Shown in pieces: positions 1 to 41,485 of a DNA stretch of 41,485 nt. The notes under the pieces are model-generated. The model was not told the DNA's origin and did not search any database. It saw only the letters and a list, made by a program, of their open reading frames with translations. Source of the stretch: Treponema sp. Its GTDB lineage: Bacteria > Spirochaetota > Spirochaetia > Treponematales > Breznakiellaceae. How positions within the stretch are numbered: position 1 is the first letter of the stretch; each line of letters begins with the position of its first letter. The position numbers and the translations under genes were made by a program. Where the stretch lies: positions 1 to 41,485 of the forward strand of contig WQSN01000024.1 in assembly GCA_009787835.1 (NCBI GenBank), written 5' to 3'.

Positions 1-9
1 AAGTATTAC

Positions 10-375
10 ATGGCGCGTCTTGTGGGGGTTGACCTCCCGAATAAACATGTGAATATCGCATTGACCTATATATTCGGTATCGGCAGGTCGAGCGCGGATG
101 AGATTTGCCAAAAGGCGAAACTTGATCCGCTGCGGATGATAAATGATCTGTCTCAGGAAGAACTTAATGAGTTAAGGCAGATTATCGAAAGCGATTATAA
201 GGTTGAAGGCCGTCTGCGTACCGAAGTCGCGCTGAATATTAAACGGCTTATGGATATTGGCTGTTACCGGGGATTACGTCACCGCAAAGGGCTGCCGTTG
301 CGCGGTCAGCGTACGAGAACAAATGCCCGTACGCGTAAAGGAAAGAAAAAGACCGTCGCCGGTAAAAAGAAATAG
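10..375 (+). CDS. rpsM: 30S ribosomal protein S13
   Basis: Ribosomal protein S13 of the small-subunit head, which contacts tRNA and the inter-subunit bridge. The 121 residues match the family's usual length. The start [13 protein letters not shown], the helix-two-turn-helix region ([14 protein letters not shown], about residues 20-33) and the basic tail [15 protein letters not shown] are diagnostic. The ATG at 10 lies at the window edge, so its ribosome binding site is outside. It is the first visible gene of the block rpsM-rpsK-rpsD-rpoA-rplQ, the usual end of the bacterial alpha operon. Nothing unusual in the protein. Confidence 0.98.
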
Positions 376-413
376 GTTAAAATTTTTTTATATAAGCCTT
401 ATTGGAGGAGTGA

Positions 414-797
414 GTGGCTGCAGCTTCAAAAAAGAAGAAAGAAAAAAAATCAGTATATGAAGGTAATGTCTTTATTCAGGCTACCTTTAATAATACAATT
501 GTTACCATAACCGATTTGATGGGGAACACGGTTTCCTGGGCAAGTTCCGGTATGCTGCAATTCAGGGGAGCGAAGAAATCAACTCCGTTTGCGGCTCAAT
601 CCGTAACAGAAACTGCCGCTCAAAAAGCGCTGCAGGCCGGCTTACGTGAAGTTCATGTGTTTATCAAAGGACCCGGGATTGGCAGAGAAGCCGCTATCCG
701 GCAGCTTGGCGTGATGGGTATAAAAGTGAAATCAATCAGCGATGTTACGCCTATTCCGCATAATGGCTGCAGGCCCAGGAAAACGCGGCGCATATAA
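414..797 (+). CDS. rpsK: 30S ribosomal protein S11
   Basis: Ribosomal protein S11 of the 30S platform, near the mRNA exit and the anti-Shine-Dalgarno region. It is 127 residues, normal length. The core [17 protein letters not shown] and the C-terminal [15 protein letters not shown] are characteristic. The start is GTG at 414, placed by a strong GGAGGAG ribosome binding site at 404-410. It lies 38 bases after rpsM and is clearly part of the same operon. Confidence 0.98.
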
Positions 798-802
798 TAT
801 TA

Positions 803-828
803 GTATCTGCCGTTAAAACGGCAGATAC
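803..828 (+). promoter_or_regulatory. Perfect stem-loop between rpsK and rpsD
   Basis: Two 12-base arms, GTATCTGCCGTT at 803-814 and AACGGCAGATAC at 817-828, are perfectly complementary around a two-base centre. In RNA this would form a stable hairpin. It ends 29 bases before the rpsD ATG and has no T-run after it, so it does not look like an intrinsic terminator. It could be an RNA-processing or stability element or a translational operator; S4 is a known autogenous repressor in other bacteria. The role here is inference. Confidence 0.6.
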
Positions 829-857
829 CATAAAGTTTGAAGGAAAGGGAGAGCAGT

Positions 858-1493
858 ATGGCAAGATACACCGGCCCTGTTTGCAGAATGTGCCGTGTAG
901 AACAGAAGAAATTAATGCTAAAGGGTAATCGCTGCAAGAGCGATAAGTGCCCGATTAATAAAAAACGTCCTGCGCCCGGGAAGGATCCTAAATCCCGCCC
1001 GGGTAAACGTTCGGATTACGGAATACAGCTCAGGGAAAAACAAAAGCTGAAAAGAATTTACGGAATGCTCGAAAAACAATTCAGTCTTTTCTTTGAGCGC
1101 GCTCTGCGTATGCCGGGCATTACCGGTGAGAACCTGTTTGTGTTACTGGAACGGCGGCTTGATAATGTTGTCTATCGTATGCGCTTCGCTTCATCCAGGA
1201 GCCAAGCCAGGCAATTGGTGCTACATGGTCATATTCTTGTAAACGGCAGAAAAATCACAATTCCTTCCTATCTTGTAAATCCCGAAAATGAGGTCAGTGT
1301 AACGGAAGGAAGCAAAAATATGACTATTATTAAGGAATCGCTGAGAGAATTCGGCAAATCCGGCGTAATGCCATGGATAAGCCTGGATCCTGACGCGATG
1401 AAAGGGAAGTTCCTAGCGTCTCCACGCCGCAGTGATATTACCGATCTCGGTGATATTAAGGAACAGATGATTATCGAATTATATTCTAAATAA
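858..1493 (+). CDS. rpsD: 30S ribosomal protein S4
   Basis: Ribosomal protein S4, a primary 16S rRNA-binding protein that starts assembly of the 30S body. The chosen start is ATG at 858 ([16 protein letters not shown], 211 residues), preceded by the purine-rich AAGGAAAGGGAGAG. An in-frame start at 837 would add only seven unconserved residues. The N-terminal CRMCR with later CKSDKC suggests a cysteine-containing, possibly zinc-binding form. The S4 RNA-binding domain covers roughly residues 100-165 ([30 protein letters not shown] region). A perfect hairpin sits just upstream. Confidence 0.97.
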
Positions 1494-1506
1494 GGAAGGA
1501 AACCTC

Positions 1507-2565
1507 ATGGCACGTAAGAACCTTTTGAAAGGATTCAAGCGCCCGAAAAGTTCTACATATGAACCCGGAGAACTCAATTCCAATTACGGCAGGTTTATCG
1601 CCGCCCCGTTTGAACCGGGGTTTGGTACAACTGTCGGTAATACTTTACGCAGAGTGCTCCTTTCTTCAATACAAGGGTATGCGATTACAGCGGTAAAAAT
1701 TGTCTCGTATGATTCAAACGGGACAGCTCATAATGTGTCCAGCGAATTTGAAACTATTCCCAATATTATTGAGGATACGCTGGAGGTTATTAATAACCTG
1801 AAACAGATTCGCATGAAACTGCCTGATGACATTGAACAGGATATTTTACTGTATGAGTGGTCCGGCAAGGGCGAAATAAAAAGCGATGATTTCGCGCGGT
1901 TCGGACAGGTAGAAGTGCTTTCAACAGGCCAGCATATCATGACCCTCATGGACGATGCCAAAATTGAATTTGAAATTCAAATTGATCTTGGCCGCGGTTA
2001 TGTGCCATCCGAAGTAAATGAACGGTATGTTGAAGTAATCGGAACCATACCGTTAGACGCAATTTTCACGCCGGTAAAAAAGGTAAAGTTCACGGTAGAA
2101 CCGACGCGGGTAGGGCAGCGCAGTGATTATGACAAGCTGGTTCTGGAAATCTGGACCGACGGGACTGTTAAACCTGAAGACGCTCTTGCCGAAGCTGCGA
2201 AAATCGCGAAGGATCATTTTTCTGTTTTCATTAATTTTGACGAAAATAATCTTGGCATTGAGGATGACCTTGATGAAGACAATGAGCGTATCCGTTCAAT
2301 ACTGAATACTCCGGTTGAGGAACTTGAACTTACAGTCCGTTCATCAAACTGTCTTAAAAATGCGAATATTAAAACCATTGGCGAGCTAACGCGCAAGACC
2401 GAGGATGATATTGCAAGAACGCGCAATTTCGGAAAGAAATCTCTACAGGAGATTAAGGATAAACTTAATGAATGGGGTTTAAGTCTTGGAATAACAGACC
2501 TTAATGTCCTAAAATACGCGGGCAGGGTGGATTCCAAGCCAAAGGAAACTGAAGATGAAGCATAG
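1507..2565 (+). CDS. rpoA: DNA-directed RNA polymerase subunit alpha
   Basis: Alpha subunit of RNA polymerase, which dimerises to scaffold beta and beta-prime. Its C-terminal domain binds UP elements and activators. At 352 residues it is slightly longer than the E. coli protein because of an acidic tail. The N-terminal domain contains [21 protein letters not shown] (near residues 35-55). The linker is rich in acidic residues (about 245-260). The C-terminal domain has [19 protein letters not shown] and the helix-hairpin-helix stretch [15 protein letters not shown]. The AAGGAAGGAAACC upstream supports the ATG at 1507. The end overlaps rplQ by 11 bases. Confidence 0.98.
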
Positions 2566-2971
2566 GAGAGGGTTTAATCCCCTGGAAAGAATGTCAGCGC
2601 ACCGCAAGGCGCTGCATAGAAACATGGTTACGTCTCTGTTCAGAATGGAACGTATAAAAACCACAAAGGCAAAAGCTCTGGCGGTCAGACGCACTGCCGA
2701 GAAGATGATTACCCGCGCGAAAGAAGATTCTGTTCATAACCGGCGGATTGTTTCAGGCCGTTTGTATGATGAGGCAATCGTAGCGAAGCTTTTTACCGCT
2801 ATCGCGCCCAGGATGAAAGACAGAAACGGCGGTTATACCCGTATATTGAAACTCGGTGAACGAAAGGGAGACGCAGCGGAACTGGTAATTCTGGAACTCG
2901 TTGATTATAAATTAGATACAGAAGAAAAAAAGAAATCCAATAATAAAGACAAAAAGGACAAGGGGAAATAG
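2555..2971 (+). CDS. rplQ: 50S ribosomal protein L17
   Basis: Ribosomal protein L17, located near the peptide exit tunnel. The start [20 protein letters not shown] and the core [19 protein letters not shown] are diagnostic of the family. At 138 residues it carries a lysine-rich C-terminal extension (from about residue 122) beyond the common bacterial length. The ATG at 2555 overlaps the last 11 bases of rpoA, and GAAGATGAAG precedes it, suggesting translational coupling. Confidence 0.97.
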
Positions 2972-3184
2972 ATGTCTAAAGCGCACAGAGGCAAGGGAAT
3001 TCGGGATCAATTTGCCCACGGCCGAGGTGAATGTCCGGTCTGCAAGAGAGTAAATGTAAAGGTTCTGTACGAACAGGAAGGCGAAGGTAAAAAGTACAAG
3101 ATCTGTAAAATATGCAAGGCTGCGATCAAACACGGAAAGAAAAAACTTCCCGCCGCGGTTAAACCTGCCGAAGCGGCTACATGA
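2972..3184 (+). CDS. Small zinc-ribbon protein following rplQ
   Basis: A 70-residue basic protein whose ATG follows the rplQ stop codon with no gap, so it is probably translated by re-initiation in the same operon. It has two CxxC pairs: C21-P-V-C24 and C45-K-I-C48, separated by a charged hairpin-like segment. This arrangement is typical of a zinc ribbon. The N-terminus (SKAHRGKGIRD) and lysine-rich region after residue 54 could bind RNA. I do not recognise a characterised family. By position it may be a ribosome- or RNA polymerase-associated factor, but that is inference. Confidence 0.85.
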   Translation: MSKAHRGKGIRDQFAHGRGECPVCKRVNVKVLYEQEGEGKKYKICKICKAAIKHGKKKLPAAVKPAEAAT

Positions 3185-3227
3185 CGGTATAGCCGATTAG
3201 GTGTTATCTACAGTAAAAATCGCCTCT

Positions 3228-4247
3228 TCATCCTGTAACTCTTTCCCAGACTTTAATATTCAATTTTATCAGCTCAGGTATATCAAGATGATACGGACAC
3301 CTCTTTACGCATTCCCTGCATTGAAGGCATGTTCTGGCTTTTTCTACTGGCTGCGCCAGCATTAATTTAAAACGTTCCTTTGTAAAACGTTTTTCACAGC
3401 TTTCAGCGCATAAAACCCAGCTTATATCAATATTCTGCGGACAGGGCTGGCAGTAATCGCAGCGATGGCACCATGTGGAACCGAATTCTGCGCGCAGTTT
3501 ATTGATTTTTTCTTTGTCTTCGGCAGTGATTGTTTGTTTTTTCTCAATTATTTGAGCGATTTCACGTATTTCTTCAATTTTTTCAATGCCGGGATCGGGA
3601 ATAATATTATCAAATTGCATCAGATAGCGGAAAGCCAGTTCTGCGCTTTCCAGTCTGCCGCCGCCCATCGGTTTCATTGCGATAAAACCCATGTCCAGTT
3701 CTTTCGCAAGCGGGATAACCTCTTTGGCGGCGGTATTATCAATAAAATTAAATGGAAACTGAACTGAAGCGAATTTTCCGGTCTTCATCATTTCTATGCA
3801 GAGTTCAAGGCTGTGACTCGAAAAACCGGGGAAACGCACCTTTCCTGTTTTTACCGCTTCCTGCAATCCTTCGTAAGCGCCGCCCGGAGCAAAGACAGCG
3901 TCTCTTTTTTCGATGGAACCGATATTATGAATCTGCATTATATCTATATAATCTGTGCCCAATCGCTTCAGGCTTAGGTCAAGCTGTTCATTGAAAGTTT
4001 TTTTATCATTTGCCGGGGATTTTGTCGCGATAATAAGTTCTTCCCTTTTTAATCCTTTTATTCCATGACCTATCTTCTCTTCGCTGTCGGCGTATCCGTG
4101 GGCGGTGTCAATAAAGTTTATGCCAAGATCCACTGTTTCCCTGATAAGCTTGGCTGCCTCGTCTTTTGGAACGCGCATAACAGGAATACCGCCAAAAGCG
4201 ACCTTACTGACCATTAACTCTGTTTTGCCAAATCTTGTTTTTTCCAT
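3228..4247 (-). CDS. Aldo/keto reductase with C-terminal 4Fe-4S ferredoxin domain
   Basis: An NAD(P)H-linked aldo/keto reductase fused to an iron-sulfur module, as in the COG1453 group. The TIM-barrel part (about 1-240) has the tetrad candidates D47, Y52, K76 and H107, with the motif FIDTAHGYADSE. The C-terminal part has one clustered set C260, C263, C266, C269 (also C280, C284) and a second CxxCxxCxxxCP set at 307-317, consistent with binding of 4Fe-4S clusters. The physiological substrate is unknown. The AAGGAG site just upstream supports the ATG at 4247, and a TATAAT-like box lies at 4270-4275 on this strand. It is convergent with the ribosomal operon, 43 bases away. Confidence 0.93.
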   Translation of the reverse strand: MEKTRFGKTELMVSKVAFGGIPVMRVPKDEAAKLIRETVDLGINFIDTAHGYADSEEKIGHGIKGLKREELIIATKSPANDKKTFNEQLDLSLKRLGTDYIDIMQIHNIGSIEKRDAVFAPGGAYEGLQEAVKTGKVRFPGFSSHSLELCIEMMKTGKFASVQFPFNFIDNTAAKEVIPLAKELDMGFIAMKPMGGGRLESAELAFRYLMQFDNIIPDPGIEKIEEIREIAQIIEKKQTITAEDKEKINKLRAEFGSTWCHRCDYCQPCPQNIDISWVLCAESCEKRFTKERFKLMLAQPVEKARTCLQCRECVKRCPYHLDIPELIKLNIKVWERVTG

Positions 4248-4342
4248 TTTTATCTCCTTATTATAAAATATTATATTATCAGGGAAATGACCAGTTGTTG
4301 TAATGGGATTGGCAGGACAACTGACAAGTCTATTCGTGCTGA

Positions 4343-4391
4343 GGGGTTTAATACCCCGCCCCTCTGGGGTGTTCTTAAGGTATTAAACCCC
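4343..4391. repeat. Inverted repeat, 13-bp arms (intergenic palindrome 1)
   Basis: GGGGTTTAATACC at 4343-4355 is repeated in perfect inverse as GGTATTAAACCCC at 4379-4391. A competing inner pairing, ACCCC (4353-4357) with GGGGT (4366-4370), lies inside. It is in the 200-base gap between the CapA-like gene and the aldo/keto reductase gene. No T-run follows on either strand. It shares the ATACCCCGC core with the neighbouring palindrome, so the two may belong to one family of dispersed palindromic repeats. Confidence 0.7.
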
Positions 4392-4409
4392 GAATGCAAT
4401 TCCACTGGA

Positions 4410-4449
4410 GAACGAACGATACCCCGCTGCTCTGCGGCGGGGTTCGTTC
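4410..4449. repeat. Inverted repeat, compound hairpin (intergenic palindrome 2)
   Basis: Outer arms GAACGAAC (4410-4417) and GTTCGTTC (4442-4449) enclose an inner GC-rich stem, CCCCGCTGC (4422-4430) with GCGGCGGGG (4434-4442), allowing one G-T pair, around a TCT loop. The inner and outer right arms share base 4442. The element overlaps the stop codon of the CapA-like gene (TGA on the minus strand at 4448-4450), so it lies at its mRNA 3' end and could act as a 3' stability element or weak terminator. No U-tract is visible. Confidence 0.7.
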
Positions 4450-5632
4450 ATTGAACAAATCCAATTATGCCTGTGTTCAGTTTGCTCAGCACAGAATTAA
4501 TGAACTCAAATGATAAACTGTTCTCATCATCATATAAAAAATGTTTTTTTAGTAAATCATCGGTGTATAAATAAACCGGGTATATTTTTGTTCCGGTATA
4601 ATCTTTCCTGAAATGACAGATAACAGGAATTAGCCCGGAACTGGATATGTAAAGATCGTCATCCTTTACAAATGTTACAAGCATTAAAGCGCCCAGTACT
4701 CTTTCCCTCTCTGTTTGATTGGAAACCAGATTCCCTAGCGAGTAAAAACATAGTGTTTCTTTTCCGTCCGGGCGGGGCAGTTTTTCGGCCTTTTGCAGAA
4801 CATGCGGATGATGCCCGATTATTAAATCAACATTATGCTCCGCGATGAAAAGAGCCATGTCTTTCTGCGCTTTAACAGGTTCCATTGTATATTCATCGCC
4901 CCAATGCATCGAGACAACCAGAAAATCACATAACGGGCGCAGGTTATTTATTTCTTCGGTCATTATTCTTCTGTTGATAAGAGAGACCAGATTGGGATTG
5001 CTTGCAGGCGGCGAAAAGCCGTTAAGGGCGTAAGTATATGATAAAAATCCCAAAGTGATGTTGTTTTTGGTAACAATCCGCGCGCTTTCCCCTTCTTTTC
5101 TGGCGCCTATTACCGTTATTTCCGGTATAGTGTTCCAAAGATCTAATGTCGCGCAAAGACCTGTTTCTCCCATGTCCATGGCATGATTATTCGCGTGGTT
5201 AACAATATCAAAGCCGGTATCCGCCAGATTGCGCGCAAGAGCCTGCGGCGTGTTAAATAAAGGATATCCTGAATAGTCAAATTCTTCTCCCGCCATCACC
5301 GTTTCCTGGTTTATAAACGCGAGATCCGCATTTTCTATCAGGCTTTTTATCTCTGAATAGATGGGGCTAAAATCATAAGTGTCTTCTTTTCTATGCGTTC
5401 TGATTATTGTCCTGTGAAATAAATTATCTCCCGCCGCCATGAGCGTAAGTGAGTATTGCGGTGTTATCGCTTCTGTCTGAACGGCTTCTATCTGAAAAAT
5501 TTCAGCTTTAATAATTTCTGTTTGGACAGACTCCTGTTCAATCTCCGCGATTGCCTGTTCTGTTTTTTTACATGAAAATATTGATATTACAAAGAAAAAT
5601 ATGATAAATAATTTTTTATTCACATATTCCAC
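4448..5632 (-). CDS. CapA-family metallophosphatase-like lipoprotein
   Basis: A protein of the CapA/PgsA group (calcineurin-like phosphoesterase fold, found in poly-gamma-glutamate capsule systems and elsewhere). The N-terminus NKKLFIIFFFVISIFSCKK is a lipoprotein signal with a probable lipidated cysteine. The catalytic part shows MAAGDNLFHRTI, NQETVM, NHANNHAMDMGETGL, SMHWGDEY and IGHHPHVLQ, the metal-ligand motifs in the usual order. The start is GTG at 5632, overlapping prmC by 17 bases; a second in-frame GTG at 5623 would give a signal peptide starting directly at NKK. No capBCA partner genes are nearby, so a capsule role is not supported. Confidence 0.9.
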   Translation of the reverse strand: MEYVNKKLFIIFFFVISIFSCKKTEQAIAEIEQESVQTEIIKAEIFQIEAVQTEAITPQYSLTLMAAGDNLFHRTIIRTHRKEDTYDFSPIYSEIKSLIENADLAFINQETVMAGEEFDYSGYPLFNTPQALARNLADTGFDIVNHANNHAMDMGETGLCATLDLWNTIPEITVIGARKEGESARIVTKNNITLGFLSYTYALNGFSPPASNPNLVSLINRRIMTEEINNLRPLCDFLVVSMHWGDEYTMEPVKAQKDMALFIAEHNVDLIIGHHPHVLQKAEKLPRPDGKETLCFYSLGNLVSNQTERERVLGALMLVTFVKDDDLYISSSGLIPVICHFRKDYTGTKIYPVYLYTDDLLKKHFLYDDENSLSFEFINSVLSKLNTGIIGFVQ

Positions 5633-6527
5633 AGATAACCCGCTCCTGGTTTGATAGGTCTTTATATAATTTTATACTATTGAACCCACTGTTTTCCAGT
5701 AAAATGCCGATTTTTTTCATCTGACGCGGATCCGCTTCCAGAACAAGCGCTCCGCCCGGGATCAGATGCTGCACAGCGCCTTCTATTATGCATTTGATTA
5801 TTTGCAGACCTGATTTTCCTCCGTCAAGAGCGATACGCGGCTCATTTTGCACTTCGGCAGAGAGGGTTTTTATTTCACCGCAGGGGATGTAGGGAGGGTT
5901 AGAGACGATTAATGAGAAACGCGGGACAAGTGATGAGGAGCCGCCATTGGGTAATTTATGGTTTTCTGATGGCAGAGCGCTGTAAAGGTCTCCAAGGCGG
6001 AAATGTATACTGTTTTCTGGAAGCAGCCGGACGGCGTTGGCTTTTGCTGTTTCAAGGGCCTGCTCGGATATGTCCGAGGCCCATATTTCCATCTGCGGCT
6101 GTTCATGTTTAAGGGAAATTGCCACCGCTCCGCTTCCTGTGCATAAATCAAGTACGCGCGCTTCATTAGCTGCAATTCCGCTTCCAGCCCCTGCTTGATC
6201 ATTGAAAACTGCAATTGCCGCTTCCACCAGTGTTTCCGTATCAGGGCGCGGAACAAGCACGGAAGGATTTACATGAAATTCCAGCCCTCTGAATTCCCTA
6301 TAACCCAGTATATACGCGGCGCATTCGCCCTTTAAACGCCTTGCGATTAATTCGTTAAATGCCATATACGCTTCCTGTGGCAGCGGTTCTGCGGCTGAAG
6401 CGATCAGCTTTGCGCGTCCTGTATCCAGTATTTTCGCCAGTAAAAGAGACGCGTCAAGGTTTGAGTTTTCGATACCGGCTTTTTTCAGCGCGAAGCCGGC
6501 TTCTTTCAGCGCATCACGTATGGTCAT
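5616..6527 (-). CDS. prmC: Peptide chain release factor N5-glutamine methyltransferase
   Basis: Methylates the glutamine of the GGQ motif in class I release factors, using S-adenosylmethionine. The N-terminal helical domain is followed by the Rossmann methyltransferase fold: VLDLCTGSGAVAISL (about 125-139) and the catalytic NPPY at residues 210-213. At 303 residues it is near the family's usual length. An insertion around residues 109-122 is rich in Ala and Gly, and a Pro/Ser/Gly-rich stretch around 188-202 is unusual but not disruptive. It lies 19 bases after prfA, the gene for its substrate, which is the classic arrangement. Its last codons overlap the CapA-like gene. Confidence 0.96.
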   Translation of the reverse strand: MTIRDALKEAGFALKKAGIENSNLDASLLLAKILDTGRAKLIASAAEPLPQEAYMAFNELIARRLKGECAAYILGYREFRGLEFHVNPSVLVPRPDTETLVEAAIAVFNDQAGAGSGIAANEARVLDLCTGSGAVAISLKHEQPQMEIWASDISEQALETAKANAVRLLPENSIHFRLGDLYSALPSENHKLPNGGSSSLVPRFSLIVSNPPYIPCGEIKTLSAEVQNEPRIALDGGKSGLQIIKCIIEGAVQHLIPGGALVLEADPRQMKKIGILLENSGFNSIKLYKDLSNQERVICGICE

Positions 6528-6546
6528 GGCGCATAATTACGGACGT

Positions 6547-7680
6547 TTACGACGCAATAGCGTCATCAAGAGGGGATTCCAGAGATCCGGATTTCAGTCC
6601 CGGCCGGCGTTCAATGCCGCTATTCTGAAGCATTTCTTCTTTGGCGGAAAGTTTCAGGGCATCGAAAAGCTCCGCTGTATCGCCCTGCATAATCAGGTCA
6701 AGTTTATATAACGTAAGATTTATTCTGTGATCTGTCAGGCGGTTCTGGGGGAAATTATATGTTCTGATTCTCTGCGATCTGTCTCCTGAGCCGACCTGGG
6801 TTTTTCTCACTTCAGCGCGCTGGGCCGCGGCTTTCGCTTCTTCCATCTCGTAAATGCGCGCACGAAGGATGCGCATGGCTTTTGCCTTGTTTTTTATCTG
6901 GCTTTTTTCATCCTGACAGTGAACCGTGATCCCGGAAGGCAGATGCGTTATGCGCACAGCGGAATCCGTTGTGTTAACGCACTGGCCGCCGGGGCCGCCC
7001 GCGCGCATTACATCAATGCGTAAATCCTCTTGCCTTATGTCAATCTCTGTTTCGTCCGCTTCAGGCAGAACGGCCACAGTTACAGCCGATGTGTGAATCC
7101 TGCCTGACGACTCTGTTGTTGGAACCCTTTGCACGCGGTGAACTCCCGATTCATAGCGCATGTTCTCGTAGACATTGTTTCCGCTGATGGAAAACACAAT
7201 TTCTTTTATGCCGCCAAGCTCCGTGTCATTGGAGTTCATTATCTCGAATTTCCAGCCTTTTGTTTCCGCAAACCGCGAATACATTCTGTATAGGTCAGAT
7301 GCGAAAAGCGCCGCCTCTTCTCCGCCTGTTCCGGCGCGTATCTCCATAATGATGTTTTTTTCGTCCAGGGGATCTTTTGGAATGAGCATAAGCTTTAATT
7401 TGTCTACGGCTGCGGTAAACCTTGTTTCAAGCTCCTTAATTTCTTCCCTTGCAAGATCCTTCATTTCCGGATCTTTCTCTTCCTGAAGAAGCGTTTTCGC
7501 TTCGTTTATTTGTTTTTCCAGTTCGTTTTGAGTATTGTAGATTGCGGCTATTTCGCCAAGATGAGAGTGTTCCTTCATTGTATCACGGTAAAGTTTCTGA
7601 TCTTTTACCAGAGCCGGATCCTGAATTAACAGCGTTAATTCATCGTATCGTTTAAGAAGGGAGTTAAGACGTTCGTTCAT
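6547..7680 (-). CDS. prfA: Peptide chain release factor 1
   Basis: Class I release factor recognising UAA and UAG. The catalytic GGQ is at residues 231-233 ([10 protein letters not shown]). The codon-recognition tripeptide is of the PxT type (VPTTES, P187-T189), which marks RF1 rather than RF2. The N-terminal PCRF domain covers about 1-110, followed by [14 protein letters not shown]. At 377 residues it carries about 15-20 extra residues at the C-terminus compared with E. coli RF1. It lies directly upstream of prmC. Confidence 0.97.
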
Positions 7681-7694
7681 TTTATTGCCCTGTG

Positions 7695-7862
7695 TTATTT
7701 TTCAATAAAATTCGGGCAGGAGTATATTACCAATTCCATTGGATTTTCTTCGCTGGAAAAAGAATCCAGCGTTTCTATTATCGTATCCTGAACCTGGCAC
7801 TTTCCGGCAGACGCGCAAAGCGGACATGCCCCGTTACCCCGCGGATTTAATTCAACTTTCAT
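7695..7862 (-). CDS. Small cysteine-containing protein (55 aa) upstream of prfA
   Basis: A short open frame from ATG at 7862 to TAA at 7695-7697, only 14 bases before prfA on the same strand. The 55-residue product has C13-P-L-C16, C22 and C49, which could coordinate zinc or an iron-sulfur cluster, and an acidic middle. An in-frame TAA two codons upstream fixes this as the first ATG. No good Shine-Dalgarno sequence is visible. I do not recognise a family. The cysteine spacing and its position in a tight operon favour a real gene, but evidence is limited to this. Confidence 0.55.
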
Positions 7863-8026
7863 AATTTATGGTAGCAGATTATTGTGTAAATGTATATATA
7901 TTTTAGACCTGTTGTATAGGCTCCGGGGACTGAAGATACTCACTGGCGTTTTGTAGATGATTTTCCGGCTGTCTGGGATTAAATTTCTCATATCTCTGGA
8001 CTTGAGAGTATTTTAGTATTAAAATT

Positions 8027-9253
8027 ATGTTAGAAGTGGAAAAAAGGAGATTTTTATCAGTATTTATTCTCATTTTCGCGGTTTTTTCCGGTATTGCCGC
8101 ACAGGAAAGTAATGTTTTACCGCATGTAACGCAAATAAAAGTTGAACCCAGAAATAACCTGATAAGAATTACATGGGTAGATTCTCCTGACGCGCGGGGA
8201 CCCGTTTATATATTCAGGTCTACAAGGCCTTTTACGGGGCCTGTTCCGGCAAATATCAGACCGATTGTCGCAAGATACGGGGATCAGTACTACATAGATG
8301 ATACCGATGATATTGAAAATCTTTATTATTTTATCGCGGCGAGCGATATATCCGGGCGGCGTTATGATGTTATTTTGCCTCAGGTTAATGCTACAGGCAT
8401 TAACAGTTCGGGCGAACCTGTACAGCAGCAGACTGCGCCTCCTTTAGTGGTTACGCCATTACCGGAACCTGAACAGGGTATATCCAATCTAAGGGCGGCT
8501 TTGGAAGGGGAGAGGGTAATCATTACCTTTGATATTTTAGGCCCTCGCAGAAGCGCCGTTCTTTACCGCAGCATGCAGCCAATCACCCTTCCGCAGGATT
8601 TACTTAACGCTGTTATTGTACAGTCAGAAATTGTTTCTCCTTTTATTGATTTTCCGGTACCCGGAATTACTTGGTATTACGCCGCGATTTATGAAGATGA
8701 TATAGCAGGCGGCAATATGGGAATTAAGCCGGGAATAAACGCGACAGATTCCGCTGTATTAATACAGGGCGATCAGAGCATTCAGAGAGAACTGCGTCCC
8801 ATTCCGCTGCCTGCCATGACAGTACGCAGCACAATGCCTGACAGTTTCTTTTTATCCGGCGTAACTGAACAGATTCCCCTTGGCGAAGCTGCCGGGAATA
8901 TGCTGCGCGATATACAGATACCTGAAAAAGAGCCGCTGGCGCTTAAAAATCCGCGTGTTTTCGCGCTTGATATGCTGTCTCCGCTGACCGGAGAGGAATC
9001 GGCCCTGTTTCAAATTTTAAGTGAATTTTTTGGAAAGCGCGATTGGGAAGGAGCGCGCGCCGGTTTACAGCATTATTTATCTTTACCACGCTCCGAAGAC
9101 GTGGAAGCGCGAGCCCGTTTTTATCTGGGGCAAACCCTGTACTTTACAAAAAATTACAGGGAAGCGTTATTTGAATTTTTATCAATAAGATCGATTCATA
9201 CTGTCGAGGCAAATATCTGGATCGACGCGATTTTAGCCGCGATGGTTCATTAA
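8027..9253 (+). CDS. Exported hypothetical protein with beta-domains and TPR-like end
   Basis: A 408-residue protein of unknown function. The N-terminus has a basic stretch then a hydrophobic core (FLSVFILIFAVFSGIAAQE) typical of a treponemal signal peptide with cleavage near AAQ. Two fibronectin-III-like segments follow (about 33-125 and 150-240), recognisable from alternating beta pattern and VRITW-type strands such as NLIRITWVDSP and ERVIITFDI. The last 75 residues (WEGARAGLQHYL, ARARFYLGQTLYFTKNYREALFEF) look like one or two TPR helices. The start at 8027 is the first ATG; a GTG at 8036 is possible. It converges with the TPR gene on the other strand, overlapping by 4 bases. Confidence 0.85.
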   Translation: MLEVEKRRFLSVFILIFAVFSGIAAQESNVLPHVTQIKVEPRNNLIRITWVDSPDARGPVYIFRSTRPFTGPVPANIRPIVARYGDQYYIDDTDDIENLYYFIAASDISGRRYDVILPQVNATGINSSGEPVQQQTAPPLVVTPLPEPEQGISNLRAALEGERVIITFDILGPRRSAVLYRSMQPITLPQDLLNAVIVQSEIVSPFIDFPVPGITWYYAAIYEDDIAGGNMGIKPGINATDSAVLIQGDQSIQRELRPIPLPAMTVRSTMPDSFFLSGVTEQIPLGEAAGNMLRDIQIPEKEPLALKNPRVFALDMLSPLTGEESALFQILSEFFGKRDWEGARAGLQHYLSLPRSEDVEARARFYLGQTLYFTKNYREALFEFLSIRSIHTVEANIWIDAILAAMVH

Positions 9254-11274
9254 CGCAGCGTCCGAAGAAGCGTTCTCAGTTCAGGATTTGCCGCGCTTTC
9301 TATCTGCGGCCTGTTGTTTCCCCTGGTCTGAAGAATTATCTCATCGCCCTGTTCAATAAGATCGAAGAAGCCGTTACGTGTCAATGTTCCCGATGCTATT
9401 TCCTCGTCTACATTTGCGATGGTTAATGTTCCCACAAGCTCATCCTGGGCGTAAATAAGGGCGATGCCTTCGTTTGCTGTCTGGGGCCTGCCTTTTTTTA
9501 TTACATCGAAAACTGCGCCGGCCTGTATTCCATCTGCCCTTCCTTTATTTATCAGAGCCTGTCCCTGTCTCCGGATCAGCAGTCTTCCGCGCATTGGCAA
9601 TGATGATGATAACTGTTCTGTAACTCCTTTCGCCGCGCCGCGAAGCCTTTCCGCTCCGGTACGGTAGGCGTAGAAAGTTCCCGCAGGAGATCCTGTTCTG
9701 CCGACAAATAGTTCGCACTTTATTGATATGTCGCGTTCATTTTCCGTTACGGAAACCAGCATGAAATAATCCGCGTCCGCTTCTCTTGCCTGTCTGAAAC
9801 TCTGGGAAAATGTCGCCTGACGCATCGGAATATTCATGGGAGTGATATTGCGGTCGTGAGTTAAAAGATCCCTGATTAAGGAAGCGGCTGTAATGCCCGC
9901 GTCCGCATGGTAGAAACTGGACTGGCCGGCAAGAGAAAAGACCGCGATTTTCCAGTGGCGTTCGGTAAGCTCTATCGGGTTTACCTGCCATTGTCTGAAA
10001 AGAGCGTTGAAAAGCAAAGAGTTGTAGGCTTCCACAGAATCGTTCATGGTGCGGTCGGTTATTCCCTGCTCCTGCAGGAAAAGCAGTTCATCAAGGTATC
10101 TTGCGGGGTAACCCGAGAGTCTTAGCAATTCCGCGTATTCGCGCCTGTCTGACGCGAAGGGATTAAGCCTTAAACCCCGCCTGTATTCAAACAGCGCCTG
10201 ATCGCTTAAATTCCTGGAACGGTAAGTTCTTGCCCTGTTAAAATGCCAGGATGCAAGTCTGACCCTGCGCGGGTCTTCCAGCGGGGTTGATGATATTATT
10301 GTGTCTTCCAGTACAGCGCGGATAAATTCATCTTCTTCATTTATTAATAACGCGTTTACAAGAACTGTAATCGCCTCATTTGCGCGTCCAAGCCTGATTA
10401 AAGATAAACCCTTTAAATACCATGCGCTCATATTATTCCTTGAACGGTTTACCGTGTCCCTGGCAATCAATATATCCGCAAGGCGGATAGCTTCATCATA
10501 CTGCGAATTGCGGTAGCGAAGAGTTGCCATCAGCGACTGAGAGGGCGTATGATCCTGTTTGTAGTAAAGAGATGTATCCGCGTAACGGATTGCTTCCGTC
10601 AGCCTGTCATTCTGCGCGTATATGTAAGCCGCGTAATAAAACACCCGGTAATCGTCAGGATGCTGCGCAAGGGCATTGTTGATATAAACTAAAGATGTTT
10701 CATTATCGCCCAGAGAAAGGGAAACAAGCGCTAGGGAAATCAGGAGTCTTCTGTCGTCCGGATAACGGGACACGGCTTCGCGGTAACGCAGCAGAGCCTG
10801 TGACGGTCTGTTTCTTGCTATATCAAGTTCTCCCGCGGCGAACAGCGCTTCCTTGTTATATGGCTCTCTTACAAGAATGTCAGAAACCAAAGCGGATGCC
10901 GCATCCAGTTGTCCAAGCGCGATGAGGGTAAAAACTTCCAGGTTGGCGATTGACATATTGCTGCGGGCAAGCAGTCTTGCCTTTCTTACCCAGTTAAGCG
11001 CTTCGTCAAATTCGGCTAGTTCGTAGTAACATTCGGCAAGCGCTGCTGTCCCTTCCGCATGAGCCGAGTTGTACCTTATACATTCAAGAAGCGACTCAAC
11101 CGCGGAATACCAGTCCTCCTGCGCCATAAAACTTCTGCCGCGTTCATAATAAACAGCGGCCGTTCCCTGGGTTTGCGCCGTCATGTTTACCGGAACCAGC
11201 AAGAGAAGAAACAGCGGAATTACTGACCTTGTCAGGCTGCGCCATGATAATTTTTTGTTTTTTACTGACATCAT
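9250..11274 (-). CDS. Exported TPR-repeat protein with C-terminal beta domain
   Basis: A 674-residue protein with a signal peptide (SVIPLFLLLLVPVNMTAQ). Multiple tetratricopeptide repeats span about residues 35-400, for example YYERGRSFMAQEDWYSAVESL, ALAECYYELAEFDEALNWV and WYLKGLSLIRLGRANEAI. The C-terminal part (about 440 on) starts with WKIAVFSLAG and ends with GRADGIQAGAVFDVIKKG, reminiscent of domains seen in FlgT/CsgG-like periplasmic proteins; that resemblance is a judgement by eye. It is probably a periplasmic or outer-membrane scaffold. A very strong GGGAGGGG site precedes the doubled ATG at 11274. It lies just after corC in the same direction. Confidence 0.88.
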   Translation of the reverse strand: MMSVKNKKLSWRSLTRSVIPLFLLLLVPVNMTAQTQGTAAVYYERGRSFMAQEDWYSAVESLLECIRYNSAHAEGTAALAECYYELAEFDEALNWVRKARLLARSNMSIANLEVFTLIALGQLDAASALVSDILVREPYNKEALFAAGELDIARNRPSQALLRYREAVSRYPDDRRLLISLALVSLSLGDNETSLVYINNALAQHPDDYRVFYYAAYIYAQNDRLTEAIRYADTSLYYKQDHTPSQSLMATLRYRNSQYDEAIRLADILIARDTVNRSRNNMSAWYLKGLSLIRLGRANEAITVLVNALLINEEDEFIRAVLEDTIISSTPLEDPRRVRLASWHFNRARTYRSRNLSDQALFEYRRGLRLNPFASDRREYAELLRLSGYPARYLDELLFLQEQGITDRTMNDSVEAYNSLLFNALFRQWQVNPIELTERHWKIAVFSLAGQSSFYHADAGITAASLIRDLLTHDRNITPMNIPMRQATFSQSFRQAREADADYFMLVSVTENERDISIKCELFVGRTGSPAGTFYAYRTGAERLRGAAKGVTEQLSSSLPMRGRLLIRRQGQALINKGRADGIQAGAVFDVIKKGRPQTANEGIALIYAQDELVGTLTIANVDEEIASGTLTRNGFFDLIEQGDEIILQTRGNNRPQIESAANPELRTLLRTLR

Positions 11275-11295
11275 TCCCCTCCCTTAAGGAAACAA

Positions 11296-12057
11296 TTATT
11301 CCTTTTTATGCGTTACTATTTTAATGGAATTTATTTTATGGCCGTCCATTTCCTGAATGATAAAATCATGGTTTTTATAAATAATCTTTTCATTTTTTAC
11401 CGGTATCTTTCCGAAAAGATCAAAAACAAAACCGCCCAAGGTATCAAAATTATCGATTGGCAGATCCAGGTTTGTTTCCTCCGCGAGAAATTCCAGGTTT
11501 ACCCTGGCGTCGCACAGCCAGATGCCTTCTCCCAGTTCCACTACATCATCGGTCTCATGATCAAACTCGTCCTGGATGTCGCCGATTATTTCTTCGATAA
11601 TGTCTTCCATGGAAACAATGCCTGATACTCCGCCGTACTCATCCACCACAACCGCGATATGGACTTTTTTCCGCTGCAGTTCGCGCAGAAGATCATCAAT
11701 ATGTTTTGATACCGGAACAAAAAAAGGTTTACGGACAAGCTCTTTTATATTTAAAGTTTTATTGCTCACAAGCGCTTTTAACGCGTCTTTTACATGCAGG
11801 ACTCCGATCACATTGTCTACGGTATCCTGATAAACGGGAAAACGCGAATGCTCGCTGTCAGAAATGCAGGCAAGAAGAGCTTCGGGCGGATCATCGGCTG
11901 AAAGGAAAACAGTGTCTGTTCTGGGAACCATTATTTCCTTGGCTGTTGTTTCCTTTAGTTCTACAATGCCCCGGATCATTTCCTGCTGTTCTTCTTCAAG
12001 CTCCTTTATTGCTTTTGGATTTATTTGAAAAGAACCGTGTAATGAGTTCGCTTTCAC
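11296..12057 (-). CDS. tlyC: CBS-domain transporter-associated protein, CorC/TlyC type
   Basis: A 253-residue cytosolic protein of the HlyC/CorC family. It has a pair of CBS domains (about 41-160, with KEIMVPRTDTVFL and FVPVSKHIDDLLRELQRKKVHIAVVVDEYGG) and a C-terminal CorC_HlyC FAD-fold domain (about 170-250). It lacks the N-terminal transmembrane CNNM domain of full CorB-type transporters. The family is associated with Mg2+/Co2+ efflux; the name haemolysin C is historical. The start is GTG at 12057, which overlaps the ybeY stop as GTGA, indicating translational coupling. Confidence 0.92.
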   Translation of the reverse strand: MKANSLHGSFQINPKAIKELEEEQQEMIRGIVELKETTAKEIMVPRTDTVFLSADDPPEALLACISDSEHSRFPVYQDTVDNVIGVLHVKDALKALVSNKTLNIKELVRKPFFVPVSKHIDDLLRELQRKKVHIAVVVDEYGGVSGIVSMEDIIEEIIGDIQDEFDHETDDVVELGEGIWLCDARVNLEFLAEETNLDLPIDNFDTLGGFVFDLFGKIPVKNEKIIYKNHDFIIQEMDGHKINSIKIVTHKKE

Positions 12058-12560
12058 TGCTGTCCTCCCGAACCCTCGTCCTGCTGCACGGCGGAAATAA
12101 TATGATAATCTTTTAACCTGTTCAGTATTTCCTCCTGTAATATCAGCATGGGTTCATCAATATCAGAGGTTTCATGATCCATACCGTCTAAATGCAGAAT
12201 ACCATGAATTATTAGTCTGCGTAACTCCTCATCTTCGGGAATTTCAAAATACCGCGCGTTTTCAAATAAAGTTTCAAGGGATATTACAATGTCTCCGGGA
12301 AGATAAACTGTACTATCGCCCTGTTGTTCCATGGCGGCAGGGATTCCATCGCCCATGCTGAAGGAAAGTATATCCGTAGGTTCCGCCTTGTTTCTGTATT
12401 GGGCGTTAAGGGCTGTAATGGTTTTGTTACCGCATAAAAGAAATGAAAGTTCCCAGTTATCGCGTTTTAGTTCATCAAGCACTTTAAGTGCAAAGCTGCA
12501 AAGAGAGCCGCTCCATGAAGGCAGCGGAACTTCTTCTGCGTTGACAGCGGCATTGTTCAT
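12054..12560 (-). CDS. ybeY: Endoribonuclease YbeY, rRNA maturation factor
   Basis: A metal-dependent endoribonuclease for 16S rRNA 3'-end maturation and ribosome quality control. The zinc motif HGILHLDGMDHE is present, with the preceding ADILSFSMG-type strand (EPTDILSFSMGDGIP). I choose ATG at 12560, giving 168 residues starting MNNAAVNAEEV. An upstream in-frame start at 12632 would add 24 residues lying inside the HDIG gene and unlike the family. It sits between the HDIG phosphodiesterase gene and corC, the same neighbourhood as phoH-ybeY-corC in many bacteria. Confidence 0.94.
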   Translation of the reverse strand: MNNAAVNAEEVPLPSWSGSLCSFALKVLDELKRDNWELSFLLCGNKTITALNAQYRNKAEPTDILSFSMGDGIPAAMEQQGDSTVYLPGDIVISLETLFENARYFEIPEDEELRRLIIHGILHLDGMDHETSDIDEPMLILQEEILNRLKDYHIISAVQQDEGSGGQQ

Positions 12561-12564
12561 TATT

Positions 12565-14766
12565 TCAGGATTCTTCCTTTTGTTTTGGATACTCGATTCT
12601 TGAATGATAATAACCGGCAAGCACTTTAACAAAGGCGTTTTTTATTACTTCAAGTTCATTGAATGATAAATCGGAAGCTGACAGTTGTCCGTGTTCTATT
12701 TTCGCGTCAAAAAGCTGCTGTATGAATTTATCAATCTTTCCGACTGTCGGCTTGTTCAGGGTGCGAACCGCAGCTTCGGAAATATCGGCCAGCATTACCA
12801 CGGCTGATTCCTTTGTATGCGGAGGTGTGCCAGAGTATGTAAAATCATCCGAGTTTACACCCTCTTCCTGCTCGGCGGCCTTGTTGTAGAACCATGAAAT
12901 AACTGAATTACCGTGATGTTCTGCAATGATGTCAATTACAGCTTTTGGCAGTCCCAAACTGTACGCTTTTTCTACGCCCAGTTTTACATGGCTGCGGATA
13001 ATTGTCGCCGAGAGGCGCGGAGCGATTTCATCATGTCTGTTATGATCTGTTTGATTCTCCACAAAATAATCCGGATTGTCTATTTTCCCGATGTCATGGT
13101 AATAAGCGCCTACGCGGGCAAGCAAAGCGTCTGCGCCGATATCTTGACATGCCTGTTCCGCCAGATTTGCTACCATAAGCGAATGGCTGTAGGTTCCGCT
13201 TGCCGCAGTAAAAAGTTTACGCAGGATTGGCGCGTTAAGATCGGATAGTTCCATTAATCTGAACGGCGTGACAGCGTTAAGCGCGTGTTCAAGCGGCGGT
13301 AAAACGCCCAGTGTCAGCATTCCGCAAATTACTCCGTTTAAAGCCGCTGTCAGTATTAAAATTGGATAATCATAAATGCCAGCCTGGCGTATCAGCAGAA
13401 CAACAATTACCGCGAAACAATTTGATGCGGCTATTATAAGGCCTGCTTTTACCAGACTCATCCTGTTTTTAGCGTTATGAAGCACAGTGGACGCGGCAGC
13501 CGCGGACATCAGCGCGATTAAATACGAATAAAAATCGAAACCTCCGCAGAAAAACGCCCCTAAAGGCATGGCAAGCGCCATTATCATCGCGATTCTGGTT
13601 CCCATTAAAACCGCCAATATCATGATAAAGAGGGCTGTTGGCATGAGAAGCGATACGGGAAAAGCGTCAAATCCCAGAGAAACATTATTTAACAATACCG
13701 CACCGATGATGTAAACGCCGGCGATTGTCGCAAGCAGATACCGTTCGCTGTCGCTTAGTTCCTTCCCGATGATTAATGGTTTCTGCAGAATTACCAGCAG
13801 TATATAAATCAGCAGAACCATAAAAATTGTGCCGATGATGTTTTTCGGATCTCTTCTGGGAGAAGATAAATAAAAGAATTCCAGTTCCTGCATTTCCGCT
13901 TCTGTTATTACAAATCCCTTTCTGATTATTCTTTTTCCTTCTTCAATGCTGCGGATAACAGGCGTTGTCATCGCTTTCGCTTCATCAATGCGTCTCTGCG
14001 ATTCTCCCAGTGAAAAAAATACATTTTCCATTACAAATGGTTTTAAAAGATCAACCGCGATTGCCTTGAACAGAATGGGCGCTTCCGATGATCTTGCGAT
14101 GCTGCCGAGCGCTTCTTGAACATTGGCCATGGTGATTATATCGTTATATGCAATATAAACCTGCTGCGTCTGCCCTTCATTATTCTGCAGTTCCGCTACA
14201 TCGGGATTAAAATGCCTGACATCCTCTCGGTGAAATAAAAACACTCCCTGTTTCAGAAGCGTTTCAAGTGTTTTAACGCCGTAATTGCGGAAGTCGGCGC
14301 GTTCATCTGACGCCAAATATGCGTCCAGTATTTCAATTGGAAAACCTGCTGGATATTCCGTTTCTATCGCAAGCCGCGCCTGTTCACTTTCCTCATTTGA
14401 AAATCTTCCCGTTAAATTACAGAAAGAGTTCCATGCTTCCATTATCTGCATATTGGACGCGGCCGAAAATCTGAATACAGCGGGAACCTGCCTTGTGATA
14501 TTTTCCATCCGCAGCAAGGTAGCTTCCTCATCTGTAAATGTAACCGTAAACCCGGCTACTATATCCCGATCCGCTACCTTGCCCGCTTCAAAGTTGGTTA
14601 TATCGACAACTGCGTCATTGTTTCCGCTGGTAATAATTATTATAATTCCGATTATACATAATGAAAAACTGAAGATGAAAGTTCTTGATTTGAAACGCGA
14701 AGGGTTAAAAATTCCGATCAGCGTTTCTTTTATGTTATATTCCGGTTTTTTACGATTTGCTTTCAT
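12565..14766 (-). CDS. 7TM-HD (HDIG) membrane phosphodiesterase, PgpH-like
   Basis: A 733-residue integral membrane protein. Order: one N-terminal transmembrane helix (about 30-48), an extracytoplasmic 7TMR-HDED-like domain (about 55-320), seven predicted membrane helices (about 325-500) and a cytoplasmic HD domain with HDIGK at 557-561 (YYHDIGKIDNPDYFVENQ) and a second metal-ligand motif IIRSHVKLG and AEHHGNS. PgpH of this architecture degrades c-di-AMP in Firmicutes; a similar role here is inference. It overlaps phoH by 17 bases upstream and ends 4 bases before ybeY, forming a compact operon. Confidence 0.93.
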   Translation of the reverse strand: MKANRKKPEYNIKETLIGIFNPSRFKSRTFIFSFSLCIIGIIIIITSGNNDAVVDITNFEAGKVADRDIVAGFTVTFTDEEATLLRMENITRQVPAVFRFSAASNMQIMEAWNSFCNLTGRFSNEESEQARLAIETEYPAGFPIEILDAYLASDERADFRNYGVKTLETLLKQGVFLFHREDVRHFNPDVAELQNNEGQTQQVYIAYNDIITMANVQEALGSIARSSEAPILFKAIAVDLLKPFVMENVFFSLGESQRRIDEAKAMTTPVIRSIEEGKRIIRKGFVITEAEMQELEFFYLSSPRRDPKNIIGTIFMVLLIYILLVILQKPLIIGKELSDSERYLLATIAGVYIIGAVLLNNVSLGFDAFPVSLLMPTALFIMILAVLMGTRIAMIMALAMPLGAFFCGGFDFYSYLIALMSAAAASTVLHNAKNRMSLVKAGLIIAASNCFAVIVVLLIRQAGIYDYPILILTAALNGVICGMLTLGVLPPLEHALNAVTPFRLMELSDLNAPILRKLFTAASGTYSHSLMVANLAEQACQDIGADALLARVGAYYHDIGKIDNPDYFVENQTDHNRHDEIAPRLSATIIRSHVKLGVEKAYSLGLPKAVIDIIAEHHGNSVISWFYNKAAEQEEGVNSDDFTYSGTPPHTKESAVVMLADISEAAVRTLNKPTVGKIDKFIQQLFDAKIEHGQLSASDLSFNELEVIKNAFVKVLAGYYHSRIEYPKQKEES

Positions 14767-15763
14767 TGTATGCCTGTATAATTTTTTTTATCAGAGGGTT
14801 ACGCGCTACATCGCATGTGTGAAGAAATGTAAAAAACAGCCCGTCTATATTCCTTAGTATCTCGATGGCGTGTAACAGCCCGGAATCTGTTTTGCGGGGC
14901 AGGTCGATTTGAGTCGCGTCTCCAGTTATTATGGCCCGCGCGCCCGAGCCGATTCTTGTCAGGAACATTTTCATCTGTTCCTTTGTGGTGTTCTGGGCCT
15001 CATCCAGAATAACCATGCAATCGTTCAGGCTGCGTCCCCTCATATAGGCCAAAGGCGCGATCTCGATAGATCGTGTCTCTTCCATCCGCTGGATGATTTC
15101 GTAAGGGACAAGGCTCTCCATTGCGTCGTATAGGGGTTTTAAATAAGGGTCAATTTTTTGCGCCAGGTCGCCCGGCAGGAAGCCCAGATTTTCTCCGGCT
15201 TCAACAACAGGCCGCGTTAATACAAGCTTTCTCATTTTCTTTGACAGCACCATCTGCAGCGCGTGGGCGATGGCCAGATATGTTTTTCCGGTTCCCGCAG
15301 GCCCAATGCAGAAGCAGATTTCATTTTCTCTCATTCCCTGGATATAAAAAGCCTGGTTTTTTGTGCGCGGGTAAACATGCCGAATTCCGTGGGGAATCTG
15401 AATCATGGAATCCCTGAATAGAGCGCCTCCCTTTTCTTCAGTTGTTTCGGATTGCGTGAACTGGAACTGTGTGTTTACAGGCGCGCCGTTTGTATTAATG
15501 GGTAAGAATTCTTCTGCAAGAGCGCGGATATAATCGCCTGAAGGCTGCTCTCCCAGTTTTACTGCTGTTATTAGACTGTCCATCATTGTTTTAAAACGCC
15601 TTAGCGTAACTTCATCTCTGCTTTCAAAGTGAATCTCATTGCCTCTGGCGGTTATGAATCCTCCAAGGGAACCTTCGATTGCCCTGAGATTTACGTCATT
15701 GGCGCCGCAAATTTCAGAAAGCAGTTCCCTGTTATCAAAAGCTATTGTTACCTTATCCTCCAA
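14750..15763 (-). CDS. phoH: PhoH-family ATPase
   Basis: A 337-residue PhoH-like NTPase, a family often linked with RNA metabolism and found next to ybeY. A KH-like N-terminal part (about 10-75, with RAIEGSLGGFITARG) precedes the P-loop domain: Walker A GPAGTGKT at 154-161, VLTRPVVEAGENLGFLPGD, a Walker B with ILDEAQN, and the sensor region ITGDATQIDLP. The start is TTG at 15763, placed by AAAGGGGA a few bases upstream. It is the first gene of the phoH-HDIG-ybeY-corC cluster. Confidence 0.95.
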   Translation of the reverse strand: MEDKVTIAFDNRELLSEICGANDVNLRAIEGSLGGFITARGNEIHFESRDEVTLRRFKTMMDSLITAVKLGEQPSGDYIRALAEEFLPINTNGAPVNTQFQFTQSETTEEKGGALFRDSMIQIPHGIRHVYPRTKNQAFYIQGMRENEICFCIGPAGTGKTYLAIAHALQMVLSKKMRKLVLTRPVVEAGENLGFLPGDLAQKIDPYLKPLYDAMESLVPYEIIQRMEETRSIEIAPLAYMRGRSLNDCMVILDEAQNTTKEQMKMFLTRIGSGARAIITGDATQIDLPRKTDSGLLHAIEILRNIDGLFFTFLHTCDVARNPLIKKIIQAYNESKS

Positions 15764-15814
15764 TTAATCCCCTTTATATTATTCTATAACTGCCTGAATA
15801 CACTCGTCAAGGCG

Positions 15815-18800
15815 CTATTTTACCGTAAATTTCTCTGTTCTTCCTTCATATTTTATATCAGATTTTATTTCTGTGATTGCTGACCATTGAATTAGGAATG
15901 AAATATCGGTGTTAATTTTATATTCAGGAAGAAGGGGAGGCTCAGGGCGGCTAAGATACGGCGACAACGAGACATCCAGAATCGCTCTCCAGTCCCCCAT
16001 GTAATGTGTAGCCGAAAGATTAAATCTTTTTAGTTTAAATCCTGATCTGCGTCTTTTATCATCATCCCAGAAACTAAAAGAATAAAATAGATCAACGAAC
16101 ATGTTGTTTTCCGGCCTGTCAGGATACATGGATGTCTGATCTTCCAGTCCCGGAATGCCCTTGAAATACCTGAATATAACGGCGTTTTCAGATGTTGCGG
16201 ACAGGGTTATATCCAGAATGCCGGGGACGCCTAGAGTAAAACCTGTTGTTAGCTGAAAATTTGAATTTGTGTAACGCTGAAGGTCATAGAAGAGCCTGGT
16301 GTTAACATTCAATGACATTTTCAGGCGGTTTTTGATAATTTCAATATTTGTAAAGGATTTTACGTATGTAAATGTCAGATCTCTCGGATACAGGGCGGGC
16401 TCTTCATCCTTTTGCGACCATCTTCCCCCCAGCGCGTCTGTAATAAATTCATAAGGCTTCATTTTTACGGCGGAAAAAGACGCCTTGAAATCCCATAATG
16501 TCAGCGATGAAGTAATGGTGGTAATTTCATTGTTTTCCTGCGGAGTGAGGATCATTAAAAAAGTAAATGTGCTGATTTTCGCGAACTTGATGGTTTCGGT
16601 CAGATTAAATGGCTCGATTTTCCATTCATTGTTTGGCTGGCTGTTAAACATTTCCGGTTTTTTGAATTGAATGCTTGCTGAAGTCTCGGACAGCCATATC
16701 CTGATGGCAGCGTTAACTGAAATCAAGCCGTCAAGAGGAGGAAGGTCTGCGCTGAATGCCAGATTTTGCTGCTTGTCCATTATATTGGCGGACAGGTTTG
16801 CCGAAAACCTGTGGCTGTTAAGGCCGTATATGTCTATGCCGTCCTTTGACTGTTCCTTTGCCCATTGGCCCCATTGAGGCGCGAGTTCGGGGCTGTCGCC
16901 GTCTGTATATCTTTTTGATCTTACCAGTGTGCCCCTGAATGTATACTGTAAATTCGACTGACCGAATATCTGGTCCTGATACAAAGGGCGTAATGTGCCG
17001 TTATATGAATAAAATGTGGAATAGTTAGTCTGGCTGTACTGCTGCCTTCTTGCCGCTTCCACTCTGCCGCTGTCTACTTCACCCTGTGATGTAAGAAACG
17101 CGTCTTCATTCAGATAACCGTAATCGCGGAATGTTGTGCTGCCCGAAAAAGACACTGTGTTTGTAAACATGTTCGCGGTATGATCAAAACGGAAGTTAAC
17201 GCTGCCATTGCCGCCGACGCTTGACAGGATAGACTGAACGTCTCTCCAGTTTACTTCATCGTATGATTCCCAGTTATTTTGTCCTGACATAAACTGAAGC
17301 TCTGTGGAGCTCGCCGGGGAGAGCGTATAATCTATGCTGAATTTTACATCACCTGTTCTTGGCAGATTAAAACGCTGGGTTAAAACAGGAGGGACAAGTT
17401 TGTCCTCGTTTGCCTCTGCCGCGGTCTCATTGTTTTCTTTCGGCCACGGAGAGCGCGGGACGCCTGAATTTTCAAGAGGATCTTCAATTTCTTCCACCGC
17501 GCCCGGGTTAGCCGCGCTTCCCTGGTTTCCGGAACTGAGATTGAGGAGAGTTCCCGATACTGAGCCTGAAAGACTGTAGATTGTTAATTTATCCGGCGCG
17601 AAGAAATAACGGTTGGGCGATTCGCTGTTATTTTTAAAAATTTCATTATCCCTGATTGTTTTAAAAGCCAGCGTTGTCGAAATATTTGACAGGGACATGC
17701 CTGTAATATAAGGATTCAACTTTGGTAACGATGGGGTAAAGCGTCCGCTTATCTGCCACTGATACGATCCGATTTCTGTCTGCGTTGTTGAATCTCCTCC
17801 CATCGCCGCTCCCTGCTGAATCATGTTAAACCAGTCCATGTTTTCGGAACGGTTCAGGAAATCCTTGTCTGTGTAAGGATCAGAATAAAACGGAAAGCTC
17901 CATGAAAGGCTTGAATATTTTCCGGTGAGGGAACTGCTGGTTTTCATCCTGTAACGGAAAGGCGCTTCCAGCGAAAAAAGGTTTGAATGGTTCCAGTCAA
18001 ATGTACCGTCATAATAAGGGTAATAGGGATCATAATTACCGTTAGGTGTCATGGGGATGGTTCTGGTAAAACCGATACCCAACGAAAAATCGAGCGCATT
18101 TAACATTCCTTTCTTCGGCGTGTTAAGATCAAGCCCCAGATAAAAACCTAAGTTGGTATAATAATCAAAAATGGCTTTTAAACTTAATTCATTGGGGTCT
18201 TTTACTTTTTGGCCTGTACTGCGCAGAAACAATCCCTGAAGTTCCTTTTCCATATCGTTCGCGTTTCCCAGAATCCTTGTTAATGAGCTCTGGTTAGCGG
18301 CGTTTGTTTTTGGGCGTCCGAAAATATAGGTTGTTGTGTGGACGAAAGCTCCCTCCCTGCTGCGGTATCCCAAAACAGGATGAAAAATCAGTTCATCCGC
18401 CGGAAAATAAAAAAACGGAAAATACATTACAGGAATTTCACCGACTCTCAGGATCGCGTTCAGAATCGCGAAATCCGATCCCGGAAGCAGCCAGAGTTTT
18501 GATGCGCTTATCGACCACAAGGCTTCTTCATTATAGGCATTGCTTATTCTGGCATTGTTTATAGTCATCACATCTTCATTATTATCGCGGGTGATTACGG
18601 TTCCTTCAAAACGATATGCGGTTCCTTCGCTTTCCAATTTTCGTTCCGACGCTCCGTCCAGAAATATGCTTGACCAGTCATCAATGTTAACTGTTATATT
18701 CTCTCCGCGGAAGATTTCGGTTTTATCTCCCGTTTCCTTTATGTATTCAACGCTTCCCCTTGCTGTCATTATATTTCTTGTGCGGTTAAAAAGTATTTCG

Positions 18801-19240
18801 TTTGCTTTTATCCTGTGAACCGAATCCCTGTCTTTAAGACTGATGCGGACATCGCCCTTTAACCTTGCGTATTCTTCATCAACTACTTCCAGCGTAAAAT
18901 ATTCGGAGGTTTGGGCTGATTCAATTGTTATTACCTTCCGTCCGTCATCTGACTGTTCTGCCGGTTCGGGCAGTTTAAAATGATCCCTGATGCGTTTTGA
19001 CAGATCCGCTTTTGTCCCGCCTTCGGAAAGACCAAGGCTTCGGCACCACGCGGCAAGTTCTGGCAGCGTGGAAATTTTTATTTCTAGCTCAATGCGCTGT
19101 ATTTCAGAATCAGTTAAAACTTCCTGCGCGTATATTACAGAAGGCAGCAATAATAAGCTTAATAAGAATATTTTTAACCGCGCAGATGCGCTGAGTTTTA
19201 CCGGAGAAGATGCGATTTTTTTACGCATACATTTCTGCAT
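15815..19240 (-). CDS. LptD/OstA-like outer-membrane protein with SAP-like N-terminus
   Basis: A 1141-residue protein with a signal peptide (LKIFLLSLLLLPSVIYAQ), a short SAP-like helix pair (about 55-90, TLPELAAWCRSLGLSEGGTK), an OstA/LptA-type beta-jellyroll (about 120-260, with repeated DVRISL, ILFNRTRNIMTARGSVEY) and a long beta-strand-rich C-terminal barrel ending in aromatic residues. This is the architecture of LptD, which inserts lipopolysaccharide into the outer membrane; spirochaetal homologues occur even in species lacking classical LPS, so the cargo is uncertain. Starts at 19240 or ATG 19228 are both possible; neither has a strong ribosome binding site. It follows uvrA by 21 bases. 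Confidence 0.85.
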   Translation of the reverse strand: MQKCMRKKIASSPVKLSASARLKIFLLSLLLLPSVIYAQEVLTDSEIQRIELEIKISTLPELAAWCRSLGLSEGGTKADLSKRIRDHFKLPEPAEQSDDGRKVITIESAQTSEYFTLEVVDEEYARLKGDVRISLKDRDSVHRIKANEILFNRTRNIMTARGSVEYIKETGDKTEIFRGENITVNIDDWSSIFLDGASERKLESEGTAYRFEGTVITRDNNEDVMTINNARISNAYNEEALWSISASKLWLLPGSDFAILNAILRVGEIPVMYFPFFYFPADELIFHPVLGYRSREGAFVHTTTYIFGRPKTNAANQSSLTRILGNANDMEKELQGLFLRSTGQKVKDPNELSLKAIFDYYTNLGFYLGLDLNTPKKGMLNALDFSLGIGFTRTIPMTPNGNYDPYYPYYDGTFDWNHSNLFSLEAPFRYRMKTSSSLTGKYSSLSWSFPFYSDPYTDKDFLNRSENMDWFNMIQQGAAMGGDSTTQTEIGSYQWQISGRFTPSLPKLNPYITGMSLSNISTTLAFKTIRDNEIFKNNSESPNRYFFAPDKLTIYSLSGSVSGTLLNLSSGNQGSAANPGAVEEIEDPLENSGVPRSPWPKENNETAAEANEDKLVPPVLTQRFNLPRTGDVKFSIDYTLSPASSTELQFMSGQNNWESYDEVNWRDVQSILSSVGGNGSVNFRFDHTANMFTNTVSFSGSTTFRDYGYLNEDAFLTSQGEVDSGRVEAARRQQYSQTNYSTFYSYNGTLRPLYQDQIFGQSNLQYTFRGTLVRSKRYTDGDSPELAPQWGQWAKEQSKDGIDIYGLNSHRFSANLSANIMDKQQNLAFSADLPPLDGLISVNAAIRIWLSETSASIQFKKPEMFNSQPNNEWKIEPFNLTETIKFAKISTFTFLMILTPQENNEITTITSSLTLWDFKASFSAVKMKPYEFITDALGGRWSQKDEEPALYPRDLTFTYVKSFTNIEIIKNRLKMSLNVNTRLFYDLQRYTNSNFQLTTGFTLGVPGILDITLSATSENAVIFRYFKGIPGLEDQTSMYPDRPENNMFVDLFYSFSFWDDDKRRRSGFKLKRFNLSATHYMGDWRAILDVSLSPYLSRPEPPLLPEYKINTDISFLIQWSAITEIKSDIKYEGRTEKFTVK

Positions 19241-19261
19241 TGGATTTGCTTTGGAACACCT

Positions 19262-22108
19262 TCATTTTTTTCCGGCGTTCTTCCTGTTTCTTTTTAGCAT
19301 GTCCGCAATATATAAACCCGTATATGAACTGCCGCACTTTGCGACATGTTCAGGCGTGCCTGTTACAATAACCTCGCCGCCCTTGTCGCCGCCTTCCGGC
19401 CCCAGATCAATTATATGATCGGCCTGAAGAAGAACGTCCATGTTATGTTCTATCATTATAACTGTATTTCCCTGATCTACCAGCCTTTGAATTACGTCCA
19501 TCAGCTGTTTCACATCGGCGAAATGCAGGCCCGTAGTAGGCTCGTCAAGTATATAAAGCGTTCTGCCTGTTGAGCGTTTTGAAAGTTCCAGAGCGAGTTT
19601 TACCCTCTGCGCCTCTCCGCCCGACAGGGTGAGCGCGGACTGGCCGAGTTTCACATAACCTAATCCGACCGAAAGGAGGGTCTGCATCTTCCTGGCTATT
19701 TGCGGAATGGGCGCGAAGAAAACAGCGGCCTCTTCGATTGTCATGTCCAGCACTTCGCTGATATTTTTTCCCTTGTACCGGATTTCCAGAGTCTCCCTGT
19801 TGAATCTTTTTCCATTGCACACATCGCATGTTATGTAAACATCCGGAAGGAAGTTCATCTCTATCTTGATTGTTCCGTCCCCTTCGCAGTTCTCGCATCT
19901 GCCGCCCCTGACGTTAAATGAAAAACGCCCCGGCCTGTAGCCTCTCATTTTGGATTCAGGCAGATTGGCGAACATATCGCGGATTGCCGTAAATCCTTCG
20001 ACATAAGTGATCGGATTTGAACGCGGCGTTCTGCCGATTGGGCTTTGATCGATATCAATTACTTTATCAATATGTTCCGCGCCGTCCAGTTTTTTATAAG
20101 CGCCTTCAGCGCGGTTAGAACCGTAAACTTTATTGGCCAGCGCAGGATACAGAACATCCGACAACAGGGTAGATTTTCCTGATCCTGAAACGCCTGTAAT
20201 GCATGTAAAGATTCCAAGAGGTATTTCTACATTAATGTTTTTCAGATTATGTTCGCTTACGCCCTTTAATTTTATTGATTCGCCGTTTCCGGCGCGTCTT
20301 TCTTTTGGAATGTCGATGCGCAGAATTCCCGCCAGATACTGGCCTGTAAGGCTTCCCTTTACCTTCATTACGTCTTCAGGTGCGCCTTGAGCTACAACGC
20401 GTCCGCCGTGAACGCCCGCTCCCGGCCCCAGATCGACTATGTGATCCGCTGTGCGTAAAGTCTGCTCGTCATGTTCAACGACAATTAATGTGTTGCCGAG
20501 ATCGCGCAGGTATAAAAGCGTGTCAATTAACCTCTGGTTATCCCTCTGGTGAAGTCCGATTGATGGTTCATCAAGAATGTATAAAACGCCGACAAGGCTT
20601 GATCCAATCTGTGTGGCAAGCCTAATCCTTTGAGCTTCACCGCCCGAGAGGGTAGATGCCTTGCGCTCAAGACTCAAATAATCAAGACCGACATTCTGCA
20701 TGAAACCCAGGCGCGCGTTTATCTCCTTCATTATCTGATACGCGATTTTATTTTCATTCCTGCTTAATTTTATTTTTTCAAAGAATTCAAGAGAGTCTGT
20801 TACAGAATACTGCGAAAGTTCCCAGATATTTTTTCCTGCGACTGTTACAGCCAAAACTTCAGGTTTTAGCCGCTTCCCTTCGCAGTCTTCGCACGGTTTC
20901 TGGCTCATGAATTTTTCTAGCCAGTCCTTAACTCCCTGCGACTGGGTTTCCATGTAACGGCGCCTCAGCTCTTCAAGGATTCCGGGAAATTGCGTGTTGT
21001 ACTGAAAATGGCCGGTTCCCTCGCGGTTAACATATTTTACTTTAACTTCGTCTTCGGTTCCGTAAAGGATCGCGTTAACAATTTTTTTCGGCAGTTTGTT
21101 AAACGGCGTGTCAAGGTTGAAATCATAATGTTTCGCGAGTGCGTTAAAACGGCTTGAATGCCACGCGCTGTCGGGATTGTACGGAATAACCCCGCCTTCG
21201 TTATACGATAAGCTTCGATCCGGTATTACAAGATCAGGATCGAATTCCATTTTCATTCCAAGGCCAGTGCATCCGGGGCACGCGCCGAAAGGATTGTTAA
21301 ATGAAAAAAGCCGCGGCTGCAGTTCCGGTATTGATACACCGCAGTCTGGGCAGGAATTTTTCTGCGAAAAAATCTGCTCTGAATTTCTGCCTTCATCATT
21401 GATTAAAACGATTAAAAGACCGTCCGCTGTCTGCACGGCGGTTTCAACCGACTCGGCCAGCCGGGAGCGGATTTCTTTTCCTATCACAAGCCTGTCTACG
21501 ATAATTTCTATTGAATGTTTTTTTTGTTTGTCCAGTTTGATGCTTTCATCAAGGTTAACGGGAACGCCGTCTATCCGCGCGCGCGCAAATCCCGCTTTTC
21601 GCGCGTCTTCTATTATTTTTTGATGCTCGCCCTTTTTTCCGCGGATGACTGGAGCCAGAAGTTGAATCTTTGTTCCTTCTTTGTACTGTAAAATTGTTTC
21701 TATAATTGAATCTACAGGCTGTTCGCGGATTTCCTTTCCGCAGACAGGACAGTGGGCAATGCCGATCCTGGCGTAAAGCAGGCGGTAATAATCATAAATT
21801 TCAGTTACAGTGCCCACTGTGGAGCGCGGGTTACGGTGAGTGGTTTTCTGTTCAATTGAAATGGCGGGGGAAAGCCCTTCGATGTAATCCAGATCAGGTT
21901 TGTCCATGCGCCCCAGAAACTGGCGCGCGTAAGCTGAAAGGCTTTCCACATAGCGTCTCTGCCCTTCGGCGAATATTGTGTCAAAAGCCAGCGAACTTTT
22001 ACCTGATCCGGAAAGCCCTGATATTACAATAAGCCTGTCACGGGGCAGTTCTAAATCAATATTTTTTAGATTATGCTCACGCGCGCCTTTGATGATAAGT
22101 TTGTCCAT
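19262..22108 (-). CDS. uvrA: Excinuclease ABC subunit A
   Basis: Damage-recognition ATPase of nucleotide excision repair, acting with UvrB. It is 948 residues, normal for the family. It has two ABC modules: Walker [10 protein letters not shown] near residue 33 and GVSGSGKST in the second half; two LSGGEAQR signatures; and zinc-finger cysteines including CPDCG, CPGCTG, CEDCEG, CENCEG and CDVCNG. The start [20 protein letters not shown] is typical. Nothing unusual; the lysine-rich tail runs into the LptD-like gene region. Confidence 0.98.
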
Positions 22109-22190
22109 GATATTGTAAGAATAGCAAATCAGGAGATTTATTACTAGTACTACTAATCATTTGTTAACCTGTTTTAGCGCGGTAAAAATT

Positions 22191-22967
22191 TTATTTTCCC
22201 AGAATTCGCTCCCTGTAGGCTGCACCGATTCGCGCGAGGCTTTCCGCGATATTTTCCGCTGGCAGTGCTTGCTGTTTCAGATCAATTGTAAATTGATTCA
22301 TGGAAAAGTGACGATAAAAAAAAATTTGTTTATACATATATTCCCTGCCCGGAGTTTGCGCGTACAAACTTTTCAGCGTTTCAGTGTAACATTCAAAAAT
22401 ACCGCCCTTTTTCATTTCTGAGTAACCTGTGATCCATACAGGAACGCCGAGCGCTTCATGAAATTCAAGGAGAAGCAAAGCCATTGTTTTCTGTGAATTT
22501 TCAATGGCGGATGCAATTGAACTTTTATTGCGGCTGTCTTTCGCTTCAATGCGGCAGAGTTCCCGCAGTTCCGCTGTGCGCGGAGAGTGTACCGGCGTTT
22601 TATTCAGAATGATTGCGTTTTTTTGAAAATCAATTCCCAGTTCCGGATTATCAATAAAAAATTTTCTCGCTATTTTTCCGGACGGCCCTGAAAGATATCT
22701 TCTGTTTTCCGCTGCCTGTTCGCGCCGGCCCGGGTTATCCGCTACAAGGATTAATTTTATTTCATCATCAGATGTGATTTCGTCTAACGCGCTGTTGTAT
22801 ACAACCGGAGTTTCCACAGTATAGAATGAATTTTTTCCGCCTGATCGGCCGCTGACCAGTTCCTGCTGAATTTTTTTTAGTTTTGGCAGAGCGCGCGACA
22901 ATTCTTCTGTCTCGCTTCTGAAGCGCTCCCTTGCCTTTGTAAATTTATTCCATTCGCTTTTGGTCAT
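22191..22967 (-). CDS. Uracil-DNA glycosylase superfamily-like protein
   Basis: A 258-residue protein I place tentatively in the uracil-DNA glycosylase superfamily. The segment ILVADNPGRREQ (73-84) resembles the superfamily active-site motif G-x-N-P-G-x-x-E. The strand IILNKTPVHSP (119-129) and the late FYRHFSMNQF (227-236, with His230) match the positions of later motifs. The first 45 residues are a charged helix. It lies upstream of uvrA on the same strand, a DNA-repair context. The assignment is by motif pattern only; catalytic activity and damaged-base specificity are unknown. Confidence 0.6.
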   Translation of the reverse strand: MTKSEWNKFTKARERFRSETEELSRALPKLKKIQQELVSGRSGGKNSFYTVETPVVYNSALDEITSDDEIKLILVADNPGRREQAAENRRYLSGPSGKIARKFFIDNPELGIDFQKNAIILNKTPVHSPRTAELRELCRIEAKDSRNKSSIASAIENSQKTMALLLLEFHEALGVPVWITGYSEMKKGGIFECYTETLKSLYAQTPGREYMYKQIFFYRHFSMNQFTIDLKQQALPAENIAESLARIGAAYRERILGK

Positions 22968-22984
22968 TGTTAGCTGCTAATAGC

Positions 22985-25900
22985 TCATCCTCTTGACGCT
23001 ATTTCCAGTATAAGTTCAACTTCGTTTCTGGAAAGGTTCATGGCGTTTGCGATTTCTTCCACTGTCCAGCCCTGATCTTTAAGGCGCCTTACATTGTCGC
23101 GATCCTGCGGAGTGGGTGCTCCCTTAATGGAGCTTGGAACCGCTTTGCCGCTTTCCTTGTCAATCAGCGACTTTGTCAGTTTAAGCAGGGTGCGCGCGTC
23201 CTTGTCCAGGGCTTTAAGTTCCGTTTCTGTCCTTGCAAGCCATTCGCGGGCTACATTCATTTCGGCTATGCGCTTTTCAATTACCGCAATGGACTCGTCA
23301 AGAGTGGAAAGTTTTTCAATGGTGTTATTCGCTTTTTCATTTTCAGATGACAGCGTCTCAATCGAGGAGCGCAGATTTTCAAATTGATCTGTAAGGCTGT
23401 TTAAAATTGATTCGGCGTTCCTGATCGCGGTTTCTGTTTTTTGCAGAACTTTAAAGTTGCGGTCGATGCTTTCCGATGTTTCATCAAGCACTTCCTGTTT
23501 GCGCTCAATGCGCTGGAACTTGTCTTCAGTTTCATCAATGGATGTTTCCAGTTTGCGTATCTGCACCTGAACAGCCTGCAGAATATCGTCCGATGTTGTA
23601 ACCTGAGAAAGTTTTTCTTCGACGGATTGGGAAGTTTTTTTGAAGCGCTCGAAGTCCTTTTCCATGATTTCAAAACGGTGCCTTTCAGAAAGGAAGTTGG
23701 TCATTTTACTGTTCATTTCTTCAACAAGACGTTTGGTGCGCGTAAATTGATTTTCCAGATTCATGATTTCCGTTTTACGCTGTTCCAGACGGTTAAGATC
23801 AGTGTTGATTTCTTCCATGCGCAGTTCAAGTTCCTGTTTAAGTTCGCCTGTCTGATCAAATATTTTCTTCTGAACGCCCAGTTCCCTGCGGATGTCTTCC
23901 AGACTCAGCCTGAATTGAGATATGCGTTCGTCATTTTCCACCGCTGTCTCCCTGCTGTGGCGGCGCAGATCTTCCAGGGACGCGTCCATTTCACGCATTC
24001 TGGAATTATACTGGCTGTGCCATTCATCGGAAGTTTTGCGGAAGTTAAGTGCTGCGTCATCAAGCGAAGAGTAAACGCTCTGTGAGCGGGATACAATTTC
24101 TTCAAGTTCCTCATCAAGTTCCCGCTGTTTCTGGCGCAGGGTCTCCTGAAGGGAAATCTGATGCTGGCCGATCTGCGTTTTAACTTCAGTTTCCGCCATT
24201 GTGCGGAGATCAGTAAGATCCTGTTTTACCTGCCTGGTAAAGGAAAGGCGCGTTTCATCAGCATTGCTCATCTCTTCCCTTATGCCTTCCTCAAACGCGA
24301 AGGCGTCCTGTTTGAGCCTGTCCATGTCCGCTGTAAGCCGTTCGCCCAAAGCGGAAATATTTTTGCGCTGATCCGCCGTTATGCGCTCTTCCGCCTGCTG
24401 CCATTCATTTGATATATCAGACGCGCTCTTGTCATACCGTTCCTGCAAGTTATCCTGCCAGCCTGTAATCTGCCGTCCGATTTCTGTCGTGCGCTTTACA
24501 AGTTCAACGGTGAAATTATTTTCAAATGTGTCAAGCTTTTCGTTCGTGTTGTTAATAGCCTGCTGCCTTAAAACATTAAGCTCATTGTCCATATCTGTAA
24601 GTTCCTTGCGCATTGCCTGGGTCTGCGAGTTAAATCCGTCAGCCGCCTCTTCCATGGAAGCGCCTGTTTCCTTTTCAAACATTGTAAAATCATATCTGAC
24701 TCTGGAAACGGCGTCCTGCATTACAAGACGAAGTTCATTGTCAAGCCTGGCCGCGTCATCTGCAAGGCTGCTGAGCTGGTTTATGGCTTCACTCTGCGCT
24801 TTGGTGTAATCGGCAAGCCGTTTTTCCGTTGACGTGATAATTTTTTGTTCGGTATCCATGCAAAGCGCCGTCCACGCGTCCATCTGCGTTTTCATCGCTT
24901 TATCAAGATTATCGCGCTGAGATGTTACATCAATATTTGATTTATCCTTTAACCGGCTGAGTTCGGCATCCAGTTCATCGTGCTGCTGTTTGATTGCGGA
25001 AAGCGATTTATCCTTAAGGTCATTAAGCACGCTGAAAAAACTTTCCTGCTGCTGTTTGACAGATGCCTCTGATCTTGCGCGTAACGCCGCGAGTGAGCCG
25101 TTAAGTTCCGTAAGCATGCTGCCGTATTCCTGGTGTTTATTGTTTACGGCGGTGAAGATTTCATCCTGCTGCTCTTTAAACGCAGTGTCTGTTCTCTCCC
25201 TGATTTCAGCTAATGCGGTATTAAGACTCTCATTCTGCCTGTTTATGTCGGTTTCCGATCTTGACTGAAGCGCCGCGATGGAAGCAGTAATTTCAGTAAG
25301 CAAACCTGTATATTCCTTTTGCCTGTTATTGATAATTGACATTAACTCTTCATGCTGCCTGCTGATTGTATCCGATGAATCTTCCTTTAAGCTGCCGAGA
25401 GCGGAATCAATTTCCTCGCGCTGTTTGCTGACAGCTTCCGATGATGCGTCTTTAATCTCGTTAAGAGATGCGCTGAGTTCCTCGTGCTGCTGCTTGATTG
25501 CGGCGGATGATTTCGCTTTAAGCTCCCTGATGGCGGAACCTAGTTCCTGCTGCTGCTGGTTTACAGCGTCTGAGGATTCTGTTTTTAACTGATCTAAAAC
25601 TGAGTCAAGATCATCATGCTGCCGCCTTACAGCTTCAGATGATTCTGTTTTTAGCTGATCCAGAACAGCGTCAAGATCATCGCGCTGCTGTTTGATAGCA
25701 TCAGATGATTCTGCTTTTAGGATGCCAAGAACTGAGCCAAGCTCTTCCTGCTGATGCTTAACCGCCGCTGCTGAAACAACCCTTAATTGGCTGATAACAG
25801 AGCTTATCTCTTCCTGCTGATGCTTGATGGCGGAATCCGATTCTTTGTTCAGGTTGCCGATAACAGTAACAAGCTCATCATGCTGCATTTTGTACGCGGA

Positions 25901-28900
25901 ATCTGATTTTTCCCTGAGTTCTGCGACAGCACTGTCCAGTGTTTCCATCTGCTGTTTAATTGAAGTTTCCGTACTTGCACGTAACGCGGTGACGGAAGTG
26001 CTCACTTCTGAAAGCATGCTGTTGAAGTCCTGATACGTTTTGCTGACAACGGCCATTATCTCTTCCTGCTGCTGCTTTACAGACTTGCCGGATTTCTCCT
26101 TCAGTTCGCTCAGCGCCTCGTTTAGTTCTTCTTCCTGCTGCATGATGTTAGCTGACGATTCTGTTTTGATTTTACTTAATGCCGAACTGAGTTCTTCATA
26201 TTGAATCCTAATTCCGTCCGCCGCTTCCGTCTTTAACTCTTTTATTGCGGAGCTTAATTCATCCTGCTGTTTTTTAATACTGGAAGATGATTCTGTCTTT
26301 AACAGATTGATGGCGGAATCAAGCTCTTCCTGCTGCCGGGTGATGTTAGCTGACGATTCTGTTTTAAGCTGGCTTATTGCGGAGCTTAATTCTTCCTGCT
26401 GCTGTTTGACCGCGGCGGATGCTTCTGTTCTGAGCTGCGTCAAAGTTGAGCTGAGTTCATTCTGCTGATGTTTGATTGTGCCTGATGTTTCTGTTTTAAT
26501 CCTGCCAAGCGCGGATTTAAGCTCTTCCTGCTGATTTATAATTGAGGTATTTGATTTGTCCCTGATTTCGCCGATTACATTTCCAAGTTCCTGCTGCTGC
26601 TGCGCAAAGGCTGCACCGGATTTTTCCCTTAAATCGCCGATGACAGAGGCAAGCTCTTCATGCTGCTGCTTTAATGCGGCAGTTGAGTTTTCCCTGAGCA
26701 TGGAAAGTGCGTTACTTAATTCTTCTTCCTGCTGTTTTACAAAAGAATCGGATTTATCGCGTAACGAAGAAATGGAAATATTGAGTTCTGTAAGCATAAC
26801 ATTGAATTCCTTCTGGTGCGTATTCACAGCCGAAAGGAGATCATGCTGCTGCTGTTTGATACTGTTGTCTGTCGTTTCCTTTATTTCACCGAGAGAGGAT
26901 GCGATCTCTTCCCTGTACTCAGTAATCGCATTTTTAGTCTGTGATTGTAATGCCGTAAATGAAGAGTTGAACTGTGAAAACGCATCAGTAAACTCATTCT
27001 GCTGGCGGTTAATCGCGTCTTTCAGTTCATCCTTAATCTGTTTAACAGAAGCGCCTGAATTATTTTTGAGTTCGCCGATTACAGAATTAAATTCATCCTG
27101 AAGCTGTTTTACCGCGTCAAAGGATTTATCTTTTAATCCCTTTAGTGTTATGCCCAATTCATTATACTGCTGCATGACAGACGCGGAGGATTTTTCCTTT
27201 ATCCCGCTGAGCGCCGCGCTTAGTTCCTCTTCCTGATGTTTGATTGAGTCGCCTGATTTTTTCTTTAGTTCGTCCAGTACTACGCTTAGTTCTTCCTCCT
27301 GCTGAATGATAATGTCGCCTGATTTTTTCTTTAGTTCGTCCAGTACAGCGCTCAGCTCTTCCTCCTGCTTAATGATGGAGTCGCTGGATTTTTCTTTAAG
27401 TTCGCCCAGAACAGAACTCAGATCTTCTTCCTGCTGCATGATTGAGTCGCCTGATTTTTTCTTCAGACCACTTAGCGCAGCGCTCAGTTCTTGCTCCTGC
27501 TGCATGATGGAGTCGTCAGATTTTTTCTTTAGTTCGCCCAGAACAGAACTCAGCTCTTCTTCCTGTTGAATGATGGAGTCGCTTGATTTTTCTTTTAATT
27601 CTCCCAGAACAGAACTCAGCTCTTCTTCCTGCTGAATGATGGAATCGCTTGATTTTTCCCTGAATTCTCTGAGTGCCGCGCTTAACTCTTTTTCCTGCTG
27701 AATGATGGAGCTGCTTGATTTTTCTCTGAGTTCGCTGAGTACCGCGTTTAATTCCTCTTCCTGCCGCTTTACTGAAAATGTTGACTTTTGTTTAATTTCG
27801 CCTAACGCTGCGCTTAGTTCCTCTTCCTGCTGCTTTACTGAAGCTGTTGATTTTTGTTTTAGCTCGCCGAGTACCGCGCTTAGTTCACTTTGCTGCTGTC
27901 TGACAGAGACGCCTGATTTTTCCTTTAGTTCATTCAGTGTTGTGCTTAATTCCTCTTCCTGCCGCCTGACGGAAACATCTGTTTTTTCTTTGAGCTCATC
28001 AAGCGTTGTTTTTAGTTCATCCTGTTGTTCTGCAATTGCAGCGCCGGATTTTTCCCTGAGTTCGCTTAACAGTGCGTTTTGCTCATCCTGCTGCTGTTTC
28101 TGCAGTGTCTTTGACTGCGCCTGCAGCTGTGAAACCGCGCTGTTTAGTTTTGAAACAATCCCGTCTGTTTCCTGCTGAATATGGCTTACTGCCGCCGCCA
28201 GTTCATTGTTCTGCAGTTTTACGGCTTCATTTAAATCATCCTGCTGCTGTTTAATCGCGGCGGCGGATTTGGCGCGTAAATCGGCGATAGTCTGGTTAAA
28301 TTCGGTTTTTGCTTCTGTCATGTCTGTATCAAGTTCTGCGCGCTGCTTTTCTGCCAATGTTTTGAATTCAAGGAAATTCTGTTTCCAGTCATTTTGCTGC
28401 TGTAAAAGTGAAGAATCAATCGCGTCTCGTTCCTTTACAAGCGCGTTTGTAATCTCTTCCTGCTGCCTTGCAAGAGAGATGCTGATTTCTTCTTTTTGTT
28501 TTTTGGTCATGCTGTCTATTTCATCTGAGTACTTAACCCATTCCTGATACGATGTCTCCTGCTTTGCGCTTATATCCAGAAGTTCGGAGTCGCATTTTTC
28601 ATGGATATTTTTTAATTTTTCATTGATTTCCAGGTTTTCATTTTTCAGAGCTTCCTGGGATATTTTAATTTTTTCCTCAAAGAATGCTTTGGTCTGATTA
28701 ACCCGTTCCTGCGCCTGTTCCTTAAGTTTCGCAAAGGCGGTTTCTTCCATTTTGTCAGCGCGTTTTCCCGCGTCATCCAAAACATCCCTGAGCGTTCTTT
28801 TTACATATTCCATATCGCGGGTAATATTCGCTTCCCGCTCATTTTCCGCCTTTATTACCGCATCCCGGTGTTCTTCAATTTTACGCTCAATAACCTGCGC

Positions 28901-29482
28901 GGCGGCTTCAAAATCCGCGACAGTGGACTGCGCCGAAGCAATAACATCGCGCGCAGCCTGTTCAAGAAATTCTTCGTTCTTTTTTTCAAGACGTGATTCT
29001 GTTTCTTCCAGATTTTTTCCCGCTTCATCAAGCGCTTCTTCAACCTGGATAAATTTATCCCTTGCTTCGTTTATCCTTTTACTGGTGCCCTCCACAAATG
29101 CGGATTCATCCCTGATACGGCTTAAATTTTCCTGGACCCTGTCTGTCATGCTGAACAGTTCATTCAGGGAAGATTCAAAAGTCTGTATGTGTCCTTCTAT
29201 GCGCGCGATAGCTTCGGATTTTTTTGCAAGCTCTTCTTCGGTAAGCTGCTGTATATTTTTTATTAACTGAATGGCGGCTTTTTTTTCTATATCAAGATTA
29301 ATACCGAAATTTTTCACCGCCATGCTTTTTTCTTCAGCGTAAGCGGCAATCTCTTCTTTGTATTTTTCGGCGTGTTTCTTCAGTTTTTCCAGCGGCTGAG
29401 TTTTTCTGTCCAGAAATCTGTAAAGAATGAAGCCAAGCGCGACAATTCCAAGTGTTATTAAGTTCCCTACTGTAAAGATCAT
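22985..29482 (-). CDS. Giant coiled-coil protein (SpiroCoCo type) with membrane anchor and C-terminal HTH
   Basis: A 2165-residue protein of the spirochaetal coiled-coil (SpiroCoCo) type. The start at 29482 (MIFTVGNLITLGIVALGF) has AGGAGGGGG upstream; an in-frame start at 29548 would add an unlikely 22 residues inside the promoter. The N-terminus is one transmembrane helix (about 4-21). Nearly everything else is predicted coiled coil, including tandem 22-residue units of consensus LKEKSSxSIxQQEEELSxxLxE. The last 40 residues (RLKDQGWTVEEIANAMNLSRNEVELILE) resemble a helix-turn-helix. It could link the inner membrane to a filament or to DNA; function is not known to me. Confidence 0.9.
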   Translation of the reverse strand: MIFTVGNLITLGIVALGFILYRFLDRKTQPLEKLKKHAEKYKEEIAAYAEEKSMAVKNFGINLDIEKKAAIQLIKNIQQLTEEELAKKSEAIARIEGHIQTFESSLNELFSMTDRVQENLSRIRDESAFVEGTSKRINEARDKFIQVEEALDEAGKNLEETESRLEKKNEEFLEQAARDVIASAQSTVADFEAAAQVIERKIEEHRDAVIKAENEREANITRDMEYVKRTLRDVLDDAGKRADKMEETAFAKLKEQAQERVNQTKAFFEEKIKISQEALKNENLEINEKLKNIHEKCDSELLDISAKQETSYQEWVKYSDEIDSMTKKQKEEISISLARQQEEITNALVKERDAIDSSLLQQQNDWKQNFLEFKTLAEKQRAELDTDMTEAKTEFNQTIADLRAKSAAAIKQQQDDLNEAVKLQNNELAAAVSHIQQETDGIVSKLNSAVSQLQAQSKTLQKQQQDEQNALLSELREKSGAAIAEQQDELKTTLDELKEKTDVSVRRQEEELSTTLNELKEKSGVSVRQQQSELSAVLGELKQKSTASVKQQEEELSAALGEIKQKSTFSVKRQEEELNAVLSELREKSSSSIIQQEKELSAALREFREKSSDSIIQQEEELSSVLGELKEKSSDSIIQQEEELSSVLGELKKKSDDSIMQQEQELSAALSGLKKKSGDSIMQQEEDLSSVLGELKEKSSDSIIKQEEELSAVLDELKKKSGDIIIQQEEELSVVLDELKKKSGDSIKHQEEELSAALSGIKEKSSASVMQQYNELGITLKGLKDKSFDAVKQLQDEFNSVIGELKNNSGASVKQIKDELKDAINRQQNEFTDAFSQFNSSFTALQSQTKNAITEYREEIASSLGEIKETTDNSIKQQQHDLLSAVNTHQKEFNVMLTELNISISSLRDKSDSFVKQQEEELSNALSMLRENSTAALKQQHEELASVIGDLREKSGAAFAQQQQELGNVIGEIRDKSNTSIINQQEELKSALGRIKTETSGTIKHQQNELSSTLTQLRTEASAAVKQQQEELSSAISQLKTESSANITRQQEELDSAINLLKTESSSSIKKQQDELSSAIKELKTEAADGIRIQYEELSSALSKIKTESSANIMQQEEELNEALSELKEKSGKSVKQQQEEIMAVVSKTYQDFNSMLSEVSTSVTALRASTETSIKQQMETLDSAVAELREKSDSAYKMQHDELVTVIGNLNKESDSAIKHQQEEISSVISQLRVVSAAAVKHQQEELGSVLGILKAESSDAIKQQRDDLDAVLDQLKTESSEAVRRQHDDLDSVLDQLKTESSDAVNQQQQELGSAIRELKAKSSAAIKQQHEELSASLNEIKDASSEAVSKQREEIDSALGSLKEDSSDTISRQHEELMSIINNRQKEYTGLLTEITASIAALQSRSETDINRQNESLNTALAEIRERTDTAFKEQQDEIFTAVNNKHQEYGSMLTELNGSLAALRARSEASVKQQQESFFSVLNDLKDKSLSAIKQQHDELDAELSRLKDKSNIDVTSQRDNLDKAMKTQMDAWTALCMDTEQKIITSTEKRLADYTKAQSEAINQLSSLADDAARLDNELRLVMQDAVSRVRYDFTMFEKETGASMEEAADGFNSQTQAMRKELTDMDNELNVLRQQAINNTNEKLDTFENNFTVELVKRTTEIGRQITGWQDNLQERYDKSASDISNEWQQAEERITADQRKNISALGERLTADMDRLKQDAFAFEEGIREEMSNADETRLSFTRQVKQDLTDLRTMAETEVKTQIGQHQISLQETLRQKQRELDEELEEIVSRSQSVYSSLDDAALNFRKTSDEWHSQYNSRMREMDASLEDLRRHSRETAVENDERISQFRLSLEDIRRELGVQKKIFDQTGELKQELELRMEEINTDLNRLEQRKTEIMNLENQFTRTKRLVEEMNSKMTNFLSERHRFEIMEKDFERFKKTSQSVEEKLSQVTTSDDILQAVQVQIRKLETSIDETEDKFQRIERKQEVLDETSESIDRNFKVLQKTETAIRNAESILNSLTDQFENLRSSIETLSSENEKANNTIEKLSTLDESIAVIEKRIAEMNVAREWLARTETELKALDKDARTLLKLTKSLIDKESGKAVPSSIKGAPTPQDRDNVRRLKDQGWTVEEIANAMNLSRNEVELILEIASRG
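24910..28060 (-). repeat. Tandem 66-bp repeats encoding 22-residue units
   Basis: Inside the giant coiled-coil gene, in-frame 66-bp units encode 22-residue repeats. The exact string GAACAGAACTCAGCTCTTC occurs at 27541 and 27607, spaced 66 bases. By eye there is a first block of about 16 uninterrupted units (28060 down to about 27000), a second of about 11 and a third of about 9. Blocks are separated by distinct punctuating units such as EYGSMLTELNGSLAALRARSE. DNA identity is highest between about 27300 and 27700, suggesting recent duplication there. Confidence 0.9.
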
Positions 29483-29511
29483 CAGTATTATACCCCCTCC
29501 TGAATAATACT

Positions 29512-29548
29512 CAATGTGAATTATATACTTTGTTAATGGTATACACAA
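29512..29548 (-). promoter_or_regulatory. Predicted sigma-70-type promoter for the coiled-coil gene
   Basis: On the minus strand, a TTGTGT -35 box (29543-29548) is followed after exactly 17 bases by a perfect TATAAT -10 box (29520-29525). The predicted transcription start is about 30 bases before the ATG at 29482, followed by an AGGAGGGGG ribosome binding site. The -35 matches the consensus at only three positions, so this rests mainly on the -10 box and spacing. Confidence 0.5.
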
Positions 29549-30241
29549 TCATTTTAGCATGAAATCGTATAATTGGCGATAGTTGCTGAATATAAAATCA
29601 GCTTTTGGTTTTTTTTTACTGCCTGGTATAAATCTGCTTTTTATCAGCGCTGTCTTCATTCCGGCAAGATTAGCGCCTGCGACATCGTAAGTATGGCTGT
29701 TTCCGACATATAGTATTTTTTCCGGAGGTAAAATCATGGCGGCGGCAAGTTCTTTAAAAGACAGCAGATGAGGTTTTAATGCGCCGCAGCATTCCGAACA
29801 GAGCACAGCGTCCCAAATACCGGAAATTTTTAAATTTTCCAGTTTTATTTCCGGCGGAAAATCCGATAAAAGGCCCAATTTATAACCGGCTTCCTTCAGA
29901 GCGGCAAGTGTTTCCGCCGCCTCTTTAAAAAGCTTGATTGATTTAAACAATGGCTCCCAGCCCCTGTAAATAAGGCGGTTAATTTTTTCCTGTATCACGG
30001 CAGGCTGCGCGCCCAGAATTTCGGCTGTTATGGCAGCCTGATTTTCATAAAAGCCACCCACAGGACCGCCTGAATGGCTCAGCGTTTCCTGTTTTTTGCG
30101 GATTATGTTCCTTGCCTTTCCAAAAGCGCTGGTCAGCCGCCATTCTTTCAGCAAAAAGGGAACAAGTCTGACATGCAGGCGGTAATTGGGATACAGGGTG
30201 CCGTCGAGATCAAACGCTACGCCTTCAATACCGCTTCGCAT
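29549..30241 (-). CDS. HAD-superfamily hydrolase
   Basis: A 230-residue haloacid dehalogenase-like hydrolase, probably a phosphatase of subfamily IA. Motif I is AFDLDGTLYPN with nucleophile D11 and D13. Motif II is LGLLSDFPPE, motif III the lysine in GALKPH, and motif IV LYVGNSHTYDVAGA. A helical cap (about 20-100) lies between motifs I and II. The substrate cannot be told from sequence. The gene ends one base before the -35 box of the coiled-coil gene promoter and is divergent from the retropepsin-like gene. Confidence 0.9.
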   Translation of the reverse strand: MRSGIEGVAFDLDGTLYPNYRLHVRLVPFLLKEWRLTSAFGKARNIIRKKQETLSHSGGPVGGFYENQAAITAEILGAQPAVIQEKINRLIYRGWEPLFKSIKLFKEAAETLAALKEAGYKLGLLSDFPPEIKLENLKISGIWDAVLCSECCGALKPHLLSFKELAAAMILPPEKILYVGNSHTYDVAGANLAGMKTALIKSRFIPGSKKKPKADFIFSNYRQLYDFMLK

Positions 30242-30303
30242 AAGCTCAGTATAACCGTAAATAACGTAAAAAACTAGTATCCTGTTCCGCTTTACGAATT
30301 TTC

Positions 30304-30351
30304 TGGACTCTGTATGTCTATGTTCTTATATTTTAAATACAGGAGGTTTAC
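30304..30351 (+). promoter_or_regulatory. Predicted promoter and RBS of the 30.35-31.2 kb operon
   Basis: TGGACT at 30304-30309 is followed after 17 bases by TATATT at 30327-30332, matching -35 and -10 consensus at four and five of six positions. An AGGAGG ribosome binding site at 30341-30346 lies five bases before the ATG at 30352. This would drive the retropepsin-like gene and the two overlapping genes behind it. Confidence 0.4.
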
Positions 30352-30777
30352 ATGTCCATTATTCAAACAGAAATTACAATAAAAAATATAAGCGACAAGA
30401 TAAGAGCAGAAGAAGGCTTAATTAAAGAAACTAATATCAGAAAAGTTACTGTTAACGCGATAATTGATACCGGCGCGTGGACGCTTGTGATTAATGAATA
30501 TATCCGCGACAAACTTGGGCTTAAAATATTGGGCATGGAACTTCAGTCGCTTGCCAACGGCGCAGTAGCGGAGTACAGCATTGCAGGGCCTGTGGAGATA
30601 AGGTGGAAGAACCGCCGCGTTACATGCGACGCTTTGGTTCTGCCCGACGCTGATGATGTATTGCTTGGCGTAATTCCTCTTGAAGCCATGGATCTGACAA
30701 TCAATCCCCGCAGGGAACTTGCGGGAGTTCACGGCGATTTTATTATGCATAAATTAAAGAGTTGCCATTTTGCATGA
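30352..30777 (+). CDS. Retropepsin-like (clan AA) aspartic protease
   Basis: A 141-residue protein with the single-lobed retropepsin pattern. The catalytic motif VNAIIDTGAWTLVI places D39-T40-G41, and the later LLGVIPLEAMDL (about 107-118) corresponds to the hydrophobic-hydrophobic-glycine motif of the family. The monomer is half of a pepsin-type enzyme, so it should act as a homodimer. No signal peptide or membrane helix is visible, so it is probably cytosolic. Substrate unknown. Its stop codon overlaps the ATG of the next gene by ATGA at 30774-30777, so the two are likely translationally coupled. Confidence 0.85.
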   Translation: MSIIQTEITIKNISDKIRAEEGLIKETNIRKVTVNAIIDTGAWTLVINEYIRDKLGLKILGMELQSLANGAVAEYSIAGPVEIRWKNRRVTCDALVLPDADDVLLGVIPLEAMDLTINPRRELAGVHGDFIMHKLKSCHFA

Positions 30778-31168
30778 AAATTTTAAAAACATCAAACCGA
30801 TTATTCGTCTTTTGCTTTTTATGCTGCTTGCTTTTTCCGCCGGCTGTTTATTGTCAGGACTTTTCTTCAATAGACAGAGATCTATTGATTTTGGAGAGCT
30901 TGATAGCAGATACAATCTCCAGCACGGAAGAGCAACAGAGATTATTGGACAGCTTGAAGGTGAACTTGGACGAGAGCGGGATATTAATCGACAGTTACGG
31001 GAACATAATACAAGAGCAAGAGAAATTGCTGAAGGACTTGCAGATACGTCTGAACGAAATGTCCGAAACCTACAGGATGCAATCAGACTTATCGGCGAAA
31101 TACGAGCGAAGCTCAAAGTTCTGGAAAACTTTTACGTTAATAGCGATTCCGGTAACAGCGCTGATTAG
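30770..31168 (+). CDS. Overlapping gene B: membrane-anchored coiled-coil protein in a second frame
   Basis: A 132-residue frame from TTG at 30770, with AAAGAG at 30756-30761 placed eight bases upstream. The N-terminal segment IIRLLLFMLLAFSAGCLLSGLFF (about 11-33) is a transmembrane helix or, with SAGC, a possible lipoprotein signal. A charged helix with strong heptads follows (ATEIIGQLEGELGRERDIN, NVRNLQDAIRLIGEIRAKL). Gene A lies in the +1 frame relative to it. Arginine is coded seven times by AGA and five by CGA, atypical here. Both products look like structured proteins, so I list both; one may be a shadow frame. Function unknown. Confidence 0.55.
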   Translation: MHENFKNIKPIIRLLLFMLLAFSAGCLLSGLFFNRQRSIDFGELDSRYNLQHGRATEIIGQLEGELGRERDINRQLREHNTRAREIAEGLADTSERNVRNLQDAIRLIGEIRAKLKVLENFYVNSDSGNSAD

Positions 31169-31199
31169 CGGAACAGTTGTCTGGGCGGCAGCGAGGTAA
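30774..31199 (+). CDS. Overlapping gene A: exported coiled-coil protein with C-terminal membrane segment
   Basis: A 141-residue frame starting at ATG 30774, which overlaps the retropepsin stop codon. The N-terminus (LFVFCFLCCLLFPPAVYCQD) is a plausible signal peptide. Residues about 30-105 form heptad-like helices (LLILESLIADTISSTEEQQ, IIQEQEKLLKDLQIRLNEM). The end, FWKTFTLIAIPVTALISGTVVW (about 116-137), is a good transmembrane helix with a short basic tail. Function unknown. Almost the whole gene is shared in another frame with overlapping gene B. Leucine is often coded by TTG (nine times), unlike neighbours, as expected under dual constraint. This may be the only real frame. Confidence 0.65.
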   Translation: MKILKTSNRLFVFCFLCCLLFPPAVYCQDFSSIDRDLLILESLIADTISSTEEQQRLLDSLKVNLDESGILIDSYGNIIQEQEKLLKDLQIRLNEMSETYRMQSDLSAKYERSSKFWKTFTLIAIPVTALISGTVVWAAAR

Positions 31200-31215
31200 C
31201 GGCGCAGTCCGGCTG

Positions 31216-31854
31216 TTAATTCAAAATTGCGTAAATCGCGTACACCGCAATATTGTAAAACCCATGAGCGATGGCGGCTCCGTGAAGGGAATTGTACCGC
31301 AGAAAAATAAAAGCGAGTATCGTTCCTGCAAAGACTGAATTCAAAAATCCCCAGGGGCCTTCATAAATATGGCAGATTGAAAACAGCGCCACAGAAAAAA
31401 CAAGCGCCATGGCGGAGTTAAGATGCATCTCTTCCCTGCGTGACAGGATATAAAAACGGAAGAAACTTTCCTCCAGGTACGCGCTTACAATACAGGAAAC
31501 GCTCAATATCGCCCACCCCGGTACGCTCGAAGGGAAATATGGCGATATATACGCTGAATTTCCGCTCAGGTTGGATGCCATGACCGCGACGGCGAAACCG
31601 GTTATCAATAGGCACGGAAATGTTATAATACCGGAAACCAGATCATTGAAACACGGCTTTATATTCCAGTCCTTTATTTTTTTTACTTTCAGCAGCAGAT
31701 ACCAGATCAGCGCGAGCGAAGGGATTGTATATGTCAATAAACGGGTTAGCTCCGCTGTATTTGAAAAGCCCTCAACTCCCCTTATAAAAAGACCCGTAGA
31801 GCCTGAAAAAAACAATACCGCGTATATTATTAGAGCTTCAATATATATACCCAT
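31216..31854 (-). CDS. CPBP-family intramembrane metalloprotease (CAAX/Abi type)
   Basis: A 212-residue polytopic membrane protein with about six hydrophobic segments. The diagnostic motifs are present: E128-E129-S-F-F-R133 (motif EExxxR), a conserved His at 162 (ICHIYEG) and HGAAIAHGFYN at 191-201. These supply the catalytic glutamates and histidines of the CAAX protease/bacteriocin-processing family. Substrate unknown; roles in the family range from prenyl-protein processing to bacteriocin immunity. It stands alone, converging on the overlapping gene pair and divergent from the PilZ gene. Confidence 0.9.
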   Translation of the reverse strand: MGIYIEALIIYAVLFFSGSTGLFIRGVEGFSNTAELTRLLTYTIPSLALIWYLLLKVKKIKDWNIKPCFNDLVSGIITFPCLLITGFAVAVMASNLSGNSAYISPYFPSSVPGWAILSVSCIVSAYLEESFFRFYILSRREEMHLNSAMALVFSVALFSICHIYEGPWGFLNSVFAGTILAFIFLRYNSLHGAAIAHGFYNIAVYAIYAILN

Positions 31855-31914
31855 AATGATATTTCTGTATTATAATTAAAATAACGAAATTAATCTCCGA
31901 ATTGAGGTAAAAGG

Positions 31915-33009
31915 TTGACAATTTTTTTACTTATTATTGGTTTATTGATACTCTGTGTCTATCTTTTTACGCGTTCTTCAAAGGAAAAATCCGGCGGAAG
32001 CTGGCTTCAGTTTTTTTCCAAAGGAAAAGATGAAGGTTTTACCATAAAAGAACTGGAACAGATAAGACGTTTTATGGTAAACAGCAATATCAAGGACCCT
32101 GTATCAATATTTTCTTCCCAAAAAGATCTGGAAAACTGTATACGTTCCATTGTAAACGCCATGCGTATTTCAGGAGAGAGCAATAATCCGCTAACGCAGG
32201 AATTTCTTTCCAGGCTTTTTGACTACTATAAAAAAGTTGAAATGAGAAATTCAGAGAAAAAAACCACCATTACCAATTCCCGCCTGATAAGCGAAGGCCA
32301 GGCATTACGTATTTTGGTGCCGGGTACCGGAGTTTTTAAATCTGAAGTAATAAAGAACAATTCCAATCACCTTACAATTTCCCGTCCTGTAAACGCGAAA
32401 ATAACTTCCACTATGCAATGGAACGGAATCAGTTTATCGGTTTACTTCTGGCGTGAAGGAGACGCCGGATATGTATTTGATACCAGCGTAGCTGACGAGG
32501 TTTTTTCCAAAGGCATCTCTTCAATTAAGGTTGAGCATAACGATTCGCTTTTTAGAACTCAAAAACGAAAATCACTGCGCGTAAAACTGAGTAAACCGGC
32601 TTTTGTTTATATGCTCAGTGAAGGCGATGTTCATAACCTGGAAACATCCGAAGGGCTTAAATGTATGCTGGAAGACATTTCCGATACAGGCTGCGCTTTC
32701 AGGGTGAAGGGGAAGGCTGACAGCGGCCTGCGTCTGAAAATTCAATTCTCTCTGAATAATATTCCGCTTTGCATACCAGGCACGGTTCGTTCTGTGGACT
32801 ATAAACCTGAAACCAATGTTTCCCGGGTACACATGGAAGCCGAACCTCTTCCGCTGATTACACGAAATCAGATAATGAGCGAAATTTTTGATTTGCTGTC
32901 GGATGAAGATGATGATGAACTGCCGTTCCGCATTATGGAAGAAGAAATATTAGCCGGAACCGGAACCGGCGAAATACCGCGGAGTTTTCAGGAGGTAATG
33001 AATGAATAA
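31915..33009 (+). CDS. PilZ-domain c-di-GMP-binding protein with N-terminal membrane anchor
   Basis: A 364-residue protein. The N-terminal FLLIIGLLILCVYLF is a membrane helix. A middle domain (about 115-215, with RILVPGTGVFKSEVI) resembles the YcgR-type N-terminal domain by position. The PilZ domain has the RxxxR motif at R218-R222 (QKRKSLRV) and DxSxxG at 254-259 (DISDTG), both needed for c-di-GMP binding. A role in motility or envelope control is plausible. The start is TTG at 31915, preceded by GAGGTAAAAGG. It overlaps the HEAT gene by 8 bases. Confidence 0.9.
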   Translation: MTIFLLIIGLLILCVYLFTRSSKEKSGGSWLQFFSKGKDEGFTIKELEQIRRFMVNSNIKDPVSIFSSQKDLENCIRSIVNAMRISGESNNPLTQEFLSRLFDYYKKVEMRNSEKKTTITNSRLISEGQALRILVPGTGVFKSEVIKNNSNHLTISRPVNAKITSTMQWNGISLSVYFWREGDAGYVFDTSVADEVFSKGISSIKVEHNDSLFRTQKRKSLRVKLSKPAFVYMLSEGDVHNLETSEGLKCMLEDISDTGCAFRVKGKADSGLRLKIQFSLNNIPLCIPGTVRSVDYKPETNVSRVHMEAEPLPLITRNQIMSEIFDLLSDEDDDELPFRIMEEEILAGTGTGEIPRSFQEVMNE

Positions 33010-34249
33010 ACAGGTGAGTATTGTTTTCTTGCTTGTTTTTCTCGCTGTATACGCTTTCTGCGATCCGCAGACGGCGCAAAGCACAAGCTCCGCTTTAAAT
33101 TCAATACCGCAGAACGGCGCGGGAAGTTCCGCCGTAAATACGGTGCTGCAGACGTATATGCAGCAGTTTTCCAGAGCTGATCTCGCGGCCAAGGCGCAAA
33201 TTCTTGAAAAAGCCGTTTCTGATAATGAAATATATGAATTTTCTGGCCAGTTGTTTGAATACGGCCTTAGGTTTGTACTGGATAACGCGGCTCTTTTCAG
33301 GGATGATCCCGATATGTTAAGACTGGCAGGTCTTGTTGTAAACGGTCTCCGCAATTCCGGATACAATAAAAGTTCAGGCGATTTGTGGAATCTTTTTCTT
33401 GAATATCCAGATTCTGCCATCGGCATCGAGACCCTGATTACCCTCGGCAAACTCGGGAAGGGAAACAAAGTTATTATCGATAATATCAATAATTTCCTAT
33501 TAAGCAAAAATATGTTGTACAGATCCGGGGAAAACGTGAATTACGCGGTGATTTCGGCGTGTATCTCTGCGATTATGGAGTTAGGTGACATTTCTTCGTA
33601 TCCGGCGCTTTTTGACATTATGTGCGCGGGATACCCGGAAGTAATCGCGTTTGAAGCTGAAGGAGCTTTTGAATTATTGCCCTCGGACCCTGTTCTGTTT
33701 CTGCTGGACGCGATTGAAAACAAACCGCCCGACGGAAAACTTACAGCTTTCAGGCTGGGAATACATAATAAAAAATTAAATTTAGCGGATATCGGGCTGC
33801 TTTCCGAGCTTGCGCTTGAACAGGGCCTTACTTCGCGTTACGCGGAAAACGCGGATTCCGCCGATTTGCGCTATGAAGCGGCTTTGGCGCTTACTCCTCT
33901 CAGGTGGACAAGGGCGAACGCGCTTGCAATCAGGCATTATTACCGCGTACAAACTGATTTTCAGCACCATGTTGTCGCCAAAAACCGCTTTATAGAGGCG
34001 ATTGAATTACTTGGCGCTGTTGGAAATTCAGACGCCGCCTTGATTCTGGGACTGCATCTTGGTCTTATAAACGCCAGAGTGGACAGGACAGGCGAGTTTG
34101 ATGAAGAAGTAACTTTGGCGATTGTCAGATCACTGGGTCAAATCGGCGACAAGGACGCCTTTGATCATCTATTGAATATCAGCACTCTATCGTACGGCGA
34201 AGACATTCAGGCTGCGGCTAGGGAGGCAATTGACCACTTAAGGTGGTAG
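33002..34249 (+). CDS. Exported HEAT-repeat protein
   Basis: A 415-residue protein with a signal peptide (VSIVFLLVFLAVYAFCD). A Ser/Ala/Gln-rich linker follows, then helical repeats resembling HEAT/armadillo repeats, for example IETLITLGKLGKGNKVIIDN, VTLAIVRSLGQIGDKDAFDHLL and the final IQAAAREAIDHLRW. Such repeats usually form curved binding scaffolds, here in the periplasm. It starts at ATG 33002 with AGGAGG just upstream, inside the end of the PilZ gene, so the two are co-translated. I know no specific function. Confidence 0.87.
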   Translation: MNKQVSIVFLLVFLAVYAFCDPQTAQSTSSALNSIPQNGAGSSAVNTVLQTYMQQFSRADLAAKAQILEKAVSDNEIYEFSGQLFEYGLRFVLDNAALFRDDPDMLRLAGLVVNGLRNSGYNKSSGDLWNLFLEYPDSAIGIETLITLGKLGKGNKVIIDNINNFLLSKNMLYRSGENVNYAVISACISAIMELGDISSYPALFDIMCAGYPEVIAFEAEGAFELLPSDPVLFLLDAIENKPPDGKLTAFRLGIHNKKLNLADIGLLSELALEQGLTSRYAENADSADLRYEAALALTPLRWTRANALAIRHYYRVQTDFQHHVVAKNRFIEAIELLGAVGNSDAALILGLHLGLINARVDRTGEFDEEVTLAIVRSLGQIGDKDAFDHLLNISTLSYGEDIQAAAREAIDHLRW

Positions 34250-34261
34250 ATTGTTTTAAAT

Positions 34262-35722
34262 GTGATTAATTATTTTAAATTTACTCCTGTGTTATGCGCC
34301 GCTGTAGCGGCGGCGGCAGGTTTTTATTGTTACGGTTTATTTAAACCCGAATGGTTGTTATTTACCGTAATTATTTTATTTTCAGCGGTTAGCTTTGTAA
34401 ATTCGCTTGCGCTGCTTGAAAGGAAACCCCGGAAATTGCAGCTAACAAAAATTTTCATCATCGCGGCGGCTGCAGGCTTTGTAATGGGAATTAGCGCCGC
34501 AGGCGCCGGGCGGAATAATGTTAATTTCGGAATTCCGCATGATAAAGTAACCGCTATTGAAGGCGTACTTCTGGAAGATCCAAGAGTTATATCAGGCGGA
34601 AGGGCAATGGCGGTTCTTTCCCTGCGTAAATCCTCTGCGTCAGGCGCTCTGCGCGTAAGCTCAGGCGGCAGGATTACGGTTTTCTTTCCGGAAGACAACG
34701 CGCTTACCCTTCGTCAGTTCGGGCGGGGAACATCGGTTTTTACGGAAGGCGTTTTGCGTGAAACTGATACAGGATGGGTATACAGCGCAAAATCAATGCA
34801 CATTGTGAAACGCTCTGGCGCGGTTGATCGGATGCGCACAGGCGTTAGGCTGAATTTAATTAGCCGCTTTGAAGGAAAATCCTGGGGAGGGCTTGCCCTT
34901 GCTTTACTTGTCGGCATAAGGGACAATCTGGATACAAGTCTCGCGGTCTTGTACCGGGATACTGGTCTTTCACACATTCTAGCGCTGTCCGGGATGCACC
35001 TTGCGGTATTGGCTTCGATAATAGCTTTCCTTTTGAAAAAACCGCTGGGCCTGAAATTGTCAGCCGTAATCGGGGCTGTGATTATTTTCCTTTACTGTTT
35101 CCTAGTCGGTCCAATGCCGAGCCTTAACCGTTCCGCGCTTATGTATTTCCTTGGAGTTTTTGTAATACTCGGCGCCCTCCCCAAAGATCCCATGTCAATA
35201 TTGGCCCTGTCATTTTTATTGCAAATTATTATCGCTCCTGCGGAAGGTAACACAATTTCTTTTATTTTATCCTACCTTGCGCTGGCGGGTATTTTTATAA
35301 TCGGGCAGCCCATAATCGCGCTTCTTTCCGGTAAAGCGCCCGATTTCCTGCTTCAGCCCATTGCGGCGTCCTGCGGAGCGTTTCTCGCAACAGCGGCCAT
35401 TACCTGTTTTTTCTTCGGTGTTCTTATCCCCATGGGAATTATCACAGGCCTTATTCTGGTTCCGCTGACTACAGTATTTATGATAGGTTCAATGATCTGG
35501 TTTATCCTGGATATTTTTTCGCTCTCCGGTTTCCTTAATCTTCCCATGGAGATGCTTTATCAGTTAAAGGAAAAAATAGTCTCGGTTGCTGTCAATGTGC
35601 CTGGTATTACCGCTATAAATCTTTCTGTTACTTTAATAGTTTCCATAGCATTATCATTGGCGGTTATAGTCCTTGAATACAGACGCCGCGCCGCTCTGTT
35701 AAAAGTCAAACCTTTTGAATGA
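34262..35722 (+). CDS. comEC: ComEC/Rec2-like DNA channel protein lacking the C-terminal nuclease domain
   Basis: A 486-residue polytopic membrane protein. The N-terminal DUF4131/OB-like part (about 60-190, IEGVLLEDPRVISGG) is followed by the Competence domain with DTGLSHILALSGMHLAVLASI (about 235-255) and LNRSALMYFLGVFVILG. It ends after the membrane helices, so the metallo-beta-lactamase-like domain of classical ComEC is absent. Start is GTG at 34262, 12 bases after the HEAT gene. It may import single-stranded DNA or have lost that role; no other competence genes are in the window. Confidence 0.88.
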   Translation: MINYFKFTPVLCAAVAAAAGFYCYGLFKPEWLLFTVIILFSAVSFVNSLALLERKPRKLQLTKIFIIAAAAGFVMGISAAGAGRNNVNFGIPHDKVTAIEGVLLEDPRVISGGRAMAVLSLRKSSASGALRVSSGGRITVFFPEDNALTLRQFGRGTSVFTEGVLRETDTGWVYSAKSMHIVKRSGAVDRMRTGVRLNLISRFEGKSWGGLALALLVGIRDNLDTSLAVLYRDTGLSHILALSGMHLAVLASIIAFLLKKPLGLKLSAVIGAVIIFLYCFLVGPMPSLNRSALMYFLGVFVILGALPKDPMSILALSFLLQIIIAPAEGNTISFILSYLALAGIFIIGQPIIALLSGKAPDFLLQPIAASCGAFLATAAITCFFFGVLIPMGIITGLILVPLTTVFMIGSMIWFILDIFSLSGFLNLPMEMLYQLKEKIVSVAVNVPGITAINLSVTLIVSIALSLAVIVLEYRRRAALLKVKPFE

Positions 35723-35790
35723 GCGGTTTATCATTAAAGTTGAAGTTTATGGCGATGTTCCAATGAAAAATAAATGTGGTAAAATCATTT

Positions 35791-36693
35791 ATGGTCAGCG
35801 CCATTAACTACAATTCCGCCGCCGCTTTAAAAGTTTTCCTTGAACAGGAAAATCTGGGAATGCGGAAAAAATTCGGGCAGAACTTTTTAATCAATCCTGA
35901 AACCAGAAAATCCCTCGCGCAAGCGTTAGGCGCAAATGCAGGAGATGAGGTATGGGAAATAGGACCCGGGCTTGGAGCCATGACTTCCGCGCTTCTTGAA
36001 AAAGGGCTGACTGTAAAGGCATTTGAAATTGATTCAGGATTTATCCGCGTTTTAAAACAGTTGTTTGCTGACAATAATAATTTTCACCTGATAGAAGGCG
36101 ATGTAATGAAAACCTGGCAGAGTCAGTTTTCATGTGGTAAGCCGGATGCGGATGCAGAAAATAAACACGCGCTCTTCCTGCTTGGAAATCTGCCCTACAA
36201 TATTGCCGCAGCATTCCTTGCTGACATGATTGAAAAAAGACGCCTTTTTACCCGCATGGTTGTTACAGTGCAGAAAGAGGTCGCCCTTCGCATGACCGCA
36301 GCCGCGGGAGATGCGAATTATTCCTCGTTTTCGCTGTTATGCGCTTCCGTTTACAAAGTAAAACCTTTAATGTTAATCCGCCCTTCATCATTTTATCCTC
36401 AGCCGAATGTTGACAGCATGGGTCTTCTTCTTGAAAATAAAAATTCTGATTATTATCCGCAGGCGTTCTATCCTCTTGTCCGCTCCCTGTTCGCATCAAG
36501 ACGCAAAACAATTAAAAATAACCTGCTTAACTTTTTATCCTCCCGCTATGGCCGCGCGGGAACATCACCCGGCGATTTATGCGGAGCTTTATTAAAAGAA
36601 AACAAACTATCAGGCGGCGAACGCGCGGAAACGCTGGAATTTGACGTGTTTCTGTCCCTGGCAAGATCGGTGGAGAGCATTTTGGGAAAATGA
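35791..36693 (+). CDS. rsmA: 16S rRNA adenine-N6,N6-dimethyltransferase (KsgA)
   Basis: Dimethylates the two adjacent adenines near the 3' end of 16S rRNA, a late step in 30S assembly. Motifs: MRKKFGQNFLINPETR, the SAM-binding EIGPGLGAMTSAL, and NLPYNIAA (the catalytic NLPY). The C-terminal helical domain has FASRRKTIKNNL. ATG at 35791 (about 300 residues) is chosen; an in-frame GTG at 35776 would add five residues. No clear ribosome binding site is seen for either. An insertion of acidic residues (about 120-126, PDADAENK) is unusual but harmless. Confidence 0.95.
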   Translation: MVSAINYNSAAALKVFLEQENLGMRKKFGQNFLINPETRKSLAQALGANAGDEVWEIGPGLGAMTSALLEKGLTVKAFEIDSGFIRVLKQLFADNNNFHLIEGDVMKTWQSQFSCGKPDADAENKHALFLLGNLPYNIAAAFLADMIEKRRLFTRMVVTVQKEVALRMTAAAGDANYSSFSLLCASVYKVKPLMLIRPSSFYPQPNVDSMGLLLENKNSDYYPQAFYPLVRSLFASRRKTIKNNLLNFLSSRYGRAGTSPGDLCGALLKENKLSGGERAETLEFDVFLSLARSVESILGK

Positions 36694-36752
36694 TTTATTA
36701 GTCTGTAATAGCTTTGAGAGTTTCCGTTAATATGCTGATTTTTCCTTTCAGA

Positions 36753-37352
36753 TTACATTTCCCATTCAAAAACAATTCTGTACTTTTCCTTTACTTCAGG
36801 AATATTTTCCAAAAAAAATCTGAATTGCTGTTCCGCTGATTGCTGCGCCTGGAAAAATAAGCCTTCATTTTCATTCACTTTTCGCTCAAATTCCCTTTTA
36901 TGCTCCATTTGTAAATTATTCGCGTCCTGAAGGCTGTACCGGTTAAACAGACTTGTTCTCTCATCATAGAGGCTGAATGTTTCAGGGTATATTTCATGGG
37001 ATAATATTTTAATCTTCGGCATGTGTACAATAATAATATTATTCTGATTTGTGATTGTGATATCCCTGCCGCTAAATCCAAGTTTTATGGTTCCGTCTAT
37101 TGTATAAATTGCCCTTCTGTCTGTTAATGGTATGCTTATGCCGAATAATCTTCTTACATCAGATTCTGTTATTACTGTGCTGTAGTGATATACCAGACTC
37201 GCGTATTCCGCGATAGGTAATATTTCCTTAACAGTGTAGGTAATATCTATTTTATTTTCCTGTTTGAGTATATTGGAATCCAGCCTGGTTCCCAAAAATA
37301 CCCCGCCGCCAATACAAATGATAATAATAACAAATATAACCCAGTATTTCAT
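36753..37352 (-). CDS. DUF4230-like membrane-anchored protein
   Basis: A 199-residue protein with an N-terminal transmembrane helix (WVIFVIIIICIGGGVFLGT, about 4-22) and an extracytoplasmic domain. Features that suggest the DUF4230 family: EILPIAEYASLVYHYS (about 43-58), the strand pair AIYTIDGTIKLGFSGRDI and IIIVHMPKIKILSHEI. A charged C-terminal helix rich in Glu and Gln (150-185) precedes a short beta end. Function of the family is unknown. It converges with rsmA (59 bases apart). Confidence 0.8.
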   Translation of the reverse strand: MKYWVIFVIIIICIGGGVFLGTRLDSNILKQENKIDITYTVKEILPIAEYASLVYHYSTVITESDVRRLFGISIPLTDRRAIYTIDGTIKLGFSGRDITITNQNNIIIVHMPKIKILSHEIYPETFSLYDERTSLFNRYSLQDANNLQMEHKREFERKVNENEGLFFQAQQSAEQQFRFFLENIPEVKEKYRIVFEWEM

Positions 37353-37410
37353 AAATATTCTTTATAAACACATATTAGTTATAATTTAATTATATTGTCA
37401 AGTATTTAAA

Positions 37411-37552
37411 GACAGTTGAGCACGGAAATCAATTTTCAGTAATTAACTTAGTAATTTGGCTACAAAAACATACCTCCACAGGGTAAAAGTGGTTGTTTTT
37501 GCTTCAAAATCATATTGAAAAAAATGAAAATTGATTTCCGTGGACAGTTGAG
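37411..37552. mobile_element. MITE-like element (122 bp) with 18-bp TIRs and 10-bp flanking direct repeat
   Basis: The arm CACGGAAATCAATTTTCA (37421-37438) is repeated perfectly inverted at 37525-37542. Directly outside each arm is the same 10-mer, GACAGTTGAG (37411-37420 and 37543-37552), as expected from target-site duplication. The 122-bp interior has a second hairpin, CAAAAACA (37463-37470) with TGTTTTTG (37494-37501), and no coding capacity. The transposase that might mobilise it is not in the window. Its family is unassigned. Confidence 0.8.
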
Positions 37553-37585
37553 GCTGTTCCAAAACTCAGGTTAGTTATGGCAGGT

Positions 37586-37601
37586 GCAGGACTTGTCCTG
37601 C
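37586..37601. repeat. Short hairpin downstream of the TOPRIM gene
   Basis: GCAGGAC and GTCCTGC form a perfect 7-bp palindrome around a TT centre, about 15 bases past the stop codon of the TOPRIM-like gene. On the minus strand it would form a small hairpin at the mRNA end. There is no adjacent T-run, so an intrinsic terminator is only weakly supported. Confidence 0.4.
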
Positions 37602-37615
37602 GGTATTGATACCCT

Positions 37616-38233
37616 TTATAATAAAAATTCCTGCGTATCTTTAATAAATTTGCGAAAACTAATCGGACATCTGCTTTCTAATGCTTTTATATCTGCGCTT
37701 TCTGCAATTTGAGCATAAGTATCACTATTGTCAATTAAATTAAATTGATTTAAAACTCTTAATAAAACATTTTTTGGATGATTTGAATAACTGTCGTTTC
37801 TTTGCCCCCATAATTCTTCCGGTTTTAACGGTAACTTTGGATTACTTGGTTTTGAAGGGAAAGCTTTTTCATCAGCTAAAAGCCAACTTTCAATTGTTTC
37901 TTTTGGGACAATAGCAAGACAGCGAATACCATTTTGTTTTAAAGGAATAAATTCACAGATAATATTATTATAGTTTTCACCGTATTTACCATCACCGTCC
38001 TGATGGTATGCGATATATTTGGATTTATTAAGAAGAGAGTATGTTGCAAGCGATTTTATGAATTTGTAATGACCTGATATAGATATATTACTCTTGCGAT
38101 ATGTCCTGATTTTTTTAAGTACATCACGTTTAACCCATTGAATATCCAAATTATTATTTTTTAATACTTTTTTTATTAAATGAGGAATAACGGCATAATC
38201 GGTAATACCTTCGCAGTGCAAATATATGGTCAT
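37616..38233 (-). CDS. TOPRIM-fold, DUF4276/RloB-like protein paired with an ATPase
   Basis: A 205-residue protein. The N-terminal HCEGITDYAVIPHL places the TOPRIM glutamate at E8, and HQDGDGK (77-83) supplies the DxD pair D79/D81, so a metal-dependent nuclease or phosphotransfer site is plausible. The motif KETIESWLLAD (111-121) is common in DUF4276/RloB-type proteins. Its ATG is two bases after the ATPase stop, with GGAG just upstream, so the two genes are co-translated. ATPase plus TOPRIM partners are found in OLD, PARIS and AbiL-like anti-phage systems. Family identity and activity are inference. The coding sequence is AT-rich compared with the region before 36.7 kb. Confidence 0.75.
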   Translation of the reverse strand: MTIYLHCEGITDYAVIPHLIKKVLKNNNLDIQWVKRDVLKKIRTYRKSNISISGHYKFIKSLATYSLLNKSKYIAYHQDGDGKYGENYNNIICEFIPLKQNGIRCLAIVPKETIESWLLADEKAFPSKPSNPKLPLKPEELWGQRNDSYSNHPKNVLLRVLNQFNLIDNSDTYAQIAESADIKALESRCPISFRKFIKDTQEFLL

Positions 38234-38235
38234 TT

Positions 38236-39465
38236 TCAGTTCTCCGGTTTTACGCCTAATTTGCTTAAAATTGCTTCTTTACCAAAGTTCTCCCATATTT
38301 CACCGGGATTAAGAAAAGCAAGAGCTTCGCGCATTTCTTCTGTATCAAAGAATTTTTTTGAAAAAACCCTGCCATTTTCATCTTTCCATAAGAAGACTAT
38401 ATCTTCCGGTTTAACTTCATTTAAAATAATGGGACTATGAGTTGTTACTATTACCTGCCGAATTTTTTCTTCTTTTAGATTATACAACAATGCAATTATT
38501 TTATCTGTAATATATGGATTAATTCCATTTTCAATTTCATCAAGCAAAATCATTCCATTTCTTACAACACCGCTATCTGCCACTATAAATTCATTTGAAT
38601 CTGTTACAAGAAGCGAACCATCATCTGTAGAAATAAATATTGTTTTTTCTTCCATTGTAATAACTACAAACGCAATAATTCGCAATAATCCATCGCTTAT
38701 ATGTATAGAATCTATTGGCTGTGAATTGTTTTTTGTTTTTATTATTATAGATAATTTAATTTTATTACCAAGATCAGATGTTAGAATTTCAATATTTGAA
38801 CCGGCTAAATCGGAAACAATTTCATTTAATCGCTGTTTATCCGAATTACTCATGTTATTTATAACATAAGCCAATGTTTCTCCGCCAATACCAATATTTT
38901 GTGCAAATGTTGTTTTCTTTCCGCTTCGCATTTTCTCAGGAGATAATAACTCCAGGTTTGTTGAACATCCCAGGAAATAAATAAGTTTGTTAATCTCTTC
39001 AGATATAACTGCTGAACCGGAGATATATTTCAATGCAGATGATTGAATGTTTAATTGTCCAAGGGAAGAAGGAATATTATCTAAACCTTCATTATTGTAA
39101 GATAATATTATTTTTTTATCAGAATGTCTGATTATCTTCTCTTTTATTATCCATCCATTTATATAATTAACAGATAAAGTCCATTCAATTGTTTCAATGC
39201 TTCCATTAATCAGGAAATTCCATGTAGTTACAAGTTCAACAGGTTTATTTAACAAGCTGTCAGATAATAATTCTTCATACGACCATCCTCTTTCGCGGAG
39301 ATACTCAGGGATATCGCGAAAAGCAGCAGAACGTAAAAAATCCAATACCTGAAGAATTGTACTTTTTCCGCAACTGTTTTCTCCAATAAAAACTGTAAAC
39401 GGCGTTAATTCAATAGTCATATCCTGGATAATTTTAAAATTCTTTATTGATAATCTTTTTAACAT
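38236..39465 (-). CDS. ABC/AAA-type ATPase of a two-gene defence-like pair
   Basis: A 409-residue ATPase of the AAA_15/AAA_21 (OLD-like, SMC-like) group. Walker A GENSCGKST is at 28-36, a signature-like SDGLLR at 257-262, Walker B ILLDEIENG with D309-E310, and the His switch THSP at 342-345. The insertion between the halves is about 200 residues with no obvious zinc hook. The start ATG at 39465 has AGGGTG upstream. It stands just before the TOPRIM gene, so nucleotide-dependent sensing coupled to a nuclease effector is the likely theme. AT-rich base composition suggests horizontal acquisition. Confidence 0.85.
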   Translation of the reverse strand: MLKRLSIKNFKIIQDMTIELTPFTVFIGENSCGKSTILQVLDFLRSAAFRDIPEYLRERGWSYEELLSDSLLNKPVELVTTWNFLINGSIETIEWTLSVNYINGWIIKEKIIRHSDKKIILSYNNEGLDNIPSSLGQLNIQSSALKYISGSAVISEEINKLIYFLGCSTNLELLSPEKMRSGKKTTFAQNIGIGGETLAYVINNMSNSDKQRLNEIVSDLAGSNIEILTSDLGNKIKLSIIIKTKNNSQPIDSIHISDGLLRIIAFVVITMEEKTIFISTDDGSLLVTDSNEFIVADSGVVRNGMILLDEIENGINPYITDKIIALLYNLKEEKIRQVIVTTHSPIILNEVKPEDIVFLWKDENGRVFSKKFFDTEEMREALAFLNPGEIWENFGKEAILSKLGVKPEN

Positions 39466-39524
39466 ATATTCACCCTAAATTTTTCCGGTTCCGTTTTGGT
39501 TATTTCACCCATAATAACAGTATA

Positions 39525-39887
39525 TTATATAAAAGACCTGTTCGGCAACTCAGTCAGTTGTCTTAAAAGTCCTGTATTTTTCGGGTTAAAACCCCATAAA
39601 ATGACATATTTTATGGACAACAAATGTATGAAACTGCGAATTGAATGAGGAGTTCTCACAAAACCGCAAAGATGCTGAGTTATTTTGGAAGTATAAATAA
39701 TAATAATTGCATAATCAAAAGGGGAATTTATCATAATACTTCTATTATGGGTGTTAATAAAAATATTGTCCAATCTATTTATATCATTTTCTGTAAGTTT
39801 ACCTTTTGAATAAATTGAGTTAAATTCACTTCTTCTTTCATTTACATAGTTAATTGATGCTGTATTGTTTATATATATACTGCTCAA
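39525..39887 (-). pseudogene. 3' remnant of the decayed gene, second frame
   Basis: A 120-codon frame beginning TTG at 39887. Its first part (NYVNERRSEFNSIYSKG to about residue 66) reads as a natural continuation of the upstream broken frame that stops at 39850-39852, so a one-base slip in the run TATATATATAAA around 39870-39880 probably separates them. The remainder (after about residue 70) has a composition and repeats that look non-coding. It is unlikely to be a working gene on its own. Confidence 0.45.
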
Positions 39888-40582
39888 ATAATAAAGACAG
39901 AACCGATTTATAATTGTTTTCCAATCCTTGATTCATTAAATTCTGTATGCTCAAATCATGGAATAATTTTGTTCCGTTTACAATTGCACTCTCGAAACGA
40001 TTATTGTTTACCAATTCACCAAGGAGAGAAATATAACCATCCCTCGCTCTTTGATTGTTAAAATTTAATCTGATTGACTCGCGGTAACTGCTTATTGCAT
40101 TTTCAATATCTTCGCTATTCCTAAATGATACAGCAAGCTCAAATTCTCTTTGAGCTGAAGCTTCTCTTTCCTCCCGTTCTCTGCGTTCAGCGCCTTGCCT
40201 TTTTTCTCGCTCTCTTTGCGCAATAACAGCCTGTGTTTCTTTTACATCTGTAATGTTAAATTCCCTGAAGACAGTTTTTGACCTTATTATTCTGGCAACA
40301 ATATTTACAGAAACAGCATTGTTATTTGTATCTATAGATAATTCTTTTGTTGAATTTAAATCTTCCGAATATTCCCTGGTTTTTTCAATATAAGTTCCTG
40401 TTCGTATTTAAAATGTATGGCTTCCGTTAGGAACTGTGCGTTTGATTGTGTTTCCAATGTAAACAATTACATGTTGATTATTATATACAGTAACATTGTT
40501 TTTTTCAACAGAGGATTATTGTGTCATTTTTATTATCAGCGCCAGAAATTTATGGTAACGTAAATACGCTAATTTCAAACAT
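39850..40582 (-). pseudogene. Degenerate gene with in-frame stops and a frameshift
   Basis: The minus strand from the ATG at 40580-40582 (sharing a base with the upstream stop) reads MFEISVFTLP then a stop, ISGADNKNDTII, a one-base slip, SVEKNNVTVYNNQ, HVIVYIGNTIKRTVPNGSHTF, a TAA at 40408-40410, then 185 open codons to TAA at 39850-39852. No start codon follows the internal stop, so that long frame cannot be a normal gene. It has a charged Glu/Arg-rich helix (about 40190) and TPR-like helices (ENAISSYRESIRLNFNNQRA). It appears to be a dead exported protein, possibly related to its neighbour at 40582-41485. Confidence 0.7.
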
Positions 40583-41485
40583 TAAAACCGCTCAAATTTT
40601 ACTTTATCTTTTTTATCAATCGTTCCAAGCTGTAAAACGCCATTGGAACCGGTTACTTCAATCTCATATAAATAATCAAGATCATAAATATATTCCCTAA
40701 CAGGTACAGGATCCAGAGCGCCTATTCTAAAGTTCCCAAAGTATTGGGATTCTGGATACTTACCATCAGGGTAGGCGGTGAAATGATAAAAAAAAGTCGT
40801 GCTGTTCCCAGGATTGATCATGCTCTTTCCGGTTGAAGTTAACATAATTTGAGTGCCTTCCCACAAATGTACGCCTGTTTCTGTATTGTTAATTACCCTG
40901 ATAAACGCGCCGCCGGATACCGGTCTGACATCAATATCGCCTAACTCCCGCAGATCAAATGTATATTCCGGATTATCGTCAGATAATAAGAAAGAAAAAT
41001 GAACAGGAATATTATTTTCACGCAAGGGTATTATTGTAATTAGTTCTCCTGACGCAGGATTATAGAATTTGACTAAAGGAAAAATGCAATATTCTTCCGG
41101 CGTTCTCAGATTTAAATCTTCCACCGTTTTCAGATTAAAAATAACCTCCGCCGTCTGCGGCGGAGCATAACCGAAAGCTACGTGCCGCGGATCGCCGATA
41201 TGAAGCATAACAGTAAATGGCGTTGGATTTTTAACTATAAGCTGCCCCTTCCCTCCAAGGCGGGAGTCTATTATATACACATAATTGTTTACCGCATTAT
41301 TACTGTAAAACGCGTAGATTCTTGCAAATACAACCGCCCTGGAGATATTTTTTTGCGCGTTATATTCGGCTTCTGTTATGATTGTCAGAATAAAATCTCC
41401 GGTAAAGTTGAAAAGGGCGGGATCGCGTTTAAGGCCATGATTCAAGGTAAAGGGCGGAATACCGCCGATAAGATTGCTTTCGTTT
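40582..41485 (-). CDS. Hypothetical beta-rich protein, 5' end outside the window
   Basis: The open frame enters from the window's right edge and ends at TAA 40582-40584. The visible part is about 300 residues; a TTG at 41445 is in frame but the frame is open further upstream (NESNLIGGIPPFT), so the true start lies beyond 41485. The protein is rich in beta strands and Asn/Gly turns (GQLIVKNPTPFTVMLHIG, GAFIRVINNTETGVHLW), without known motifs. It probably is an exported or surface protein, but no signal peptide is visible here. A decaying gene follows with one base of overlap (TAATG). Confidence 0.7.
   Translation of the reverse strand, partial: NESNLIGGIPPFTLNHGLKRDPALFNFTGDFILTIITEAEYNAQKNISRAVVFARIYAFYSNNAVNNYVYIIDSRLGGKGQLIVKNPTPFTVMLHIGDPRHVAFGYAPPQTAEVIFNLKTVEDLNLRTPEEYCIFPLVKFYNPASGELITIIPLRENNIPVHFSFLLSDDNPEYTFDLRELGDIDVRPVSGGAFIRVINNTETGVHLWEGTQIMLTSTGKSMINPGNSTTFFYHFTAYPDGKYPESQYFGNFRIGALDPVPVREYIYDLDYLYEIEVTGSNGVLQLGTIDKKDKVKFERF

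Follow-up and report, generated by a model that had tools for sequence, protein, structure and literature searches.

A proposed spanin-like pair of co-initiating, almost coextensive genes, probably kept as a constrained orphan in a Treponema chromosome

The window, by which we mean the whole stretch of 41,485 nucleotides analysed here (contig WQSN01000024.1 of a Treponema sp.), carries two complete frames, A and B, that overlap by 395 nt on the same strand (Table 1). An earlier sequence-only reading had placed two frames of these lengths at these positions, in each of which a hydrophobic N-terminal segment leads into a long charged stretch, and all of this holds. What that reading called gene A is B here; with the names so exchanged its +1 frame relation, its codon skews and its ATGA coupling to a retropepsin gene, which belongs to the 141-aa frame (30774-30777), all fit. 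The skews themselves, with TTG for 9 of the 21 Leu codons of B and AGA or CGA for 12 of the 15 Arg codons of A, are present as described, but taken alone they do not prove a dual constraint.

Table 1. Positions of the overlapping pair and of other features in the window.
Feature	Position	Strand	Remark
Long coiled-coil-like frame	22985..29548	-	2187 aa
Retropepsin-like (clan AA) gene	30352..30777	+	TGA overlaps the ATG of B (ATGA)
AAAGAG stretch	30756..30761	+	weak Shine-Dalgarno-like, ahead of the double start (sequence reading)
Double start TTGCATG	30770..30776	+	TTG of A and ATG of B, 4 nt apart
Frame A	30770..31168	+	TTG start, 132 codons
Frame B	30774..31199	+	ATG start, 141 codons
ATPase gene and small partner	37616..39465	-	matches to PDC-M25A and HEC-01B

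Several relatives have AGGAG or GAGGAG where the window has AAAGAG. By hydropathy, A has one hydrophobic N-terminal segment (about residues 14-32, with the peak window from residue 14), presumably a transmembrane helix, after which comes a charged coiled-coil-like stretch. The N-terminus of B is also hydrophobic and, by eye, an SPase I-type signal ending near residue 27; a long helix separates it from a second hydrophobic segment (about residues 122-140, KD19 peak 1.98 at residue 122) that had escaped the earlier reading and is presumably a C-terminal transmembrane anchor. An AlphaFold2 model of B from a 16-sequence alignment gives a helix over residues 30-140 (mean pLDDT 83.5, pTM 0.37). No family in Pfam, NCBIfam or PHROG identifies the window's A or B, and among solved structures there are weak coiled-coil matches only, the best with E values of 0.0014 (B) and 0.016 (A).

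The immediate neighbours of the pair encode a HAD hydrolase, the retropepsin, an Rce1-like protein, PilZ, HEAT, ComEC and KsgA. There is no lysis gene among them, and the immediate setting is not that of a phage lysis region. The retropepsin, with its ATGA overlap and the same arrangement in the orthologous locus, might suggest a protease acting with two membrane substrates. However, 68 loci and the window together gave retropepsin matches at just three distinct places, in one of which the gene is some 1 kb away from the pair, and none was noticed at L138/L140; the protease as a general partner was rejected on this count, its gene probably lies outside the A/B system, and we regard a retropepsin system as very improbable. 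The pair was matched in three of 22 PilZ/Rce1-like regions, several of them short, and an empty-site comparison of these 22 regions defined no insertion boundaries. In L189 and L077 the pair immediately precedes c8, whereas in L076 some 3 kb separate the two. Elsewhere in the window, the ATPase gene and its small partner match the candidate defence models PDC-M25A (E 5e-66) and HEC-01B (E 2e-9), and by these similarities are a possible two-gene anti-phage system. The 2187-aa frame is hydrophobic at its N-terminus and otherwise notable for a coiled-coil-like stretch that is repeated and very long.

Such long overlaps might in principle be accidents of codon usage. When the codons of the other frame were shuffled synonymously 2000 times in the window copy, A stayed open in 0.4% and B in 0.6% of the trials. 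Over 20 host copies, the same procedure predicts 0.67 open copies of A and 0.29 of B, against 20 of 20 observed, although the choice of intact copies accounts for part of this figure: the set comprises 17 TTGNATG copies with full A plus L069, L070 and L061, while L055, L060 and L072 were excluded beforehand. Tests on site classes are independent of this choice. They are simple counts rather than the OLGenie program, with few sites that are silent in both frames.

The most direct comparison is that of the window with L083, an orthologous locus with the same neighbours, where pS is 0.183 for A and 0.303 for B as against 0.463-0.602 in five neighbouring genes (two of them partial), and pN is 0.105 (A) and 0.094 (B) against a neighbour range of 0.117-0.166. 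Nonsynonymous to synonymous ratios are below 1 in both frames. Relative to the pooled neighbour pS of 0.515, there are changes at only 18 of 69 sites that are silent in B and not in A (p 1.6e-5), and at 15 of 80 that are silent in A and not in B (p 1.6e-9); just 13 of 194 sites where a change alters both proteins differ, making this class the least diverged (0.067 vs 0.262 and 0.189). When 18 of the 20 host copies are grouped into nine disjoint pairs, the ratio pNN/pSN for A is 0.60 (bootstrap 0.51-0.69) and pNN/pNS for B is 0.45 (0.39-0.53). At the second orthologous orphan, L138/L140, pS is 0.087 for A and 0.118 for B, whereas six frames upstream range over 0.165-0.421; a downstream frame that lacked a proper counterpart was not counted. 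Here pN (0.079 for A, 0.065 for B) falls inside the neighbours' range of 0.019-0.106 and is not low, which leaves the suppressed pS as the basis of the case at this locus. Synonymous depression, proposed beforehand as a check, is thus present in both frames at two orthologous loci by simple counting. Gene conversion or recent transfer could also have lowered the divergence.

At E≤0.01, B has matches in 16 of 59 relatives. Within the genus, A is matched in 16 of 39 genomes, some weakly, and the B profile in 17 of 39, some matches being weak or partial; the remaining 22 genomes, which include 5 of the 11 most complete, have no B match, and the genus can thus do without the pair. Across the order, the B profile finds 47 of 390 genomes and 18 of 91 genera, again with some weak or partial matches. 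A scan of genome contigs with B gave 23 loci, nearly all on contigs titled Treponema or another spirochaete. One copy, L054 (JAISZT010000090.1), is on a contig titled Desulfovibrio sp., which is probably a wrongly binned spirochaete contig, a likelier explanation than transfer between phyla.

Among 37 distinct loci examined, 36 match both A and B, and L068 matches B alone. Both frames, in the same relative phase, are kept in 35 of the 36, the exception (L014) being a broken copy; several of the others are likewise broken or are fragments. This is the conservation that had been named as a check. The TTGNATG double start is found in 18 of 23 near-full host loci (not in L069, L070, L072, L060 or L061), and 17 of these 18 have a full A. 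In the other, L055 (positions 2744-3166), B is complete and A stops after 46 codons, and the same assembly holds further copies. The pattern that the earlier reading had named as refuting, one frame conserved and the other broken, is therefore seen in single copies such as this one but not as a rule. In a more distant set (L128-L137 and six IMG/VR copies), with B identities to L132 down to 16-28%, A is open across B over 97-136 codons and starts 4 nt upstream of B in 13 copies; in two others the distance is 7 nt, and in the last it is 19 nt. With the B codons shuffled, A would escape a stop with a probability between 0.0025 and 0.24, depending on the copy. At L130 (5089-5907), A runs 437 nt beyond the stop of B and may therefore be fused to another domain.

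Could B be the only gene, with A left open by the codon use of B? It is B that starts with an ATG, resembles a signal at its N-terminus and ends in a hydrophobic segment, and the near-full copy L055 retains B while breaking A. Nevertheless, this idea is hardly credible in view of the 20 open copies of A where fewer than one is expected, albeit among copies chosen intact, and of the suppression of B-silent changes that alter A. Moreover, of 20 regions fetched with the B profile alone, 18 match the A profile, and the other two are loci of the g9 type described below, which have their own partner frame, A'. Taken together, these data support conservation of both frames with a constraint on each beyond the effect of the other, as expected of an overprinted pair. 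Overprinting in the window is very probably real, and we infer that both proteins are made.

These chromosomal copies may serve the host, or they may be the dying remains of prophages or other mobile elements without a host function. Consistent with the latter are the broken or truncated copies (L055, L064, L078, L079, L084 and L085), the several matches per genome, the contigs that end inside the pair and the absence of a match from more than half of the genus genomes. So is the similarity between L052 and L055, two copies in one assembly whose common stretch (416 bp at 93%) barely exceeds the pair, and which also have in common a separate 0.95 kb at 77% on the other side; L057 and L059, also from one assembly, share more of the flank (774 bp at 83%). 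From L052/L055 a mobile unit consisting of the pair only is suggested, and reading of the flanks revealed no ends or target duplications. At L065 and L123, a similar repeat-like sequence (GTCATTGCGAG...) lies just after the B stop, and it may bear on the mobility of the pair. A dead copy, however, would drift at about the pS of its neighbours, yet every site class falls well below that level at the two orthologous loci, with the changes that alter both proteins the rarest between the window and L083. Even allowing that gene conversion could be another source of such low divergence, we consider the remnant explanation unlikely, if still one to be taken seriously.

Two scans of IMG/VR located the pair on six distinct contigs, and all six copies have an NTGNATG double start. 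In trees these copies group together (support 71 for A and 91 for B), apart from the 20 host copies, many deeper branches of both trees being weak. The upstream gene was scanned in four of the six (L087, L091, L090 and L089; L088 and L092 were left out). Directly upstream of the pair in L087 and L091 is an M15 endolysin (Pfam E 9e-13 and 7e-6; also a PHROG endolysin), while the gene in L090 is DUF261-like, below the Pfam cut-off, and that in L089 has no family match in the Pfam/PHROG scan. In L087 the pair is followed by an integrase, and L090 carries a Mu-type portal. Pfam also recognises the upstream genes of other distant loci: CHAP in L130 and L135, Amidase_2 in L134 and DUF261 in L129, with a short frame between this gene and the pair in L130 and L134. 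If the DUF261 gene is set aside, its role as an endolysin being our inference, location beside an endolysin is seen in L087, L091, L130, L134 and L135. The A of L087 weakly matches Rz-like spanin PHROGs, the best being PHROG 214 (E 0.0016; one of four A-type relatives scanned), and the B of L129 matches PHROG 89 (E 0.064; six B-type relatives scanned); the other eight of these ten had no spanin PHROG match. A clear lipobox was not recognised by eye in any of the six IMG/VR copies. Searches of phage and plasmid collections with B, and of the phage collection with B', found no match. Scans of viral contigs with B of the L132, L134 and L129 types yielded no relatives, and one with the L136 type yielded a single record, L198.

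A comparable pair, A'/B', exists in genus g9 of another family, with a match in 5 of 7 genomes. The comparison covered 11 rows, of which ten came from those genomes (two identical) and one from IMG/VR; L207 and L209 are additional rows with pieces of the same frames. In all 11, A' starts 4 or 7 nt ahead of B' in the same relative phase as A and B. Every A' carries a lipobox with two Cys, and every B' combines a signal and a coiled-coil-like stretch with a hydrophobic segment at the C-terminus. Pfam confirms the M15-like upstream gene of one g9 sequence, and at some loci another frame separates such a gene from the pair. Profile comparison relates B to B' with a probability of 94% over nearly the full length, and A to A' with 73% over A positions 1-112 of 140. 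Of the crossed controls, A against B' scored 0.2% and B against A' scored 31%, the latter indicating that coiled coils inflate such scores. Although the g9 A' proteins have no spanin PHROG match, this prophage pair looks, by its sequence features, like an o-spanin-like A' with an inverted i-spanin-like B'.

The earlier reading had compared the pair with phage Rz/Rz1. As a matter of kind this comparison stands, given the endolysin-adjacent relatives, the weak PHROG match and the lipobox of A' in g9, but the window copy falls outside the strict definition of a two-component spanin. Like lambda Rz/Rz1, it has overlapping same-strand frames for two small predicted envelope proteins, and in common with two-component spanins generally it has coiled-coil-like parts predicted to be periplasmic, relatives that in some cases lie just after an endolysin and, in g9, a partner with a lipobox. 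According to the part of PMC6139136 available to us, the i-spanin gene of lambda contains the o-spanin gene, in the "overlapped" systems the o-spanin gene extends past the i-spanin frame, and an N-out, C-in i-spanin topology is named only as a possibility. By that account, the pair departs from both arrangements in that the start of A precedes that of B by 4 nt and the frames are almost coextensive. It also differs in that B is N-out, C-in by prediction, that the window's A lacks a firm lipobox and that the copy is chromosomal. By hydropathy A fits a type II inner-membrane i-spanin, whereas B is predicted to be type I.

The lipobox is the main weakness of the spanin interpretation. In the window, A has a weak one, SAGC followed by more hydrophobic residues within a longer hydrophobic stretch. 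A Cys at the SAGC position occurs in 11 of 20 host copies; as it is absent from the other nine, we rejected a lipoprotein reading for all A. With so weak a lipobox and so inconstant a Cys, an outer-membrane anchor is not secured and a spanin mechanism is unproven for the window form; if both proteins sit in the inner membrane, what connects them to the outer one is left unexplained. Nor is the window's B a unimolecular spanin, having no N-terminal lipobox to accompany its presumed C-terminal transmembrane segment. It resembles T1 gp11 in its export signal and C-terminal hydrophobic segment but, as gp11 is presented in the available part of PMC6139136, differs in having an SPase I-type signal instead of a lipobox, a helical domain rather than beta-sheet and an overlapping partner. 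The B signal of the window ends in ...VYCQ, and in the alignment most other copies end in SQ or AQ without a conserved Cys. A parallel in spirochaetes is the lysis module of Leptospira transposable prophages, where, in the part of PMC8705779 available, spanins are predicted near an M23 peptidase and the spanin genes are defined as an o-spanin fully embedded in an i-spanin gene; that part describes no double-start pair. Nor does any of the titles or abstract openings that literature searches on spanins and on spirochaete or Treponema prophages brought up describe such a pair.

The best interpretation of these observations is a spirochaete spanin-like pair with co-initiating, almost coextensive genes. 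One stretch of DNA would yield two proteins from starts 4 nt apart, probably with a ribosome-binding site common to both. A would be anchored in the inner membrane by its N-terminus, while B would be exported as a helix of about 110 residues and anchored by its C-terminus, so that the two helices would face each other, and presumably pair, in the periplasm. Phage members near an endolysin would most likely act as spanins, bridging or fusing the two membranes once the peptidoglycan is cut. The window copy may descend from such a phage-type pair or have a common ancestry with it. Since both frames are under purifying selection, it probably does a host job that requires an A-B complex in the envelope, and since it is constrained with no adjacent lysis gene, it has probably been domesticated. 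The topology, the binding of A to B, the spanin activity and the host role in this scheme are what the sequences suggest. An orphan might alternatively protect against phages, its coiled coils mixing with those of an incoming phage's lysis pair and so spoiling or timing lysis. This speculation draws on the sequence relationship between host and phage copies and on both being intact, yet a PADLOC scan left B without a model and gave A only two weak hits (best E 0.0019); we think it improbable. On balance we favor, with reasonable confidence, a pair of the spanin family whose window copy is a constrained chromosomal orphan with an envelope role in the host.

To our knowledge, long same-strand overlaps in which both frames are kept have seldom been shown in bacterial chromosomes, and this one comes with internal controls: the neighboring genes, the codon shuffles and the two orthologous loci. 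The constraint on both frames and their conservation, the endolysin neighborhood of several relatives and the orphan setting are results of computation. More tentatively, and with the odds somewhat against so full an account, a virus-type pair may have been taken over by gut spirochaetes, have spread nearly alone to many sites and be held there by dual-frame selection for the host envelope, and the spanin class would itself include inverted, C-anchored i-spanins, so far a proposal only. The gut origin is suggested by isolate codes, Co191 being one that occurs in work on termite-gut MAGs. The pair is a concrete candidate for the function that finishes phage lysis in spirochaetes, allows the idea of an inverted i-spanin to be tested and shows that a lysis-type pair can persist where no phage is evident.
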